From Chloroflexi bacterium CFX6 (GTDB taxonomy: Bacteria; Chloroflexota; Anaerolineae; Anaerolineales; Villigracilaceae), in contig SZPG01000027.1 in NCBI GenBank assembly GCA_030263595.1, positions 1-64,000 on the forward strand: DNA of 64,000 nucleotides. Direction: 5' to 3'. How positions within the stretch are numbered: position 1 is the stretch's first letter; the number at the start of each line of letters is the position of its first letter. A program made the translations under genes and the position numbers. Below, one piece after another: positions 1 to 64,000 of this stretch. A model generated the notes under the pieces. That model was not told the origin of the DNA, made no database searches, and saw nothing but the letters and a program-made list of their open reading frames with translations.

Positions 1-1
1 C

Positions 2-829
2 ACGCTCGCCCCGCGCCTGATCAACCTGATCGCCCCGATCGGCAGGGGACAAAGAGGGCTGATCGTATCGCCTCCCAAAGCGGGGAAGACCACCATCCTT
101 AAACAGATCGCAAATTCCGTCTCCACCAAATATCCAGACGTGCATTTGATCGTGGCGCTCATCGGCGAACGCCCGGAGGAAGTGACCGACATGGACCGCT
201 CGGTGGATGCCGAAGTGGTCGCCTCCACGTTCGACGAACCGGTGACTGCCCATGTCCGCACAGCGGAATTGGCATTAGAGCGCGCTAAGAGGCTGGTGGA
301 GATCGGACGCCACGTGGTAATCTTGATGGACTCGATCACCCGCCTGGCGCGCGCCTATAACCTGGTCGTCAACCCATCCGGGCGTACGCTTTCGGGCGGC
401 ATGGACCCCTCGGCGTTGTATCCGCCCAAACGTTTCTTCGGCGCGGCGCGCAACATCGAGGAAGGCGGTTCGCTGACCATCATCGCCACCTGCCTCGTGG
501 ATACCGGCTCCCGTTTGGACGACGTGGTGTACGAGGAGTTCAAAGGCACCGGCAACATGGAACTGCACCTCTCGCGCAAATTGCAGGAACGGCGCATCTT
601 CCCGGCGGTGGACATCGAACGTTCGTCCACGCGTCGCGAGGATCTGTTGCTGGGTCCCGACCTGTTACAGCGCGTCTGGCTGATGCGGCGCATGTACATC
701 CAGATGACCACCCAGCAGCCGCAGGGCGCCGGCATGGATCCGGCCGTCGCGACGGAGGCGATCATCCAGCGTCTCGACCGCGCCCGCAACAACCAGGAAT
801 TCCTCGAGAACCTCGGAAGAGACAGTTAG
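2..829 (+). CDS. rho: Transcription termination factor Rho, C-terminal part (5' end outside window)
   Basis: Hexameric RNA helicase/ATPase that ends transcription at Rho-dependent sites. The open frame runs in from the window edge, so the RNA-binding N-terminus is missing. Visible are a Walker A of Rho type (SPPKAGKTT, near base 70), the [10 protein letters not shown] stretch, a Walker B ([16 protein letters not shown]), the Q-loop region ([21 protein letters not shown]) and the R-loop region ending in [16 protein letters not shown]. All are hallmarks of the Rho ATPase core. The stop is at 827-829. An ATG at 140 lies inside the conserved core and is not the true start. Confidence 0.97.
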
Positions 830-871
830 CGAACGATGGCGCATCCTCCCTGAGGCATCGCATACTATCGA

Positions 872-1930
872 ATGACAAAACTCGGTTCATTTATCAAAAA
901 CAATCTGTTCAATATCGTCAGTTGGTTTATAACGGTTATCGTCGTGATGGGAATCGTCCTCGGCGCGTTCGCATGGAAACGACCCACGACCGTCGTGCAG
1001 GCGTCCGCGCCCGTGCCGACCGCGGCTCCAGACGAGGCGCCGCCCCAGGTGCAGATGCCAGCCCTGGGCGGTCCTGAAGCGTTCGCCTCCATCGAGAGGG
1101 ATATCCAACTCAAGACCAACGTCCCAACCGACAAGCCGCGCTACAAACCGGTGGAGTATCGCGTCGCGCGCGGCGATTCGATCTTCGCCATTTCGGAATC
1201 CTTCAAACTCGAACCGGAAACCGTGCTGTGGGCAAACTACGACGTGTTGCAGGACGACCCGCACAGCCTCAAGCCCGGTCAGGTGTTGAACATCCCGCCC
1301 ACCGACGGCATCTTTTATCAGTGGAAGGAGGGCGACACGCTCGAATCGGTGGGGGACGAATTCAAGGCAAGCGTTGACGACATCCTGGGTTTTCCGGGCA
1401 ACGACATTGACCTGACGAATCCGAAGATCGAATCGGGTTCGTGGGTGATGATCCCCGGCGGGGAGCGCGAGTTCGTGCAATGGCTCGTGCCGACCATCGC
1501 CAGCGGCGCGTCGGGAACCTCGTCCACCAGCCAGAGCGCGTGTCCCGCCGGAGCGGTGGGAAGCGGCGGGTTCATCTGGCCCGCCAACAACCGCTTTCTT
1601 TCCGGCAACGATTACTGGTCGGGGCATCTCGGCATTGACATTGCCGCGGGCGAGGGCGAGCCTGTGTATGCCGCCGACAGCGGCGTGGTGACCATGGCGC
1701 AGGGCGGCTGGAACTACGGCTATGGAAACGTGGTGCAGATAGATCATGGCAACGGGTATTCCACGGTGTACGCGCACTTGAGCGCGTACTTTGTGAGCGT
1801 GTGCCAGAGCGTTTCTGCGGGCGCGCAGATCGCCACGGCTGGAAATACCGGCAACTCGCAGGGCGCGCACCTGCATTTTGAAGTCCGCCAGGGCGGGGGG
1901 TTCATCAACCCGTGGTTCGTGTTACCATGA
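872..1930 (+). CDS. LysM and M23 peptidase domain protein (membrane-anchored)
   Basis: Predicted cell-wall hydrolase of 352 residues. A membrane segment lies at about residues 14-34 (FNIVSWFITVIVVMGIVLG), followed by a low-complexity Ala/Pro linker. Two LysM-like modules follow: one starts YRVARGDSIFAISESF and ends LKPGQVLNIPP, the other starts FYQWKEGDTLESV. The C-terminal third is an M23 (lysostaphin-like) domain with the zinc ligands in GHLGIDIA and HLHFEV and the typical GNVVQIDHGNGYSTVYAHL core. The family cleaves peptide cross-links in peptidoglycan; LysM binds glycan. The metal-binding H-x3-D and H-x-H motifs are intact, so an active enzyme is likely. Confidence 0.92.
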   Translation: MTKLGSFIKNNLFNIVSWFITVIVVMGIVLGAFAWKRPTTVVQASAPVPTAAPDEAPPQVQMPALGGPEAFASIERDIQLKTNVPTDKPRYKPVEYRVARGDSIFAISESFKLEPETVLWANYDVLQDDPHSLKPGQVLNIPPTDGIFYQWKEGDTLESVGDEFKASVDDILGFPGNDIDLTNPKIESGSWVMIPGGEREFVQWLVPTIASGASGTSSTSQSACPAGAVGSGGFIWPANNRFLSGNDYWSGHLGIDIAAGEGEPVYAADSGVVTMAQGGWNYGYGNVVQIDHGNGYSTVYAHLSAYFVSVCQSVSAGAQIATAGNTGNSQGAHLHFEVRQGGGFINPWFVLP

Positions 1931-1957
1931 CCGTCATAACGCGGAATTCACCCCGCG

Positions 1958-2755
1958 ATGAAAAGGCGATTGAGAATGAACCAACAGGAACTTGAATCCG
2001 CGCTCGCCACCCTCAACTTGAGCGCGATCCATTATTTCGATTCCGTCGGTTCCACGAACGACGAGGCGCTGGACTGGGCAAGGAAAGGCGCGAGAGATCT
2101 TTCACTGGTCGTTGCGGATGAACAAACGATGGGACGGGGAAGATTGGATCGTCCGTGGTTCACGCCCCCGAAGACGGCGCTGGCGTTCAGCCTGATCCTC
2201 CGCCCTACGCATGTGGAAAAGCCGCTTCTTTCGCGGACCGTTGGGCTTGCCGCGCTCGCCCTTGCCGATGTCCTGCAAACGCTTGGACTCGATCCGCAGA
2301 TCAAATGGCCCAACGACATCCTGCTGAACGGACGAAAAGCGGCGGGCATATTGATCGAAGCCACCTGGTTCGAGGACGAGGCGCAAAGCATCGTGATCGG
2401 CCTGGGGATCAACATTGCGAAGGGATCGGTCCCAAGTACGGATATCCTGGGTTTCCCCGCCATAAGCCTGGAGCACATGCTCGGCTACGCCCCGGACCGG
2501 AACATCATCCTGCACGCTACCCTCGCCAACATCATCGCCCTGCGCCCCCACATGGGAACGGATTCGTTCATGTCTGCGTGGGAGAAGAAACTTGCCTATT
2601 ACGGCAGGCAGGTGCGGGTGGAGATGGGAGGCGAAAAGTCGGTTTCTGGAAAAGTCATCGGGTTGGAATCCGACGGGAGTTTGAAGTTGCGCGACGACGA
2701 CGGCAAAATCATAGCAGTACGATTCGGGGACGTGCGCCTGCGTTTGTTCGCATGA
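1958..2755 (+). CDS. birA: Biotin--[acetyl-CoA-carboxylase] ligase
   Basis: Attaches biotin through biotinyl-AMP to the carrier domain of acyl-CoA carboxylases. Of 265 residues, the catalytic domain shows the STN motif (YFDSVGSTNDEA), the biotinyl-AMP loop GRGRLDRPWF, KWPNDILLNGRKAAGILIE and GLGINIAKG, then a small C-terminal SH3-like domain. There is no N-terminal helix-turn-helix, so this is a class I ligase without repressor function. The first ATG (1958) overlaps nothing; a second ATG at 1976 (MNQQELE) is an equally good start. It closely follows the M23 peptidase gene and may be co-transcribed. Confidence 0.95.
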   Translation: MKRRLRMNQQELESALATLNLSAIHYFDSVGSTNDEALDWARKGARDLSLVVADEQTMGRGRLDRPWFTPPKTALAFSLILRPTHVEKPLLSRTVGLAALALADVLQTLGLDPQIKWPNDILLNGRKAAGILIEATWFEDEAQSIVIGLGINIAKGSVPSTDILGFPAISLEHMLGYAPDRNIILHATLANIIALRPHMGTDSFMSAWEKKLAYYGRQVRVEMGGEKSVSGKVIGLESDGSLKLRDDDGKIIAVRFGDVRLRLFA

Positions 2756-2778
2756 TATACTTTGCGCCGAGGTAAACC

Positions 2779-3021
2779 ATGTTCGATAATTTACGCGAGT
2801 TATCCGAATCGCCGCTTTACGAGGACGAGCCGAACGAACTGCGTCAGGAACCTGAAGCCGTCGCGGCTCCCGTCGCTGCGCCCCCCCGCAAGAGGAAAAG
2901 CAAAAATTTCCTCGGCATGACGGCGCAACAACGTTTCCTGGTTTCGGTCATGCTGTTGATCACCGTCTGCCTGCTGGGAATCATGGTAATGTTCGTTACG
3001 GGCAGCATGTCGGTCTTCTAA
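2779..3021 (+). CDS. Small single-pass membrane protein of unknown function
   Basis: An 80-residue protein. Residues 1-40 are acidic and Pro/Ala-rich, followed by a basic patch (PPRKRKSKN) and one strong transmembrane helix at about residues 53-76 (RFLVSVMLLITVCLLGIMVM). The basic patch before the helix predicts a cytoplasmic N-terminus. It begins 23 bases after birA, on the same strand, and is followed by a shared terminator, so it probably ends the birA transcript. No family is recognised. The clean gene-like composition and close operon spacing support a real gene. Confidence 0.7.
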   Translation: MFDNLRELSESPLYEDEPNELRQEPEAVAAPVAAPPRKRKSKNFLGMTAQQRFLVSVMLLITVCLLGIMVMFVTGSMSVF

Positions 3022-3150
3022 TTTCTGCAAGTCGTGATTTTGGCGTCAGGGGCTTGCCTCCGTTCTTTTCGATGGCAAGTGTCGCCGCGGCGACGCCGCC
3101 GGACCCCACATTCGACCCTGTGATTGACTGAATTTGATTTCGATAATGGC

Positions 3151-3185
3151 AAAAAACGGAGCGGACGATTTGTCCGCTCCGTTTT

Positions 3186-3187
<2 letters not shown>
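3151..3187. terminator. Bidirectional Rho-independent terminator between the birA operon and gyrA
   Basis: A near-perfect stem (ACGGAGCGGAC / GTCCGCTCCGT) with a short loop is flanked by an A-run on the left and a T-run on the right. It can therefore end both the plus-strand birA transcript and the minus-strand gyrA transcript. Its right edge touches the gyrA stop codon. Confidence 0.85.
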
Positions 3188-5714
<2,527 letters not shown>

Positions 5715-5930
5715 TATTTTCTCTCTGAAAAGGGGTATCGGCATAAAAAAGACACGAAGAAACGAGTTCCTGTAACTCCGCGTCTTAACTTCTTAACTAA
5801 TGAAGAACATGCCTGATTTTTCCCTAATTATACCACCTGGCGCACCCGCCGACCTCCATTTTTCGTTCGTCATAAGCCCAAAAACAGCCTCCAAATGCGC
5901 CTGCGCATCCTTATCCCGAACCCACGTAAA

Positions 5931-5957
5931 TAAAAAGACCCGCCTCACAGCGAGTCT
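5931..5957 (-). terminator. Terminator downstream of tRNA-Leu
   Basis: Read on the minus strand, AGACTCGC and GCGGGTCT form a stem with one G-T pair and a six-base loop, followed by a T-run. It lies just after the 3' end of tRNA-Leu. Confidence 0.7.
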
Positions 5958-5975
5958 CTCAGGTTGACGTTCGTG

Positions 5976-6059
<84 letters not shown>

Positions 6060-6332
6060 AATTCGTCTGGCGGGATGAATTTTATCCCAAAGATCGGTTT
6101 TGTCAACCTGGGGGAATTTCGCGGCGCTTATGTGATTTAAATCTGCTCACAACATTTCTGCAAGGAATCTCGTAGATAGCAATGGAACAAAAAACGAAGT
6201 TCGTCGTCTTGTATATGACTTTTAGCGCATCCCTTATCGGTCACGAGTAAAACATTTCGGTACTCTTAGGGGATACAACTTTAGGAATGAAAAGCGGTTA
6301 ATTGGATATATCAATGAGAAAGGAGGCGCCCT

Positions 6333-6455
6333 ATGTTCGTCGTTGCCGTCGTAATCTGTTTGCTCGTGTTCGCCGTCATCGCTGGCGCGGACCTGCTCGT
6401 CTCGAACCTCAATTCGGACGAGTTGAGCAACATGGGTGTCGAAAGGAAATCATGA
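6333..6455 (+). CDS. 40-residue single-pass membrane peptide
   Basis: A short open frame starts at ATG 6333, preceded by a perfect AGGAGG ribosome-binding site (6321-6326) at seven bases. It encodes MFVVAVVICLLVFAVIAG, an obvious membrane helix, then a short polar tail ending ERKS, with a TGA stop at 6453. A strong terminator starts 22 bases later. The perfect ribosome-binding site, clean hydrophobic segment and private terminator argue for a genuine small protein. No family is recognised. Confidence 0.6.
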   Translation: MFVVAVVICLLVFAVIAGADLLVSNLNSDELSNMGVERKS

Positions 6456-6477
6456 TAGAGGACACCCCCATCCCATA

Positions 6478-6514
6478 GCCCGACGCGAGGTCAAAACGCG
6501 TCGGGCATTTTTTT
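6478..6514 (+). terminator. Rho-independent terminator after the 40-residue peptide gene
   Basis: A ten-base-pair stem GCCCGACGCG/CGCGTCGGGC with a nine-base loop is followed by a run of seven T. Confidence 0.9.
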
Positions 6515-6537
6515 GTTTAAGGAGCGGGGGCGTTTTT

Positions 6538-6634
6538 ACCGCGAAGAAACGAAGGGCGCGAAGTTTTTTGAACGCCGCGATGGAGCCTACTTCGTGTCAT
6601 CGAGGTCTCTTCGCGTTCTTCGCGGCTTCGCGGT
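6538..6634. repeat. Imperfect inverted repeat (ACCGCGAAG/CTTCGCGGT)
   Basis: ACCGCGAAG at 6538-6546 is mirrored by CTTCGCGGT at 6626-6634, with further partly matching GCGAAG/CTTCGC motifs between. It fills the spacer before the acyl-CoA dehydrogenase gene and looks like a degenerate palindromic element. Confidence 0.5.
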
Positions 6635-6673
6635 TCAATTTTGTTCAAAGCGGGGCGAAGGTCATCCACAAGG

Positions 6674-6679
6674 TATAAT
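6674..6679 (+). promoter_or_regulatory. Possible -10 box before the acyl-CoA dehydrogenase gene
   Basis: A perfect TATAAT lies 35 bases upstream of the start codon at 6709. No convincing -35 box is seen at 16-18 bases, so this is tentative. Confidence 0.35.
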
Positions 6680-6708
6680 TAAAGAAAACCTTCACACAGG
6701 AAACATAC

Positions 6709-7917
6709 ATGGACTTCTCCCTCTCCCCCGAACACGAAATGATCAGAAAAATGGTGCGCGACTTCGTCCAAAAAGAGATCGCGCCCGTCATCAAGGAATA
6801 CGACCGCAAACAGGAGCCGATCCCCTTCACGCTCGGGCGCATGGGCGAACTCGGCATCCTTGGGCTGCCCTTCCCCGTCCGTTACGGCGGTCAGGGCATG
6901 GACTACCTCGCCTGGGGTCTCGCCTGCGAAGAACTCGAAGCGATGGACACCCACCTGCGCGTCGTCATGTCGGTGCATACCGGGCTGTGCGGGATGACGC
7001 TCTTCCAGTGGGGCACCGAGGAGCAGAAACAGAAGTTCCTCGCGCCGCTGGCAAAAGGCGAAAAGATCGGATGCGGCGCTTTCACGGAACCAGGCATGGG
7101 GTCGGACGTGGCGGCGATGCGGACCAATGCAAAACGGGATGGCGGCTACTACATCCTGAACGGCGAAAAGATGTGGATCTCCCTCGCCTCCAAAGCGGAC
7201 CTCGCGCTTGTCACCGTCAAAACAGATCTATCCTCCCCGAAACCTTCTTCTGCGCTCTCCACCTTCATCGTTGACCTGCACAGCGACGGCGTAAAAACGG
7301 GCGACCTCCACGGCAAACTCGGCGTGCGCGCAGGCTCCACCGGCTGGATCTCGTTTACGGATGTCAAAGTGCCAGTCGAGAACCGGCTTGGCGAGGAAGG
7401 CGAGGGATTCAAGATCACCATGTCCGCCTTCGACCACGGACGTTACACCGTGGCATCCGGCGCGACGGGCATCATCCGCGCCTGTCTCGAAGCGAGCGTA
7501 AAGTATGCAAAGACGCGCACGACGTTTGGAAAGCCGATCTCTGAACACCAACTCATTCAGGAGAAGATCGCGAAGATGTCGCAGGACTATGAGATTGCGC
7601 GGTTGCTTTACTATCAGGTTGGCTGGTTGAAGAATCAAGGCAAACGTTGCACGCGCGAAACGTCCTTTGCGAAGAAGTTCGCCACTGAAGCCTCCTTCAG
7701 CGCTGCGAACGAAGCGATCCAGATCCACGGCGCGTATGGATTCAGCGACGAATACGACGTGGAACGTTACTTGAGAAACTCCAAGGGCGCGATGATCTAC
7801 GAAGGCAGTTCCGAAATCCAGGCCTTGATCCAGGCTGGTTATGCCCTCGGCGAACGGGCAGACAAACCCCTCCGCTGTGAAGCGCCCGCATACGACGAGG
7901 GGTTTTGGCAGAGTTAA
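6709..7917 (+). CDS. Acyl-CoA dehydrogenase
   Basis: FAD enzyme that introduces the alpha-beta double bond into acyl-CoA and passes electrons to electron-transfer flavoprotein. At 402 residues it has normal family length. Seen are the N-terminal helical region (FSLSPEHEMIRKMVRDF), the FAD/substrate strands GCGAFTEPGMGSDVAAMRT and WISLASKADLALV, and the C-terminal catalytic base region IYEGSSEIQALIQAG, where the Glu of YEG is the expected base. The start has an AGGA site seven bases upstream. Substrate chain length cannot be read from sequence. The etfBA genes 3 kb downstream would supply its electron acceptor. Confidence 0.93.
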   Translation: MDFSLSPEHEMIRKMVRDFVQKEIAPVIKEYDRKQEPIPFTLGRMGELGILGLPFPVRYGGQGMDYLAWGLACEELEAMDTHLRVVMSVHTGLCGMTLFQWGTEEQKQKFLAPLAKGEKIGCGAFTEPGMGSDVAAMRTNAKRDGGYYILNGEKMWISLASKADLALVTVKTDLSSPKPSSALSTFIVDLHSDGVKTGDLHGKLGVRAGSTGWISFTDVKVPVENRLGEEGEGFKITMSAFDHGRYTVASGATGIIRACLEASVKYAKTRTTFGKPISEHQLIQEKIAKMSQDYEIARLLYYQVGWLKNQGKRCTRETSFAKKFATEASFSAANEAIQIHGAYGFSDEYDVERYLRNSKGAMIYEGSSEIQALIQAGYALGERADKPLRCEAPAYDEGFWQS

Positions 7918-7973
7918 TATTGAGGCGACAGTTTCGGTAAACGTGACCTTCGCCTGCATGAAAAGGAGACGCC

Positions 7974-8771
7974 ATGTTACTTGCCGCTTCCGCTTCGAGC
8001 GTGTTGATCATGCTTGCAACGCCCGTCGTTCTGGTTGTGTATCTCACGCGCAAATTCAGTCTTTCATGGAAACTTGCGCTCGCCGGCGCGTTGACGTTCA
8101 TCGCCTCGCAGGTTCTTCATATTCCGGTCGTGTTCGGTCTGACAGCCCTGTTCCAGAGTGGAACGTTGTCCATCCCCTCCGCCTGGTCGGCGATCTTCAA
8201 CGCGATCGTCCTCGGCCTTCTGGCGGGCATCTTCGAGGAAACCGCGCGCTGGATCTTGTATAAATTCAGCCTCAAGAACGTCAAAACGTGGAGCGAGGGC
8301 GTTCTGGTCGGAGCAGGACACGGCGGCGTGGAAGCCTTCATTTTGGGCTTGCTTGCCATCCTGACCCTGGTCAATATGGTGGTCATGCGGAACGCTGACC
8401 TTGGGGCGTTGGGCATCCCTGCCGAGCAGATCGAATTGACGAGACAGCAAGTGGATGCCTTTTGGAATTCGCCTTTTTATATGGGTTTCCTGGGCGGCAT
8501 CGAGCGTCTCTTCGCGATCTGTTTGCATTTGTCGCTTTCGATCATGGTTTTATATAGCGTGGCTTACCGAAAACCGGTGTGGTTCTGGCTCGCGCTCCTG
8601 TGGCACGCGTTCGTGGATGCGGTTGCGGTCTACCTCCTCCCCATCGTGGGCGCGCTTGCCATCGAGGGGATCATCGGGGTTCTTGCCGTGGTCAGTTTGG
8701 GGATTCTATTCACGATGCGAGCGTGGTTCGTCGAGGGAGAATCCGCCTCGGAGATCGCGGGAACGCAATAA
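7974..8771 (+). CDS. YhfC family intramembrane metalloprotease-like protein
   Basis: A 265-residue polytopic membrane protein with about seven hydrophobic segments. Conserved polar motifs fall inside membrane segments: FEETARW (residues ~88-94), GAGHGGVEAF (~110) and LLWHAFVDAVAVY (~208). This Glu-Glu, His-Gly-x-Glu and His-x3-Asp pattern matches the YhfC branch of CPBP-like membrane proteases. Proteolytic activity is known for relatives but not shown for this family. It has a good AAGGAG site. Neighbours give no clear hint of a substrate. Confidence 0.75.
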   Translation: MLLAASASSVLIMLATPVVLVVYLTRKFSLSWKLALAGALTFIASQVLHIPVVFGLTALFQSGTLSIPSAWSAIFNAIVLGLLAGIFEETARWILYKFSLKNVKTWSEGVLVGAGHGGVEAFILGLLAILTLVNMVVMRNADLGALGIPAEQIELTRQQVDAFWNSPFYMGFLGGIERLFAICLHLSLSIMVLYSVAYRKPVWFWLALLWHAFVDAVAVYLLPIVGALAIEGIIGVLAVVSLGILFTMRAWFVEGESASEIAGTQ

Positions 8772-8788
8772 ATCCGCAAGGAGAGTGA

Positions 8789-9079
8789 ATGGACCTTCGA
8801 CCTCTTCACACCAAAATTGACAAATCAATCCAGACATATTATGGGATGGTCGTGTTGGAAAGCTATTCGGGGTTTCCACGCGGCGAATCCAACCTGTATT
8901 GCGTCTCCCTGGATGGAAGGATGCTATGGAAGGCGGAGAAGCCAGACCCTTACACGCTCTACTCGCGCGTAAGGTTCAACGAAGATGGCATGACGCTTTC
9001 CACGTACACGATCAACGGTCACGCCTGCGACCTGGACCTGGAAAGCGGCAAAATCATCAGCAAGACCAGCATCCAATGA
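8789..9079 (+). CDS. Hypothetical protein with beta-propeller-like sequence
   Basis: A 96-residue soluble protein preceded by an AAGGAG site, starting 17 bases after the YhfC-like gene. The pattern NLYCVSLDGRMLWKAEKP, then a second strand pair ending DLDLESGKII, resembles one or two blades of PQQ-like propellers. It is far too short for a full propeller. It could be a stand-alone small protein or a remnant. No precise family is recognised. Confidence 0.55.
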   Translation: MDLRPLHTKIDKSIQTYYGMVVLESYSGFPRGESNLYCVSLDGRMLWKAEKPDPYTLYSRVRFNEDGMTLSTYTINGHACDLDLESGKIISKTSIQ

Positions 9080-9182
9080 CGATCGCGCGGCTCGGAAACC
9101 GGGAAACTTATCCGCCGGAGGAGTATCAAACGACATTGGCTTCGCCAACTTTTCACGGATACAATGAAACGAGACCGCGCCC

Positions 9183-9461
9183 ATGACCCAGCCCTCCCTC
9201 GGATTTGTCATCGCCTTCCTGTTCTTCAGCCTGCTGTTCTTTTACAACACGTACAAACTCTGGTTCAAAACGGACGCCTACTACCGATCCATTTATGACA
9301 GCCTCACCCGCGAGCCGACGATCTATCCCTTCAGGGACTTTTTCCTCAAGCGAGTGGAGAACAAGCGGAGATGGGTACTCTGGCAAAAGGTTTTCAGTCT
9401 GCTCGGGCTAGTGGCAGTCCTTGCGGCGGATGTGTTGATAATACTGGCGTTCATATTATGA
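9183..9461 (+). CDS. Small two-helix membrane protein; 3' end recurs twice downstream
   Basis: A 92-residue protein with transmembrane segments at about 7-27 (LGFVIAFLFFSLLFFYNTYK) and 70-91 (FSLLGLVAVLAADVLIILAF), and a basic soluble middle. Its last codons, V-L-A-A-D-V-L followed by a hydrophobic tail and stop, occur again at 10102-10158 and 10824-10868. Each copy follows an inserted toxin-antitoxin module, so the present 3' end may not be the ancestral one. The stop overlaps the next gene start (ATGA). Function unknown. Confidence 0.65.
   Translation: MTQPSLGFVIAFLFFSLLFFYNTYKLWFKTDAYYRSIYDSLTREPTIYPFRDFFLKRVENKRRWVLWQKVFSLLGLVAVLAADVLIILAFIL
9411..9461 (+). repeat. 3'-end repeat, copy a (inside the membrane protein gene)
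   Basis: First of three related sequences containing the block GCGGCGGATGTGTTG, read in frame as A-A-D-V-L, followed by a short hydrophobic tail (I-I-L-A-F-I-L here) and a stop. It is immediately followed by the DUF4258/YgiT module. Confidence 0.75.
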
Positions 9462-9763
9462 TTAAAGACATACGCGAAAAAATTGCGTCAGGGCTTTTTG
9501 AATACTCAAAACATGCTGCTGACCGGAGTATCCTGCGGCATATTACGATACAAGAATTGCGCGAAGCAGTGGCAGGCGCTGAGATTATTGAAGACTATCC
9601 CGATGACAAGTATGGACCGAGTTGTTTGGTGCTGGGCTTTACACGGCAAGGAAGACCACTCCATATCCAATGTTCTTATCCATCCCGCCCTTTGATACGC
9701 ATCGTCACGATATATGAGCCAGATCCCGACGAATGGATTGATTGGAAAGCAAGGAGAAAGTAA
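9458..9763 (+). CDS. DUF4258 family putative toxin (RelE/MqsR-like fold)
   Basis: A 101-residue protein, with its start ATG overlapping the previous stop (ATGA at 9458). The sequence YSKHAADRSILRHITIQELREAV, then RPLHIQCSY and LIRIVTIYEPDPDEWIDW, is typical of DUF4258, whose members are predicted RelE-superfamily mRNA interferases. The gene directly downstream encodes a YgiT-like antitoxin two bases away, the usual partner arrangement. The expected role is growth arrest when the antitoxin is lost. The pair is one of two modules inserted at the 3' end of the upstream membrane protein gene. Confidence 0.85.
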   Translation: MIKDIREKIASGLFEYSKHAADRSILRHITIQELREAVAGAEIIEDYPDDKYGPSCLVLGFTRQGRPLHIQCSYPSRPLIRIVTIYEPDPDEWIDWKARRK

Positions 9764-9764
9764 C

Positions 9765-9989
9765 ATGAGCGACTATCCATGGAACGAAAAATTGGTTGAA
9801 AAGAAAGTCACCTATACCCTCGAAATGGAAGGCAGACTCATCGTCATCGAAAACGTTCCCGCGCGGGTGAATGTGGAAACGGGCGAACAACTCTTTGCAC
9901 CCGAGACAGTGGAGCGCCTGCAAAAATTGGTCTGGGAACAGAAGAAACCCAAACGCATGCTGCAAGTGCCCGTGTATGAGTATGTATGA
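9765..9989 (+). CDS. YgiT-type antitoxin-like protein
   Basis: A 74-residue partner of the DUF4258 protein, with an AAGGAG site before ATG 9765. The core matches the YgiT/MqsA N-terminal region (TLEMEGRLIVIENVPARVN, then GEQLFAPETVERLQKLVWE). However, the Cys-x2-Cys zinc finger usual in this family is absent here, and the C-terminal DNA-binding helix-turn-helix of MqsA is also lacking. It probably neutralises the toxin by direct binding. Confidence 0.8.
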   Translation: MSDYPWNEKLVEKKVTYTLEMEGRLIVIENVPARVNVETGEQLFAPETVERLQKLVWEQKKPKRMLQVPVYEYV

Positions 9990-10101
9990 TCACAGGACTT
10001 TCGAAGTCTGATGGCGCAAATCCATTTGAGCGGGCTTCCACGAACTGAGGTGGCGGTTGAGTTTATCGAGACACAGGGCTTTAGCTCGCCAAAACGAAAT
10101 T

Positions 10102-10158
10102 GCGACAGTTCTCGCGGCGGATGTGTTGGCGGTGATGGCGTGGATTATCGCTAATTGA
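10102..10158 (+). repeat. 3'-end repeat, copy b, between two TA modules
   Basis: In frame it reads T-V-L-A-A-D-V-L-A-V-M-A-W-I-I-A-N-stop, clearly homologous to the last 15 codons of the membrane protein gene at 9183. No start codon or upstream gene body remains, so it is a displaced 3' fragment. It is preceded by ~110 bases without a recognisable gene and followed by the RHH/MazF module. Confidence 0.75.
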
Positions 10159-10208
10159 CTAATAAAACATCCTTGGTTATACTTTGAGTATAACGAAAGG
10201 TATAAATA

Positions 10209-10463
10209 ATGGAAAGCATAAAGACTGCAATTTCGATTGATAAATCCCTCTTCAAGCAAGCAAACGCCCTCGCCCGCAAACTAAAGGTCTCTCGGAGTCG
10301 TCTTTTTGTGATTGCATTGGAGGATTACATCCGCCAACAGGAAAACCGCGAGATATTGGAAGGGATCAACGCCGTATATGCCGATGAACCCGATGAAGCG
10401 GAGAAGGAACTGCGCCGCAGAATGCGTAAGTCTCACCGCCGCCTTGTGGAGGGGCAATGGTAA
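10209..10463 (+). CDS. Ribbon-helix-helix antitoxin (MazE/CopG-like)
   Basis: An 84-residue protein beginning SIKTAISIDKSLFKQANALA, a ribbon then helix, followed by KLKVSRSRLFVIALEDYI, the second helix of a ribbon-helix-helix DNA-binding fold. The acidic C-terminal half (YADEPDEAEKELRRRM) would wrap the toxin. It overlaps the downstream MazF-like gene by seven bases, so the two are translationally coupled. Autorepression of its own promoter is expected for the family. Confidence 0.85.
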   Translation: MESIKTAISIDKSLFKQANALARKLKVSRSRLFVIALEDYIRQQENREILEGINAVYADEPDEAEKELRRRMRKSHRRLVEGQW

Positions 10464-10819
10464 TCAATCAGGGCGATGTGTACTGGGTGGAGGTTGACGA
10501 GCCCGTCGGTTCCGAACCTGGATATATACATCCGCACGTCGTCGTTCAAAACAACCTGCATAATCACAGCAGAATACGAACCATCATTGTCTGCGTCATC
10601 ACATCCAATCTCAAGTACGCCGATTTGAAAGGCAATGTCCTGCTGGAACAGGGAGAGGCCAACCTGCCAAAACAAAGCATTGTGAACGCCTCACAGATTC
10701 TGACCGTTGACAAATCGCAACTCGGCGAATACATCGGGACGCTGTCTCGAAGACGCATCTATCAAGTTCTTGATGGTATCCAGTTATTTCTTGAACCGCG
10801 CGAGTTGGATAAATTTTGA
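10457..10819 (+). CDS. MazF/PemK family mRNA interferase toxin
   Basis: A 120-residue PemK-type endoribonuclease. The N-terminal strand INQGDVYWVEV, the RPH-like site variant IHPHVVVQN, the TIIVCVITSN strand and the conserved GEANLPKQSIVNASQILTVDK region are all visible. This family cuts mRNA at short specific sequences. It is translationally coupled to the ribbon-helix-helix antitoxin upstream. It is followed within five bases by a third copy of the A-A-D-V-L gene-end fragment. Confidence 0.92.
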   Translation: MVINQGDVYWVEVDEPVGSEPGYIHPHVVVQNNLHNHSRIRTIIVCVITSNLKYADLKGNVLLEQGEANLPKQSIVNASQILTVDKSQLGEYIGTLSRRRIYQVLDGIQLFLEPRELDKF

Positions 10820-10823
10820 CCCC

Positions 10824-10868
10824 GGCACCGCGGCGGATGTGTTGGTGGTGATGGCATATTTACAATAA
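10824..10868 (+). repeat. 3'-end repeat, copy c, after MazF
   Basis: Contains GCGGCGGATGTGTTG and reads in frame A-A-D-V-L-V-V-M-A-Y-L-Q-stop. It is homologous to copies a (9411) and b (10102), and it is the last copy before the palindromic repeat and etfB. It may be the original 3' end of the membrane protein gene. Confidence 0.75.
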
Positions 10869-10880
10869 TCCACGCCGTTC

Positions 10881-10998
10881 CGTCATTGCGAGGGCGCTCT
10901 TCCCGAAGCAATCCCCACCACTGCCTCGTCATTGCGAGCGGAGCGAAGCAATCTCCATCGCCGCGAGGGGATTGCTTCTCGAAGACTCGCAATGACAG
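10881..10998. repeat. Palindromic intergenic repeat, CATTGCGAG/GAAGCAATC family
   Basis: One direct half (CATTGCGAGGGCGCTC, then CGAAGCAATCCCC) is followed by a full palindrome: CGTCATTGCGAGCGGAGCG-AAGCAATCTCC mirrored by GGGGATTGCTTC-TCGAAGACTCGCAATGACA. The same family recurs at 17356, 41475 and 48413. These REP-like elements can fold into long hairpins in RNA or single-stranded DNA. Confidence 0.9.
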
Positions 10999-11022
10999 AC
11001 AATAACAATCAAGGAGTCGACT

Positions 11023-11793
11023 TTGAAAATCATCGCATGTATCAAACAAGTCCCGGACTCGGAGGCGAAGGTACGCGCCGAGGGCGGGCAGGTCACGTGG
11101 GGGGACGCGCCGCTGGTCATCAACCCGTTCGACGAGTACGCGGTCGAAGGCGCGCTCTTGACAAAGGAAGCCAATGGCGGGACAGTCACCGCGCTGTGCA
11201 TCGGACCAGAATCCGCGAAGGAAGCGCTCAAGCACGCGCTCGCCATGGGCGCGGACGAAGCCATCCTCGTCTCGGACCCCGCGCTCGAAAACATCGACTC
11301 GGCCGGCGCGGCGCGCGTCCTTGCCGCGGCAATCAAAAAGATCGGCGACGCGGATATGGTCATGTTCGGGCGGCAGACGCTCGACAACGGATCGGGGCTC
11401 ACCGCCGCGCAGACGGCGAGAGTCCTCGGGTTGCCCATGCTTGGGTGGGTGGGGCAGGTCAAAGTCCAGGATGGAAGCGTGATCGTCGACCGGGTCGTCG
11501 AGGAAGGCAGGGTCACTGTCGGCGCGAAATTGCCCGCCGTCCTGAGCGTCGTCCAAAGCATCGGCGAACCGCGCTATCCCTCGTTCATGGGCATCCGCAA
11601 AGCGTCGAAGGCGAACATCCCCGTATGGTCGCTGGCTGACCTCGGCGTCGAAGCGCCCGCCGCCGTCGTGACGCGCATCGAACTGATGAACCCACCCGTG
11701 CGCGAAACGGTCGTCGAGATGATCACAGGCGAAACGCCCGAAGCCGTCGCCGAAACGCTCGCTGAAAAAATCCTTGCGGAGAAAGTGCTATGA
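11023..11793 (+). CDS. etfB: Electron transfer flavoprotein subunit beta
   Basis: AMP-binding subunit of the heterodimeric flavoprotein that accepts electrons from acyl-CoA dehydrogenases. At 256 residues it has normal length. It starts MKIIACIKQVPDSEAKVR and contains the family signature INPFDEYAVEGAL, the AMP-site region and the recognition-loop region VLGLPMLGWVGQV. The start is a TTG with a strong AAGGAG site (11011-11016) seven bases upstream. It overlaps etfA by four bases (ATGA), so the two form an operon. The acyl-CoA dehydrogenase at 6709 is a likely donor. Confidence 0.95.
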   Translation: MKIIACIKQVPDSEAKVRAEGGQVTWGDAPLVINPFDEYAVEGALLTKEANGGTVTALCIGPESAKEALKHALAMGADEAILVSDPALENIDSAGAARVLAAAIKKIGDADMVMFGRQTLDNGSGLTAAQTARVLGLPMLGWVGQVKVQDGSVIVDRVVEEGRVTVGAKLPAVLSVVQSIGEPRYPSFMGIRKASKANIPVWSLADLGVEAPAAVVTRIELMNPPVRETVVEMITGETPEAVAETLAEKILAEKVL

Positions 11794-12803
11794 AAACCTT
11801 CGTTTACGTTGACCACTTCAAGGGCGAGATCCAACCCGCATCGTGGGAGGCGATCGGGCTCGGCAAAACGCTGGGTTCGGTGAGCGCGGTTGTATTTGGA
11901 TCGGGCGTCAACTCGGTCGTGAAGTCTGCATTCGAATATGGCGCCGACGAGGTCTTCGTCGCGGACGACGCGGCGCTGGAGGATTACCGCGCCGAACCTT
12001 ACGCTTCGACTCTCTCGGCGCTCGCATCAGCCCAGACCCCGGACCTGATCCTGTTCCCGACGACGGCGCGCACCCGCGAACTTGCCGCCATGTCCGCAGT
12101 GGATTTGAACACGGGCGTATTGACCGACATCTCCGCGCTCGAAGCGAACGGAGATCAATTGGTCGCGACGCGTCCCATTTACGAAGGCAAGGTCCTGGAG
12201 AAGACCGTTTGCTCGGGCAAGCCTGTGATGGCGACCATCCGCTCGCGCTTCTTCCCCAAACCTGAACCAGAGGCGGGCAAATCGGGGACGCCGATCAATG
12301 TGGAAGTCAAAGCCGAGGCGTTGACGACCGTCGAGGGTTACTCCGCCTCCGAAAGCGCGGTCAATCTGGGTGACGCGGGCATCATCGTTTCCGGCGGACG
12401 CGGCGTCTCGAACAATCCGTCCCTCACGCCGCCGGATGGCATGGACGAAAAGCAAGCCGAGATCTGGCGCGCGCAACAAGGCTTCGCGCTCGTCACCGAA
12501 TTGGCGAACGTCCTCGGCGGCGCGGTCGGCGCATCGCGCGCCGCGGTTGACGGCGGATACATCCCCTATTCCCATCAAGTCGGGCAGACGGGCAAGGTCG
12601 TCACACCCGACCTGTATATCGCCTGCGGCATCTCCGGCGCGATCCAGCACCTGGTCGGCATGAGAAACGCCAAGGTCATCGTCGCCATCAACAAGGACGT
12701 CGACGCGCCCATCTTCAAACAGGCGCGTTACGGCGTGGTGGGCGACCTGTTCCAGGTCGTCCCCGCGTTGACGGCGGAGTTCAAGAAGAGATTGGGGAAG
12801 TGA
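11790..12803 (+). CDS. etfA: Electron transfer flavoprotein subunit alpha
   Basis: FAD-binding subunit of electron transfer flavoprotein, 337 residues. The C-terminal FAD domain is clear: [67 protein letters not shown] and [19 protein letters not shown]. It is translationally coupled to etfB and followed by a strong terminator. Together they would carry electrons from acyl-CoA oxidation toward the quinone pool; an ETF-quinone oxidoreductase is not in the window. Confidence 0.96.
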
Positions 12804-12827
12804 ACATCCGCCATTGAGAGATTAACC

Positions 12828-12856
12828 AGAAAACGGGCTTTCCAGCCCGTTTTCTG
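12828..12856 (+). terminator. Terminator after etfBA (may also serve the minus-strand gene)
   Basis: AGAAAACGGGCT-TTCC-AGCCCGTTTTCT is a perfect 12-base-pair stem with four A and four T built into its arms. It lies between convergent genes and can act in both directions. Confidence 0.85.
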
Positions 12857-12872
12857 ATTCGAGCAAAGTGAA

Positions 12873-13247
12873 TTACGGAAAGTGAACCAGTTTGGCTCCA
12901 ACAGTGATGCGACTGGCAGTCCAAACATTGTCCACCAACCTCCCGTTGACGCTGACCGCGTCGCCAACCTTCAGATCGGCAAATGCGATCGGTGTGGTCA
13001 CTGCGCCGTTCTTCAAAAGGAAGCGCGTGGAATCCGTCACGGCGACGGTCAATTCCTGACCAACGTAGGGTTTGACGATCTTGTTACCGGCCAGGACCTG
13101 GATCGTGACGCTTCCATCGCCGATCGCGGCGATCTTCCCCGCCAGCGCAAACGTCCCGCGCGTACCGCCGGGTCCCGCCGCCATCGCCGGGGAGGCGCTG
13201 GCAAACAACAGTCCAAGCGCGAGCGCAAACAGTATCCATCGTTTCAT
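12873..13247 (-). CDS. Exported small protein with DUF5666-like OB-fold
   Basis: A 124-residue protein with a clear signal peptide (KRWILFALALGLLFASASPA, cleavage after AMA). The mature part begins GPGGTRGTFALAGKIAAIGD and contains SVTIQVLAGN, TDSTRFLL and the motif FADLKVGDAVSVNGR. This repeats the strand pattern of DUF5666-type small beta-barrel domains. Such proteins are exported and of unknown function. An AAGGAG site precedes the ATG at 13247. Confidence 0.75.
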   Translation of the reverse strand: MKRWILFALALGLLFASASPAMAAGPGGTRGTFALAGKIAAIGDGSVTIQVLAGNKIVKPYVGQELTVAVTDSTRFLLKNGAVTTPIAFADLKVGDAVSVNGRLVDNVWTASRITVGAKLVHFP

Positions 13248-13393
13248 GATTCATCTCCTTGTGTTGATGGTGCGTTCAATCGTTATGACGGAACCATGAG
13301 GCTGCGGATACTGTCACAGCGGCAATCTGCCAAAGCCGGTCTTATTTCTTGCGGTCGGCGCTCGATTTTATCTGTTATTTACCCTGTCTCGCG

Positions 13394-13744
13394 TCAGCAC
13401 GCCGCGGAGGGAATCCACGAACTCACAATAACGTCCATGGCGATGCCGTAAGCCAGCGCGTTCCAGAAGCGCATACCGGCGGGCTGGTCCTTCACCTTCT
13501 GCCAATATCCTGAAAAGACGAAGAAGGTGGTGACCAGGGCAACCGCCAGGCGGAGCAGGATCATCGTCCAGGGACCGAAACACCAGGGAGCGTTGTTCCT
13601 GATCACGTTCACGGCAACGCTGTAAATCCAGCGCAGGACAACGCCCAGAAACACGCCAATGAATACCTGCACTTTGGCGTTGGTATCCTCCTGTTGCGTC
13701 GCCAGTTTGAAACGAATGGCGTCATTGAAACTGAACGAGTTCAT
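13394..13744 (-). CDS. Tandem paralogue membrane protein B
   Basis: A 116-residue protein, start ATG 13744 with a perfect AGGAGG site. It shares the opening SFSFNDAIRFKLATQQEDT and the later motif FSGYWQKVKDQPAGMRFWN with the gene directly upstream (13753-14088). Hydrophobic stretches lie at about 26-48 and 63-82. The two genes are nearly identical at the DNA level over the first ~60 bases, pointing to a recent duplication or gene conversion. No known family is recognised. Confidence 0.75.
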   Translation of the reverse strand: MNSFSFNDAIRFKLATQQEDTNAKVQVFIGVFLGVVLRWIYSVAVNVIRNNAPWCFGPWTMILLRLAVALVTTFFVFSGYWQKVKDQPAGMRFWNALAYGIAMDVIVSSWIPSAAC

Positions 13745-13752
13745 CTTTCCTC

Positions 13753-14088
13753 CTAATACATCCACGGACCGACGAGTGCGTCAATCGAAAAGCCGTAGAC
13801 CAGCGAATTCAGGAACCGCATACCGGCAGGTTGATCCTTCACCTTGCCCCAATACCCTGAAAAGACGAAGAGCGTCACGATCAGGGCAATGACGATGCGG
13901 GCAATGATGACGGACAAACTTCCGAAGTTCCAGGGACCGCCCATCACCACGTCCACCACGATGCCGTACAGCCAGCGCAGGAGGACGCCGACGAAAACGC
14001 CGAGAAATACCTGCGTCTTTGCGCCCGTATCCTCCTGTTGCGTCGCCAGTTTGAAACGAATGGCGTCATTGAAACTGAAAGATGTCAT
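13753..14088 (-). CDS. Tandem paralogue membrane protein A
   Basis: A 111-residue protein, start ATG 14088 with an AAGGAG site. Predicted membrane segments lie near residues 27-48 (QVFLGVFVGVLLRWLYGIVV) and 58-80. It shares SFSFNDAIRFKLATQQEDT and FSGYWGKVKDQPAGMRFLN with its downstream paralogue, eight bases away, forming a two-gene operon. Function is unknown. The invariant motif between the last helix and the C-terminus (YW-x-KVKDQPAGMRF) suggests a conserved role. Confidence 0.75.
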   Translation of the reverse strand: MTSFSFNDAIRFKLATQQEDTGAKTQVFLGVFVGVLLRWLYGIVVDVVMGGPWNFGSLSVIIARIVIALIVTLFVFSGYWGKVKDQPAGMRFLNSLVYGFSIDALVGPWMY

Positions 14089-14226
14089 AAGGATGCTCCT
14101 TTTGTGGGGTCAGGATCATTATAGCAAAAGGAACGCGCCGATACAACCGGCTGAATTCGACAAACGCGTTTCCATCTCTTCGCACGGGCGATTTGTGGAT
14201 GCAAACGAGATCATTGGATAACTGGC

Positions 14227-14263
14227 AAAAAGAGACGGCGGAAAAAACCGCCGTCTCTTTCTT
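14227..14263 (-). terminator. Terminator after the CreD-like gene
   Basis: AAAGAGACGGCGG and CCGCCGTCTCTTT form a perfect 13-base-pair stem around an A6 loop, with A/T-rich flanks. It lies 24 bases after the stop of the minus-strand CreD-like gene. Confidence 0.88.
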
Positions 14264-14286
14264 CATTCGTCGCGCGGGTCGGCGCG

Positions 14287-15531
14287 CTATTCGCTTACGA
14301 TGGGCCACTTGGAAATGTCCGAACGGCCGACAAAGACCATGACGGACATGAAGATCAGGAAGATCAGGACCACGAACAGCAATCCCTGGAAGATGGGCAT
14401 CAGGAAGATCAGCGAGAAGACCACCGTCAACAGGAACAGGTACACGCCCACGACGCGGAAGGCGAACCACCTGCCAAACACGTTCGGAGCGTACAGAATG
14501 AACATGGCGGCGGTCAACACGATCGAGAGCCCAAAGGTTGGGACGATGCCAAAGAAGCGGATCAGGTAGGCGACGAACAGGTAATAGAAAACGTGGATCG
14601 TCCCAAGGAAGAGATAGTGGAAGGGATTGAATTTAACGGCAAAGATCTGCGAAAACAGGAATACCACCACCAGGAAGAGCGCCAGGGAGGCTGGCGAGTA
14701 GTTCATCACGGTTTGGATCTGATCGAGATACCTCTGGCGCTCGAGGAAGGCGACGCCCATGTCCTGAGTCGTGGAAAAATCGTTCACAGTGAACTGGAGG
14801 GTGGCGCCATCGGGGGTTGCCGTCTCCGTGTGGGGCAAGCCCTCGCGGTAAATGGCGTAATTCTTCGTATTCAGTTTGATATTGGCGGTCAGCCCTTGAA
14901 CGACGTTGTTTTGATAGGCGGAAAGATTGTACTTGTAAATATCCATGCCCTTGGTGGAATAGGTGATGATAATATCCGCTTCCTCCCCAGCCTGCATGTC
15001 GGGAAGCAGGGCAACCGATCCGTTCATCACGGGGCGTATCACAAGATTCCCCTTTGAAGGGATCGTGATGGTGTAATCGTACATCAAATTCGCGTTTTCC
15101 GGCGTGGTCATCTTCACTTGCAGTTCGCCCGCATAATTGGTGGTATTCGCGACGACATAAGTTTCCCGGTTGTGAACCTCGAATGCGTTGAACACCAACA
15201 GACTGCGGATCTTCTCTTCGTAATCCAGATCCGTATCAATGCCGATTGACTTCGGCACGAGGTCGAAGCGCTCGGTCTTCTCGACCTCCTCGTACTGCTT
15301 CGAGTCCTTGTTGAACTGCGTCTCGGTATACGTCCGTTCGAGGGTGAAGGCGGGCGGCACGATCCCGATCTCGCCCCCCCAGCCCTGCTGGAAAAGATAG
15401 TAGGCATAACCGTAGGTGCTGGATCTGTGTTCCCCGACGCGGGAGGCGGTCAGCGCCAGGATAACGACGCCTGCCGCGAACAACCCACCGAGCCAGACCA
15501 GCATGGCAAAAATACGAGCAGGGGCATTCAT
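14287..15531 (-). CDS. CreD-like inner membrane protein
   Basis: A 414-residue membrane protein. There is one N-terminal helix (FAMLVWLGGLFAAGVVILAL), a long extracytoplasmic region of about 250 residues rich in beta strands, then about five closely packed helices from residue ~285 on. This topology, and the motif NPFHYLFLGTIHVFYYLFVA near the second C-terminal helix (compare HPMQYLLVGLSLVMFYLL of E. coli CreD), suggest a distant CreD homologue. E. coli CreD belongs to the CreBC regulon and affects envelope stress; no creBC is seen here. Assignment is from topology and a short motif only. Confidence 0.55.
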   Translation of the reverse strand: MNAPARIFAMLVWLGGLFAAGVVILALTASRVGEHRSSTYGYAYYLFQQGWGGEIGIVPPAFTLERTYTETQFNKDSKQYEEVEKTERFDLVPKSIGIDTDLDYEEKIRSLLVFNAFEVHNRETYVVANTTNYAGELQVKMTTPENANLMYDYTITIPSKGNLVIRPVMNGSVALLPDMQAGEEADIIITYSTKGMDIYKYNLSAYQNNVVQGLTANIKLNTKNYAIYREGLPHTETATPDGATLQFTVNDFSTTQDMGVAFLERQRYLDQIQTVMNYSPASLALFLVVVFLFSQIFAVKFNPFHYLFLGTIHVFYYLFVAYLIRFFGIVPTFGLSIVLTAAMFILYAPNVFGRWFAFRVVGVYLFLLTVVFSLIFLMPIFQGLLFVVLIFLIFMSVMVFVGRSDISKWPIVSE

Positions 15532-15629
15532 GTTTCACTCCTTTTCTGCATATATCGGAAATTGACATATATACTATACCCCCTTTCCCCCCCAAAAGTC
15601 AAATGTGAATTTGTTACAGACGACGATAC

Positions 15630-15653
15630 AAAAAAGACCCGCTTGGGGTCTTT
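15630..15653 (-). terminator. Terminator after the Kelch lipoprotein gene
   Basis: On the minus strand, AAAGACCCC-AAGC-GGGTCTTT followed by more T gives a short stable hairpin with a T-run, 50 bases after the Kelch gene stop. Confidence 0.75.
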
Positions 15654-15703
15654 ACTCCGGCGTCGAGGGTTTGAATACCATCCTCCCGGCAAGGACCTTG
15701 ACA

Positions 15704-16642
15704 CTATGGCTTGAAAGAGAATACGAGTCCCTGATTGGATATCGCGCCGGCGCGATCCGCCCCACCCAAAACGTAAACGACCTCGTCCACGTTCGCCGAC
15801 GGAACGCCATGCAACGGAAGAGGTAGATCGGGACCCGGTTCCCACACGCCGGAAACGGGGTCGAAGACCTCAACACTGGTCAACGCCTGATTTTTACCCG
15901 TCAACGCCTCGCCGCCAATGGCATGGATTTTCCCATTTACGATGACCGCGGCAAAGCCGCCGCGCGCGGTCTGCATGGACGGAGCGTCCGACCACGAATC
16001 AACCATCGGGTCGTAAACTTCGACCGAGGTCAGTTCACCCATTCCCGACCAGCGTCCGCCCAACGCGTAGATCTTCCCGTCCAGCGCGGCTGCGGCGGCA
16101 TGCTCGCGCGCCTGGGATAAATTCGCAAGACTCCTCCATTCATCGCGCGCAGGATCGTAACGCAACAAGGCATTGCTCCCGCCGGTTCCGCCGACAATGT
16201 AGATGTGATCGCCGAGCGTCACAGCCGCGCCAGCCAGACGCGGTTCCGGCATGGACGCGATTGCCTGCCACGCATCGCTGGCTGGATCATACATCCATGC
16301 TTCTGCGCGCGGCGTCCAATTGACCAGCGAACTGCCCCCGCCAAAAATATACACCCTGCCGCCATGAGAAGCGGACATTAAGTGATGCCGAGGCTCAGGC
16401 AGATCCGCAAGCCTCCGCCAGGTATCAGTGGTCGTATCGTAGGCTTCGAGAACCCTTTCGCCGCCAAATCCACCCGGCACATAGATGATCGAACCGACCG
16501 CCGAGGCGGGCATCTCGGAACGAGGCGTTGGCATGGAGGCGAGTTGAGTCCACTCTTCGCTCGAGGCTGGTTGGGTTTTGGAACCACAGGAGGAGAGGAT
16601 CAGGGCAAAACAAATAACGATAAGGATGCGTATTCGATTCAC
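15704..16642 (-). CDS. Kelch-repeat lipoprotein
   Basis: A 312-residue exported protein. The signal sequence ends in a lipobox (LILSSC), so the mature N-terminal Cys is probably lipidated. It is followed by about six Kelch blades, each with the pattern (I/V)Y-(I/V)-x-GG then Y(D/N)P-x3-W: for example VYIFGGGSSLVNW, YIVGGTGGSNALLRYDP, IYALGGRWSGM and EVFDPVSGVWEPGP. These form a six-bladed propeller, usually for ligand or glycan binding. The start is GTG at 16642 with a CGGAGG site. Confidence 0.9.
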   Translation of the reverse strand: MNRIRILIVICFALILSSCGSKTQPASSEEWTQLASMPTPRSEMPASAVGSIIYVPGGFGGERVLEAYDTTTDTWRRLADLPEPRHHLMSASHGGRVYIFGGGSSLVNWTPRAEAWMYDPASDAWQAIASMPEPRLAGAAVTLGDHIYIVGGTGGSNALLRYDPARDEWRSLANLSQAREHAAAAALDGKIYALGGRWSGMGELTSVEVYDPMVDSWSDAPSMQTARGGFAAVIVNGKIHAIGGEALTGKNQALTSVEVFDPVSGVWEPGPDLPLPLHGVPSANVDEVVYVLGGADRAGAISNQGLVFSFKP

Positions 16643-16662
16643 AACGACCTCCGGGAACTGGT

Positions 16663-17090
16663 TTATTCGTTCGTCAGCGTGCTACCCATCAACATGCCGT
16701 TCGCCCAATGGAAACCCGTACCGCCGGGCGGCAGGATATCATAAGCGGCAGTCCCGCCATAAGGGACACGCTCGATAAACGTCACGCGCGCTCCATCCAG
16801 AAGATCGCCCACATCGAGCTCGCCCATTATTCGTCCATCCGCAGGGGGTGGCGCGGAGACGCCCACAATTCGGTTGGGGAAAGCCTGGACGATGGAAGCG
16901 TTGGGATGACGGTCGGCGGTTCAGGCATCGGAAAAGGATTCTCCGTGCCGGGCGGCTCAACGGTTTCGGCGATGACGGCGCCGACCCTGGCGGTAATCTC
17001 CAGCGGGGTCGAGACGCCATTCCATCCGGTCGGCGCGCAGGTAGTGAGGAACACTGCAAAGATCAGGGCGAGGACAATTGATTTGCGCAT
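16663..17090 (-). pseudogene. Frameshifted small lipoprotein (single gene split in two frames)
   Basis: The first frame starts MRKSIVLALIFAVFLTTCAP (lipobox-like LTTC) at 17090 and runs through a Pro/Thr linker to about 16930. After that, sensible sequence continues in another frame: ASIVQAFPNRIVGVSAPPP, then GELDVGDLLDGARVTFIERV and ends at 16663 with GTGFHWANGMLMGS. A one- or two-base change near 16900-16940 would join them into one ~140-residue lipoprotein. It could be a true mutation or a sequencing error. Function unknown. Confidence 0.6.
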
Positions 17091-17206
17091 GGAAGTCTCG
17101 TTTGCAGGACTTGATCTTTTCTTCCGCACAATCTTGACATAATTGACGGCATTACGCAAGTCCATCAGGCAAACGATCGTTGACATCTGCGATAGGATGG
17201 GGAAAA

Positions 17207-17230
17207 CAAAAAGACCCTTTGCAGGGTCTA
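17207..17230 (-). terminator. Terminator after tRNA-Asn
   Basis: Minus strand: AGACCC-TGCAAA-GGGTCT followed by TTTTTG. It begins four bases after the tRNA 3' end. Confidence 0.8.
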
Positions 17231-17233
17231 TTG

Positions 17234-17306
17234 CTCCTCGCCGAGGACTTGAACCTCGAACCTAGCGGTTAACAGCCGCCCGCTCTGCCGATTGAGCTAG
17301 CGAGGA
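17234..17306 (-). tRNA. tRNA-Asn (GTT anticodon)
   Basis: A 73-base tRNA: acceptor stem TCCTCGC/GCGAGGA, D-arm GCTC..GAGC, anticodon arm GGCGG-CTGTTAA-CCGCT with anticodon GTT, T-arm with GTTCAAGTC, discriminator G. CCA is not encoded. Confidence 0.96.
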
Positions 17307-17355
17307 AGGCGACGGGGATTATACCCCAACGAAAGATGGTGTCAAGAAACGTATT

Positions 17356-17438
17356 CGTCATTGCGGGTGTTCGCTGCGAGGCGAACACCCGATGAAACAG
17401 GGGTTGCTTCGACGGGAGGGCGCTGCCCTGCAATGACG
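17356..17438. repeat. Palindromic repeat, CATTGCGAG/GAAGCAATC family, variant copy
   Basis: Begins CGTCATTGCGGGTGTTCGC and ends CTGCAATGACG, with an internal perfect hairpin GGGTGTTCGC..GCGAACACCC. It lies in the gap between glpX and tRNA-Asn, touching the glpX stop region, and may serve as its terminator. Confidence 0.85.
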
Positions 17439-17442
17439 AAGA

Positions 17443-18432
17443 CTAATATTTGATCGCGCTCAATTGCCTCAACTTGTCAATTTGGTGTGTGGCGCTGATC
17501 TGCCGCACCGTGCCGGTCATGCCGCGCACCACGAGGGAATCGGTGGTGGCTCCCCTGCCAAAGTATCGCACGCCCTTGAGCAGTTCGCCGTCCGTGATGC
17601 CGGTGGCGGTGAAGAAGACATCCTCCGACGAGACAAGATCGTCCATCGTAAGCACCTTGTCGAAATCGTAGCCCGCTTCGCGCCCGCGCCGCAGTTCGTC
17701 CTCGTCGCGCGCATACAACTTTCCCTGGATTTCCCCTCCCATGGCGCGCAGGGCGCAAGCCGCGATCACGCCTTCGGGCGTGCCGCCGATGCCGATCAAC
17801 ACGTCCACGCCGGAATCGGGCCAGGCGGTCATCAGCGCCGCGGCAACGTCGCCGTCCGGGAGAAGGCGGATGCGCGCGCCCGCCTTGCGGATCTCCGCGA
17901 TCATGTCCTTGTGACGGTCGCGGTCGAGGATGATCGTCGTCAGGTCCTCCACGTCCTTCTTCTTCGCCTGCGCGATGGCCTTCAAATTTTCTGTGATGGA
18001 TTTTTCGATGTTGATCACGCCCTTCGCCTCGGGCCCCACCGCGAGTTTGTTCATGTAAACGAAAGGTCCCGGGTCGAACATGGAACCGCGCGGGGCGATG
18101 GCGACCGTCGAAAGCGAGTTAGAGCGGCCAAATGCCAGGGGGCGGGTTCCGTCAATGGGGTCCACGGCAACGTCAAAGTCCATGCCTGAGCCGTTGCCCA
18201 CGATCTCGCCGTTGTACAGCATGGGAGCGTTGTCCTTTTCGCCTTCGCCGATGACGATGACTCCGTTCATGTCCACCGTCTGGAGGACGATCCGCATCGC
18301 GTTGACCGCAGCCTGGTCGGCCGCCTCCTTATCGCCGCGTCCCATAAAGCGACCCGCCGCCAACGCCGCCGCCTCCGTCACGCGCACCAGTTCGAGCGCG
18401 AGGTTTCGGGTTGGGTCTTTTGTGATGTCCAT
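17443..18432 (-). CDS. glpX: Fructose-1,6-bisphosphatase class II
   Basis: Hydrolyses fructose 1,6-bisphosphate to fructose 6-phosphate in gluconeogenesis; 329 residues, usual length. Metal and phosphate motifs are clear: GEGEKDNAPMLYNGE, DVAVDPIDGTRPLAFG, GIGGTPEGVIAACALRAMGG and the late TATGITDGELLKGVRYFGRG. The ATG at 18432 is chosen for its AGGAGG site and because the protein then starts at the usual point (MDITKDPTRNLALELVRVTE). It lies 12 bases after cdsA and is the last gene of the long minus-strand block, in the place where dxr often sits. Confidence 0.96.
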   Translation of the reverse strand: MDITKDPTRNLALELVRVTEAAALAAGRFMGRGDKEAADQAAVNAMRIVLQTVDMNGVIVIGEGEKDNAPMLYNGEIVGNGSGMDFDVAVDPIDGTRPLAFGRSNSLSTVAIAPRGSMFDPGPFVYMNKLAVGPEAKGVINIEKSITENLKAIAQAKKKDVEDLTTIILDRDRHKDMIAEIRKAGARIRLLPDGDVAAALMTAWPDSGVDVLIGIGGTPEGVIAACALRAMGGEIQGKLYARDEDELRRGREAGYDFDKVLTMDDLVSSEDVFFTATGITDGELLKGVRYFGRGATTDSLVVRGMTGTVRQISATHQIDKLRQLSAIKY

Positions 18433-18443
18433 AAGCCTCCTTT

Positions 18444-19271
18444 TTATAAGATGAAATACTGGATCAGAAAATAACCGATCGCCGCGCCCCAGATCCACGA
18501 ATCGATGCGGTCTAAAAAGCCGCCGTGACCGGGAAAGATGTTGCTGGAATCCTTCACGCCACTTTGACGTTTGAACATGCTCTCGCCCAGGTCGCCCAGC
18601 GGCGCAAGCGTTCCGATCACCAGGCCGAGCAACGCGCCCTGCATGGGATTGATGACGCCGCCCAGGGGCTGCGGTCCCAGCGAAGAGAACGCATAAGCGA
18701 AGAACGCGCCGATCAGAACGGAAGTGAAGATGCCGGCAAAATATCCCTCCCAACTTTTCCTTGGGCTGAGGCGCGGCGCCATCTTGTGCTTTCCGTACGC
18801 CGCGCCGATCGAGTAGCCTCCCGTATCCGCCGCCCATACGAGCGGCAGGACCAGCAGGAACCACCAAACGCCCATCTCAGCGCTGATAAGATTGCGAAGA
18901 TCGAGCAGGTACGCGCCGATCCAGCCCAGGTAGACGATGCCCGCCACTGTGACGCCGAAATCAATCGCAGCGTGATCGCGCCCGCGTTCGAAGGCAAAGA
19001 GATGCACCGCCATGGCGAGAAGCGCCAACGCGACAAAGACCGGGATGGCGAGATCCGCAAAAAAGAAGCGTGCGGTGAGTATCACAAGCACGCCTCCAAC
19101 TGTGACGGGTTCGCTGGGCTCGAGTTTGACTGCCCGGTACAAGCGGACGTATTCCCATGCGCCGCCGACGAGAAAAGCCCCCATGATCAAAAAATAGAAC
19201 ACGCCGCCATAAATGACCGCGGGCAAACCCACCGCCGCGATCGCCAAAGCCGTCAGCGTGCGCTTAAGCAT
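18444..19271 (-). CDS. cdsA: Phosphatidate cytidylyltransferase
   Basis: Makes CDP-diacylglycerol from phosphatidic acid and CTP, the entry to phospholipid synthesis. 275 residues with about eight membrane helices. The C-terminal CdsA signature is present ([20 protein letters not shown]), including the conserved Lys-Asp and the GHGG-x2-DR-x-D metal site, plus [14 protein letters not shown] earlier. It overlaps uppS by eight bases. Neighbours uppS, frr, pyrH, tsf and rpsB form the widely conserved order. Confidence 0.95.
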
Positions 19272-20034
19272 TGGACGCCTCGAGCTCGCTGGAGGAGACC
19301 TTTCCAAAACGGCGATCTCGCCGGGCGAATGCCTCCAGCGCGCGGCGATATTCCTCCTTGTCGAAATCGGGCCAATAGGTGGGCGTGACGTACCATTCGG
19401 AATATGCCGCCTGCCATATCAGGAAGTTGCTCACGCGTAACTCGCCCGATGTGCGGATGATGAGGTCGGGGTCCGGCACGCCCGCCGTGTAGAGGTAACG
19501 GCTCACGAGATCGTCCGTGACGTCCTCCGCCGCGATGCCGTCCTTGATCATTTTCTGGATGGCGTGCACGATCTCATCGCGACCGCCATAGTTGAACGCC
19601 ACGTTCAGCACCAGGCGGTCGTTGTTCTTTGTGAGTTCGATCGCGTCCAGCACTTTTTCCTGAAGTTTCCGGGCGAGGCGTTCCAACCGCCCGATGTGGC
19701 GCAGTTGAACGCCCTCCTTGTTCAATTCGTCCAATTCCTTGTCAATGACGTCTTCGAGGATGGACATGAGTCCGCGCACCTCTTCCATGGGACGTCCCCA
19801 GTTTTCGGTGGAGAAGGCATAGATCGTCAGGTATTTGACCCCGAATTCGGCGGTGGAGCGGATGACGCGGCGAAGGTTCTCCGTCCCCGCCTTATGTCCC
19901 GCGAGACGGGGAAGCCCGCGCGATAACGCCCAGCGCCCGTTGCCGTCCATGATGATGGCGACGTGGCGGGGAAGTTTATCGGCAGGGATGGAAATGGAGG
20001 GAGTTGGCATTGAATCATCGGATCGTGTCGGCAC
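19264..20034 (-). CDS. uppS: Isoprenyl transferase (undecaprenyl diphosphate synthase family)
   Basis: cis-Prenyltransferase that elongates farnesyl diphosphate to the C55 carrier lipid for cell-wall polymers. 256 residues with all signatures: the catalytic [17 protein letters not shown], the [11 protein letters not shown] loop, [21 protein letters not shown] and [20 protein letters not shown]. The start is probably GTG at 20034 with an AGGCGG site; an ATG at 20010 is an alternative. Its isoprenoid substrate would come from the mevalonate genes in this window. Confidence 0.96.
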
Positions 20035-20043
20035 AAGATCCGC

Positions 20044-20604
20044 CTATACTTCCATGATTTCCGCTTCTTTTTTTCTGCCCTGCTCGGCGATCTCTTCGAT
20101 GTACTTGTCGGTTAACTTTTGAAGTTCCTCCTCGCCGCGTTTCAACTCGTCCTCCGAGATGAGTTTTTCCTTCTCGAACTCGCGCATATCGTTGTGCGCG
20201 TCCCGGCGGATGTTGCGAACCGCGACGCGCGCCTCCTCGAGGCGGTGGTGCATGTGTTTCACCAGTTCGCGGCGGCGTTCCTCCGTGAGCGGGGGCAGGT
20301 TGAGGTGGATGGCTTTGCCGTCGTTGTTGGGAGTCAAGCCCAGGTCGGAGGAAAGAATCGCTTTTTCGATTATCTTGATCGTGGAGGAGTCGAAGGGTTT
20401 TATCATCAGCGAGCGCGGTTCGGGGACGCTGATCGAAGCGAGTTGCTGCAGGGGCGTGGGCGTACCGTAGTATTCGACGTGCAGCCGTTCGACCAGGGCC
20501 GGGCTGGCGCGTCCCGTGCGGATGCCCGCCAGGTCGTCGCGCAGGACGGAAATTGCTCCACGCATTCGAGATTCGGCGTCGTTGAGGATGTCTTTTATCA
20601 CCAC
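20044..20604 (-). CDS. frr: Ribosome recycling factor
   Basis: Splits post-termination ribosomes with EF-G. 186 residues, the standard length. Domain I helices and the domain II barrel are evident: [20 protein letters not shown] at residues ~28-47, then [22 protein letters not shown], and the C-terminal helical hairpin [29 protein letters not shown]. The start is GTG at 20604 with an AGGAG site. It sits in the order rpsB-tsf-pyrH-frr. Confidence 0.97.
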
Positions 20605-20722
20605 AGTCTCCTGAAAATTGGAAATGAAGTTGCGGTTAAGGATACACCAAAACCATGAAAATTGCTATACAAGCGCGTCATCGTGAGGGGAAATTGAAGA
20701 AAGATGAGAGTCCCTCAAATCA

Positions 20723-20754
20723 AAAACAGGAGAGAAGGAAGCCTCTCTCCTGTC
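20723..20754 (-). terminator. Terminator after pyrH
   Basis: Minus strand: GACAGGAGAGAG and CTCTCCTGT pair around a short loop and are followed by a T5 run. It separates rpsB-tsf-pyrH from frr-uppS-cdsA-glpX. Confidence 0.8.
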
Positions 20755-20769
20755 GGAATGATCGTTTTG

Positions 20770-21551
<782 letters not shown>

Positions 21552-21555
21552 TTTA

Positions 21556-21587
21556 TAAAAATGACCAACCCGAAGGTTGGTCATTTG
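21556..21587 (-). terminator. Terminator after tsf
   Basis: Minus strand: ATGACCAACC-TTCG-GGTTGGTCAT is a perfect ten-base-pair stem with a UUCG tetraloop, followed by TTTTAT. Placed three bases after the tsf stop. Confidence 0.9.
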
Positions 21588-21589
21588 AA

Positions 21590-22195
21590 TTAATTGTTCA
21601 GACTCTCGCCCAGTTCCCAGCGCTGGAAGCGGCGGACGACGATGTTCTCGCCGATGGCGCCCACCGCCTGGAGGATCAACTTTTCGACCGTGATGGATTC
21701 ATCGCGGATATAGGGTTGGCGCAAAAGCGCCGCCTCGTCCTTGAATTTTTCGATGCGTCCCTGCACGATCTTTTCGGCGACGTTTTCGGGCTTGCCCTCC
21801 TCTTTCGCGCGGACGCGGGCGATCTCCGCTTCATGCTCCAGGACTTCGGCTGGAATTTCCTCCTCCCTGATATAACGCGGCGCGGCGGCGGCGATCTGCA
21901 GGGCGATCTCATGCGCCAGTTCGCGGAACTTGTCCGAGCGCGCCACGAAATCGGTCTCGCAATTCACTTCCACCATCACGCCGACGCGTCCTCCGCCGTG
22001 CGAGTACAACTCCACAACGCCCTGTGAGGCTTCCCGGTCGGCGCGCTTTGCGGCGGTCGCCATACCCTTCTCGCGGAGCCAGTCCACAGCCTTTTGAAAA
22101 TCGCCGTTCGCTTCCACGAGCGCCTTGCGGCAATCCAGCACGCCGGCATTGGTTGCGGCGCGCAATTCCTTTATCATTTCAGTCGTAATTTCCAT
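21590..22195 (-). CDS. tsf: Elongation factor Ts
   Basis: Nucleotide exchange factor for EF-Tu. 201 residues, the shorter form found in many Gram-positive and thermophile-like lineages. The N-terminal UBA-like domain (EMIKELRAATNAGVLDCRKA) and the core contact region GVVELYSHGGGRVGVMVEVN, then CETDFVARSDKFRELAHEIA are visible, with the C-terminal LLRQPYIRDESITVEKLI. It forms an operon with rpsB 42 bases upstream. Confidence 0.97.
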   Translation of the reverse strand: MEITTEMIKELRAATNAGVLDCRKALVEANGDFQKAVDWLREKGMATAAKRADREASQGVVELYSHGGGRVGVMVEVNCETDFVARSDKFRELAHEIALQIAAAAPRYIREEEIPAEVLEHEAEIARVRAKEEGKPENVAEKIVQGRIEKFKDEAALLRQPYIRDESITVEKLILQAVGAIGENIVVRRFQRWELGESLNN

Positions 22196-22237
22196 GCAAT
22201 AGTATCCTTCTTCAGTATCCTTCTTCGAACCATTCGA

Positions 22238-23161
22238 TTATTCTTCCGGGGTTTTCTCGGGGGATGCTGCTTCGCCGCTTTTGGCTTCGCCGCCTTCTTC
22301 CCCGGGGGTTTCCGTCTCTTCCTCGCGTGAAGCGCTCAACTTCGCCAGCGTGGATTCGCCCAACAGGTCGCCCTCATCCAATTCATCTTCGAGTTCGACC
22401 CTGCGAACGGGCTTGCGGGCGGACGGTTCGGCTGGCGCTTCGGCGGCGGCTTCGCGGGCTTCCGCGTCCTCCTCCTTGCGCATCGCCTTGCCTTCGAGAA
22501 CGGCATCCGCGATCTTGCCCACCAGCAACTTGATGGCGCGAATGGCGTCGTCGTTCGAGGGGATAACGTAATCCACGTTCTGCGGGTTGCAGTTCGTATC
22601 CACCAGAGCCACGATCGGGATGTCGAGCAGGTTGGCTTCGTGAACCGCCGCGTCCTCCTTGCCCACGTCAATGATGAACAACAGGTCCGGGCGGCGTTTC
22701 ATCGTCCGCAACCCCTCGAGGCGGGTCTGCAAACGGACGATCTCGCGGCCGATCAACAATCCCTCCTTCTTGGTCAGGTGATCCAATTCGTTGTTATCGC
22801 GCATCTTCTCGAGGCGTTCCATCTCCTGAATACGGGCATGGATCGTGGACCAGTTGGTGAGCGTGCCGCCCATCCAGCGTTCGGTCACGTAGGGCATGCC
22901 GCAGCGGGTCGCCTCCTCCGCGATCGTCTCCTGCGCCTGGCGTTTCGTGCCGACGAACAAAACCGTTCCGCCGTTCGCCACAGAATCGCGGACCACATTG
23001 TACGCCTGGTTCAACAGTTTCGAGGTCTGCTGCAGGTCAATGATGTGAATGCCGTTGCGCTCCGTGAAAATGTACGGCTTCATACGGGGGTCCCACTTGT
23101 TGGTGCGATGCCCAAAGTGAACGCCGCTCTCAAGCAGGGCTTTCATGGAAATAACAGCCAT
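22238..23161 (-). CDS. rpsB: 30S ribosomal protein S2 with long acidic C-terminal tail
   Basis: S2 of the small ribosomal subunit. The core (residues 1 to ~225) has the signature [51 protein letters not shown] and [21 protein letters not shown] tail of about 80 residues rich in Glu, Ala and Pro follows ([20 protein letters not shown] and on), longer than in most S2 proteins. Such acidic tails occur in several phyla with unknown role. The start ATG at 23161 follows an AGGAG site. Confidence 0.96.
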
Positions 23162-23311
23162 TTTTCTCCTTACAACTCTGCCGGCAAACGCGCGGCGCCA
23201 GGGCGTCGGCATCCGGCAGGATGAGTTTAGCGGGATTTTATTACCCGCTCAGGGACGCTTGTTGCCCGTCCCAGGCAAGATGCGCCTCCTTTTGACGAGG
23301 AGAGCGGCGGC

Positions 23312-23317
23312 ATTATA
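23312..23317 (-). promoter_or_regulatory. Possible -10 box of the rpsB-tsf-pyrH operon
   Basis: A perfect TATAAT on the minus strand, about 150 bases upstream of the rpsB start, leaves room for a leader. No strong -35 box is recognised. The leader could hold an S2-responsive structure, but none is identified here. Confidence 0.4.
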
Positions 23318-23392
23318 ACACAGGATTCGGAATTCCCGCCTCGCGCGTAACCGAAAACGGATCCCGTCCGAACAGCCTTTGCCTGCACCCAT

Positions 23393-23419
23393 AAAAAAGC
23401 CCCGAAATTCATCGGGGCG
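23393..23419 (-). terminator. Terminator after dnaA
   Basis: Minus strand: GCCCCGA-TGAATT-TCGGGGC followed by T6. It starts seven bases after the dnaA stop codon. Confidence 0.9.
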
Positions 23420-23425
23420 AGAGGG

Positions 23426-24796
23426 CTATACCACCGCGGCCTGACCGTATAACTGCTGCTTGACATTCACCACCCTCTTCCGCAGGTCTGTCTTGGTCTC
23501 GATTTCATTCGCGATCTTCTCGATGGCGTACATGACGGTCGTATGGTCGCGCCCGCCAAGCGCCTCGCCGATCTGCGGCAGGGAGGAATTCGTCTCCTTG
23601 CGGAGGAGATACATGGCAACCTGGCGCGGCTGGGCGATCTTGTGTGAACGATCCCTGCCAAGCAACGCCTCCACGGGAATTTGCCACTCGCGGGCAACCA
23701 GTTCGATGATCCTGGCAGGTTCGACGTCGCTGCGCTGAGGCAGGAGATCAGCCAAAGCCACCTCCACCAGGTTGGGGGTCATGGGCGAACCGCTCAGGTC
23801 GGTAAAAGCCAGAATGCGGTTCAACGCCCCTTCCAGTTCACGGATGTTCGACTGCACGCGCTCCGCAATCAACTCCAGGATTTCATTTGGCACCCTGCGG
23901 CCCGCCCGTTCGGCTTTTGTGCGCAGGATCGCCAGGCGGGTTTCGAGGTCGGGCGGCTGGATGTCGGCGGTCAGACCCCACTCAAAGCGGGAGCGGAGAC
24001 GTTCCTCGAGCGTCACCAACGCCTTGGGCGGCCGGTCGGAGGACACAATGATCTGCTTATCCTGGCCGTGCAGGGTGTTGAAGGTGTGGAAGAACTCCTC
24101 TTGGGTGGATTCCTTCCCGGCGATGAATTGAATGTCGTCCACCAGAAGCACGTCCGTCGAGCGGTATTTCTCTCGGAAGGCTTGCGTGGTGTGCGTGCGG
24201 ATGGCTGTGATCAGGTCGTTGGTGAACTCCTCGGAGGATACGTACAAGACGTTCAACCCGCGCGCCTGGCAGGCGTTCCCAATGGCGTGGAGCAAATGGG
24301 TCTTGCCAAGCCCCACCCCCCCATAAAGAAAAAGCGGATTGTAGGCGCGGGCGGGTTTTTCCGCCACAGCGAGGCAGGCGGCGTGCGCCAGGCGGTTGCC
24401 GGAACCCACCACGAACGTGTCGAAGACGTAACGCGGGTTCATGTTCGAACTACGCGAAGACTGTTCGTAAGCCTCCGCAGGTTCGACTTCGGTCTGATCG
24501 AGGGCTTCGAGGGTGGAGGAGGGCGATTCGTCGGCGATCCGTTCGCCATCGTTGCCGTGAACGACAAAATGAACGTTGACAGATGAGTTCAGGATATTGA
24601 GGAGCAGGCGGTTCACAGTGCCTGCCAGTCGGCTTTCGAGCCAGTCACGGGCATACGCGTTGCGTACGCCGATGGTCAGGGTGCTGTCCTTGTAGGAAAC
24701 GGGTTTGGTGTCCCGTACCCAGGTATCGAAGGAAGCGCGGGGCATTTCCATTTGGAGTTGTCCAAGTACCGATTGCCATGCCTGATCAGCGTTCAT
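23426..24796 (-). CDS. dnaA: Chromosomal replication initiator protein DnaA
   Basis: AAA+ ATPase that opens the replication origin. 456 residues from ATG 24796 (GGAGC upstream). Domain I begins AWQSVLGQLQMEMPRASFDT; domain III has PLFLYGGVGLGKTHLLHAIG (Walker A), DVLLVDDIQFIAGKE (Walker B) and the arginine-finger region; domain IV carries the DnaA-box helix-turn-helix QPRQVAMYLLRKETNSSLPQ and GGRDHTTVMYAIEKI. A frame extension upstream to 24931 is not needed. dnaN and recF, common neighbours, are not adjacent; rpsB lies downstream instead. Confidence 0.96.
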   Translation of the reverse strand: MNADQAWQSVLGQLQMEMPRASFDTWVRDTKPVSYKDSTLTIGVRNAYARDWLESRLAGTVNRLLLNILNSSVNVHFVVHGNDGERIADESPSSTLEALDQTEVEPAEAYEQSSRSSNMNPRYVFDTFVVGSGNRLAHAACLAVAEKPARAYNPLFLYGGVGLGKTHLLHAIGNACQARGLNVLYVSSEEFTNDLITAIRTHTTQAFREKYRSTDVLLVDDIQFIAGKESTQEEFFHTFNTLHGQDKQIIVSSDRPPKALVTLEERLRSRFEWGLTADIQPPDLETRLAILRTKAERAGRRVPNEILELIAERVQSNIRELEGALNRILAFTDLSGSPMTPNLVEVALADLLPQRSDVEPARIIELVAREWQIPVEALLGRDRSHKIAQPRQVAMYLLRKETNSSLPQIGEALGGRDHTTVMYAIEKIANEIETKTDLRKRVVNVKQQLYGQAAVV

Positions 24797-24931
24797 ACAT
24801 TGCTCCGTTGCGATGGTGATACATGACTGCAAGCCATGTCGAATTAATCCGCCTTGCCAGCGGCTTGTTTCGGGTTTGTTTTTGTTGTAACAGGATATTA
24901 CAGGGATTGTAAGATGTGAGTTATTCTCCAC

Positions 24932-25267
24932 ATCCTTTACATCAGCGCGACAACATTCTAGCAGATAGTCATGGAAAATAACAACACGTAAAGCCTACGT
25001 TTGTTTTAAAACATCCGCTTTTTTAAGGTCGCTCAACGTTAAAGATTCGACGCGTGAATATGTTCGTTGGGGTTCTTTCATAGAACACTCGTTTCAGCCA
25101 AGTATCCATCGAAGAGCTATCCACACCCCACATATAGGGTCGGGCGGTCGAATGATCGGCGCGAACGCAGGTTTGGACGTTCGGTCTTAAAAAAACGCGT
25201 TATAGAATTCGATGGATAAGCGGTGAACGAGACTCAGGATTCTGTGATTCAACATTAAAGAATCATT
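24932..25267. other. Gene-free region upstream of dnaA, candidate oriC
   Basis: The ~470 bases between the dnaA start and the kinase gene contain no credible gene and are more A/T-rich than their surroundings. DnaA-box-like 9-mers (consensus TTATCCACA): TTCTCCACA at 24924, CTATCCACA at 25117 (8 of 9 each), and TTATCCATC on the minus strand at 25211-25219 (7 of 9). The boxes are few and imperfect, so this is only a candidate origin. The dnaA promoter should also lie here. Confidence 0.35.
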
Positions 25268-26956
25268 TCATCCGCCTGTTTCATGCGTTCGCGCCCGTGG
25301 AACCCATGCAAGAACGGTCGTGCCGCCATGCGGAGCCGATGAAATATCCACCTCGCCGCCCACGGAACGGACGCGGGTGTGCATGTTCGCAAGTCCATGA
25401 CCGATATTGGCGCTTATGGTATCCACGTCGAAGCCTTTGCCGTCGTCAATGATCTCCATAAGCACCCGCGTATCGGTTGACCAGATGGATATCTGCACCT
25501 TTTTCGCCTTCGCATGCTTCGCTGCATTGGCTAAAGCCTCCTGGCAGATGTGGAATAAAGCCAGTATGTGGGTTTGCGGCAGTTCCTTCATGTCCGAATC
25601 GGGTTCGGTGAACCTGACTTCGGCAAAAGTATTGGCGCGATACTCGGCGATCAGCCGTTTTATGCCGATGATCAAGCCGTCGTTGCCCAGTTGCCGCGGT
25701 CTGAGGTCCAGAATGTAGGAACGGAGGTCGCGAATCGCCTGATTCAGTCCCACGATGGCATGCTGCACGTTTCGTTTGGCATCGTCCGGGTCTTCCTCCA
25801 TCGAATGAAGCGCGTTCTCGAGCGATAATCCCACGCCGTAAATGGATTGGATGATCCCGTCGTGCAGGTCCATGCCGATGCGTTCGCGCTCCTCCAATAT
25901 CGCAAGCCGGCGCGCGTTGGCGTGCAGGCGGGCGTTTTCGATCGCCAAGCCAGCCCAATTGCCCACCGCCGCCATCATTTCCACGCTTCGGTCGTCTATA
26001 GGATCCCTGTTTCGCGACACGACGCTCATCACGCCCATCAGATTTTCGCCCGAAAGCATGGGAATACACGCAATCTGGCGGAATCCCGCTGTGACGATTG
26101 CTTCACGCAAAAAGCGGACGTCGTTTGCGAGATCGGCGCTGACCAGCGGTTTGCGGGCGGCAGCCACAATACCGATATAACCGTCGCCCACCTTGAACAG
26201 ATTCCGCGTCCAGAAGGCTTCAGCCGCCTGCCCGCGATGCAGGACCATTTGCAGGGTCTTTCCGTCCTCCTCCAACAGGAATATCTCGCCCGCCTCCACC
26301 CTCATATAGTTCATCACAAGCCCGAGGGTCTTATTGAGTATTTCGTCCAGTTCCAGGCTCGAGGTCAGGACGGAAGCGATATCGTTCAACAGGGTCAGGT
26401 CTTCGTTGCGCCGGGTCAATGCCTGGTCGCGGTCCTTCATCCCCTCCACGAGCCGGGCGTTCTGGATCGCCGCGCCGGCATACGTCGCCAGCATTTGAAT
26501 GATCTTCTCGTCGTCCGCCGAAAATTCATCCGCCCCGATCTTGTCCGTCAAATAGATCTGCCCCAATTGCTTCTCCCCCACACGTATCGGAACGCCCAGA
26601 AACGAGACCATGACCGGGTGGTTTTCGGGGAACCCGACCGAGCGCGGATCCTCTTGAATGACCGGCACGCGCAAGGGACCCGTTACATTCATCAATTCCC
26701 CGATCAACCCCCTCCCTAGCGGCGGATGCGGAATTCGGCGGATCTGATCCTCGCTCAGCCCTACGGTAATGAACTTCTCGAGCGCGCGCCCTTCGCCCAG
26801 CACCCCCAATGCGGCATACCGCGCATCCGCCTGTTCACATGCGACCGCGGCGATCCGCTCCAGCAAATTCTCCAGGGCGACGTTCTTGACCAGTTCCAGA
26901 CTGGCTTCGTGCAGGGCGATCAAACGTTCCTGCAATTGTTCTCTGGTTAGCAACAT
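25268..26956 (-). CDS. GAF-domain sensor histidine kinase (NarL/DegS type)
   Basis: A 562-residue soluble kinase. Two GAF domains occupy about residues 20-175 and 195-350, then a HisKA_3 dimerisation domain with the phospho-acceptor in ERERIGMDLHDGIIQSIYG, and a HATPase domain with CQEALANAAKHAKAKK (N box), DDGKGFD and GHGLANMHTRV (G boxes). No membrane segment is present, so it senses an intracellular signal or redox/ligand bound to GAF. A NarL-type response regulator is expected but none is adjacent. It is divergent from mvaA across a 73-base gap. Confidence 0.92.
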   Translation of the reverse strand: MLLTREQLQERLIALHEASLELVKNVALENLLERIAAVACEQADARYAALGVLGEGRALEKFITVGLSEDQIRRIPHPPLGRGLIGELMNVTGPLRVPVIQEDPRSVGFPENHPVMVSFLGVPIRVGEKQLGQIYLTDKIGADEFSADDEKIIQMLATYAGAAIQNARLVEGMKDRDQALTRRNEDLTLLNDIASVLTSSLELDEILNKTLGLVMNYMRVEAGEIFLLEEDGKTLQMVLHRGQAAEAFWTRNLFKVGDGYIGIVAAARKPLVSADLANDVRFLREAIVTAGFRQIACIPMLSGENLMGVMSVVSRNRDPIDDRSVEMMAAVGNWAGLAIENARLHANARRLAILEERERIGMDLHDGIIQSIYGVGLSLENALHSMEEDPDDAKRNVQHAIVGLNQAIRDLRSYILDLRPRQLGNDGLIIGIKRLIAEYRANTFAEVRFTEPDSDMKELPQTHILALFHICQEALANAAKHAKAKKVQISIWSTDTRVLMEIIDDGKGFDVDTISANIGHGLANMHTRVRSVGGEVDISSAPHGGTTVLAWVPRARTHETGG

Positions 26957-27029
26957 ATCTCGAATTATCCCATAAAATATGATAGATTTTGAAAGATGGC
27001 AGGCTTACAATTTGGCGAAAGGTGTATAC

Positions 27030-28409
27030 ATGACGACTTCCCGCATTCCCGGATTCTACAACACGACTCTCGAAGAACGCCGCGTCAAATTAGCGGACGC
27101 AGCCGGTCAGACTCCCGAAGACCTGTCCGCGTGGACCCTGGGCGGTCTCTCCGCTGAAGCCGCCGACCATCTGATCGAGAACGTGATCGGACTGCACAGC
27201 CTTCCATTGGGCATCGCATTGAATTTCACGGTCAATGGCAGGGACGTACTCATCCCCATGGCGATCGAGGAACCTTCCGTCGTGGCGGGCGCGTCGTTCA
27301 TGGCAAAACTCGCCCGCGCCGGCGGCGGATTCACCGCCACAACCTCCGATCCATTGATGATCGGGCAGGTGCAGGTTATTAATATCACGAACCTTTCCGA
27401 AGCGAAACTGAAATTATATGAACACAAAGCCGAACTCCTCGCCGAAGCGGACTCGATTGACCCGGTCCTCAAAAAATTCGGCGGCGGCGCGCGTGACCTC
27501 GAAGTTCGAGTCATCGAATCATCGCCTGTCGGTCCTTTTCTTGTTATTCATCTTATCTATGATGTCCGCGATGCAATGGGCGCGAACGCGGTCAACACCG
27601 CCTGCGAACGATTAGCCCCGCATATAGAAGCCATCACAGGTGGGAAGGTTCATCTTCGTATTTTGTCCAACCTGGCGGATCGCCGTATTGCAAGAGCAAG
27701 ATGCACGATCCCGGTCAAAGAATTGGCGTTTACCGTAGGGAGTGGGCTTGCCCCAATCCAGGGCGAGGGCAAGCCTCGCCCCAACGAATTCACAGGCGAG
27801 GAGGTCCGCGATGGGATCATCGAAGCCTGGGCATTCGCCGCCACCGACCCGTACCGCGCCGCGACACACAACAAAGGCATCATGAACGGCGTGGATGCGG
27901 TCGTCATCGCCACCGGCAACGATTGGCGCGCCATCGAAGCGGGCGCGCACGCCTACGCGGCACGCTCCGGCAGATACACATCCCTCTCCACCTGGGGCAA
28001 GGACAAGAACGGGGACCTCGTCGGCACGCTCGAAATGCCGATGGCGGTGGGAATCGTCGGCGGCGCGACCAAGGTCCACCCCGCCGCGCAAGCCGCGGTT
28101 AAGTTGATGAACGTCAAGTCCGCGAATGAATTGGCGGAGATCATCGTCTCTGTCGGTCTCGCCCAAAACATGGCTGCCCTCCGCGCCCTCGCCACCGAAG
28201 GCATCCAACGCGGACACATGTCGTTGCACGCACGCCAGGTTGCCATCGCGGCAGGCGCGAGCGGAGAATTGATCGAAAAGGTCGCCGCGCAGATGGTGGC
28301 GGAGAGAATTGTGAGAATTGATCGAGCGGAGGAGATTTTGAAGTCGTTGGAAAGCGCCGCCCTGAGCGAGTCGAAGGGTGGAAAGTGGAAAGTAGAAAGT
28401 AGCAAGTAG
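27030..28409 (+). CDS. mvaA: Hydroxymethylglutaryl-CoA reductase, class II
   Basis: Interconverts HMG-CoA and mevalonate. 459 residues from ATG 27030 (AAAGGTG upstream). Active-site residues of the Pseudomonas mevalonii enzyme are all present: Glu in AIEEPSVVAGAS, Lys282 in ATHNKGIMNG, Asp in ATGNDWRAIEAGA and His in RGHMSLHAR. Compared with that enzyme there is an extra ~17-residue block between VKELA and EFTGEEV, encoded by a palindromic repeat (27735-27787). The C-terminus is also repeat-derived (ALSESKGGKWKVESSK). It heads the scattered mevalonate genes of this window. Confidence 0.95.
   Translation: MTTSRIPGFYNTTLEERRVKLADAAGQTPEDLSAWTLGGLSAEAADHLIENVIGLHSLPLGIALNFTVNGRDVLIPMAIEEPSVVAGASFMAKLARAGGGFTATTSDPLMIGQVQVINITNLSEAKLKLYEHKAELLAEADSIDPVLKKFGGGARDLEVRVIESSPVGPFLVIHLIYDVRDAMGANAVNTACERLAPHIEAITGGKVHLRILSNLADRRIARARCTIPVKELAFTVGSGLAPIQGEGKPRPNEFTGEEVRDGIIEAWAFAATDPYRAATHNKGIMNGVDAVVIATGNDWRAIEAGAHAYAARSGRYTSLSTWGKDKNGDLVGTLEMPMAVGIVGGATKVHPAAQAAVKLMNVKSANELAEIIVSVGLAQNMAALRALATEGIQRGHMSLHARQVAIAAGASGELIEKVAAQMVAERIVRIDRAEEILKSLESAALSESKGGKWKVESSK
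27735..27787. repeat. Palindromic element inserted in frame in mvaA
   Basis: GGCTTGCCC and GGGCAAGCC are perfect complementary arms around a ~13-base loop, with nested GGGCGAGG/CCTCGCCC pairing. It encodes roughly V-G-S-G-L-A-P-I-Q-G-E-G-K-P-R-P-N, which is absent from the Pseudomonas mevalonii homologue. It lies before the FTGEEV segment, away from catalytic residues, presumably in a surface loop. Confidence 0.8.
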
Positions 28410-28427
28410 AAAATGGAAAGTGGAAAG
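28377..28427. repeat. Purine-rich short tandem repeat at the mvaA/merB-like junction
   Basis: Units of the form GGAAAGT, GTAGAAA and GTGGAAA follow one another between the end of mvaA and ATG 28428. A reverse-complement match (CCACTTTCCACTTTC) lies inside the next gene at about 28829-28844. The unit contributes the last mvaA codons. Confidence 0.7.
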
Positions 28428-29120
28428 ATGAAAGACGAGAATGTTCTTTGGCAAGTAAGGCACTTCGTCTATCAACACTTCGCGGACGTGACTCACCCTC
28501 CAAGCGTGGACGAAACCGCGCTCCACTTCAACATCAGCGTTGAAGAAGCGGTTGAATATTACAAAGAATTAAATAATCGTCACCAATTCTTTCTTGATCC
28601 AAACACATCGAATGTTCGCATGGCTTGGCCCTTCTCCGCGATTCCCACAGACTTCAAAGTCCACGCCAACGGTAAAACCTATTACGCCAACTGCGCCTGG
28701 GATATGCTCGGCATCCCCGCCGTCCTCCATGCAGACGCGGTCATCGAAGCGAAATGCACGGAAAGCAACGAATCTGTTCAATTGGAAGTGCAAGGCGACA
28801 AAGTGACAAATAGCAATCTACTTGTCCACTTTCCACTTTCTTTTTCGCGCTGGTACGATGACCTGGCCTTCACCTGAGCGACCATGCTTCTCTTCCAGTC
28901 GGAAGAATGGATTGACAAATGGTGCAAGCGAAATCACCTCCCACGCGGAGAAGTTCTTGCACTGCACCAAGTTTGGGAACTTTCAAAGTTGTGGTATCAG
29001 GACCGCCTGTCACTGGAGTATCATGGACGCAGCGTTGAACAAGTTGCAGAGATTTTTAGGCAAGTAAGATTAGTTTCAGATTTTTGGTATTTACAGGGCA
29101 GGCTTGACGAAATATCATAA
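28428..29120 (+). CDS. MerB-like (alkylmercury lyase family) protein with in-frame TGA at codon 150
   Basis: The first part (28428-28877) resembles the alkylmercury lyase family: a winged-helix-like N-terminus, then YANCAWDMLGIPA with Cys89 and Asp92, equivalent to Cys96 and Asp99 of MerB. The frame meets TGA at 28875 (codon 150) in W-Y-D-D-L-A-F-T-TGA-A-T-M-L-L-F-Q-S-E-E and then continues, in the same frame, with typical family C-terminal sequence (LALHQVWELSKLWYQDRLS). Spacing from Cys89 to TGA is 61 codons; Cys96 to Cys159 in MerB is 63. It may be a selenoprotein, or two separate ORFs (restart ATG 28884), or a nonsense mutant. No mer operon is nearby, so a mercury role is uncertain. Confidence 0.65.
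28891..28906 (+). promoter_or_regulatory. Hairpin 13 bases after the in-frame TGA, SECIS candidate
   Basis: TCTTCC-AGTC-GGAAGA is a perfect six-base-pair stem with a four-base loop whose second base is G. The loop starts 19 bases after the TGA. This fits the published bacterial SECIS pattern (short stem, G in the first two loop bases, about 16-37 bases from UGA). The sequence also encodes the family's F-x-S-E-E motif, so pairing could be coincidental. Confidence 0.35.
29006..29097 (+). repeat. merB-like 3'-end repeat, copy 0 (end of the gene itself)
   Basis: Encodes L-S-L-E-Y-H-G-R-S-V-E-Q-V-A-E-I-F-R-Q-V then R-L-V-S-D-F-W-Y-L-Q. Aligns without gaps to copy 1 (29841) at about 80% by eye. 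The last third is more diverged, and the reading frame runs past the normal stop into the module DNA. Confidence 0.85.
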
Positions 29121-29143
29121 TAATATATACTATTGATATATAC
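29121..29143. promoter_or_regulatory. A/T-rich inverted motif before vapB, possible operator
   Basis: TATATAC and a mirrored ATATATA motif flank TATTGA, 14 bases before the vapB start. VapB antitoxins usually bind palindromes at this position. Tentative. Confidence 0.35.
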
Positions 29144-29156
29144 CAAAGGAGATAAA

Positions 29157-29390
29157 ATGGAAACAGCAAAACTCTTCCAAAATGGAAAAAGCCAAGCAGT
29201 GCGACTTCCCAAAGAATTTCGCTTTGGAAGCGACCGTGTTTATATCAAGCGGGTTGGCAATGCGGTCGTGCTTCTTCCCTATAAGACACCCTGGGAAACA
29301 TTGCTTGACAGCCTCGCCCTCTTCTCGGCAGATTTTATGAGTGAACGGAACCAACCGCCCGCCCAAAATCGTGAGGATGCCTTTTCATGA
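29157..29390 (+). CDS. vapB: VapB-type antitoxin (AbrB/MazE fold)
   Basis: A 77-residue antitoxin. ETAKLFQNGKSQAVRLPKEF is the swapped-hairpin AbrB DNA-binding signature, then GSDRVYIKRVGNAVVLLP. The C-terminal tail would bind VapC. The start ATG 29157 has an AAAGGAG site. It overlaps vapC by four bases (ATGA), so the two are coupled. Base composition is richer in A/T than the neighbouring mevalonate genes, consistent with transfer. Confidence 0.92.
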   Translation: METAKLFQNGKSQAVRLPKEFRFGSDRVYIKRVGNAVVLLPYKTPWETLLDSLALFSADFMSERNQPPAQNREDAFS

Positions 29391-29788
29391 AATACATGCT
29401 GGATACGAATATCTGCATTGGATTGATTCGTCAGAAACCACAAAAACTGATTCGGCGGTTAACTCGCTGCGAACCAGGTGAAGTTGGAGTTTCAAGTATC
29501 ACAATTGCAGAATTAGCATGCGGTGCGAATAAGAGCAATCAAATTGAGAATAATTTGTCCGCTTTGGAACAATTCCTGCTACCCATCGAAATCGCGGACT
29601 TTGACCAAATGGCATCAGCCGCTTACGGAGTTGTACGAGCATATTTGGAACGAGAAGGAAAAGTTATCGGCTCAATGGATATGCTCATCGGCTCGCACGC
29701 GTTGAGTCTTGGTGTGACGCTGGTTACAAACAACACAGATGGATTCCAGCAAATCCCAAAATTGAAAATCGAAGATTGGATGGAATAA
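29387..29788 (+). CDS. vapC: VapC-type PIN-domain ribonuclease toxin
   Basis: A 133-residue PIN nuclease with the acidic metal site visible: YMLDTNICIGLIR (Asp6), SSITIAELACGA (Glu42), GSMDMLIGSHAL (Asp at ~99) and VTNNTDGFQQIP (Asp at ~117). It begins at the usual point. VapC toxins cleave tRNA or rRNA. It is partnered by the VapB gene upstream and followed by a palindromic repeat and gene-end copy 1. Confidence 0.94.
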   Translation: MKYMLDTNICIGLIRQKPQKLIRRLTRCEPGEVGVSSITIAELACGANKSNQIENNLSALEQFLLPIEIADFDQMASAAYGVVRAYLEREGKVIGSMDMLIGSHALSLGVTLVTNNTDGFQQIPKLKIEDWME

Positions 29789-29801
29789 ACACTGCGCCTT
29801 T

Positions 29802-29835
29802 CCCCTCTCCCTGCGGGAGAGGGCTAGGGTGAGGG
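29802..29835. repeat. Palindromic repeat, CCCCTCTCCC/GGGAGAGGG family
   Basis: CCCTCTCCC-TGC-GGGAGAGGG followed by CTAGGGTGAGGG. Same family as one insertion in the heparinase gene (47523). It lies between vapC and the gene-end repeat copy 1. Confidence 0.85.
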
Positions 29836-29840
29836 AGAAC

Positions 29841-29938
29841 GCCTGTCCCTGGAGTATCATGGACGAAGCGTCGAGCAAGTTGCAGAGATTTTCAGGCAGG
29901 CAGGTTTGACGTCAGCGTTTTGGTATATTCAAAGGTAA
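29841..29938 (+). repeat. merB-like 3'-end repeat, copy 1
   Basis: Longest displaced copy. In frame: L-S-L-E-Y-H-G-R-S-V-E-Q-V-A-E-I-F-R-Q-A-G-L-T-S-A-F-W-Y-I-Q-R-stop. It carries no start codon or gene body. It looks closer to a normal family C-terminus than copy 0, and may be the original gene end pushed downstream by the VapBC insertion. Followed at once by the next module. Confidence 0.88.
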
Positions 29939-29940
29939 TT

Positions 29941-30204
29941 ATGACTGAAAAACGAACTCTTTCGTCAGAAGAAATTTCCAAAATCGTGGATGGGCTTAAT
30001 CCCATTGACCACAAGCAGATGGAATTGCTGGCAAAAATGCCTCCTGGAAAAAGGATATATCCCAGCCTGCGCGCAAGCGCCATGATACGCGCTGGTTTGC
30101 GAACTGCATTCAAAAGGAAGTTTCCGAATCTTTCTCCATCGGAAATCAACATGAAAATACTGGAGTATCTGACATTCATGGATGGAAAATATGGACATGC
30201 TTGA
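29941..30204 (+). CDS. Hypothetical protein, putative partner of the nucleotidyltransferase
   Basis: An 87-residue, mostly helical protein starting two bases after the stop of repeat copy 1. The sequence includes EEISKIVDGLNPIDHKQMEL, then LRASAMIRAGLRTAFKRKFP and LSPSEINMKILEYLTFMDG. It overlaps the nucleotidyltransferase gene by 23 bases, the coupling expected of a TA pair. The first residues of the partner are encoded within its end. No family is recognised; an antitoxin or adaptor role is inferred from position only. Confidence 0.6.
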   Translation: MTEKRTLSSEEISKIVDGLNPIDHKQMELLAKMPPGKRIYPSLRASAMIRAGLRTAFKRKFPNLSPSEINMKILEYLTFMDGKYGHA

Positions 30205-30820
30205 CCTTTACATCCGTGTCGTAAAGGCATTGGATGAAACCGGCGCGCCCTATATGATTGTCGGCGCATTTGGCGGCACGATTTATGGAATCACCCGCGC
30301 CACCCATGACATTGACATTATCGTGGATTTACGCGAGAAAGATTATGAAGCCTTATCGCAAAAATTTCCCCTCCCGCGTTATTATGCTGACCCTGAAATG
30401 ATAAAGAATTTCGTCGAAATGGGGATTATGTTCAACATCATTGATTCAAGCGAAGGTATAAAAGCAGATCTTGTTCCTTTGAAACGCGAACCTGATTATC
30501 AGGCTGCCTTTGACCGCCGTATACGCGAGACTTTCACCGACGAAAACGACGAGCCGTTTGAAGCATGGGTTGCACAACCCACTGACATTATCATTGGAAA
30601 ACTTCAAGCCTGGAATGAGGGCAGGTCGAACAAACATCCCGACGATATTTTTGCCATTTTATACTTCTGCCTGCGCGGCTTTAGTAATCACCAGGTTGAT
30701 ATCGAAGAAGTTGCCGAACAAGCCGCCCGCATTGGGCCAGAGACTCTCGACATGTGGCTCAAAACGCTTGCGAAGGCGAGGAATGAAATCGAAAAAGGAG
30801 ATACGCCGCGCAAGTGGTGA
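30182..30820 (+). CDS. Nucleotidyltransferase, AbiEii/DUF6036-like
   Basis: A 212-residue protein. The N-terminal domain MIVGAFGGTIYGITRATHDI, then DIIVDLREKDYE, has the G-x-G-G..D-x-D signature of minimal nucleotidyltransferases related to AbiEii toxins. A third acidic residue is likely in IKADLVPLKRE. The second half (PTDIIIGKLQAWNEGRSNKH, then PDDIFAILYF) is the helical extension common in these proteins. Relatives inactivate tRNA by adding nucleotides. With the preceding small gene it forms a probable TA or phage-defence pair. Confidence 0.8.
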   Translation: MENMDMLDLYIRVVKALDETGAPYMIVGAFGGTIYGITRATHDIDIIVDLREKDYEALSQKFPLPRYYADPEMIKNFVEMGIMFNIIDSSEGIKADLVPLKREPDYQAAFDRRIRETFTDENDEPFEAWVAQPTDIIIGKLQAWNEGRSNKHPDDIFAILYFCLRGFSNHQVDIEEVAEQAARIGPETLDMWLKTLAKARNEIEKGDTPRKW

Positions 30821-30828
30821 AACACCCG

Positions 30829-30928
30829 AGACCTGACATGTCTCACCGGCACCTTTCCTATCCTCACTCCTCGCGCGGACAAAGGTCATCACCGACCAAC
30901 CCCTCGCGAAGACACCTTCGGCAGGTCT
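30829..30928. repeat. Hairpin element H1 of the module array
   Basis: Starts with AGACCTGACATGTCT and ends with a modified mirror arm (AGACACCTTCGGCAGGTCT). The centre contains CCTCGCGCGGACAAAGGTC, then ATCACCGACCAACCCCTCGC, shared with H2 and H3. Directly followed by gene-end copy 2. Confidence 0.85.
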
Positions 30929-30930
30929 TT

Positions 30931-30969
30931 CAACCACGCAGGCTTGACGTCAGCGTTTTGGAATGTGTG
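30931..30969 (+). repeat. merB-like 3'-end repeat, copy 2 (short)
   Basis: CAACCACGCAGG then CTTGACGTCAGCGTTTTGG; in frame A-G-L-T-S-A-F-W-N-V-C. Only the last third of the gene end is kept. It precedes the nuclease/DUF2283 module by 12 bases. Confidence 0.85.
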
Positions 30970-30981
30970 CTATAAGGAAAG

Positions 30982-31290
30982 ATGATGAAAACTGCCAAAT
31001 CCGTAAATGGAGTAACGATAAGATTGCCCGACGAACGCTGGGTTCACATCACAGAAGAACATGCGGAAATGGCAGGTTATCTCTATGATGTGCTTGAAAC
31101 TGTTCAGGAACCACTGGCAGTATTCGAAGGCAATGAAGGTGAATTGCTTGCCGCTTGTGAAATTGAAACTGAAAAATATATCATTGTTGTTTATCGCGAA
31201 GTAAGTCAGGAAGATGGTTTCATTATTACAGCATTTCTGACCAAGCGCTGGAAATCGCTCGAAAGGAGAAAGAAAATATGGCAACGGTAA
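30982..31290 (+). CDS. Putative RelE-fold nuclease toxin (PBECR-like)
   Basis: A 102-residue protein. The pattern GVTIRLPDERWVHITEEHAE, then a strand pair and DGFIITAFLTKRWKSLERRK at the C-terminus, matches the small phage/TA nucleases of the Barnase-EndoU-ColicinE5-RelE-like group. The His of HITEEH and the final basic cluster are the likely active-site residues. The next gene, overlapping by 13 bases, is a DUF2283 protein, a frequent partner. Assignment rests on pattern and context. Confidence 0.65.
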   Translation: MMKTAKSVNGVTIRLPDERWVHITEEHAEMAGYLYDVLETVQEPLAVFEGNEGELLAACEIETEKYIIVVYREVSQEDGFIITAFLTKRWKSLERRKKIWQR

Positions 31291-31511
31291 ATCTTGACCA
31301 CGTATTGACTGTTGTACCTCAGGTACTGCAACTTCATCAGAAAAATATCTGGTTTTCTTATGATGAAGAAGCCGACGTCTTGTATTTGAATTTCAAAAAA
31401 CCCAACCGCGCGGACGATTCCGAATTGCTGGATAACGATGTGCTTGTTCGTTATGAGGGCGAAGAAGTCGTCGGTATGACGATTATGAACGCAAGCAAGA
31501 GGCACAAGTAA
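31278..31511 (+). CDS. DUF2283 family protein, putative antitoxin
   Basis: A 77-residue protein with the family core IWFSYDEEADVLYLNFKKPN, then LLDNDVLVRYEGEEVVGMTI. DUF2283 proteins are commonly encoded next to small RelE-like or DUF4258 toxins and are thought to be antitoxins. Start ATG 31278 lies inside the upstream gene after an AAAGGAG-like site. Followed six bases later by hairpin element H2. Confidence 0.8.
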   Translation: MATVNLDHVLTVVPQVLQLHQKNIWFSYDEEADVLYLNFKKPNRADDSELLDNDVLVRYEGEEVVGMTIMNASKRHK

Positions 31512-31516
31512 CACCA

Positions 31517-31606
31517 AGACCTGACATGTCTCACCCGCGCCATTGACACCCCTCGCGTGGACAAAGGTCATCACCGATCAACCCCTCGCGAAGACATGTC
31601 AGGTCT
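31517..31606. repeat. Hairpin element H2 of the module array (best preserved)
   Basis: 90 bp with perfect 15-base complementary arms: AGACCTGACATGTCT at 31517-31531 and AGACATGTCAGGTCT at 31592-31606. Each arm also contains the self-complementary ACATGT. The interior is the conserved CCTCGCG..GACAAAGGTCATCACCGA block. It ends two bases before gene-end copy 3. Confidence 0.92.
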
Positions 31607-31607
31607 A

Positions 31608-31648
31608 TCAACCATCCAGGTTTGACGTCAAAGCCTTGGAATGTATAA
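31608..31648 (+). repeat. merB-like 3'-end repeat, copy 3 (short)
   Basis: CAACCATCCAGG then TTTGACGTCAAAGCCTTGG; in frame G-L-T-S-K-P-W-N-V-stop. It contains the perfect palindrome TTTGACGTCAAA. It precedes the DUF433/DUF5615 module; a TATAAT-like box within and just after it (GTATAATG) could be the module promoter. Confidence 0.85.
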
Positions 31649-31677
31649 TGTTTGTTACGAAATGAAAGGTTCTAACT

Positions 31678-32007
31678 ATGCAACACACACGAAACCTTGA
31701 AAAACTTTACAAGGGACTTTCCCGCTCTGAAAAAGCCCAACTGCTTCAATGGGCGGCGCGTGATTTAGGAGACGCCTTCCCAGGCATTGAAAGCAATCCA
31801 CAAATCGCGGGCGGCGAACCGTGTATTGTTCGTACACGTATACCTGTTTGGCTATTGGCGCAAGCGCGACGGTTGGGCACAAGCGAAGCGGATTTACTTA
31901 TGTCCTATCCCACCTTGCGCGCAGAAGACCTTGCCAACGCCTGGGCTTATGAACGCAGTCACAAAAAGGAAATTGACGCCCAAATCAAAGCTAACGAGGA
32001 AGCATAA
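31678..32007 (+). CDS. DUF433 family antitoxin
   Basis: A 109-residue protein. The N-terminal helical part is followed by the DUF433 signature GIESNPQIAGGEPCIVRTRI, PVWLLAQARRLGTSEADLL and YPTLRAEDLANAWAYE. This winged-helix domain is the usual antitoxin partner of DUF5615 PIN-like proteins. It overlaps the downstream gene by one base (TAATG). Probably represses its own promoter. Confidence 0.92.
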   Translation: MQHTRNLEKLYKGLSRSEKAQLLQWAARDLGDAFPGIESNPQIAGGEPCIVRTRIPVWLLAQARRLGTSEADLLMSYPTLRAEDLANAWAYERSHKKEIDAQIKANEEA

Positions 32008-32348
32008 TGGCGCGCTTATATTCCAACGAAAATTTCCCCTTGCCAGTTGTGGAGGAATTACGGGAACTTGGACATGATGTCTTGACCATTCAAGAGACTG
32101 GCAAAGCTAATCAAGCCATGACGGATGAGGATGTGCTTGAGTTCGCAAATAAGGAAAAGCGAATTTTGCTTACGCTGAATCGCCGCCACTTCATCAGGTT
32201 ACACAATAAGCGTCAACCGCATGCAGGGATTATAGCCTGCACTTATGATCCCGATTACTTCGCCTTCGCAAAACGTATTGACGATGCTATCCACGCAGAA
32301 AATGATTTCTCCCGCATCGTCATTCGTATAAATCGCCCACAGCAGTAA
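32007..32348 (+). CDS. DUF5615 PIN-like toxin
   Basis: A 113-residue protein with the DUF5615 pattern: LYSNENFPLPVVEELRELGH (first acidic residue in NEN), DVLTIQETGKANQAMTDEDV, and ANKEKRILLTLNRRHFIRLH near the centre. The family is a PIN-nuclease relative and forms TA pairs with DUF433. In classical members the third strand ends with a T-x-D-x-DF motif; here it is T-L-N-R-R-H-F, with Asn in place of the acidic residue, so catalytic competence is uncertain. Confidence 0.88.
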   Translation: MARLYSNENFPLPVVEELRELGHDVLTIQETGKANQAMTDEDVLEFANKEKRILLTLNRRHFIRLHNKRQPHAGIIACTYDPDYFAFAKRIDDAIHAENDFSRIVIRINRPQQ

Positions 32349-32357
32349 TGTAACCCC

Positions 32358-32477
32358 AGATCTGACATGCGGCGTACTGAGCCTGTCGAGGTGTCTCACC
32401 CGCGCCATTGACTTCCTCACTCCTCGCGCGGACATAGGTCATCACCGACCAATCCCTCCCGAAGACATGTCAGGTCT
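32358..32477. repeat. Hairpin element H3 of the module array, with nested insertion
   Basis: The left arm begins AGATCTGACATG, is interrupted by about 24 bases (CGGCGTACTGAGCCTGTCGA and on), then resumes TGTCTCACCCGCGCC. The right arm AGACATGTCAGGTCT at 32463-32477 is perfect. The interrupting sequence resembles another repeat (compare CCTGAGCGAGTCGAAGGG at 28364). Confidence 0.85.
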
Positions 32478-32478
32478 T

Positions 32479-32519
32479 TCAACCACGCAGGTTTGACATC
32501 AAAGTTTTGGTATGTGTGA
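32479..32519 (+). repeat. merB-like 3'-end repeat, copy 4 (short, no module follows)
   Basis: CAACCACGCAGGTTTGACAT then CAAAGTTTTGG; in frame A-G-L-T-S-K-F-W-Y-V-stop. Between this copy and copy 5 lie ~115 bases with several CCGT-rich short repeats (GTCCGTGAGTCCGTGACAAA) and no gene. Confidence 0.85.
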
Positions 32520-32635
32520 GATGTAAACAAGGAAACACGTAAACTGGTAAACAAATCCGTTCCCGTCCGTGAGTCCGTGACAAAGTCCGTTGACCAACCA
32601 TCCGCGCATCCGTTCTGCGAAGCAATCCGTTGACA

Positions 32636-32681
32636 ACCGCACGCAGGTTTGACGTCAAAGTTTTGGTATATTCAAAAATAA
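32636..32681 (+). repeat. merB-like 3'-end repeat, copy 5 (short)
   Basis: CGCACGCAGGTTTGACGTCA then AAGTTTTGGTATATTC; in frame A-G-L-T-S-K-F-W-Y-I-Q-K-stop. Contains the perfect palindrome TTTGACGTCAAA. It is the last copy, just before the 2TM/HEPN-like pair. Confidence 0.85.
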
Positions 32682-32696
32682 GACTGAAGGTGATTT

Positions 32697-33245
32697 ATGT
32701 CTTTAGATGACAAAAACAGTAATATATTGAGTAATGGGAAACTATTAGTTGAGCACATTAATAGTCAACTTGAACTCGGAAAAACTGAGGATGAAATAGT
32801 CAACCACCTTGTAAACATCGGAGCAAAACGAGAGGAAATTGCACTATTTGTAAGGCAACTACGTTTTCTTAATGTCGATTACATCAGTGAGCAATATAAA
32901 CTTGGTAAAACTGCGGCGGAAATAATTGGAGATCTTGTTTCAAAAGGTGTAAACAATGAAGATGCGGTGAAGTTCGTTGCGCATATTGTTGCTCTAGAGG
33001 AAACAAGCAAGAATCTCAAGACTCAGGAACGTTTAAGAAGTTATATTGAGCAGTCAGCTTTAGCACAACAAGGATACAAACGGATGTGGAGAGGGGGAAT
33101 AATTTTCATAATCGGAAGCACAATCACGTGGTGGACATACTCTGACCCAATTGGAGGTAGCTATTATATTTGTTATGGAGCGATAATATTTGGAGCAATC
33201 GACTTCTTAATTGGGTTGTCACAGTGGCAAAGCAACAGAAATTAG
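32697..33245 (+). CDS. Two-helix membrane protein, partner of a HEPN-like protein
   Basis: A 182-residue protein, markedly A/T-rich compared with the flanking mevalonate genes. Two similar ~40-residue helical segments (LELGKTEDEIVNHLVNIGAK and YKLGKTAAEIIGDLVSKGVN) are followed by two C-terminal transmembrane helices at about 123-145 and 150-172. No known family is recognised. It lies ten bases before the gene at 33255. Membrane protein plus HEPN-type partner is a layout seen in several abortive-infection systems; that role is inference. Confidence 0.65.
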   Translation: MSLDDKNSNILSNGKLLVEHINSQLELGKTEDEIVNHLVNIGAKREEIALFVRQLRFLNVDYISEQYKLGKTAAEIIGDLVSKGVNNEDAVKFVAHIVALEETSKNLKTQERLRSYIEQSALAQQGYKRMWRGGIIFIIGSTITWWTYSDPIGGSYYICYGAIIFGAIDFLIGLSQWQSNRN

Positions 33246-33254
33246 CCCAACACA

Positions 33255-34259
33255 TTGAAAGAGCGAGAACTAGACGTGAAAGAAAAGACTTTTTATATTG
33301 ACACACCGCCTATTCACATCGGTCAACTTTCTGAGGAGGACGATTTTCAGATTAATTTCGATTTAAAGAAAGATGATTTTGTTGGCGTGCTCACAATCAG
33401 ATTAGATCCAGCTCATATAGAATGGGATAATCATGATGAAGAATACTTCCCAACAGAATGTAATAGACTAATCGTCTCTGTTACTACTGAACTTGACATT
33501 ACCGAGCCCATATTTATAGAGAACATCTACTTCCTAGTTATTGAATATTTGACTATATTCTTTAATTATTTGCAAACAGAGTTGGGTCAATATTGGGTCG
33601 ATGTAGGTTCAATTCAGGATTGGGACTTAATAACTTTCTTGGGCAAAACTATTGCCAGCCATGTTGAGTATGATGGCTTAGAAAAATTTGGAGTACCTAT
33701 TGGCGGTTACAGTAAGAAAAAGAAAATCCTTTTTTCTGCTAAACGTAGAATATATCCAGAAAAATCTAACGGTTTGAATGTGAAACACATTTCAGATATA
33801 AGATTATGGTTTGAACAACGTAAGGAGCCTGCTCTCCCAAGACTTTTATTAGCAAACGCCAAAAGGTCATTGCTACATGGTGATCGCAAATCCTCATCAA
33901 TTCTGGCAATTACTGCTCTTGAGCAACCATTAGAAAAGTTCATTAAGGAACGTTGCAAAGCTAAAGGTATTTCAAAAAACACTTTAGAGACTTATGACAA
34001 AAACCACTTCATTGCCGATTACTTAAAATTGTTACTACCCTTAGTACTTGAACCAAATGAATTAACAGAATGGTTACAATCATCAAATCATAGGTATAAA
34101 ATTAATATAAGTGGGAATCAAATAATTGAATGGGCTGTTGAATTTAACAAAGCAAGAAATGATGCTGTCCATAGAGGCATAACACCAATTTTTGAAACGG
34201 TAGATAAAGGTATATTTGCTATTGAAACAATATATGAATTTGTAAATGAAGGTAACTAA
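33255..34259 (+). CDS. Hypothetical protein with C-terminal HEPN-like motif
   Basis: A 334-residue A/T-rich gene; the start is probably TTG at 33255 (GTG at 33276 is an alternative). The N-terminal half is strand-rich ([20 protein letters not shown] and on). The C-terminal half is helical, with [20 protein letters not shown] and, near the end, [14 protein letters not shown]-x3-H is the catalytic motif of HEPN ribonucleases. The gene overlaps HMG-CoA synthase by one base (TAATG). It may be an RNase effector working with the membrane protein upstream. Confidence 0.6.
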
Positions 34260-35338
34260 TGACAACCCCTCACACACACTCCCCCACCCTCCTCAAACCC
34301 GTCAAGCCCGTTGGCATCATTGGCTACGGCGCGTACGTGCCGCGTTACCGTCTGCCTGCGAAGGAAGTAGCGCGCGTATGGACAGGCGGCAAAGGCGGAC
34401 TCCCCATCAAAGAGAAAGCCGTCCCTGGGCTGGATGAAGACGTCATCACCATGTCCATTGAAGCGGCGCGCAATGCCATGAAACGCGCGCAGATCGACCC
34501 GACCGAACTGCGGGCGGTCTGGGTTGGGTCTGAGTCCCACCCTTATGCGGTGAAACCAACCTCCACCTTGGTCGCTGAAGCGATTGGCGCCGTCCCCAAT
34601 ACGCAAGCCGCCGATTGGGAATTCGCCTGCAAAGCGGGCACCGAAGCGCTCGTCGCCGCGATGGGATTGGTCGGCTCGGGCATGGGTAAGTACGCCATGG
34701 CGATCGGCATGGACACCGCGCAAGGCAAGCCAGGCGACGCGCTCGAGTACACCGCAGGCGCAGGCGGCGGCGCATACATTCTCGGTTCCGCTGAAGAATC
34801 GCTGGCGGTTATCAACGCCTCGTATTCCTACGTCACCGACACGCCTGATTTCTGGCGACGCTCCGACGCGAAGTATCCCGAACACGGCATGCGCTTCACG
34901 GGCGAGCCGGCTTATTTCAAACACATCACCGAAGCCGCCACCCATTTGATGGAAGCCTCGGGCACCACCGCCAAAGATTACAAGTGGGCGATCTTCCACC
35001 AGCCGAATACAAAATTTCCGCAACGTGTCGCATCAGGACTTGGCTTCTCGATGGAACAGATCGAACCTGGGCTTCTCGTCCCTGTGATCGGGAATACGTA
35101 CGCGGGCGCGGCGATGATCGGACTCACGGCGACTCTCGACATCGCCCAACCCGGCGACCGCATCCTCGTCGTCTCATTCGGAAGTGGGGCTGGTTCCGAT
35201 GCCTTCGACCTCACCGTCACTGACGCCGCTCCGCTCCGCGCGGGACTCGCTACGAAGACGCAAGAATACATTGCGCGCAGGACAGAGATTGATTATGCGA
35301 CGTATGTAAGGTATCGCGGTAAATTGCAGATGAAGTAA
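34259..35338 (+). CDS. Hydroxymethylglutaryl-CoA synthase, archaeal type
   Basis: Condenses acetyl-CoA with acetoacetyl-CoA to HMG-CoA, the step before MvaA. 359 residues. Thiolase-fold catalytic residues are present: Glu in [15 protein letters not shown], Cys in [14 protein letters not shown], His in [16 protein letters not shown], plus [12 protein letters not shown] and [11 protein letters not shown]. The short length and lack of the eukaryotic C-terminal extension fit the archaeal form, which works with a thiolase and a DUF35 protein. A thiolase homologue is 3 kb downstream; DUF35 is not seen. The N-terminus [14 protein letters not shown] is unusually long. Confidence 0.93.
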
Positions 35339-35358
35339 AATCTCTCAAGCGAGTCATC

Positions 35359-35967
35359 ATGCTACAATCCAAAACCCCTGAAAAGGATTTGTATGGCGTG
35401 ACGGACGGCAAAGCCGTCGGCACATTTCTCGAACACAAATTCCGCGACTACTTGAAAAGCCGCTACCAATTTGACGAGGGCAGTTCCGCCAGCGGCATTG
35501 ACTTTCCCAGCCTTTCGGTTGACATGAAAGTGACCAGCATCCGCCAGCCGCAATCCTCCTGCCCGTTCAAGTCCGCGCGGCAAAAAATATATGGGTTGGG
35601 ATACTCGCTGTTGATCTTCGTTTACGACAAGTTTGATGACAACAAGAAGAAATCCGCCACCCTCAATATTCTGCACACGATATTTGTGGAAGCCGAACAA
35701 ACAGCAGATTTCCAAATGACGACCGGGATAAGGCAAATTTTGGCGAACCAAGGCAACCGAGACGACATCATCGCCTTCCTGCAAGATAGAAACCTGCCAG
35801 CAGACGAAATCGAATTGAACAATCCTGCAGACGAGACACTCGGCAATCCTCCCTTGCAGGGTTTCCTGACCATTTCGAACGCCCTGCAATGGCGATTGCA
35901 GTACAGCCGCGTCATCGAGCGCGCAGGCATGGAAAAGGGTGTTCATGCAATTTACCGAGTAGAGTGA
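35359..35967 (+). CDS. Putative type II restriction endonuclease
   Basis: A 202-residue protein. GTFLEHKFRDYLKSRYQFDE, then GSSASGIDFPSLSVDMKVTS, gives the Asp-x(n)-(D/E)-x-Lys pattern of PD-(D/E)xK nucleases (Asp in GIDFP, Asp-Met-Lys). It is followed by YGLGYSLLIFVYDK, a typical core strand. The stop overlaps the start of an N6-adenine-type methyltransferase gene (TGATG), giving a compact restriction-modification operon. Recognition specificity cannot be read. It is inserted between the HMG-CoA synthase and thiolase genes. Confidence 0.75.
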   Translation: MLQSKTPEKDLYGVTDGKAVGTFLEHKFRDYLKSRYQFDEGSSASGIDFPSLSVDMKVTSIRQPQSSCPFKSARQKIYGLGYSLLIFVYDKFDDNKKKSATLNILHTIFVEAEQTADFQMTTGIRQILANQGNRDDIIAFLQDRNLPADEIELNNPADETLGNPPLQGFLTISNALQWRLQYSRVIERAGMEKGVHAIYRVE

Positions 35968-37460
35968 TGAACAGGTCAGCCCGACAAACCAAAATTGAAT
36001 ATGGTGATTTTCAAACTCCTCTGGAATTGGCTAATCTTGTTTGTCAAAAATTAAGGGAACTTGGAGTCTCGCCAGATGCAATTATTGAGCCAACTTGTGG
36101 GATCGGCGCTTTTGTCGAAGCATCTGCCCGTACATTTCCAAATGCCAGGAAAATTATTGGCGTTGAGGTCAATGAGATCTACCTAGATCAGTTAAGAAAA
36201 CGAAAATCCACTTTTTCTAATGGTGAACGAATTACGCTCCAACAGGGAAATTTTTTTGATTTCAAATGGAAAAGTCTGATAGATGGGCTTGACGGTTCAA
36301 TCCTTGTTATCGGGAATTTTCCTTGGGTGACAAATTCGCAGCAGGGCATGATTGGCGGAGTGAACCTGCCCGAAAAACTCAATTTCCAGAATCGCAACGG
36401 CTTCGACGCAATGACTGGCAAGAGTAATTTCGACATTTCGGAATGGATGTTAATTCAGACTGGCAATTGGCTTCAAAATCGAAAAGGCTGTCTTGCAATG
36501 TTGTGTAAGACTGCCGTCGCGCGGAAGTTTCTCCACCACCTCCATACCAACAGCATGAGCCTGCTTCATTCTGCCACCTATGGAATTGACGCAAAAAAGT
36601 ATTTCGGCGCATCTGTTGAAGCCTGTCTGTTGATCTGCGAATTTGACGGGACTTCGCACAACTACGATTACGATGCTTATGAAAGTCTCGAAGCGAGAAA
36701 ACCCCAACGCGTCGGTCACCGAAACGGAATCATCATTCGAGATCTGGATACCTTTGAGAGATTTAGCAACTTGTACGGCAATAGCGAGCTAAAGTGGCGT
36801 TCCGGGGTAAAACATGATTGCTCAGAAGTGATGGAATTGAAAAAGCAGGATAATATTCTTGTTAATGGCTTAGGCGAAGAAGTGGACATTGAATCCACTT
36901 ATGTCTATCCGTTGCTGAAAGGTTCCGATATTGCCAACGATCGCATCAAATCAACTAATCGCTTTGTCATAGTTACACAAAAAACTGTGGGAGAGCCTAC
37001 AAATACAATCAGACATCTTGCTCCCAAAACCTGGAAATACCTGGAAAAACACGCCGAGTTTTTGGATAATCGAAAAAGCAGAATTTATCGCGACAACCCG
37101 CGTTTTTCCATTTTTGGCGTTGGCACTTACACATTCTCACCCTATAAAATTGCAATTTGTGGACTCTATAAAGCATTAGATTTTCGGCTCGTAGGAGAAT
37201 TGAATGATAAGCCAGTGATTTTTGATGACACGGTTTATTTCCTAAGTTTTGATACAGAAGAACAGGCTCGAAAGGTTCTATACACACTGCTATCCCAGAA
37301 TGTACAAGACTTTTTTTCCTCCATGATATTTTGGGACGAAAAACGTCCCGTCAAGACAAGTATCTTAAATCGGTTAAATCTTCAAAAGCCTAAATCAGTA
37401 CAAGCATTAAGACTGTTAGAAAAGAAAAATAAAAAATATCTATCAACTGAGGGAAAATGA
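35967..37460 (+). CDS. DNA N6-adenine methyltransferase (restriction-modification)
   Basis: A 497-residue methyltransferase. Motif I (SAM binding) is EPTCGIGAFVEASARTF, motif IV is VIGNFPWVTNS (N-F-P-W, a variant of NPPF/Y), and FQTPLELANLVCQKL opens the catalytic domain as in gamma-type N6 enzymes. The C-terminal part (ESTYVYPLLKGSDIANDRIK and on) is a target-recognition region. Coupled to the nuclease gene by TGATG. The 3' end overlaps the ATG of a truncated thiolase copy (ATGA at 37457). Motif IV with Phe is slightly unusual. Confidence 0.88.
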   Translation: MNRSARQTKIEYGDFQTPLELANLVCQKLRELGVSPDAIIEPTCGIGAFVEASARTFPNARKIIGVEVNEIYLDQLRKRKSTFSNGERITLQQGNFFDFKWKSLIDGLDGSILVIGNFPWVTNSQQGMIGGVNLPEKLNFQNRNGFDAMTGKSNFDISEWMLIQTGNWLQNRKGCLAMLCKTAVARKFLHHLHTNSMSLLHSATYGIDAKKYFGASVEACLLICEFDGTSHNYDYDAYESLEARKPQRVGHRNGIIIRDLDTFERFSNLYGNSELKWRSGVKHDCSEVMELKKQDNILVNGLGEEVDIESTYVYPLLKGSDIANDRIKSTNRFVIVTQKTVGEPTNTIRHLAPKTWKYLEKHAEFLDNRKSRIYRDNPRFSIFGVGTYTFSPYKIAICGLYKALDFRLVGELNDKPVIFDDTVYFLSFDTEEQARKVLYTLLSQNVQDFFSSMIFWDEKRPVKTSILNRLNLQKPKSVQALRLLEKKNKKYLSTEGK

Positions 37461-37621
37461 CCAACGTCATCATCGCAGGTATCGGACAAACGGAAGTCGG
37501 CGAGCACTGGGACATCGGTCTGCGCGACCTCGCTTTTGCCGCCATCCAGGATGCCGTAAAAGATGCAGACGGATTGAAGTATAATTTTTCGCATCGAAAC
37601 GAAAGATTGGAAGCAATATGA
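37457..37621 (+). pseudogene. Truncated 5' copy of the thiolase-like gene
   Basis: Encodes MTNVIIAGIGQTEVGEHWDI and about 22 more residues that match the start of the intact gene at 38471. After roughly codon 43 (VKDADGLK) it diverges into unrelated sequence and stops. The two DNA copies match over ~120 bases at nearly 90% by eye. The fragment sits between the methyltransferase and the RHH/HNH pair. A TATAAT at 37580, just past the homology, may be the promoter of that pair. Confidence 0.88.
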
Positions 37622-38040
37622 CCCAAACCATCAACGTTCGCCTTCCCGAACCGCTATACAGCCAATTGAAGCGCGCCGCCGAACTCTCGCGCCAGCCAGC
37701 CGATGTCATTATTGCGCAAAGTCTGGCACACAGCCTGCCTCCTCTGCTGGAAGAGATTCCCAATCAATACCAGCCCGATGTCTTTCCACTGCTGAAAATG
37801 AACGACGCCGAACTGAAACGCGAGATGAGCCGCGTTCTCCCGCCCAAGCATGGGGCGGAATACGAGTCCCTGCTCGACAGGAAACGATCGGGCGCGTTGA
37901 CCAGCGCGGAAGAAAAACGGCTCGACGCCCTCCGACGCGAAGCGGACGTGCTGACCTTCCGAAAGGGTTACGCGGCTGTCCTGCTCAAACGGCGGGGCTA
38001 CCGCCTGCCGCCCATCGAAGAATTGGGAACGTCAAATTGA
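37618..38040 (+). CDS. Ribbon-helix-helix-like protein paired with an HNH nuclease
   Basis: A 140-residue protein. The N-terminus TINVRLPEPLYSQLKRAAEL, SRQPADVIIAQSL has the strand-helix-helix form of a ribbon-helix-helix DNA-binding domain. The remainder is helical and charged, ending FRKGYAAVLLKRRGYRLPPI. It overlaps the HNH gene by four bases (TTGA). This gene pair recurs as a unit in other bacteria from memory, but its function is unknown; an antitoxin/regulator role is inferred. Confidence 0.75.
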   Translation: MTQTINVRLPEPLYSQLKRAAELSRQPADVIIAQSLAHSLPPLLEEIPNQYQPDVFPLLKMNDAELKREMSRVLPPKHGAEYESLLDRKRSGALTSAEEKRLDALRREADVLTFRKGYAAVLLKRRGYRLPPIEELGTSN

Positions 38041-38453
38041 CCGTTGCGGCGGGGTTGCGTCGGCGCATCGCAAAACAGGCGCGTAATCGCTGCGGGTATT
38101 GCCAAACGCAGGAGGTTGTCAGCGGTGTGCCGTTGACGTTGGAACACATCATTCCAAAATCAAGCGGCGGAAAAAGCGTGGAGGAAAATCTTTGGCTTTC
38201 CTGCCGCCTGTGCAATGAAGCCAAGGGAGTCTTGACCGAAGCGGCGGATCCCAAAAGCGGTAAACTCGTCCCGTTGTTCAATCCCAGAACGCAGGCATGG
38301 ACAGATCACTTCGCCTGGAACGGGGACGGGACATTCATTGTCGGTCAATCACCGACGGGACGCGCGACAGTCGAAGCGTTATTTCTCAACAGCGAATTGC
38401 GCGTGCGCGCCAGGGCAATCTGGGTGGAGGCAGGCTGGCATCCGCCTGAATGA
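38037..38453 (+). CDS. HNH endonuclease
   Basis: A 138-residue HNH nuclease: RNRCGYCQTQEVVSGVPLTL with the first zinc Cys pair, EHIIPKSSGGKSVEENLWLS (H and N of the HNH core) and CRLCNEAKG with the second Cys pair. A C-terminal region after this (FNPRTQAWTDHFAWNGDGTF) is typical of small stand-alone HNH proteins. The start is TTG, coupled to the upstream gene. Probably a toxin or defence nuclease; a homing role is also possible given the duplicated thiolase 5' end on both sides. Confidence 0.88.
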   Translation: MTVAAGLRRRIAKQARNRCGYCQTQEVVSGVPLTLEHIIPKSSGGKSVEENLWLSCRLCNEAKGVLTEAADPKSGKLVPLFNPRTQAWTDHFAWNGDGTFIVGQSPTGRATVEALFLNSELRVRARAIWVEAGWHPPE

Positions 38454-38470
38454 ATTTACCAAAGGAACAC

Positions 38471-39628
38471 ATGACAGACATCATCATCGCAGGTATCGGA
38501 CAAACGGAAGTCGGCGAGCATTGGGATATCGGTCTGCGCGACCTTGCCTTTGCCGCCATTCAGGATGCAGTGAAAGACTCGGGCGGACTCAAGCCGCAAT
38601 CGCTGTTCGTCGGCAACATGCTCGCGCCCAATCTTTCGAATCAAGCACATCTTGGCGTGTTGATTGCTGATTACGCAGGCTTGCTCGGCATCGAAGCCGT
38701 CACCATCGAAGCCGCGGGCGCGTCGGGCGGCGCGGCGCTGCGACAAGGCTATCTCGCGGTGGCAAGTGGAATGGTTGATGTAGCACTTGTTGTTGGCGTT
38801 GAGAAATTCACAGATAAAGTCGGCGCGGGTGTGGATGCCGCCCTCGCTACTACGGGCGACTCCGATTTTGAATCGATTCACGGCATGACTCCCGCCGCGC
38901 AAGCCGCGCTTCTGATGAAGCGATATATGCACGAACATCAAGTTCCCAGCGATGGATTCGCGGGATTTGCACTGACCGCACATGCCAACGGCGCGAACAA
39001 TCCGTGTGCAATGTTCCGCAAGGCGATCAAACCGGAGACATATCAAAAAGCCGAAATGGTCAGCGACCCGCTCAATATGTTCGACATGGCTCCGAATGCG
39101 GACGGCGCGGCGGCGGTGATATTGACTCGCCGGGAATTGCTGCCTGATAACTTTCCGCATCCGCTCGTGAAGATCGCTGGTTCTGCGTCTGCGTCTGATA
39201 CATTGGCGTTGCATGACCGAAAGGACATGCTTTATTTTGATACCGCACAACTTTCCGCGGGCAGGGCGATGAAGCAGGTTGGCATCACGCTCGATAAAAT
39301 TGATTTCTTCGAGTATCACGATACGTTCAGCATTTACGCCGCGCTGCAGCTCGAAGCGGTCGGATTTGCGATCAAGGGCAAAGGCTGGAAACTCGCCGCG
39401 GACGGCGAGATCGGCTTGAAAGGCAAAATCCCCTGCGCGACGATGGGCGGGATGAAGGCGCGCGGGTTCGCGGGAGGGGCATCGGGCGTGTATCAGGCTG
39501 CCGAAGCGGCGGCACAGTTGCGGGGTCGGGCGGAGGCGAATCAAATCCCGAATGCAAGGACCGCGTTGATCCAGAATCTCGGCGGACCCGCGTCAACAGC
39601 GGTGAGTCATATCTTGCAGGCGGCATGA
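38471..39628 (+). CDS. Thiolase-family protein lacking the catalytic cysteine
   Basis: A 385-residue archaeal-type thiolase homologue, start ATG 38471 with an AAAGGA site. The fold is intact (IIAGIGQTEVGEHWDIGLRD; EYHDTFSIYAALQLEAVG; NLGGPASTAVSHIL). The nucleophile motif C-A-S-G is G-A-S-G here: Gly83 in TIEAAGASGGAALRQG, one base from a Cys codon. The G-H-P motif is replaced by G-F-A (KARGFAGGASGVYQ). Normal archaeal thiolases make acetoacetyl-CoA for HMG-CoA synthase; this one probably cannot by the known mechanism. It may be structural, have another function, or be decaying. Confidence 0.85.
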   Translation: MTDIIIAGIGQTEVGEHWDIGLRDLAFAAIQDAVKDSGGLKPQSLFVGNMLAPNLSNQAHLGVLIADYAGLLGIEAVTIEAAGASGGAALRQGYLAVASGMVDVALVVGVEKFTDKVGAGVDAALATTGDSDFESIHGMTPAAQAALLMKRYMHEHQVPSDGFAGFALTAHANGANNPCAMFRKAIKPETYQKAEMVSDPLNMFDMAPNADGAAAVILTRRELLPDNFPHPLVKIAGSASASDTLALHDRKDMLYFDTAQLSAGRAMKQVGITLDKIDFFEYHDTFSIYAALQLEAVGFAIKGKGWKLAADGEIGLKGKIPCATMGGMKARGFAGGASGVYQAAEAAAQLRGRAEANQIPNARTALIQNLGGPASTAVSHILQAA

Positions 39629-39676
39629 ATGTCGCGGCACCGCGCACACGGCGGCGGATCGAGTTTTGTGATCTCT

Positions 39677-41334
39677 TTAGTCGCTCGTATCCTCAAGCCA
39701 TAAGGTTCGATAAGGTTCAAGGGTAATTTTCAAATCCACAGAACGGTTCGTGAGCAAGTCGCGAGCCGCTTTGTTTAATGGGTTCTGGATTTGCGCTTCC
39801 CGCGCGGAGACGTTTTGCAAACACAGAACTTGTTTCGATTCATCGGGGGAGGTTCGCAGGACGGCAAAAATCCCTTTGTCAACATCCAGGACTCTTTGCG
39901 CCCCGTGAGGGTCGAATGCGGAGGAGGTCGAACGCACGGAGAGCAGTTGACGGTAACGCGTGAAGACTCTTGCACGCAGCGAAGTTGGATCGGCAAGCGC
40001 CTCCTCCAACTCTGCGAGTGTGAATTTTTGTCGGTTGATCGTGCGGTTGTGTTTTGTGAGTTGAACGCCTCCCCTCCAGTTGCGCGAACCGAAGAGACTG
40101 TGGAAGTAAATGCCCGGCACGCCGACGATGGACAGCATGATCGCCTGCGCCGCCATGAAACGGTCAACTTGCAGAGCAAGAGGTTCGTCGCTATTGGGGT
40201 TGGACAGCGCGTCGAAGTAATTGATGTTCATTTCATAGGGACTGGTCGAGCCGTCTGGATTGCGTTTGTGGGAGATCAAGCCGCCGTGCGCGAGGGTCTG
40301 CTCGACGAGGGCGTCAATATCAGCCGAGGATAAGATGCCTCGGGCGGGATTCAGCCCCACCCCGTCGTGTGAGGCGAGGAAGTTGAAAAAGGTCGTTCGG
40401 TCGGAGGGAAGCGTCAGACGCGAAGCCCATCCCGATAAAACGCTCACATCCCCCGCGCGGAAGGTGTGAAGCGTGAGCGGCGGAAGGGCAAAGTTATACA
40501 CGAGTTGGGCTTCGTTCGCGCCGTCGCCGAAATAGGAGACGTTATCCTTGTGCGGGACGTTGGTCTCGGTGATGAGGTATACGTGCGGAGCCGCGTCGTT
40601 CAGGACCGCGCGCAGGAGTTGAATGATGGCGTGCGTTTGCGGGAGGTGGATGCAGGTCGTTCCGATCTCCTTCCACAGATAGGCGATGGCGTCCAGGCGG
40701 ATGAATTGCGCGCCGCGTTCGGCGTGCATGAGCAGGATGTCGAAAATTTCGAGCAGGACATCGGGGTTGCGAAAATCGAGATCCACTTGATCTGCGCTGA
40801 AGGTCGTCCAGACGTTGCGTTTGCCGGAGGCGGTTTCGAATTCGGTCAACAAAGGCAGCGCGCGAGGGCGGACAACCCGGGAGAGGTCGGGGTCGCCCTC
40901 CACCGTGACGAAGTAATCGCGATATGGCTTTTCATCGCGCAGGAATTTTTGGAACCATTCGCCCTGCACGGAGGCGTGGTTGATCACGCCGTCGAACATC
41001 AGGCGAAAGGACCGACCCAATCGTTCGATATCGTTCCATTCTCCGAACCGTCGGACGACCAGGGATAGAAAGGCAGAATATGAATTCCACTGACGGCGCC
41101 GCGCACGTGCGATTCGCAAAATTCGGCAAGAGTTTGCAGGGATGGTTTTCCTTCCTCGCGCACCTGATCGCCGTAAGTGATTAAAATCGAATCGCGCTCG
41201 CTCAAGGATGGATCGTCCGGCTTTGGGATCCGTCCGCGATAACGGTTGATCAGATCGAGCAGGCGTTCGTGTACGGCGGAGGCGCGTTCGCTTCCATATA
41301 GTTTGGCGAGAGTTGTGGTATAAAAAGTTTGCAT
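39677..41334 (-). pseudogene. GH13 sugar phosphorylase (glucosylglycerate phosphorylase-like), frameshifted
   Basis: The N-terminus ([20 protein letters not shown] at 41334) runs to [15 protein letters not shown] near 41050, then loses frame. The rest continues in another frame from [20 protein letters not shown], through VINHASVQ, QFIRLDAIAYLWKEIGT (nucleophile Asp region), YLITETNVPHKDNVSYFGDG and FLASHDGVGL, to 39677. About ten residues normally found between SSD and GEW are also missing. So an out-of-frame deletion near 41045 inactivated it. The family (GH13_18) includes sucrose and glucosylglycerate phosphorylases; the GpgS/GpgP genes opposite favour the latter. Confidence 0.85.
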
Positions 41335-41365
41335 AGTGCGACACATTTTAACTGATGTTACCAAC

Positions 41366-41419
41366 CGTCCCGAAGGTTTGGACGAAGACCGAGCCTGATC
41401 TACAGAATCCTTCGGGACG
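41366..41419. repeat. Inverted repeat with CGTCCCGAAGG arms
   Basis: CGTCCCGAAGG at 41366-41376 is perfectly mirrored by CCTTCGGGACG at 41409-41419 around a ~32-base centre. It lies in the divergent gap between the broken phosphorylase and the GT4 genes. Confidence 0.8.
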
Positions 41420-41474
41420 TTCTGTGCAAGGTGAGAGTTGATTGCATACTGCAGGGGAACATCCTGCCCGAGAA

Positions 41475-41576
41475 CGTCGTTGCGAGCGGCGACTCGCGTC
41501 ACGAAGCAGTCTCCTCGCTGAAAACGGGGATTGCTTCGGGATTTCGATGCTGCCGCATCCCGACCCTCGCAATGAC
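41475..41576. repeat. Palindromic repeat, CATTGCGAG/GAAGCAATC family
   Basis: CGTCGTTGCGAGCGGCGACT, CGAAGCAGTCTCC, then mirrored GGGGATTGCTTCGGG and CCCTCGCAATGAC, with a nested hairpin CGGGATTTCG..GCATCCCG. Full-length copy in the same intergenic gap. Confidence 0.9.
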
Positions 41577-41611
41577 AAACAGGAAACATCTTATCAGCAA
41601 GGAGAGAGAAC

Positions 41612-42952
41612 ATGACACCTTCACGACGCATCGGATTCATTTCCACCCGTTTTGCAGGCACGGACGGCGTTTCGCTCGAAACTGCCAAATGGGCGGCCAT
41701 CCTCGAGCGGATGGGTCACGAGTGTTTTTACTTCTGCGGTCAATGCGACAGACCCGCCGAAAAAAGTTACGTCGTTCCCGAAGCCTTTTATCGCCACTCT
41801 GAGATTGACGCCATCAACCAGGTCGCCTATCAAGGCACGTGGGGAAGTCTGCATGAAGGTCGAAAGATGCACCCCGAAATTCACGTCCACCGTCAGGATT
41901 TCTTCTCGGTCTTCATCCGCCCTGCAAGCGTCACTCAGCGCATCCAGGAATTGCGCTTCCATCTCAAGGAGGAACTCTATAGGTTCGCGCACAAGTTCAA
42001 ACTTGAATTGCTCATCGTGGAGAACGCGCTGACCATTCCGCTCAACCTGCCGCTTGGATTGGCGATCACGGAATTCGTCGCCGAGACGGGCTACCCCGTC
42101 ATCGCGCATCATCACGATTTTCATTGGGAACGCCAGCGCTTCATGAACAACTCGGTCCACGACTACATCGCCGCCGCGTTCCCCCCGCATCTGCCCTCCA
42201 TCCGGCACGTGGTCATCAACTCATTGCAGGCGCATCAACTTGCCTCGCGGATCGGCGTCGCTTCGATGATCATCCCCAACGTGATGGATTTCGACTCCCC
42301 TCCCCCGCCTCTGGACGACTACGCCAGCACGGTTCGCGCGGACCTGGGGGTTGGCCCTGATCAATATCTCATCCTCCAGCCGACGCGCATCATCCAGCGC
42401 AAAGGCATCGAACACGCCATCGAGTTGACGCGCCGCATCGGTCTGCCCGCCGAACTGGTCATCTCGCACGCGGCGGGCGACGAAGGCACGGACTATGAAA
42501 AGCGCGTCCGTGAGTTTGCCGCGCTGCTGGATGTGGTGATTCGATTCGAGTCGGACATCATCGGCGAGACCAGAGGCGTCACCCCCGATGGACGGAAAAT
42601 CTACTCGTTGGGAGACATTTACCCTCACGCGGACCTCGTCACCTACCCATCCACCATCGAGGGCTTCGGCAACGCATTCCTCGAAGCGATCTATTTCAAG
42701 CGCCCGCTGGTGGTCAACAACTACTCCATCTACGAAGCGGACATCAAGCCGAAGGGCTTCAAAGTCATCGAGTTCGACGGGTTCATCAGCAACGCCACTT
42801 TGGAGGAAACGCGTTACGTTCTGAAACATCCCGAAGAATCCGCCGAACACGCCGAACACAATTACGAACTGGCGCGGCGGTATTACTCCTACACCATGCT
42901 CCAGAACCATTTGGAGTTGCTGCTATCCGAGTGTTTCGGAGAGAAGGTATGA
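41612..42952 (+). CDS. Glycosyltransferase family 4 protein (first of two)
   Basis: A 446-residue GT-B enzyme. The N-terminal acceptor domain begins [20 protein letters not shown] with a glycine-rich loop. The C-terminal nucleotide-sugar domain has [20 protein letters not shown] and the E-x7-E motif [19 protein letters not shown]. This retaining family transfers sugars from NDP-sugars. It overlaps the next gene by four bases (ATGA) and heads an operon of four genes ending in GpgS and a GpgP-like phosphatase. The acceptor is unknown; a compatible solute or glycolipid is possible. Confidence 0.9.
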
Positions 42953-44175
42953 AAATTTCACTCCTGCACTACTCGTCGCCGCCGATCGTGGGAGGCGTGG
43001 AGAGCGTCCTCGCGCATCACGCGCGCCTGATGGCGAACGCGGGACACGAGGCGACCATCCTTGCGGGGCGCGGCGAAGTCTTCGATGAACGCATCCAAGT
43101 GCGCGTCCTGCCGCGACTGGATTCGCGCCATCCAGACGTGATGGAGGTCAAGGGGTTCCTGGATGCGGGAAAACGCACGCCTGCCTTCGAGAAATTGAGG
43201 GAGGAGATCAAAAGAGAATTGTTGGGAGAATTGGAGGATTGCGAGGTGTTGATCGCGCACAACGTCGCGTCGCTGCATAAAAACCTGGCGTTGACAGCCG
43301 CGCTGCACGAAACGTACAGGACGCCCGTCTTCCCGCATTTGATCCTCTGGCATCACGACCTGGCATGGACGACGCCGCGCTATCGAGCGGAACTGCACGA
43401 CGGTTATCCCTGGGATCTGCTGCGCACGAACTGGGAGGGCGTGACGCAAGTCGTTGTTTCGGAATTGCGTCGAAAGGAATTGGCAGAATTGATGGACATT
43501 CCAACCGAGGCAATCAAGGTCATTCCCAACGGCGTGGACATCAACGCGTTCTTCAAATTCGAGACGAAGACAATCGAACTGATCGAACGGTTGAATTTAT
43601 TGGACGCCGATCCGTTGTTCCTGCTGCCCGTCCGTCTGACGCCGCGCAAGAACATCGAACTGGCTATACGCGTGACGGCTGAATTGCGGAAGGACTATCC
43701 CAAAGCCATGCTGCTCGTCACGGGACCGGAAGGTCCGCACAACCCAAACAATAAAGCCTATAGACAGAAATTATCGAGGATGCGCGATGAATTGAATTTG
43801 AACGGCATCGTCCATTTTCTCGCAGAGGCGACGAGCGAGTTCATGCCCGATGAGGTGATCGCGGATTTCTATCGCATTGCCGACGCCCTGTTGTTCCCCA
43901 GCCGCGAGGAGGGGTTTGGGATTCCCATTATCGAATCCGCTTTCAGCAAAGTCCCCGTCTTTTGCGCGGACATTCCCGTCCTGCGCGAACTGGCTGGGGA
44001 GGACGTGACGTATTTCGATCCGGACGCGGATCCGGCCGGGGTGGCGAGGCAGGTTCGGGTCAGGTTGGAAGCGGAGTCCACGTCACGCTGGGGGCGGCGG
44101 GCGAAGCATGGGTATGCCTGGGAGCAGATCTATGCCCGTCACATCGTCCCTTTGATCGAGGAGGCAACAAGATGA
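42949..44175 (+). CDS. Glycosyltransferase family 4 protein (second of two)
   Basis: A 408-residue GT-B enzyme starting [20 protein letters not shown], a classic GT4 N-terminus (P-x2-G-G-V). The donor domain contains KVIPNGVDINAFFKF, LFLLPVRLTPRKNIELAIRV, LLVTGPEGPHNP and SREEGFGIPIIESAFSKVPV with the E-x7-E catalytic pair. It is translationally coupled on both sides. Together with its neighbour it could build a disaccharide on the glucosylglycerate made by the next enzyme, but this is speculative. Confidence 0.9.
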   Translation: MKISLLHYSSPPIVGGVESVLAHHARLMANAGHEATILAGRGEVFDERIQVRVLPRLDSRHPDVMEVKGFLDAGKRTPAFEKLREEIKRELLGELEDCEVLIAHNVASLHKNLALTAALHETYRTPVFPHLILWHHDLAWTTPRYRAELHDGYPWDLLRTNWEGVTQVVVSELRRKELAELMDIPTEAIKVIPNGVDINAFFKFETKTIELIERLNLLDADPLFLLPVRLTPRKNIELAIRVTAELRKDYPKAMLLVTGPEGPHNPNNKAYRQKLSRMRDELNLNGIVHFLAEATSEFMPDEVIADFYRIADALLFPSREEGFGIPIIESAFSKVPVFCADIPVLRELAGEDVTYFDPDADPAGVARQVRVRLEAESTSRWGRRAKHGYAWEQIYARHIVPLIEEATR

Positions 44176-45953
44176 CCAGGTCGCATAAACTAAGGCTGGC
44201 GCTCGTCCCCATCGGATCCGGCAGCGAAGGGGAGGAGGCGTTCCACGCCGCGCATCTCATCGCCGAGGAAGTCCTGTTGGTCGGCGTCGTGCCGATCAGG
44301 AGAGGACAGTCCATCAGCGCGGGGGCGGGACAGGCAAGGGAGATTCGCAAACGACTGCTTTCGATGGGCAATGAGAATGTCCGTTCCAAATCAACGGTTC
44401 TCGTCTCTCCCACGCCGTGGAAGGACCTGCAGGGCGTCATTGCCCATGAGGAACCCGATCTTTTGATCGTGGAGTGGAGGGACGGAAAGACGATCTGGGG
44501 AAGCCCGATCTCGGAGGTTCTCGTCAATCCCGTCTGCAACGTCGCCATCGTGCGCGGGGATCTGCGCGCCAGGCCGGAGCGGACACTGGTTGCGGTACGC
44601 GGCGGACCTTTCGCGGAAATGGCGTTTCAAATCGGGATGAGCCTGAATTCGAGGCAACTGGACGTCCTGCACATCTCGCTCACGGGCGCAGAGTCGGATG
44701 CGCCCTTCAAGGGCATGAAACACATCCTGTCCCACATTCCCGAGGCGAACCTGCGCTCGATCATCACAGACGACGCGGTCTCTGCCATTCTCGAGGAATC
44801 CCGGCAATACGACACGGTGGTGCTTGGCACGACGGCGGCGAAAACGGCCGGGGGCGCGATGCTCGGGCCCGTCGCCGAGAAACTGCTGAACGAATCGTCC
44901 GCCAACCTCATCCTGGTCAAGACGCGCCGCCCGATGCCCGAATCCATGCTCGACGAAAGCGCGGGGGCAAAGGCGATCTCCATTCTCGTGGATAAATGGT
45001 TTGCCGAAAACACCTTCCACGCGGAGGAATTTTCCAACCTGAAGGATTTGCTGGCGCTCAAGGAAAAACAGGGTTCCACCATCAGCCTTGCGCTTCCCGC
45101 CTTGAACGAGGAGGAAACGGTCGGAAAGGTCATCCGCATCGTCCAGAAGGAGTTGATGGAAAAATATCCGTTGCTGGACGAGATCGTCCTGATCGACTCC
45201 AACTCGACCGATCGCACGCGTCAAATCGCAAAAGGACTCGGCGTTCCCGTTTACATCCACCAGCATTTGCTCCCTGAAATGGGCTCGCGCCCCGGCAAGG
45301 GCGAAGCGTTGTGGAAGAGCCTGCTCGTCACCAAGGGCGACATCATCGCGTGGATTGACACGGACATCGTGAACATCCATCCGCGCTTCGTGTATGGGAT
45401 CATCGGTCCGCTTTTGCTGAACCGCAACATTCAATTCGTGAAGGGTTTTTACCGGCGTCCGCTCAAGGTCGGGGACAAGGTGCAGGCAGGCGGAGGCGGG
45501 CGCGTGACCGAACTCACCGCGCGTCCGTTGTTGAATCTTTTCTATCCCGAACTATCGGGCGTCGTCCAGCCGCTTTCGGGCGAATACGCGGGGCGACGCG
45601 AGGCATTGGAAAAAGTCCCATTCGCTTCGGGGTACGGCGTGGAAACGGGCTTGCTGATTGACATCTTCGAGCAATTCGGCTTGCGCGCCATCGCGCAGGT
45701 GGACTTACAGGAGCGCATCCATCACAACCAGGAACTGGAGGCGCTGGGAAAAATGTCCTTCGCCATCATCCAGACCGTGCTTCGCAAACTCGAACCGCGC
45801 TACGAACGCTCCATCATCGAGGAGGTCAACAAGACCATGAAGTTGATCAGGTATGCAAAGGGCGGTTACTTTCTCGATGTGGAGGAGGTGGCTGAGCGCG
45901 AACGTCCGCCCATGATCACCGTCCCTGCCTATCAGGAACGCCTCAAAAAATGA
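44172..45953 (+). CDS. gpgS: UspA-like domains fused to glucosyl-3-phosphoglycerate synthase
   Basis: A 593-residue protein. Residues 1 to ~280 form two universal-stress-protein-like domains (LRLALVPIGSGSEGEEAFHA; RTLVAVRGGPFAEMAFQIGM; the second ends DTVVLGTTAAKTAGGAMLGP). Residues ~300-580 are a GT81 enzyme: ISLALPALNEEETVGKVIRI, VLIDSNSTDRTRQIAKGLGV, AWIDTDIVNIHPRFVYGI (metal-binding D-x-D) and QPLSGEYAGRREALEKVPFA, GYGVETGLLIDI. GpgS joins glucose from NDP-glucose to 3-phosphoglycerate. ATGA overlap upstream; a four-base overlap joins it to the phosphatase gene. Confidence 0.9.
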   Translation: MTRSHKLRLALVPIGSGSEGEEAFHAAHLIAEEVLLVGVVPIRRGQSISAGAGQAREIRKRLLSMGNENVRSKSTVLVSPTPWKDLQGVIAHEEPDLLIVEWRDGKTIWGSPISEVLVNPVCNVAIVRGDLRARPERTLVAVRGGPFAEMAFQIGMSLNSRQLDVLHISLTGAESDAPFKGMKHILSHIPEANLRSIITDDAVSAILEESRQYDTVVLGTTAAKTAGGAMLGPVAEKLLNESSANLILVKTRRPMPESMLDESAGAKAISILVDKWFAENTFHAEEFSNLKDLLALKEKQGSTISLALPALNEEETVGKVIRIVQKELMEKYPLLDEIVLIDSNSTDRTRQIAKGLGVPVYIHQHLLPEMGSRPGKGEALWKSLLVTKGDIIAWIDTDIVNIHPRFVYGIIGPLLLNRNIQFVKGFYRRPLKVGDKVQAGGGGRVTELTARPLLNLFYPELSGVVQPLSGEYAGRREALEKVPFASGYGVETGLLIDIFEQFGLRAIAQVDLQERIHHNQELEALGKMSFAIIQTVLRKLEPRYERSIIEEVNKTMKLIRYAKGGYFLDVEEVAERERPPMITVPAYQERLKK

Positions 45954-46531
45954 CTCAACTCTGCCTCGTTAGGCACGGTCAAACCGATTGGAATCTCGAA
46001 GGACGTTATCAGGGTCAAAGCGACGTGCCGCTCAATGAAAACGGATTCGCGCAGGCTATGCAACTCGCCGAACAATTGAAGGGGGAAACCTTCGCGGCGA
46101 TCTATTCCAGCGATCTCCTGCGCGCGCGTCAAACCGCGCAGCCCGTAGCGAAGATGCTCGGAATGCCGGTCCAGATCGAACCGCGCCTGCGCGAGATCAA
46201 CCAGGGCGAATGGGAGGGCGTGCTGGTGGAGGACATCCGGGCGCGTTACGCCGAGTTGTGGTCACAACGGACGGTTGACCCCGCGAGCGTCCGTCCGCCG
46301 GGAGGCGAAACGGTCGGAGAGGTGGCGGCGCGTGTGTACGCGGCATTGGACGACATCGCCCGCCTCTTCCCGACCGAACGAGCGCTCATTGTTTCCCATG
46401 GCTTGTCCATTGCGACGGCGATCTGCCGCGAAAAGGGAATCCCTGTCGGACAGGCGTACACGGTGATCCCGGAAAACGTCCAGCCGGTGTGGATGCAATG
46501 GAAGTTGGATGAGCGCTCGGCGGTCGAGTAG
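45950..46531 (+). CDS. Histidine phosphatase, probable glucosyl-3-phosphoglycerate phosphatase
   Basis: A 193-residue phosphoglycerate-mutase-like phosphatase: CLVRHGQTDWNLEGRYQGQS (catalytic His in RHG), SSDLLRARQTAQPVA, EINQGEWEGV and ALIVSHGLSIATAI (second His). Mycobacterial GpgP belongs to this superfamily and removes the phosphate made by GpgS, giving glucosylglycerate. Coupling to gpgS by a four-base overlap makes that role likely. A generic cofactor-dependent phosphatase such as CobC is the alternative, but no cobalamin gene is near. Confidence 0.85.
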   Translation: MTQLCLVRHGQTDWNLEGRYQGQSDVPLNENGFAQAMQLAEQLKGETFAAIYSSDLLRARQTAQPVAKMLGMPVQIEPRLREINQGEWEGVLVEDIRARYAELWSQRTVDPASVRPPGGETVGEVAARVYAALDDIARLFPTERALIVSHGLSIATAICREKGIPVGQAYTVIPENVQPVWMQWKLDERSAVE

Positions 46532-46593
46532 CGACGAATGGAGCGAGGAGCGTATCGAGACCGCCAGTAGGCAAAATCTTTTGTTACAAGGCC

Positions 46594-46721
46594 GATTACC
46601 TTACACTCTTAAAAATGGGACGCGGGCGAGCGCAGGAAACGCGGATGCAAGGCGCTTTTTCGGGCATTTCCTCTAAAAATCCGCGTCCATCCGCGTCCCA
46701 ATACCAAAGTGTAAGGTAATC
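46594..46721. repeat. MITE-like inverted repeat element
   Basis: 128 bp with perfect 14-base terminal inverted repeats, GATTACCTTACACT at 46594-46607 and AGTGTAAGGTAATC at 46708-46721, and a second nested pair GGGACGCGG/CCGCGTCCC. Short TTACAAG motifs flank both ends (TGTTACAAG left, AGTTACAAG right), possible target duplication. No coding capacity. Confidence 0.75.
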
Positions 46722-46782
46722 AAGTTACAAGGGTTTCTTTTGAAACCGAGTGGTCTGGATACGGGACGGGCGAACACCGTCC

Positions 46783-48987
46783 CTACCCTTCGACACGGCT
46801 TCGCCAGTCAGGGCGGCGCTCGACCAGCGGGACTTTCTTTGAATTGATTTTCAACACACTCCCCTCCATTTCGACGACATCCCCCTCGAACCCGAAGAAC
46901 GTCCAAAATGTGACCTGGGACTGGGTCGCCTCAAGCGCCACCGAGATGGCTGGTTCTTTATGACCATAATAACGCGATCTCCAGCCTCGGGTCGAATCGG
47001 GATCCGCGCGGACGAGGGAGAATTTGCCGTTTCCTTCCATCATCCCGACTTGTATCTTGCACTTCATCTCATCCAGAGATAACACAACCGAACTCCCTTT
47101 TTGCTCAAAGAGATAATCGCCGAGCAGCCACTGAAGCGCGTAATGATGCGACTCACTCGCTGTGAGATTATCCACCACCAACCAGCGGTCATTTTCAAGC
47201 GACATGACCGTTCGTTTGTGGGATACAGGCTTGTATCCATCATGCTCGCCCTGCCAAAGATTTTTATCGTGCCTGATAACCTTGCCCTTCGACCAGTTCG
47301 TCCACGTGAAGCGGCTGAGCAGGGTCATCTGGTCTTTGCCATCCACGATCACAGTGTTGTGAACGGAGGTATGCGCGAGCCCGTTTCGCCAGACGCCTTG
47401 TCCGCTGTAAAGATACGTCCCCGCGTCAACCGCGATGTTATGACCGTGAATCCACAAGTCCACGTGGAGTTGGTCGTTGGAATTGCGGAGGAGGTAGACT
47501 CCGCCGTTGGGGAAGGAGGTTTCTCCCTCATCCCCAGCCCTTCTCCCGTGGGGAGAAGGGAGCCAGAGTCCCCCTCTCCCTGCGGGAGAGGGGGTAGGGG
47601 TGAGGGCGCTTTCACCACAAACCCAAAACAAATCCTCATCCCATGGACCAGGTTCAAAGAGGCGTTCGCCTTTGGCGATGTACCAGCCCAGTTGCAACAG
47701 CGGACGATAATCCGTGAAATCGCAGTTGTTCAAGGGCAAAACCAACGCGCCGTCGTTGGAACCGTAGACGGGCATTTGTCCTGTTGCGGGGTCAATGAGG
47801 CGGGAGAGGTATTCGAGGGAGGAAGAGATGGAGGAGTAAAGAGAATTGGAGAATGTAGAATTGTTCAGCGCGCCTAAACGAATCGCATAGAGATAAATGT
47901 GAAGGATGAAGCGATGGTAGTTGAGGGAGTACATGGCGTAACTGCCATCGGGGAAGATTTGATCTATTGCTTCCTGCTCGAGAATTCGTTTACCGAGGGA
48001 AAGATATTTTTTGGCGTGTTCGAGTTCGGGGAAGAGCAGACCAACCAGCCACAATCCGAAGGCTTCGCTGATGGTGTGGTTGCTGCGCGTGGAGATGGCG
48101 TAGCCGATGTTCTTGTAGATGCGTTCGGCTTGCGCAGCGACGTAGAGGGTGAATTTTTCGATTCGCTGAGGCGTTGAAAAAGGTGAACTGGAGAATTGGA
48201 AGAAGCCGAACGTCCATGCCATGAGGCGGAGGGCGATCTCCTGTCCGTCCATCCAGTTGGGTCCTGTGTTGGGAGGGTTGCGAAGCGCCCAGTCTTCGAT
48301 GAGAGTCCAGAAGGCTTCGGGATATTTTTCATCTCCCGTCGCGGCATAAGCGCGGACGAGGGTGTAGACGAGGGCGAATCGGTTCGGTTCCCAGATGAAT
48401 TTAATGTCAACATGTCGCTGCGAGGCGCTCCTGGTTTTTGCCGAAGCAGTCTCCTCGTCGTGGGAGATTGCTTCGGCGCCCTTCGGTCTCCTCGCAATGA
48501 CATCATCATGTGGGATTTGTGACCAGTGATTGTTCACGTCATTCTCCCGAAGGGCATCGGGACGATGTGAGCGAAAGCGAAGAGTCTCTGACTGCGGGAG
48601 GAGAGACCCTTCGCCGTTATCGCGGCTCAGGGCGACATAATCCGTGTGCCAGTCGGGAGGGAAGCCAGTTTTGACGAATTGGTGGGAGAAGTATTTGAGT
48701 TCGCCGTCGAGGAGGCGGTCCGCTTCGGCGATGGCGGTTTGGGGATTCCATGAAACTTGTTGGTTTCGATACGTCCCGCGAAGAGCGGCGGGACTACTCA
48801 ACCAACGTATCTCTCGACCAGCGGGGTTGGTAGAAACAAGATTTTTATAATCATTCCACTCACCCACTGGCATTTGCAGGCGGATGAGTCCCGTGCGGAG
48901 GCGGAAGGCGTAGGCGAGGCGAAAGAGCGTCCAACGCGGACCAAGTTCTCGGTAGAGGGAGGCGAATGCGCGGAGGGTAGAAATCAT
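46783..48987 (-). CDS. Heparinase II/III family protein with in-frame palindromic insertions
   Basis: A 734-residue polysaccharide lyase-like protein. The alpha/alpha-toroid domain is seen in FIWEPNRFALVYTLVRAYAA, WALRNPPNTGPNWMDGQEIA and STRSNHTISEAFGLWLVGLL; the beta-sandwich in VDLWIHGHNIAVDAGTYLYS and AHTSVHNTVIVDGKDQM (His-rich heparinase core). Four separate palindromic repeats interrupt it without breaking the frame (47523, 48413, 48537, 48756), and the C-terminus VERRPDWRSRVEG is also repeat-like. No signal peptide is evident. It probably acts on envelope or capsule glycans, next to a WecA-like gene. Confidence 0.82.
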   Translation of the reverse strand: MISTLRAFASLYRELGPRWTLFRLAYAFRLRTGLIRLQMPVGEWNDYKNLVSTNPAGREIRWLSSPAALRGTYRNQQVSWNPQTAIAEADRLLDGELKYFSHQFVKTGFPPDWHTDYVALSRDNGEGSLLPQSETLRFRSHRPDALRENDVNNHWSQIPHDDVIARRPKGAEAISHDEETASAKTRSASQRHVDIKFIWEPNRFALVYTLVRAYAATGDEKYPEAFWTLIEDWALRNPPNTGPNWMDGQEIALRLMAWTFGFFQFSSSPFSTPQRIEKFTLYVAAQAERIYKNIGYAISTRSNHTISEAFGLWLVGLLFPELEHAKKYLSLGKRILEQEAIDQIFPDGSYAMYSLNYHRFILHIYLYAIRLGALNNSTFSNSLYSSISSSLEYLSRLIDPATGQMPVYGSNDGALVLPLNNCDFTDYRPLLQLGWYIAKGERLFEPGPWDEDLFWVCGESALTPTPSPAGRGGLWLPSPHGRRAGDEGETSFPNGGVYLLRNSNDQLHVDLWIHGHNIAVDAGTYLYSGQGVWRNGLAHTSVHNTVIVDGKDQMTLLSRFTWTNWSKGKVIRHDKNLWQGEHDGYKPVSHKRTVMSLENDRWLVVDNLTASESHHYALQWLLGDYLFEQKGSSVVLSLDEMKCKIQVGMMEGNGKFSLVRADPDSTRGWRSRYYGHKEPAISVALEATQSQVTFWTFFGFEGDVVEMEGSVLKINSKKVPLVERRPDWRSRVEG
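47523..47606. repeat. Palindromic insertion d inside the heparinase gene
   Basis: Two adjacent perfect hairpins: CCCTTCTCCC-GTG-GGGAGAAGGG and CCCCTCTCCC-TGC-GGGAGAGGGG, bounded by CCCTCATCCCC and GGGGTGAGGG. It encodes a Pro/Gly/Arg-rich block (TPTPSPAGRGGLWLPSPHGR and on). Same family as 29802. Confidence 0.92.
48413..48502. repeat. Palindromic insertion c inside the heparinase gene (CATTGCGAG family)
   Basis: GTCGCTGCGAGGCGCTCC, CCGAAGCAGTCTCC, mirrored GGAGATTGCTTCGGC and CTCGCAATGAC. Encodes DDVIARRPKGAEAISHDEET and following residues up to SASQRH. Same family as 10881, 17356 and 41475, which are intergenic. Confidence 0.92.
48537..48637. repeat. Repeat insertion b inside the heparinase gene
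   Basis: CGTCATTCTCCCGAAGGGCA, AGCGAAGAGTCTC, then GAGACCCTTCGC and GCTCAGGGCGACA: a degenerate inverted element of the CTTCGC/GCTCAG..GACA type. Encodes ALSRDNGEGSLLPQSETLRF, then RSHRPDALREND. Confidence 0.8.
48756..48840. repeat. Palindromic insertion a inside the heparinase gene
   Basis: CTTGTTGGTTTCGATACGTC, CCGC..GCGG hairpin, GGACTACTCAACCAACGTAT and CTCTCGACCAGC, ending GAAACAAG. It resembles the GGTTTCGATACG/CTCGACCA intergenic repeat type. Encodes residues around STNPAGREIRWLSSPAALRG, then TYRNQQ. Confidence 0.8.
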
Positions 48988-49053
48988 TTCGGGAGGAGGA
49001 TATTATCCACTAAGAGCACGAAGTTCACGAAGAAGGAATCCAAAAGATTAAGT

Positions 49054-50091
49054 TCACTTAGTGTTCTTCGTATCATTCGTGGATAACAACGTATTTGCGT
49101 GACGATGTAAAACGTAATACGTGAGCGGAAGCCCGAAGAGGATGAGGGCGGAGGCGAGACGACTGCCGTTCCCCCATTCGGAGGCGAGCGCGAGCGAAAG
49201 GAAAGTCAGGACGATATACAGCGCGCTGACCTTTGCATGGGAATAGCCGCCGACGACGAGGCGTTGATACACGTGGTCGCGATGACCGAATAAAAGTTTC
49301 TCGCGTTTGAGCGCGCGCCGAAGGAACGTGACGCCCGCGTCCATGATGAACGTCCACATGAGGAGCGTGCCGAGCATGAGCGCGTCGCCCTCCTCGTTCG
49401 ATGCGAGCAGCGGCATGACCGCAAACGAATAACCGAGGAACGTACTGGCAACGTCGCCCATGAAGATCTTTGCGGGCTGCCAGTTGTGACCGAGAAAACC
49501 CAGGCTCGACGCGGCGATCGCCAGCCCGATCCAGAACACGAACGAATTCGCCAGATACGTGATATTCGCCGCCAGCATCACCCAGCCCAGCCCCGCCGCG
49601 AACGCCACGCCGCCCGCGATGCCGTCAATGCCGTCCATGAAGTTGTAGGCGTTCGTCAGGCCGACGATCCACAAAAACGTGATGACGACGCCCACCGCGC
49701 TCAACTGCAATTCGCCGAACAGCGGGATGGTGACCGACTTGAAATATCCCAGCCCGTAAATCGAAACCGCCGCGACCAGTCCCTGCACTGCAAAGCGAAC
49801 GCGCGGCGAAAGCGAATGGAGATCGTCGCGCCAGCCTAAAAACGCGATGACGACCCCGCAGGCGAGGTAAACGAGGTTGCGACTCAAATCCTCGGTTCTG
49901 ACGAACCACAAGCCTGTTCCGATCACGATGAGCACGATCGCCAACCCGCCCCCGCGCGGCGTGGGTGTGACGTGCAACCCGCGTTCTGTGGGATGATCGA
50001 GTATCTGGCGCCGCTCCGCATAACGGCGGATGAGGCGGACGAGGAGGTGGGAGAGGAGGACGAGGATGGAGAATGCGAGGATGGGGAGCAT
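49054..50091 (-). CDS. WecA/TagO-like undecaprenyl-phosphate sugar-1-phosphate transferase
   Basis: A 345-residue polytopic membrane enzyme (about ten helices) that starts lipid-linked glycan assembly by moving a sugar-1-phosphate onto undecaprenyl phosphate. Signatures: DHPTERGLHVTPTPRGGGLA, GWRDDLHSL, NAYNFMDGIDGIAGG (Asp cluster), GHNWQPAKIFMGDVASTFLG and the HRDHVYQRL His motif. Start ATG 50091 begins the first helix. The carrier lipid would be made by UppS. LCP proteins at 59 kb could later attach the finished polymer to the wall. Confidence 0.92.
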   Translation of the reverse strand: MLPILAFSILVLLSHLLVRLIRRYAERRQILDHPTERGLHVTPTPRGGGLAIVLIVIGTGLWFVRTEDLSRNLVYLACGVVIAFLGWRDDLHSLSPRVRFAVQGLVAAVSIYGLGYFKSVTIPLFGELQLSAVGVVITFLWIVGLTNAYNFMDGIDGIAGGVAFAAGLGWVMLAANITYLANSFVFWIGLAIAASSLGFLGHNWQPAKIFMGDVASTFLGYSFAVMPLLASNEEGDALMLGTLLMWTFIMDAGVTFLRRALKREKLLFGHRDHVYQRLVVGGYSHAKVSALYIVLTFLSLALASEWGNGSRLASALILFGLPLTYYVLHRHANTLLSTNDTKNTK

Positions 50092-50220
50092 TGAGGATGA
50101 TTGTAATGGAGAATTGGAGGATTGGAGAATTGCGCTTCGGCGTAAACCATACGCCAACGCCCCAAACTCCGAAAAGCGGGTAGAATTGCGGCACACATGG
50201 ACAACAACAAGGAGCAGGAA

Positions 50221-50670
50221 ATGATCGGTGAACCGGTTCTCGTCATGCTCGTGGAAGACAACGCGGATCATGCGGAACTGGTCATTCGCACCCTCGAGGA
50301 GCATAGGATCGCAAACCGGGTGCGTCACTTCCTCGACGGACAATCAGCCCTCGACTACCTCTTCCGCAGGGGGGAATATTCCGAACCGCCAAACACCCCC
50401 CTCCCCCACGTCATTCTCCTCGACCTGCGCCTGCCGCGCGTGGACGGGATTGACGTGCTGAAAACCATCAAGGAATCCGACGAACTCAAGACCATCCCCG
50501 TGGTGATCCTCACCACCTCCGAGGCGGAGAAGGACGTGGCGCGGGCATATTACAACCACGTCAACAGTTATCTCGTCAAACCGGTGGGGTTCGAGGAATT
50601 CAAGAAACTGATGGACGACCTCGGTTTCTACTGGCTGGGCTGGAACGTCAACCCACGCGGCAGGCAATGA
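50221..50670 (+). CDS. Single-domain response regulator (Rcp1-like)
   Basis: A 149-residue receiver domain without output domain. VLVMLVEDNADHAELVIRTL (acidic pair), HVILLDLRLPRVDGIDVLKT (phospho-acceptor Asp in LLDLRLP), VVILTTSEAEKD and NSYLVKPVGFEEF (conserved Lys) are all present. The inserted loop FRRGEYSEPPNTPLP is typical of Rcp1-like regulators that partner phytochrome or GAF kinases. ATG 50221 is preferred over 50197 because AAGGAG lies six bases before it. A GAF kinase lies at 25 kb but is not linked. Confidence 0.92.
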   Translation: MIGEPVLVMLVEDNADHAELVIRTLEEHRIANRVRHFLDGQSALDYLFRRGEYSEPPNTPLPHVILLDLRLPRVDGIDVLKTIKESDELKTIPVVILTTSEAEKDVARAYYNHVNSYLVKPVGFEEFKKLMDDLGFYWLGWNVNPRGRQ

Positions 50671-50687
50671 TCCGACTCGAGAGAATC

Positions 50688-50715
50688 ACACGGCGCCCCA
50701 AACGGAGCGCCGTGT
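50688..50715. terminator. Hairpin between convergent genes, possible terminator
   Basis: ACACGGCGC and GCGCCGTGT form a perfect nine-base-pair stem with a ten-base loop, between the response regulator and the giant surface protein stop codons. There is no clear T-run on either side. Confidence 0.55.
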
Positions 50716-50720
50716 TCGAT

Positions 50721-53700
50721 TCATGGCCGTTCCACACCCACCAATACAGCCCGCACCATCACACGCTTCCTGTACGAGTTCGTCTTCTCGTCGTACTCCC
50801 TGCACGTCACCAGCGTCAGCCACGACTTCTCCTCGTGCCTGAAAATGGACGTATCGTTCGGCTCCACCACCGTATTGGCGCGCACCTCATAAGTGAAGGT
50901 CTGCCCATAGGCGCGGACGATGATCCTGTCGCCGTATTTAAGCCTCCCCAGGTTGACGAACGGACCGGGCAGACCGTTCGACAAATAGACGTGACCCGTC
51001 AGCACGCTGTTTCCGCTCCAGGAGGGGAATGCGCTTCCTTCCAACCATCCGGCCTGATTCTCCAACCAGGACACGTTCCACTCCCCAGCCTTCAACGGCA
51101 CGCCCACGATCGGGAGGTTGATTCCCAGCGTCGGGATCTCCACCGTCAGCCCGCCGGTTTTAGCGTAAGTCTCTTTTGGCAAATTGCTGATGTCTGTCAC
51201 CACGTTCGGGGCAAAGCCGGTGGCGGGCGCGCTTCTGAAAACGCCGAGGACGAGCGTGTCGCTCCTGCCGTACACGTCAACCTGACTCGCGGGGTCATAA
51301 TCGCGTTCTGTCGAAAAGACGTTGCTGTTCTGCGGCTGGCTGACATCCCCGGGCAGACTCGTCCACGCCACGTTCGCCGCGTTGCTGACGCCGTTCGAAG
51401 ATATGGATGAAACCCTCGCCTGGAACGTCACCCGACCATCCCCGCCGCCGAGGACAAAGGCATCCCATATGGCGTTGACCGTGCGCGTGCCCGCGTCGTA
51501 CGCGCAGACGTTCGCATCCTGCGCGCCGGAGGAACATTCCAAGGTCCCCGTCACCAACTCCAACTCCGCCGGGAGGGGATCCGTCACCGCGACGTCGTAC
51601 GCGTTCACTTCGCTGTCCGCCGTGTGTTGGATGTGCAAAGCGATCGTGATGATCGAGCCCACCGACACAAGTTCCGTATCGGCGGTCTTCGTGATGGACA
51701 GATCCGGTTCGATGATGAGGATTGCCGCGCTCGAGGCAGGCTGTGCCCCTGCATCGGACGACCAGACCGCGCTGTTGTCGAGCGCCGCGCCGGAGACGTT
51801 CGCGGCGTTGTCCAACACGACCGCAGTGTAAATGAAGGTCAACGTTCGATCCGCGCCGGAGGTATTTGTCACCGTGCCGAGGTCGAACGTGACGCGGCGT
51901 CCCACATCCACGGTCGTGCCGCCGCTCGCGTCGTCCACTGTCGGCGTGGAGCAGGCTTGGGTAAATGAACCAGGCAGGTCGGTAGTCAGAGCCGGGTCCG
52001 ATTCCGTGACGCTCGAACAGGTCACGAACGAGAGTCCGCGATCCATCGTGTCCGTCAGTTGGGAATTGGCAAATACTCCCGGCGGGACAACGATCGAGAC
52101 GGTGTATTCGACGATCTCGCCGATCGCAACGTTGGGATTCGTCGTGAACGTCTGGTTGCTGGCGCTCAGGGTCTTCGCCGAGCCGAAGTTCGCGCCCGAG
52201 CCTCCCTGAAAACCAAAATCGAGGGTTGGATCATGGGTGACGCCGGCGTTGTACGTGACGACGTTGTTGTTGAGCGCGCCCGAACTGCCCGGCGTCAATG
52301 CGACCACATTGCTCGATGCCGTTCCGCCGGAAGTGCCGACGCCGTTATCGTTATGATCCGCGTTCGCGTTGGGATCGGTCGTATCGAGGGTCTCCGCCGT
52401 ATCCACCGTGCTGACGTAACCGGCGGGCGGCGTGACGCGCACGATGTAATCGCCCTGCGGCAAGCCGCTGAACAGATACGTCCCGCCCGCGCCGGTCGTG
52501 ACGCCGCCGGGCGCGTCGTCCGCCGTGCCGAGGATGCCATCGGGACCGACGTTGATCTCCGCGCCGCTGCTTGAAAACAGTTGGACGCTGGCGCCCGGAA
52601 GAGGCGTATCGGTTCCGGGGTCGTACGCGCCGTTGCCGTCCACGTCCACGAAGACCAGGTTTCCGAGTTCGGCGCGATAAAAGCCGAAGTCCACGCTGCG
52701 GTTGCTTTGACCGTTCGGCGCTTCGCCCGCAGGGTTGGTTGGATCGGCGTCCGCATCGTCCGTCGGTTCCACGACACCCGGTCCGAGCGTCGTTGCGCTG
52801 GCGATGACCGCTCCGTTGAACGCGCCGCTTGTTTGCAGCGCGCCGTTATCGTCGCTGTCAGAGTTGTTATCCGGGTCGGGGGCGGGTAGTTCGGAGGTCG
52901 TGGTCGTGCCGCTGCTGTAGTATCCAGCCAGGGGTCCGCCCGAAGCGAATTGAGAGGCGGGGATCACAACGACGTAATCGTCCGGCGCAAGATCGTCGAA
53001 ACGATAATAGCCGCCGTTCGCGGTCACGTCGGTTGCAAGGGAGGTCGTGAGATCGCTGGCGAGATACAGTTCGACAGTCACGCCGCCCGCGCCCACTTCC
53101 GAACCGTTGATGAGGCTGTTGTTATCCGTGTCGAACCAGACGCGGTTGCCGAGGCTGTAGAGTGGGACAAAGCCGAAATCCAGGGTCGGATTGTAGGTGA
53201 CGCCCGTCGCATTGGAAACGGCGTTGTTGTTCGCCGCGCCCGCGCTGCCGGGCGTGAGCGTGACAAGGTTGCTCGATACCGTCCCGCCTGCGACGCCGAC
53301 GCCGTTGTCGTTGTTGTCAACGTTGTTGTTCGGGTTGTTGGTATCGCCCGCGTTGGCGGTATCCACAGCGCTGGTAAAACCGGAAGGAGGCGTCACGCGC
53401 ACAACGTAATCGCCCTGCGGCAAACCGCTGAAGAGGTATAAGCCGTCCGCGCCGGTCGTCACGCCGCCCGGAGCGTCATCCGTAGTTCCTAAAATTCCGT
53501 CCGCGCCGACGTTGATCTCCGCGCCGTTGCTGGAATACAGCCGCACCGCCGCGCCCTGCACGAGCGCGTCCGCGCCGGCGTTGTATGCGCCGTTTCCGTT
53601 TACGTCCACAAAGATCAGGTTGCCGAGTTCCTGGCGATAAAATCCGAAGTCCACCGTGCGGTTGCTGCGATCATTGGGAGACTCACCCGCCGGGTTCATG

Positions 53701-56700
53701 GCGGGGGCGTCGGCATCGTCTGTAGGTTCGTCGGCGTTCGGTCCAAGCGTGACCGCGCCGCTGATCACTGCGCCGCCGGGCTGACGCGCGCCATTGTCTT
53801 CGTTATCGGTGTCGTTGTCCGGGTCGGGGGCGGGCAGTTCGGAGGTCGTGGTCGTCCCGCTGCTTTGGTATCCGGCGAGAGATCCGCCGGAGGCGAATTG
53901 ACTGACAGGGATCACGACGACGTAATCGCCCGGAGCGAGATCGTCGAAGCGATAGTAACCGCCTCCCGCCGTGACCTGCGCGGCGAGCGCGGAACCGGTC
54001 GGCGCGCCGCTGAGGTCTGCCGCAAACAATTCGACCGTCACTCCGTCCGCGCCGGATTCACCCAAATCAATCTGGCTGTTGTTGTTCGTATCGAACCAGA
54101 CGCGGTTGCCGAGGCTGAACAGTTCGCCCACGCGGAGCGTATCGGTGGCCGGGTTGTTGTTCGTGACGTTGGGATCGTTCGTGACCAGACCACCGGCGGG
54201 AATCGTGTTGACGTAAGCCCCCGGCTCGCTCGTGGTGACATCCACCGAAATAAAACAACTGCTGTTGCCCGCCAGGCTCCCGCCGCTCAACTGGATCACC
54301 TGGTCGCCCGGATTCGCCGCAGCGGTTCCATTGCAGGTGTTGGTGAGGTTCGCCGGGTTCGCCACGAACAGACCGGCCGGCAGATCCCCCGGCAGGTTGT
54401 CCGTCAACCCCATGTTCACGACGGGGATGTCGCTCGTGTTGGTGATCGTGAGGGTCAGCGTCGTGGTTTCGTTCACCTGGATCGGATTCGGATCGAAGAC
54501 CTTGTTGACGCTCACGCCCGGAAGGTTGGTGAGGGAGGCTTCCGTGGGCTGCGTGCTGCTCACGCCGTTGAACGTGGTCACTGCGCCGGCCGGGATGCGA
54601 TTGGTGCGGTTGCCGTTCACGTTCATGATCACGCGAAGCGTCAGTGTGCAGGACGAGTTGGGCAACAGGGTGCCGCCGCTGAAGGAGAAGGACGAGTCGC
54701 CGGGACTGCCGGTCAACGCGCCGCCGCACGTTCCGGTGTTGAACAGGACCGGGTTTGCCAGCACAATGCCCGGCTGGAGCAATGCCATGTTGTCCGTAAA
54801 GGCGACGCCGGTCAATGCGACGCCTTCCGGGTTGATCAACTGCACGGTCATGGTGGAGGTCGCGCCGCCATAAACCAGCACGGGATCAAATCCCTTCACC
54901 ACGCCGATGGAAAGATTCCGAATGTTCAGGGAAGCCTGCGCCTGCGCGAAGGGACCGATCGTTACGCCAGTGCTGGCGACGGTACCGGTCACGTTGGCGA
55001 CCGGGATGGTGTTGGTCTGCGTGCTGGGCGAGGCGGGGCTTGAGTCCCTGCCCTGCACGTCCACCGTGATCGTGCAAATGCCCGGCACGCCGCCCACCTG
55101 CGCGGGGATCGTGCCGCCGGTCAATTGGATGACCTGGGCGCCGGGGTTGGCGGTGACGGTCCCTGCGCCGCAGGTGGTGATGGCGTTGGGCGTCGGCGCG
55201 ACAACCATCCCGTTGGCAGCGGAGCCGGGCAGGTTGTCCGTCATGGTCACGTTGATCAGGTCGGAGGGGCTGGTGTTCTGAAGCGTGATCGTGAGCGTGG
55301 ACAAGCCGTTCGCCTGGACAGCCGTCGGGTAGAACGCCTTGCTCATGGACATGCTCGTCACGCGCAGGTTGGCGGTGTTGCTGTCGAACTCGTTGGTGCG
55401 TCCCTGCGAGGTGACGACCGAATTGGCGGGGATGAGGTTATCGAAAGAACCAGGCTCCGCCGCGACGACGTACACGTCAATGTTGCAGGAGGCGCCGGCG
55501 GCTAATGTGTTCGTGACCAGATTTGTAAAAGTGATTGTGTCAGTACCCGGCGCGGCGGTCAACGTTCCGCCGGGGCAACTCTCGGTCGGGTTGGGAATCG
55601 AGGGAGGGTTGGGCGTGGCAACCAGCACCCCGGCGGGAAGCGTATCGGTGATGGAAATGCCGGAGACGCCGATATCCGCCGGCGCGGTCAGCGTGATGCG
55701 GACGCGGCTGGCTTGTCCCGGAGTGACGGTCGCCGGGGTGAACGATTTGGCTACGTTGACCGGCAGGGTGGCGGCGTTGACCACGGTGAGGTCGGCGCCG
55801 GTCGTGATGGATGAATTGTTCCCCACGCCTTCGTCAGTGGCGATGCTCCCTGCAGGGATGGAGTTCTCATAGGTCGCGCCGCTGCCGGGGTCGTCGCTGG
55901 TGACGTCGAACGAGATGGCGCAGGTGTTCCCCGGTCCCGGCGCGGCGGCGAGCGAACCGCCCGTCAGGGTGACAGAGGTAAGCGTATTGGTCACCGTCCC
56001 GCCGCATTGAGGCGAAGCGGGTATATCCGAAACCTCCAGGTTTGCGGGCAGGGTATCCGTGAAATTGATGTTCGTCAGGGGCGCGGCGCTGTTGTTGGTG
56101 AGCGTGACGGTCACCGTGCTGATCCCATTCAAAGGGATGATCGTCGGCGAGTATGTCTTTGTCCCGGTCAGCGCGGGGTTGACGGTGATGTTGGCGGAGG
56201 CGGGCAGGTAATTCGTCACGCCGGGCTGGTCCGCCGTCAAAGCATTGGCTGGGATCGTGTTGGTTCGGGAGCCCGAAACAGCGAGGCTGGCTTGCACCGG
56301 CACAGTGATCGCGCAAGTCCCAACCGGCGTGGGAGGCGTCGCGCTGGCAGGGATTGTCCCGTCCGTCAATTGAACGGAGGTATCCCCAACGTTTCCACTG
56401 ACCGCGCCTCCGCCGCACGTGGTGGAGGGAGCGCCGGCAACCGTGATCCCCGCCGGGAGAGTATCGGTCACGCTTACGCCTGTGTATGGACTCCCGGTTG
56501 GGTTCTGAAGCGTGATGGTCAATGCGCTGGTTCCGCCCGCTACGACGGTGGACGGGGAGAAAGCCTTGGTAATGCCTACAGGCTGAATGTTCAAGTTTGC
56601 GGATGCGGGACTGGTGTTGGTGACGCCCTGATTCGTCCGTATGGAGCCGGGTCCGCCGGGACCTGCGGGGATCGTGTTCGTGTACTGCCCGAACGGGCCG

Positions 56701-57530
56701 GTCACGTTTACGCTGATCACGCAATCCTGGCTTGGCGTGACGGTTCCATTGCTCAACGAGACGGCTGTCCCGTTTGCCGGGGCTGTCACCGTCGCCCCCG
56801 CGCCGCAGTTCGCGACCGACAGCCCGGAGGGACTGGCGATCACCAATCCGCCGGGAAGGGTATCGGTATAGGAGACGCCCGTCAGGTTGGTATCCGCGTC
56901 GTTGTTGTTGAGGCGGATCGTCAACTGGCTGGTCTGACCGACGAAGATCGTGTTCGGGGCAAAGGTCTTGGAGAGGGAGGGCGGCGAGACCGCAACCACA
57001 GTGATCGTCGCGCTGGCGGGTGACGTGTTCGTGATAACGACCGGCGCGCCGTTGTCGTTTCCGTCCGCGGTCAAGCCGATGTCGGCGGGAGGGTTGTGGG
57101 CGGGGATGGTGTTGATCAGGTTTCCCGCTGTGACCGATGAAATGTTCACGTCAATGTAACACTGCCCCGGCGTGGGACCCACCTGCGCGGGGACCGCGCC
57201 CCCGCTCAACGATACGGTCGTCGCGCCGGGGACGGCGGTCACTGTCCCACCGCAGGTGTTCACCACCCCGGCCGGGCTGGCGACGTACAAGCCGGGCTGG
57301 ACGCGCGCGAGATCGTCAATGAACGCCACGTTGGAAAGCGGGAATGTGTTCGGGTTGAAGATCGAGATCCTCAACACGGATACCCCGCCCGCGTCGATCT
57401 GCAAAGGCGTGAATTGTTTGTTGATTTCGGCCGGCAGCGAAGCCGCGTGAACGGTCTGCGCCCGGGCGAAGATTCCCGCCAATAGCGCAGCGACCAAGCC
57501 CAGGCGTAGAAGGGAAGCGAAACGATGCAT
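50721..57530 (-). CDS. Giant DUF11/SdrD-type surface protein with C-terminal sortase domain
   Basis: A 2,269-residue exported protein. The signal peptide lies at 1-29 (LRLGLVAALLAGIFARAQTV). Eight DUF11-like repeats fill ~30-1135, each opening with a K-x-F-x-P motif (KTFAPNTIFVGQTSQLTI; KVFDPNPIQVNETTTLTL). Four SdrD-like B repeats follow at ~1138-1775 (GNRVWFDTNNNSQID; LGNLIFVDVNGNGAYN) with Asp-rich calcium-type loops, then DUF11-like modules to ~2080. The last ~150 residues are a sortase: EIPTLGINLPIVG, LTGHVYL (His ~2180), TLVTCREYDEKTNSYRKR (Cys ~2243, Arg ~2256). No LPxTG-type tail is seen. It is probably an adhesin or sheath component; the sortase may act on itself or on partners. Confidence 0.88.
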   Translation of the reverse strand: MHRFASLLRLGLVAALLAGIFARAQTVHAASLPAEINKQFTPLQIDAGGVSVLRISIFNPNTFPLSNVAFIDDLARVQPGLYVASPAGVVNTCGGTVTAVPGATTVSLSGGAVPAQVGPTPGQCYIDVNISSVTAGNLINTIPAHNPPADIGLTADGNDNGAPVVITNTSPASATITVVAVSPPSLSKTFAPNTIFVGQTSQLTIRLNNNDADTNLTGVSYTDTLPGGLVIASPSGLSVANCGAGATVTAPANGTAVSLSNGTVTPSQDCVISVNVTGPFGQYTNTIPAGPGGPGSIRTNQGVTNTSPASANLNIQPVGITKAFSPSTVVAGGTSALTITLQNPTGSPYTGVSVTDTLPAGITVAGAPSTTCGGGAVSGNVGDTSVQLTDGTIPASATPPTPVGTCAITVPVQASLAVSGSRTNTIPANALTADQPGVTNYLPASANITVNPALTGTKTYSPTIIPLNGISTVTVTLTNNSAAPLTNINFTDTLPANLEVSDIPASPQCGGTVTNTLTSVTLTGGSLAAAPGPGNTCAISFDVTSDDPGSGATYENSIPAGSIATDEGVGNNSSITTGADLTVVNAATLPVNVAKSFTPATVTPGQASRVRITLTAPADIGVSGISITDTLPAGVLVATPNPPSIPNPTESCPGGTLTAAPGTDTITFTNLVTNTLAAGASCNIDVYVVAAEPGSFDNLIPANSVVTSQGRTNEFDSNTANLRVTSMSMSKAFYPTAVQANGLSTLTITLQNTSPSDLINVTMTDNLPGSAANGMVVAPTPNAITTCGAGTVTANPGAQVIQLTGGTIPAQVGGVPGICTITVDVQGRDSSPASPSTQTNTIPVANVTGTVASTGVTIGPFAQAQASLNIRNLSIGVVKGFDPVLVYGGATSTMTVQLINPEGVALTGVAFTDNMALLQPGIVLANPVLFNTGTCGGALTGSPGDSSFSFSGGTLLPNSSCTLTLRVIMNVNGNRTNRIPAGAVTTFNGVSSTQPTEASLTNLPGVSVNKVFDPNPIQVNETTTLTLTITNTSDIPVVNMGLTDNLPGDLPAGLFVANPANLTNTCNGTAAANPGDQVIQLSGGSLAGNSSCFISVDVTTSEPGAYVNTIPAGGLVTNDPNVTNNNPATDTLRVGELFSLGNRVWFDTNNNSQIDLGESGADGVTVELFAADLSGAPTGSALAAQVTAGGGYYRFDDLAPGDYVVVIPVSQFASGGSLAGYQSSGTTTTSELPAPDPDNDTDNEDNGARQPGGAVISGAVTLGPNADEPTDDADAPAMNPAGESPNDRSNRTVDFGFYRQELGNLIFVDVNGNGAYNAGADALVQGAAVRLYSSNGAEINVGADGILGTTDDAPGGVTTGADGLYLFSGLPQGDYVVRVTPPSGFTSAVDTANAGDTNNPNNNVDNNDNGVGVAGGTVSSNLVTLTPGSAGAANNNAVSNATGVTYNPTLDFGFVPLYSLGNRVWFDTDNNSLINGSEVGAGGVTVELYLASDLTTSLATDVTANGGYYRFDDLAPDDYVVVIPASQFASGGPLAGYYSSGTTTTSELPAPDPDNNSDSDDNGALQTSGAFNGAVIASATTLGPGVVEPTDDADADPTNPAGEAPNGQSNRSVDFGFYRAELGNLVFVDVDGNGAYDPGTDTPLPGASVQLFSSSGAEINVGPDGILGTADDAPGGVTTGAGGTYLFSGLPQGDYIVRVTPPAGYVSTVDTAETLDTTDPNANADHNDNGVGTSGGTASSNVVALTPGSSGALNNNVVTYNAGVTHDPTLDFGFQGGSGANFGSAKTLSASNQTFTTNPNVAIGEIVEYTVSIVVPPGVFANSQLTDTMDRGLSFVTCSSVTESDPALTTDLPGSFTQACSTPTVDDASGGTTVDVGRRVTFDLGTVTNTSGADRTLTFIYTAVVLDNAANVSGAALDNSAVWSSDAGAQPASSAAILIIEPDLSITKTADTELVSVGSIITIALHIQHTADSEVNAYDVAVTDPLPAELELVTGTLECSSGAQDANVCAYDAGTRTVNAIWDAFVLGGGDGRVTFQARVSSISSNGVSNAANVAWTSLPGDVSQPQNSNVFSTERDYDPASQVDVYGRSDTLVLGVFRSAPATGFAPNVVTDISNLPKETYAKTGGLTVEIPTLGINLPIVGVPLKAGEWNVSWLENQAGWLEGSAFPSWSGNSVLTGHVYLSNGLPGPFVNLGRLKYGDRIIVRAYGQTFTYEVRANTVVEPNDTSIFRHEEKSWLTLVTCREYDEKTNSYRKRVMVRAVLVGVERP

Positions 57531-57797
57531 TGTTGGAATGTCCTCGTTGAAAGAATATGACGCCGTCTCCCCGGCAACAAAATAAGCGGTCGGTCACACC
57601 GCTTGACTTGTTCGATCCGCTGCGCGGATCATGGCAAAGCGAACCCCGGAGAAGGGAGCGGTTCATCAGTGGAGCAGGGAATTTCGAAGCGAATGAATTT
57701 GGCGCTCGGGACCCAATTGTACGATGGGCAAAAACAAGGACAATGCCCGGAACAATCATTCCTGTTAGGAACGCGTCGGGCTTACGGTTATGTTAAG
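57531..57797. other. Intergenic region between the surface protein and SRP RNA
   Basis: No open frame here looks gene-like. One small hairpin (AAGCGGT/ACCGCTT near 57570) is seen. The minus-strand promoter and leader of the giant surface protein gene should lie here, but no convincing promoter boxes were identified. Confidence 0.5.
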
Positions 57798-57826
57798 TTG
57801 ACACTGCCCTCCTGTTCGGTTATCCT
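57798..57826 (+). promoter_or_regulatory. Sigma-70-type promoter of the SRP RNA gene
   Basis: A perfect -35 box TTGACA (57798-57803) and -10 box TATCCT (57821-57826) are separated by exactly 17 bases. The predicted start, about eight bases further, coincides with the 5' end of the SRP RNA. Confidence 0.8.
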
Positions 57827-57834
57827 TCCCTTCG

Positions 57835-57936
57835 TCCGGGCGGGCCCGGCGCGGCGGAGCCTTTCGAACCCCGCCAGGGTCGAAAGACAGCAACGGTAAG
57901 GATGTGTCTCCGGGTGCCGCCGATCTCCCGCCCGGA
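57835..57936 (+). ncRNA. ffs: Signal recognition particle RNA, small bacterial (4.5S) type
   Basis: About 102 bases. The ends TCCGGGCGGG and CCCGCCCGGA pair to close the rod. The conserved SRP domain IV core is visible: GAACCCCGCCAGGGTCGAAA, then GACAGCAACGGTAAG, with a GAAA tetraloop, followed by CCGGGTGCCGCC closing the lower stem. Together with Ffh it targets membrane proteins. Ends are estimated to within a few bases. Confidence 0.88.
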
Positions 57937-57950
57937 TATTTCGATCTTCA

Positions 57951-58301
57951 ATGAAACCCATTCGCTGGCTCTTCGTTATCGTCACATTCCTCATCGGCAT
58001 CGGCGCGGGACTTGCCTACGGCTGGATCATAGACCCCGTTGAATTCTTCGACCTCACTCCCGATACCCTCAGGGCGGATTACAAAACCGATTACGTCCTC
58101 ATGGTCGCGGAAGCCTACCGCCTCGAACAGGACCCCGGAACTGCCGCGCGCCGATTAGCCGTCTTCGGCGCCCAATCCCCTTCTGCCATCGCCTCCGACG
58201 CGCTCGCCTATGCGCGCGCGAACAGTCTCCCCGATTCGGATGTCGCCGCCCTGCGGGAACTCGTCACAGCCATGCAAGCCTGGAGCGGGATCTCCCAATG
58301 A
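57951..58301 (+). CDS. Small membrane-anchored protein, paralogue of the next gene
   Basis: A 116-residue protein with an N-terminal membrane anchor (WLFVIVTFLIGIGAGLAYGW), then IDPVEFFDLTPDTLRADYKT, DYVLMVAEAYRLEQDPGTAA and a TPR-like helical remainder. The same order of features (membrane helix, P-x-x-L-R-A-D-(Y/F)-K) occurs in the gene directly downstream, which it overlaps by four bases (ATGA). Function unknown; the pair is typical of Anaerolineae-like genomes by impression only. Confidence 0.75.
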   Translation: MKPIRWLFVIVTFLIGIGAGLAYGWIIDPVEFFDLTPDTLRADYKTDYVLMVAEAYRLEQDPGTAARRLAVFGAQSPSAIASDALAYARANSLPDSDVAALRELVTAMQAWSGISQ

Positions 58302-59173
58302 AACGATTCCCCTGGGACTTCCTGCTTGCGCTTCTCGCGGGGCTGGGACTTGGTCTTGCCTACGCATGGACGATCTCCCCCCTGCGGCTGACAGACTCGG
58401 AACCCTCCGTCCTGCGCGCGGATTTCAAGGACCAGTTTCGTTCGGTCATTGCCGCCTCGTACGCCGCCACCGGCAACCTGCCGCGCGCGCAGGCGAGGCT
58501 TTCGTTATTGGGCGACCCGGACCCGATCGAGGCGCTCAACGCGCAGGCGCAGCGGACGATCTCGAGCGGCGATTTTGCGGGAGCCGATCAGCTCGCCGCC
58601 CTCGCCTCCGGTCTCGAAAACGGAACGAACCAGCCGCCGCAGGCATTCATCACCTCCACACTCGAAGCCTCCAAGCCGCTGAACGTCGAGGCAACCGTAA
58701 CCCTCCTCCCGTCCCCGGAAGTCGCCCCTCCTGAACTTACGGGAACGCCGGAAATCTTCGAGACTCAAATCGTCGAAACGCAGCCGGTCCTGAACACCCC
58801 CACCCCGCGTCCCACACGAACGCCGCCGCCCACACAGGGCGCGCCCTTCCGTTTGATCGGGCAGGATACCGTTTGCGACCCCAACCTGCCGGAAAGATTG
58901 CTGCAGGTCATCGTGTTCAACTCCAGCCGCAGGCAACTGCCGGGGATCAGGATCGTCATCACGTGGGACACCGGCGGCGAGGAATTCTTCACCGGCCTCA
59001 AACCGGAACTGGGCAACGGCTACGCCGACTTTATGATGTTCCCGGATACCTCCCACGCCGTCCAGCTCGCATTGGGAAGCGACATCGCCACGGACCTCGT
59101 CCCTCCCGCCTGCCGCGCGCCGAACGGCGAGACCTACCTGGGCGGTTACAAACTAACCTTCCAACAACCGTAA
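58298..59173 (+). CDS. Membrane-anchored protein with helical and beta-sandwich parts
   Basis: A 291-residue protein. The N-terminal anchor (FLLALLAGLGLGLAYAWTIS) is followed by SVLRADFKDQFRSVIAASYA, TGNLPRAQARLSLLG, homologous to the small gene upstream. A Thr/Pro-rich linker (TPTPRPTRTPPPTQGAPFRL) leads to a C-terminal strand-rich domain starting GQDTVCDPNLPERLLQVIVF with VITWDTGGEEFFTGLKPELG. That domain resembles extracytoplasmic beta-sandwich modules. Coupled to its paralogue by ATGA. No function assigned. Confidence 0.7.
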   Translation: MKRFPWDFLLALLAGLGLGLAYAWTISPLRLTDSEPSVLRADFKDQFRSVIAASYAATGNLPRAQARLSLLGDPDPIEALNAQAQRTISSGDFAGADQLAALASGLENGTNQPPQAFITSTLEASKPLNVEATVTLLPSPEVAPPELTGTPEIFETQIVETQPVLNTPTPRPTRTPPPTQGAPFRLIGQDTVCDPNLPERLLQVIVFNSSRRQLPGIRIVITWDTGGEEFFTGLKPELGNGYADFMMFPDTSHAVQLALGSDIATDLVPPACRAPNGETYLGGYKLTFQQP

Positions 59174-59178
59174 AAAAA

Positions 59179-59246
59179 TCCCCTCTCTCCCGCTCACGCT
59201 GAGCGGCAGCGGAGACAAAGCGGGGAAAGGGGCAAGAGACGAGGGG
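59179..59246. repeat. Palindromic repeat, CCCCTCTC family, degenerate
   Basis: CCCCTCTCTCCCGCT, internal GCTCACGCTGAGCGGC, then GCGGGGAAAGGGGC and GAGGGGG. It lies between convergent genes and may act as a terminator for either. Confidence 0.6.
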
Positions 59247-59259
59247 GAATGATCGCGCC

Positions 59260-60705
59260 TTACGGCATCGAATTGCTGTTCGCCCAATCGTTGCCCAACC
59301 GTATTTCCACATCCACCGTCGAAGTCGGGTCGGGCTGAATGCGAATCTGCGTGCTGTGCGAAATGCCGAACACCGCCTGCAAATATTTCAACGTGTATAG
59401 TTTCGGCGCATACAAATAGACGACCGTCCGGTCGTATGCGGTGTCCGCAGGACCGACCTCCGTGACAGATACGCCCTGCGTAAGGAGGTAGTTTCCAGTG
59501 GCGACTTCCAGGCTCGGGGTAAACGACCCGTTCAAGACGCGGACGCGCGCGCCGTCCGCCTGCATCAATGCGGCCGGGTCGCCCTGCGCCAGCGGACTCA
59601 ACGCTCCGCCGGAGGTGAAGATCTGGTCGCGCAGTTCGCGGATCTTATCCGGGAAGGGTTTCACGACGCTGGCGTTTTCCCCGCCCAGCGTAACGTTAGC
59701 CAGCGAGCCCATGCTGTAATCAATCACGCCGCGCTTGATGGATTCCGGCGGGATCTGCGTCATCAATGTGCCAAGCCGCAACGCGTCGTCGAAGGACATG
59801 TTGGTCCGCAACCCGACGGATGCCTCCCTGTACACATCGGGAGCGATGGCTACCATGTGCGGGAAGTTTTCCGGGCTGAAGATCTGGTCGCGCAACGCCA
59901 GGATGACCTCCTGCTGGCGGTTTGCCCGGTCCACGTCGCCGCCCTCGGTCTTGCGGTTGCGCGCGTATCCAAGCGCCAGGTAACCGGGGAGGGTCTGACA
60001 GCCCGCGTCTATGCGGAATTTTCTCGTCCTGCCGATCACGCTTACGTCTATCGCTTCGGGAATGCAGATTTCCAAACCGCCCATCGCGTCTATGGCTTCC
60101 TCGAAGGCGGAAAAATCCACCTGCGCGTAATACTGGATCGGCACGCCAAGAAACTGCTCGACCGTTTTCATCGCCAGCCCGGGTCCGCCGCCGGGAAGTT
60201 TGTTCCCCTCGCCCGATGAATAGGCGGTGTTGATGCGGCTGTATCCGAACCCCGGAATGTTGACCCACAGATCGCGCGGGATCGAGAGCATGCCTGCGGT
60301 TTTCGAGAGCGGATCAACCGTAAAGAGGATCATGGTGTCCGAACGGGGGGCGCCCAAGCCTTCCACCCAATCGCGCTCGTCCAAGCCGAGGAACAGGATG
60401 TTGACGCGGCTGGCGCCGTCCCATGCGGGGGGCAGGTCCGCGTCGGGGATCGCGACAGGCGGCGGCGGAAGTTCCTGCGTTGCCGCATCGGCGACGGGCG
60501 TGCCTTGCTCATCCAGCACGGGACCGTCCGCCCCGGAAGTTGTCACACCGCACTCGGACGGGACAACGCCCGGCAGGGGCGTGATCGTCCAACACTTGAC
60601 CAAACCGCGCGCAAAAAAGAAACCGCCAACCGCCAGGGCGGCGGCAATCATCCAAAAGAGTATGTTCCCCACAGAGGGGCGTTCGATGTTTTTCAGAAAT
60701 TTCAT
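59260..60705 (-). CDS. LytR-CpsA-Psr (LCP) family protein
   Basis: A 481-residue membrane-anchored enzyme. The helix at ~14-33 (ILFWMIAAALAVGGFFFARG) is followed by the LCP domain at ~100-290 with NILFLGLDERDWVEGLGAPR, SDTMILFTVDPLSKTAGMLS, IPRDLWVNIPGFGYSRINTA and YARNRKTEGGDVDRANRQQE (lipid-phosphate-binding Arg/Asp). A C-terminal LytR_C-type domain follows (ARVRVLNGSFTPSLEVATGN). LCP proteins transfer polymers from undecaprenyl carriers to cell-wall or surface acceptors. The WecA-like enzyme at 49 kb could start such polymers. Confidence 0.93.
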   Translation of the reverse strand: MKFLKNIERPSVGNILFWMIAAALAVGGFFFARGLVKCWTITPLPGVVPSECGVTTSGADGPVLDEQGTPVADAATQELPPPPVAIPDADLPPAWDGASRVNILFLGLDERDWVEGLGAPRSDTMILFTVDPLSKTAGMLSIPRDLWVNIPGFGYSRINTAYSSGEGNKLPGGGPGLAMKTVEQFLGVPIQYYAQVDFSAFEEAIDAMGGLEICIPEAIDVSVIGRTRKFRIDAGCQTLPGYLALGYARNRKTEGGDVDRANRQQEVILALRDQIFSPENFPHMVAIAPDVYREASVGLRTNMSFDDALRLGTLMTQIPPESIKRGVIDYSMGSLANVTLGGENASVVKPFPDKIRELRDQIFTSGGALSPLAQGDPAALMQADGARVRVLNGSFTPSLEVATGNYLLTQGVSVTEVGPADTAYDRTVVYLYAPKLYTLKYLQAVFGISHSTQIRIQPDPTSTVDVEIRLGNDWANSNSMP

Positions 60706-60707
60706 AT

Positions 60708-61295
60708 TTATACCGGTTTTATGTATACCATATCCAAACCAAGCCTGTCCAAGCCCTCCTTCGCCCAGTATTGCAAAAAGGCGGAGTCGCTCTCCATTAC
60801 CTTCATCATAACGGGGATGGCGCGGTGATCCTTGATCTCGACCAGCGCGCGCAGGGCATGGATGCGGGCGGACTTCGTTCCGTTCTCCACTGTTTCGATG
60901 AGGGAGGGGACCGCTGTTTTGCCGATCTTGATCAGGGCATTGACCGCGAGACTGCCAACCATGCCATCCTCATCGCTCAACGCCTGGACGAGAGGCTGGG
61001 TCGCGCTTTCATCGGTTTTGAGCGCCAGCCCAAGCGCCGCGCATTGACGAACTTCCGGGGCAGGGTCGGTCAATAGAAACGGGATCAGCCATTCGGTCCG
61101 GCAGTGAGGCGACCCTGCGAGCGTGCGTAACGCCCACCAGCGCGAGTCCGCGTCCGAAGAGCGGGTCAAATCCAACAGCGCGGGAATCGCCTCCTCGCCC
61201 ATCTCGATCAACGGAGCGACCGCGTTTTCCGCGCGTCCCTCGTCGCCGCTGGTCAGGTCGTCCAAGAGAGCCTGAATCTGTACCTCGACGTTCAT
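60708..61295 (-). CDS. HEAT-repeat protein
   Basis: A 195-residue soluble protein made of about five HEAT-like helical repeats: NAVAPLIEMGEEAIPALLDL, WALRTLAGS, VRQCAALGLALKTDESATQP, GSLAVNALIKIGKTAVPSLI and ARIHALRALVEIKDHRAIPV. Such repeats serve as protein-protein scaffolds. It is two bases upstream of the LCP gene on the same strand, so the two are probably co-transcribed. Confidence 0.88.
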   Translation of the reverse strand: MNVEVQIQALLDDLTSGDEGRAENAVAPLIEMGEEAIPALLDLTRSSDADSRWWALRTLAGSPHCRTEWLIPFLLTDPAPEVRQCAALGLALKTDESATQPLVQALSDEDGMVGSLAVNALIKIGKTAVPSLIETVENGTKSARIHALRALVEIKDHRAIPVMMKVMESDSAFLQYWAKEGLDRLGLDMVYIKPV

Positions 61296-61330
61296 GTCGT
61301 TTTCCGCGGCGGGATGAATCCCGCCTTACG

Positions 61331-61549
61331 TTATTTCGAGGGCGGCGGGACGGGCAGATCGGCTTCGGCGGCGTTGACCCATTTGTCGCCTTCGTCAATC
61401 AACATGACGGGGATGTCGTCCACGATGGGATACTTGCGCCCGCAGTCGTTACAGATGAACCATGCGTCCCTGTGGAGTTTGAGTTCGCCGCCCGTCGTGC
61501 GGACGCAGTTGGGGCAGCGAAGGATTTCGATCAATGTTTCGCTTATCAT
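61331..61549 (-). CDS. Trm112 family small zinc protein
   Basis: A 72-residue protein: LIEILRCPNCVRTTGGELKL, WFICNDCGRKYPIVDDIPVM. Two Cys-x2-Cys pairs form a zinc site followed by the conserved YPI-x-D-x-IPVM segment of Trm112/YcaR. Family members stabilise or activate methyltransferases and similar partners. Start ATG 61549 has GGAG upstream. It lies in a minus-strand run with the HEAT and LCP genes. Confidence 0.9.
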   Translation of the reverse strand: MISETLIEILRCPNCVRTTGGELKLHRDAWFICNDCGRKYPIVDDIPVMLIDEGDKWVNAAEADLPVPPPSK

Positions 61550-61699
61550 GGATGCTCCGATCAAACAGGGTGGGATTGTACCACCCGTTGTGACGACTTA
61601 AGAATACCCGGCGTTCTCCAACGCCTGCGGGCGCGTAAGAGAATGCGCCTTACGCAATATTACGTGATCGTTTTCCGAAGGCTCGTAAACCGTTCTTTT

Positions 61700-63574
61700 T
61701 TACGAGGACGGGTTGCGACACAGATTCTTTTCCTCCGCCAGTTTCTCCGGGTTCCTCGAGTCGGGTCCATACTGGCAGATCGCGCGCCAGGGTTCGTAGT
61801 GGGTTGTGATCTGATCCTGGAAGAGGACCGCGCCGTCCTTCAAAACCGTGCGCGTGACCGTCACGTTTGCGCCGTTTGCCGCCCAATCCACCTGTTTCAT
61901 TTCGTTCTTTCCGAGTTCCGGGTTCTCTTCGTAAAGCGGGGGCGGCGCGGAGACCACGTTGGTGGGACCTGTGGTTTTCCAATCCACGGCGCGCCCATCC
62001 TTCGTGGAGTAGAACTTCCACGTCAGCGTGCGCGCGTTGACGTTGACGTACGTTTCCATCAGGATCCAATACGGCGAGTCGTTCCTGAACTTGAAATCCA
62101 CGAGCGGGAAGTAAACCGTCGCGTCCAGTCCGGCGAATTGGGAATTCACCCCGCCGCTGGCGGTCATTTCGTAATAAGAGACGCGATAGGCGTGGGAATA
62201 TCGCTCCACGATCGGGAAGCCGGAGAAGAACGCCGTGCGGAACAGGGTCGTGCTGACCTGGCACACGCCTCCGCCCACGCCCTTGATGGTGCGCCCGCCA
62301 TAGATGATGAGCGCCTCCGCAAAACCGCTTTCGAGGCTCACGTCGCCCATGGTTTCGCCCATGGAAAACACTTCACCGGGCGCGACGAGAACGCCGTGGA
62401 AACGCGCCGACGCCGCCTGGATGTTCTGGATGCGCTCGGCGCTGGAACCGTAGAAGTAGGAGATCTCAGCCCAGAGCAGTTCGGTGATGCCCAGTTCCGC
62501 GCCGGTGGCTGTGGAGGGCACTTGCGGCTGTTGCTCCACCACGACCAGCGGAACGGTATGCTCGCCGCGCAGCAACGCGTCATTGATGGCTTTGACGCTT
62601 GCCTCCACGTCCACCACCAGCCCGGTCTGCGAATCTTCCATCAGGTCCAGTTGGCGCGTGGTGTCGTTGAAAATGAATTTGGCGTTTTCGGCGGGCCTGT
62701 CCACGCGGGCTTTGACGGGCTGGAGCATTTCGCTCAAGCCGTTGATGTTCAAAATCACCTGAATGCCGTCCCGGGTCTTTTGTACGCCGAGCATGTTGGC
62801 GAGAACCTGCGGATCGTACACAAAGGGACCCGGGTTCGCCGCGCCGGCGTTCGGCACGACCAGCGTCAGGGGCTGGCTCAAGATCTGCCGCGCCATTTCC
62901 GCCTGCGCGCTCACATCAATGATCTGGGGCTGCACTTCCTGGATCACGAGCGGCACCTCGCCGTCGCTGAAGGTTTGCAGTTGCGCGCCGAGATAGATCA
63001 GGGTGGCGTCAATCTTCAATTCCCGCCCGACCTGACCGGGCGCGGCGACGACGTTCGTCCCCTCCAGGCTCAAGCCCGCCTCCCGCATGGGTTGATCCAC
63101 CTGCCGGGCGATCTGCCCCAGATATTGATAGGCGACGCGCTGATCGAAGACGATGACCGGCTGGACGTACGCCCCATCGGCGCGCGCCCGCACCTGGTCG
63201 GATAACGCCTCGAACAAGCCGCCGCTTCTTCCCAACCGATAGGCTGACATCGCGCTGGACGACGGATCGAAGACCATGCCCAATTCGGCAGGACTCGCCA
63301 CCCAGGCTTTTTCCCCATCCCGAAACAGGATCCGTCCGCTGACGGGGTAGGAAAGAGTCTGGTTCAATTTGACAGCCGCCTCGGAGGGAGTCAGACCGGA
63401 GAGGTCCACGCCCGCGACCGAAACGCCGGGGAAGATACGTCCCGCGTAGAGCAGTTGGTATCCCAAAGTCCAGGCGATGATCGCGATAAAGAACAACGTC
63501 ACGCCACTAACCAGGGCGGCGACGATCTGCGGAAAGACGGGTGTTCGTTGATAAGGTTGTGAAACTGTCGTCAT
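61700..63574 (-). CDS. VanW family protein with PG-binding domains
   Basis: A 624-residue protein with one N-terminal membrane helix (IVAALVSGVTLFFIAIIAWT), two PG_binding_4-type domains (GVSVAGVDLSGLTPSEAAVK near 50, and LTLVVPNAGAANPGPFVYDP near 235), and the VanW domain at ~395-530: RFHGVLVAPGEVFSMGETMG, GGRTIKGVGGGVCQVSTTLF, FSGFPIVERYSHAYRVSYYE. VanW proteins accompany some vancomycin-resistance operons but are widespread as envelope proteins of unknown activity. No van genes are nearby, so a general cell-wall role is more likely. Confidence 0.92.
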   Translation of the reverse strand: MTTVSQPYQRTPVFPQIVAALVSGVTLFFIAIIAWTLGYQLLYAGRIFPGVSVAGVDLSGLTPSEAAVKLNQTLSYPVSGRILFRDGEKAWVASPAELGMVFDPSSSAMSAYRLGRSGGLFEALSDQVRARADGAYVQPVIVFDQRVAYQYLGQIARQVDQPMREAGLSLEGTNVVAAPGQVGRELKIDATLIYLGAQLQTFSDGEVPLVIQEVQPQIIDVSAQAEMARQILSQPLTLVVPNAGAANPGPFVYDPQVLANMLGVQKTRDGIQVILNINGLSEMLQPVKARVDRPAENAKFIFNDTTRQLDLMEDSQTGLVVDVEASVKAINDALLRGEHTVPLVVVEQQPQVPSTATGAELGITELLWAEISYFYGSSAERIQNIQAASARFHGVLVAPGEVFSMGETMGDVSLESGFAEALIIYGGRTIKGVGGGVCQVSTTLFRTAFFSGFPIVERYSHAYRVSYYEMTASGGVNSQFAGLDATVYFPLVDFKFRNDSPYWILMETYVNVNARTLTWKFYSTKDGRAVDWKTTGPTNVVSAPPPLYEENPELGKNEMKQVDWAANGANVTVTRTVLKDGAVLFQDQITTHYEPWRAICQYGPDSRNPEKLAEEKNLCRNPSS

Positions 63575-63669
63575 GGCTCGAAAATTATACCTTGCAAGAG
63601 AGGTTGCAAATTAATGCGGCATGAGTAGCGAAATCGTCACATTCAAACCGACTGGCATCGAACACCCCG

Positions 63670-64000
63670 TTATAACGGACGCCCATCCTCATTTGTTCCC
63701 GTCGAACTTCCCGCTGGCGCGCGTCGCTTTGCGGCTGTCTTCGACAAGCCGGGAAGCAGCATGGGCGTGACGGATTTGTATTCCTCGTACTCCCTCCCGA
63801 ACTCTCGCAGGAGTTTTCGCTCCTCGAAATACGCCCCCGCAAGAATGTAAATCGTCAGGGAGACATACACGACAAATGAATTGAGGCTGACGCTCGGGGA
63901 AAGCCAGAGGATCAACAATCCAAACGTGTACAGCGGATGCCGCATCACGCGGTAGAAACCGGTCTTCACCAGTTTCCCGGGTTTTTCCTCTTCGAACAAT
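63670..64000 (-). CDS. Isoprenylcysteine methyltransferase-like membrane protein (N-terminus outside window)
   Basis: The visible C-terminal ~110 residues contain KLVKTGFYRVMRHPLYTFGL, LILWLSPSVSL, then FEERKLLREFGREYEEYKS, the R-H-P-x-Y and E-E-x2-L-x3-F-G-x2-Y motifs of the ICMT/PEMT-like methyltransferase group. Two membrane helices are seen. The frame is open at the window edge and the first helices must lie beyond, so the start is not given. Substrate unknown. Confidence 0.8.
   Translation of the reverse strand, partial: LFEEEKPGKLVKTGFYRVMRHPLYTFGLLILWLSPSVSLNSFVVYVSLTIYILAGAYFEERKLLREFGREYEEYKSVTPMLLPGLSKTAAKRRAPAGSSTGTNEDGRPL

Follow-up and report, generated by a model that had tools for sequence, protein, structure and literature searches.

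In-frame palindromic repeats of several families in the same loops of a heparinase II/III-type lyase gene of Anaerolineales

Introduction

The Rickettsia palindromic elements (RPEs) are short palindromic repeats of several families, which lie in frame in many unrelated genes (PMC10969869, in the portion drawn on here), and the lesson earlier taken from Rickettsia is that selfish palindromes can turn into protein. As for REPs, the sections used of PMC3733652 describe GTAG and CGTC repeats inside coding genes of several species, some genes being hit twice; in two Xanthomonas species, recB carries REPs that differ from each other but lie at about the same site. GTAG repeats are also recorded there from Chloroflexi, the intragenic REPs being from other species. 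Among the open-licence papers listed on the subject, none describes palindromes within coding sequence in Anaerolineales.

In the window, i.e. the whole stretch of 64,000 nt analysed here, which is part of a 4.07-Mb draft genome, four palindromic repeats are found in one gene for a polysaccharide lyase (table 1). With the RPEs, as described in the portion cited, they have in common that they are short, palindromic, dispersed, in frame and of several families, and this likeness, proposed in an earlier note together with the presence of several families in a single gene, is now supported by the alignment of homologues. They differ from RPEs in that they belong to another phylum, the likeness being one of features, and in that the same loops of the lyase gene are re-used across species. 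Like the intragenic REPs in the sections cited of PMC3733652, the repeats lie within coding sequence, but the lyase case spans 59 compared genes, with at least five repeat families in four loops of a single gene. The phenomenon as such is known and the present example of it, which extends over many species, is real; what is new is the setting and the use of the same loops by several families.

The lyase gene and its four inserts

The product of the host gene combines a helical toroid with a beta domain, and matches both Hepar_II_III_C (5.5e-31) and Hepar_II_III_N (1.9e-26) of Pfam above the cut-offs. Its AlphaFold model, which is of middling quality (55 sequences used, mean pLDDT 69.3, pTM 0.70), finds its best fold matches among the PL17 alginate lyases (best Z 22.1), with heparinase III at a Z of about 17. 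With the N- and C-terminal domains present and a consistent fold, the gene belongs to the heparinase II/III type.

The frame of 734 codons is uninterrupted throughout, and profile models and folding bear out what the earlier note had read from the letters, namely four in-frame palindromic repeats of four families in a single lyase gene. That these families are dispersed also holds, each of the four being matched in the genome outside this gene. Insert a has relatives at E up to 0.01 in four other places, all of them weak (E 1.6e-4 to 0.0068), insert b has them in ten other places, and inserts c and d have many among the 50 genome matches listed. Insert c is directly N-terminal of the helical domain, and insert d occupies the linker that joins the helical and beta domains. 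In the AlphaFold model, pLDDT is below 50 at residues 117-200 (inserts b and c) and 467-509 (insert d), and 57-65 at residues 61-80, within insert a. The estimate that 100 or more residues had been added stands as a measure of what was inserted (369 bases, about 120 residues), but not as a measure of net growth, as part of each loop is displaced; relative to the usual empty state, loops b, c and d are longer by about 26, 29 and 16 residues, respectively.

Table 1. Positions in the window of the lyase gene, its inserts and further repeat copies. HMM, part covered by the profile match; z, folding compared with dinucleotide shuffles, all four inserts folding better than the shuffles.
Feature	Position	Strand	Residues	Basis or remark
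Host gene, 734-aa heparinase II/III-type polysaccharide lyase	46783..48987	-		one open frame, four repeats
Insert a, F3 element (GTAG hairpin ... CGTATCGAAACC)	48754..48835	-	about 51-78	HMM core 48761-48804, E 4.3e-13; hairpin z -2.5
Insert b, F2 element and second small hairpin	48537..48645	-	about 115-150	HMM core 48568-48637, E 6.8e-13; z -2.6; second hairpin to about 48537
Insert c, F1 element (TGTCATTGCGAGG ... CCTCGCAGCGACA, 90 nt)	48412..48504	-	about 162-192	HMM 48413-48503, E 7.9e-16; z -7.1
Insert d, F4 element (CCCTCTCCC ... GGGAGAGGG)	47526..47610	-	about 460-487	HMM 47527-47605, E 6.3e-17; z -4.7
Junction of 51-nt in-frame deletion	47475..47476	-		alignments with relatives
F1 copy, intergenic	41476..41577	+		profile match
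F1 copy, intergenic	10928..10997	+		profile match
Partial F4 copy, intergenic	29799..29834	-		profile match
F5-like copy, intergenic	6551..6634	+		profile match, weak (E 3.2e-4)

Filled and empty loops among homologues

Of 100 genomes of the family, 93 were found to contain relatives, and 58 loci came from a scan of GTDB contigs. Comparison of 84 loci yielded 62 distinct homologues, 59 of which, including that of the window, were aligned; L162 (partial), L168 and L169 (both distant) were dropped before counting, while L035 (at a contig end) and L036-L038 (distant) had been left out of the homologue set. All 59 aligned homologues are single intact open reading frames. Whether loops a, b, c and d are short or filled varies with the species, and the same four loops hold repeats of at least five families across many species (seeds F6 and F7, without relatives in the 851-kb sample described below, are excluded from the family count). 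By inspection, a fifth loop, near residue 376, carries F1-like elements in three species.

At site c, where occupancy was scored by length and is firm, an F1 element is present in 19 of the 59 genes, in two orientations, and a loop of 6 residues in the other 40. At sites a, b and d the family labels were assigned by simple text rules and are rough; for example, site a of L011 figures under ‘empty/other’ despite the GTAAGGGCGAGG...CTCGCCCC hairpin in its loop, and site d of L030 was put under F5. With this proviso, F2 elements alternate at site b with loops of 6 to 14 residues, the site being empty in 39/59 homologues by the rough rule, and the linker at site d contains F4, F5-like or F3 copies, or none (empty in 13/59 by the same kind of rule). 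By inspection, the F1 elements at site c of L019 and L123 contain extra short palindromic stretches, also in frame.

The earlier note had reasoned that homologues without palindromes but with the same residues at these positions would speak against insertion. The aligned homologues that lack the palindrome also lack these residues. Filled loops also occur in genomes assembled as single contigs (G058 and G063), and an assembly artefact is therefore disfavoured. The lengths of the elements at site c are divisible by three in 19/19 cases, while the full-length F1 copies found elsewhere, with ends set by the model and not by TGTC/GACA, fall into all three length classes (4, 6 and 9 of 19), with lengths divisible by three in 4/19. 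Since a single length class is found at site c and all three elsewhere, it seems that the frame is kept by selection on the host gene.

These observations are quite probably best explained by a combination of the spread of palindromes, the purging of those that break the frame, the presence of tolerant loops and the exchange or inheritance of some filled alleles. Short palindromes of REP- or MITE-like kind, among them F1 to F5, would disperse through Anaerolineales genomes and insert regardless of reading frame; insertions within genes would then be purged unless the frame is kept, no stop is added and the loop is extendable. The lyase would offer at least four such loops, two of which beside domain boundaries, and in the history of the protein family these would have gained, lost and regained inserts from different repeat families, some of the filled alleles being presumably inherited or exchanged between species. 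The inserts would be translated as disordered linkers, probably without a specific role. Dozens of homologues with filled, empty and refilled loops make up a natural experiment on the acceptance of foreign sequence by a protein, and bear on which loops tolerate inserts, on how the frame is policed and on how inserts turn over. They also carry a warning for annotation, as peptides derived from repeats (e.g. LTPTPSPAGRG and SLLPQSETLRF) can belong to intact genes.

Turnover and number of insertions at site c

On a quick tree, built with the loop columns left out, site-c occupancy of the 59 genes requires at least 16 changes against a mean of 16.2 with shuffled labels, i.e. no phylogenetic signal was found by this comparison. 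Sites a and d retain some ancestry, because their changes (at least 20 and 25, with rough labels) are fewer than those of shuffled labels (28.5 and 30.8). Contents can differ between close relatives: the cores of L023 and L143 are 95% identical and their contents differ at c, and those of L032 and L034 are 96% identical and their contents differ at d.

How many independent insertions at site c lie behind this pattern is less certain than their nature. A possible, though on balance doubtful, alternative is that one or a few old insertions were followed by loss, by exchange between species and perhaps by inversion in place, which would alter the number of events and leave the nature of the inserts unchanged. 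The place is identical in 19 genes and, for 6/6 site-c elements tested, a site-c match in another species outscored the best copy of the own genome among the loci compared (and was itself outscored, for L013, by a genomic copy from another species). The latter result favours site-c alleles that are shared between species and, because the 19 copies share their place as well, insertions at c may number well below 16. On the same side, copies in reverse orientation give somewhat better alignments with forward ones once the latter are reverse-complemented, and over 40 codons around loops b and c L023 is marginally nearer to L134, L123 and L142 (0.89, 0.89 and 0.88) than to its sister L143 (0.87), a weak sign of exchange. 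Against a small number of insertions, the F1 subtype of site c also occurs dispersed outside it, G089, G082 and G008 having full-length copies at 84-87%; L130 and L131 have flanks that most resemble those of empty relatives (L140 and L126), which points to insertion or loss in place; and loop d switches family altogether. Inversion at site c is possible and is not needed, as the dispersed subtype allows both orientations to arise there without it.

Density of elements in the lyase and its surroundings

The explanation by dispersal, purging and tolerant loops leaves one observation partly unaccounted for. At the 59 homologue loci, 64 profile matches lie in 129 kb of lyase sequence, 16 in 66 kb of non-coding DNA and six at gene edges, copies shared by descent being included in these counts; inside the 176 kb of other called genes at the same loci there are none. 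The first models were seeded from the lyase, and the count was repeated with models made only from copies outside the lyase gene, which gave 70 matches inside the lyase, in 40/59 genes, and 13 elsewhere in the loci. An excess of density over the flanking non-coding DNA is not predicted by loop tolerance alone.

It would be explained if the lyase loops were landing pads, insertions there being targeted or beneficial and the alleles acting as loop cassettes that pass between species and tune folding, translation or substrate access; this reading is a speculative one and is considered unlikely. Also unlikely is that the repeats are useful as such, as ready-made linkers or mRNA hairpins at domain boundaries, with their turnover diversifying the lyase or tuning its translation. 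Besides the density above that of non-coding DNA and the lack of matches inside neighbouring called genes, the location of c and d at domain boundaries and the better folding of the four stretches than of their shuffles fit such usefulness. However, a given insert is absent in many species (c in 40/59 and, by the rough rule, b in 39/59 and d in 13/59), the inserts vary in both family and sequence, and they are predicted to be disordered.

Integrity of the window copy

The lyase of the window lacks, through a 51-nt in-frame deletion, 17 near-invariant residues that include RPSHA; in the alignments, the deletion was seen in none of the relatives compared. The activity of this copy is therefore doubtful, and it may be inactive or misassembled. 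The absence of these residues is also what would be expected if the window gene were decaying and, as a pseudogene, free to accept insertions, which is judged improbable: its frame is intact, the relatives with filled loops retain the 17 residues, and the differences from the nearest relative, L157, at the three codon positions (11%, 8% and 32%) point to a lyase core under constraint.

Reading frames of the repeats within genes

The 20 copies of F4 within genes fall into all six strand/phase classes (4, 4, 4, 2, 2 and 4), the phases on the opposite strand being approximate, with F4 nearly its own reverse complement and some copies in tandem, and the peptides encoded plainly differ in frame (LTPTPSPAGRG, SPLAPLPKGEG, PHPQPLSQRERG). 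The earlier proposal, that selection acts on the repeats so that they stay translatable in one frame, can draw on the number of open frames in 24 intergenic F1 copies (2.96 of six, against 1.82 after base shuffling), but is disfavoured by the several frames in which F4 is read and by the three length classes of full-length F1 copies elsewhere, and is rejected as very improbable.

Other copies in the window and in sampled genomes

Within the window, the repeats are otherwise intergenic, as had been noticed, the other F1, F4, F5 and F8 places being found between genes called by a purpose-made hexamer script, whose calls are not annotations. The statement does not extend genome-wide to F4. In an 851-kb sample, made up of the window and sampled stretches and with a G000 part that favours repeat-bearing contigs, 17 of 31 F4 places are internal to called genes (several of the 31 being partial or tandem copies), compared with 2/34 for F1 and 0/7 for F8. 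One of the two internal F1 copies (L075) is doubtful, as it is near the gene start and the coding score upstream is poor, so that the start may be wrong. F8 is a further palindromic family (GATTACCTTACACT...AGTGTAAGGTAATC), seen in the window at 46594-46721; it is intergenic in 7/7 places of the sample, and intergenic or at gene edges in 7/7 places at the homologue loci.

F4 inserts occur in several recognizable enzymes, where they make a loop longer than in solved homologues: by ~10 residues in an aldehyde oxidoreductase, which also carries an F5 copy, by ~14 in a kynureninase and by ~5 in an alcohol dehydrogenase. In these bacteria, therefore, in-frame palindromes are no rarity, and the lyase represents an extreme case.

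Some single genes may be mentioned in their own right. Both F4 and F5 inserts are found in a xanthine dehydrogenase/aldehyde oxidoreductase gene (L067:4915-7809, G000:C110), an in-frame tandem array of three F4 copies in a gamma-glutamyltranspeptidase gene (L076:17866-19599, G000:C116), and F2 and F4 copies in frame in an aminoglycoside/hydroxyurea phosphotransferase-like gene (L039:2247-3245, G058). At L065:17456-19999 (G000:C110), a single open frame runs from a homocysteine methyltransferase/pterin-binding part through an F4 repeat to a DUF559 part, which looks like a fusion of two genes.

Element ends and transposases

F1 elements bear terminal inverted repeats (TGTC...GACA) and are present in many copies, as MITEs are; their ends are mostly TGTC and in a minority CGTC (the two ends being tallied one base out of step). 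No clear target duplication was found for them, the junctions differing from empty relatives by a few replaced bases, nor a linked transposase, two points in which they would depart from MITEs; in the flanks examined there was no target motif or conserved flank. Insert a alone resembles a GTAG REP, as depicted in the sections cited of PMC3733652, in being a short stem-loop tagged GTAG at one end. By inspection, GTAG directly precedes the stem in this insert only, and it is not claimed for b, c and d.

As to mobilization of F1 to F5 by a RAYT, no linkage was found at the Y1_Tnp loci of the window's genome and of the genus. Five Y1_Tnp matches exist in this genome, and within about 1.5 kb of them none of F1 to F5 was detected at E up to 0.01. 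Among 33 Y1_Tnp loci of the genus, F1, F2 or F4 is nearby in five, all of which adjoin a long conserved gene that is not a typical RAYT. Some of the Y1_Tnp loci are flanked by local repeats; in the case of L106, the open reading frame used for this was probably one of the wrong strand.

The long conserved gene, exemplified by L090 (G000:C98:24135-24491), consists of a long N-terminal part and a C-terminal part that matches Y1_Tnp (HUH transposase), and is also found at L088, L089, L091, L092, L094-L096 and L103-L105. In the alignment, the histidines of the HUH motif appear to be replaced, and the gene has the look of a transposase that was domesticated and then retained in the genus.
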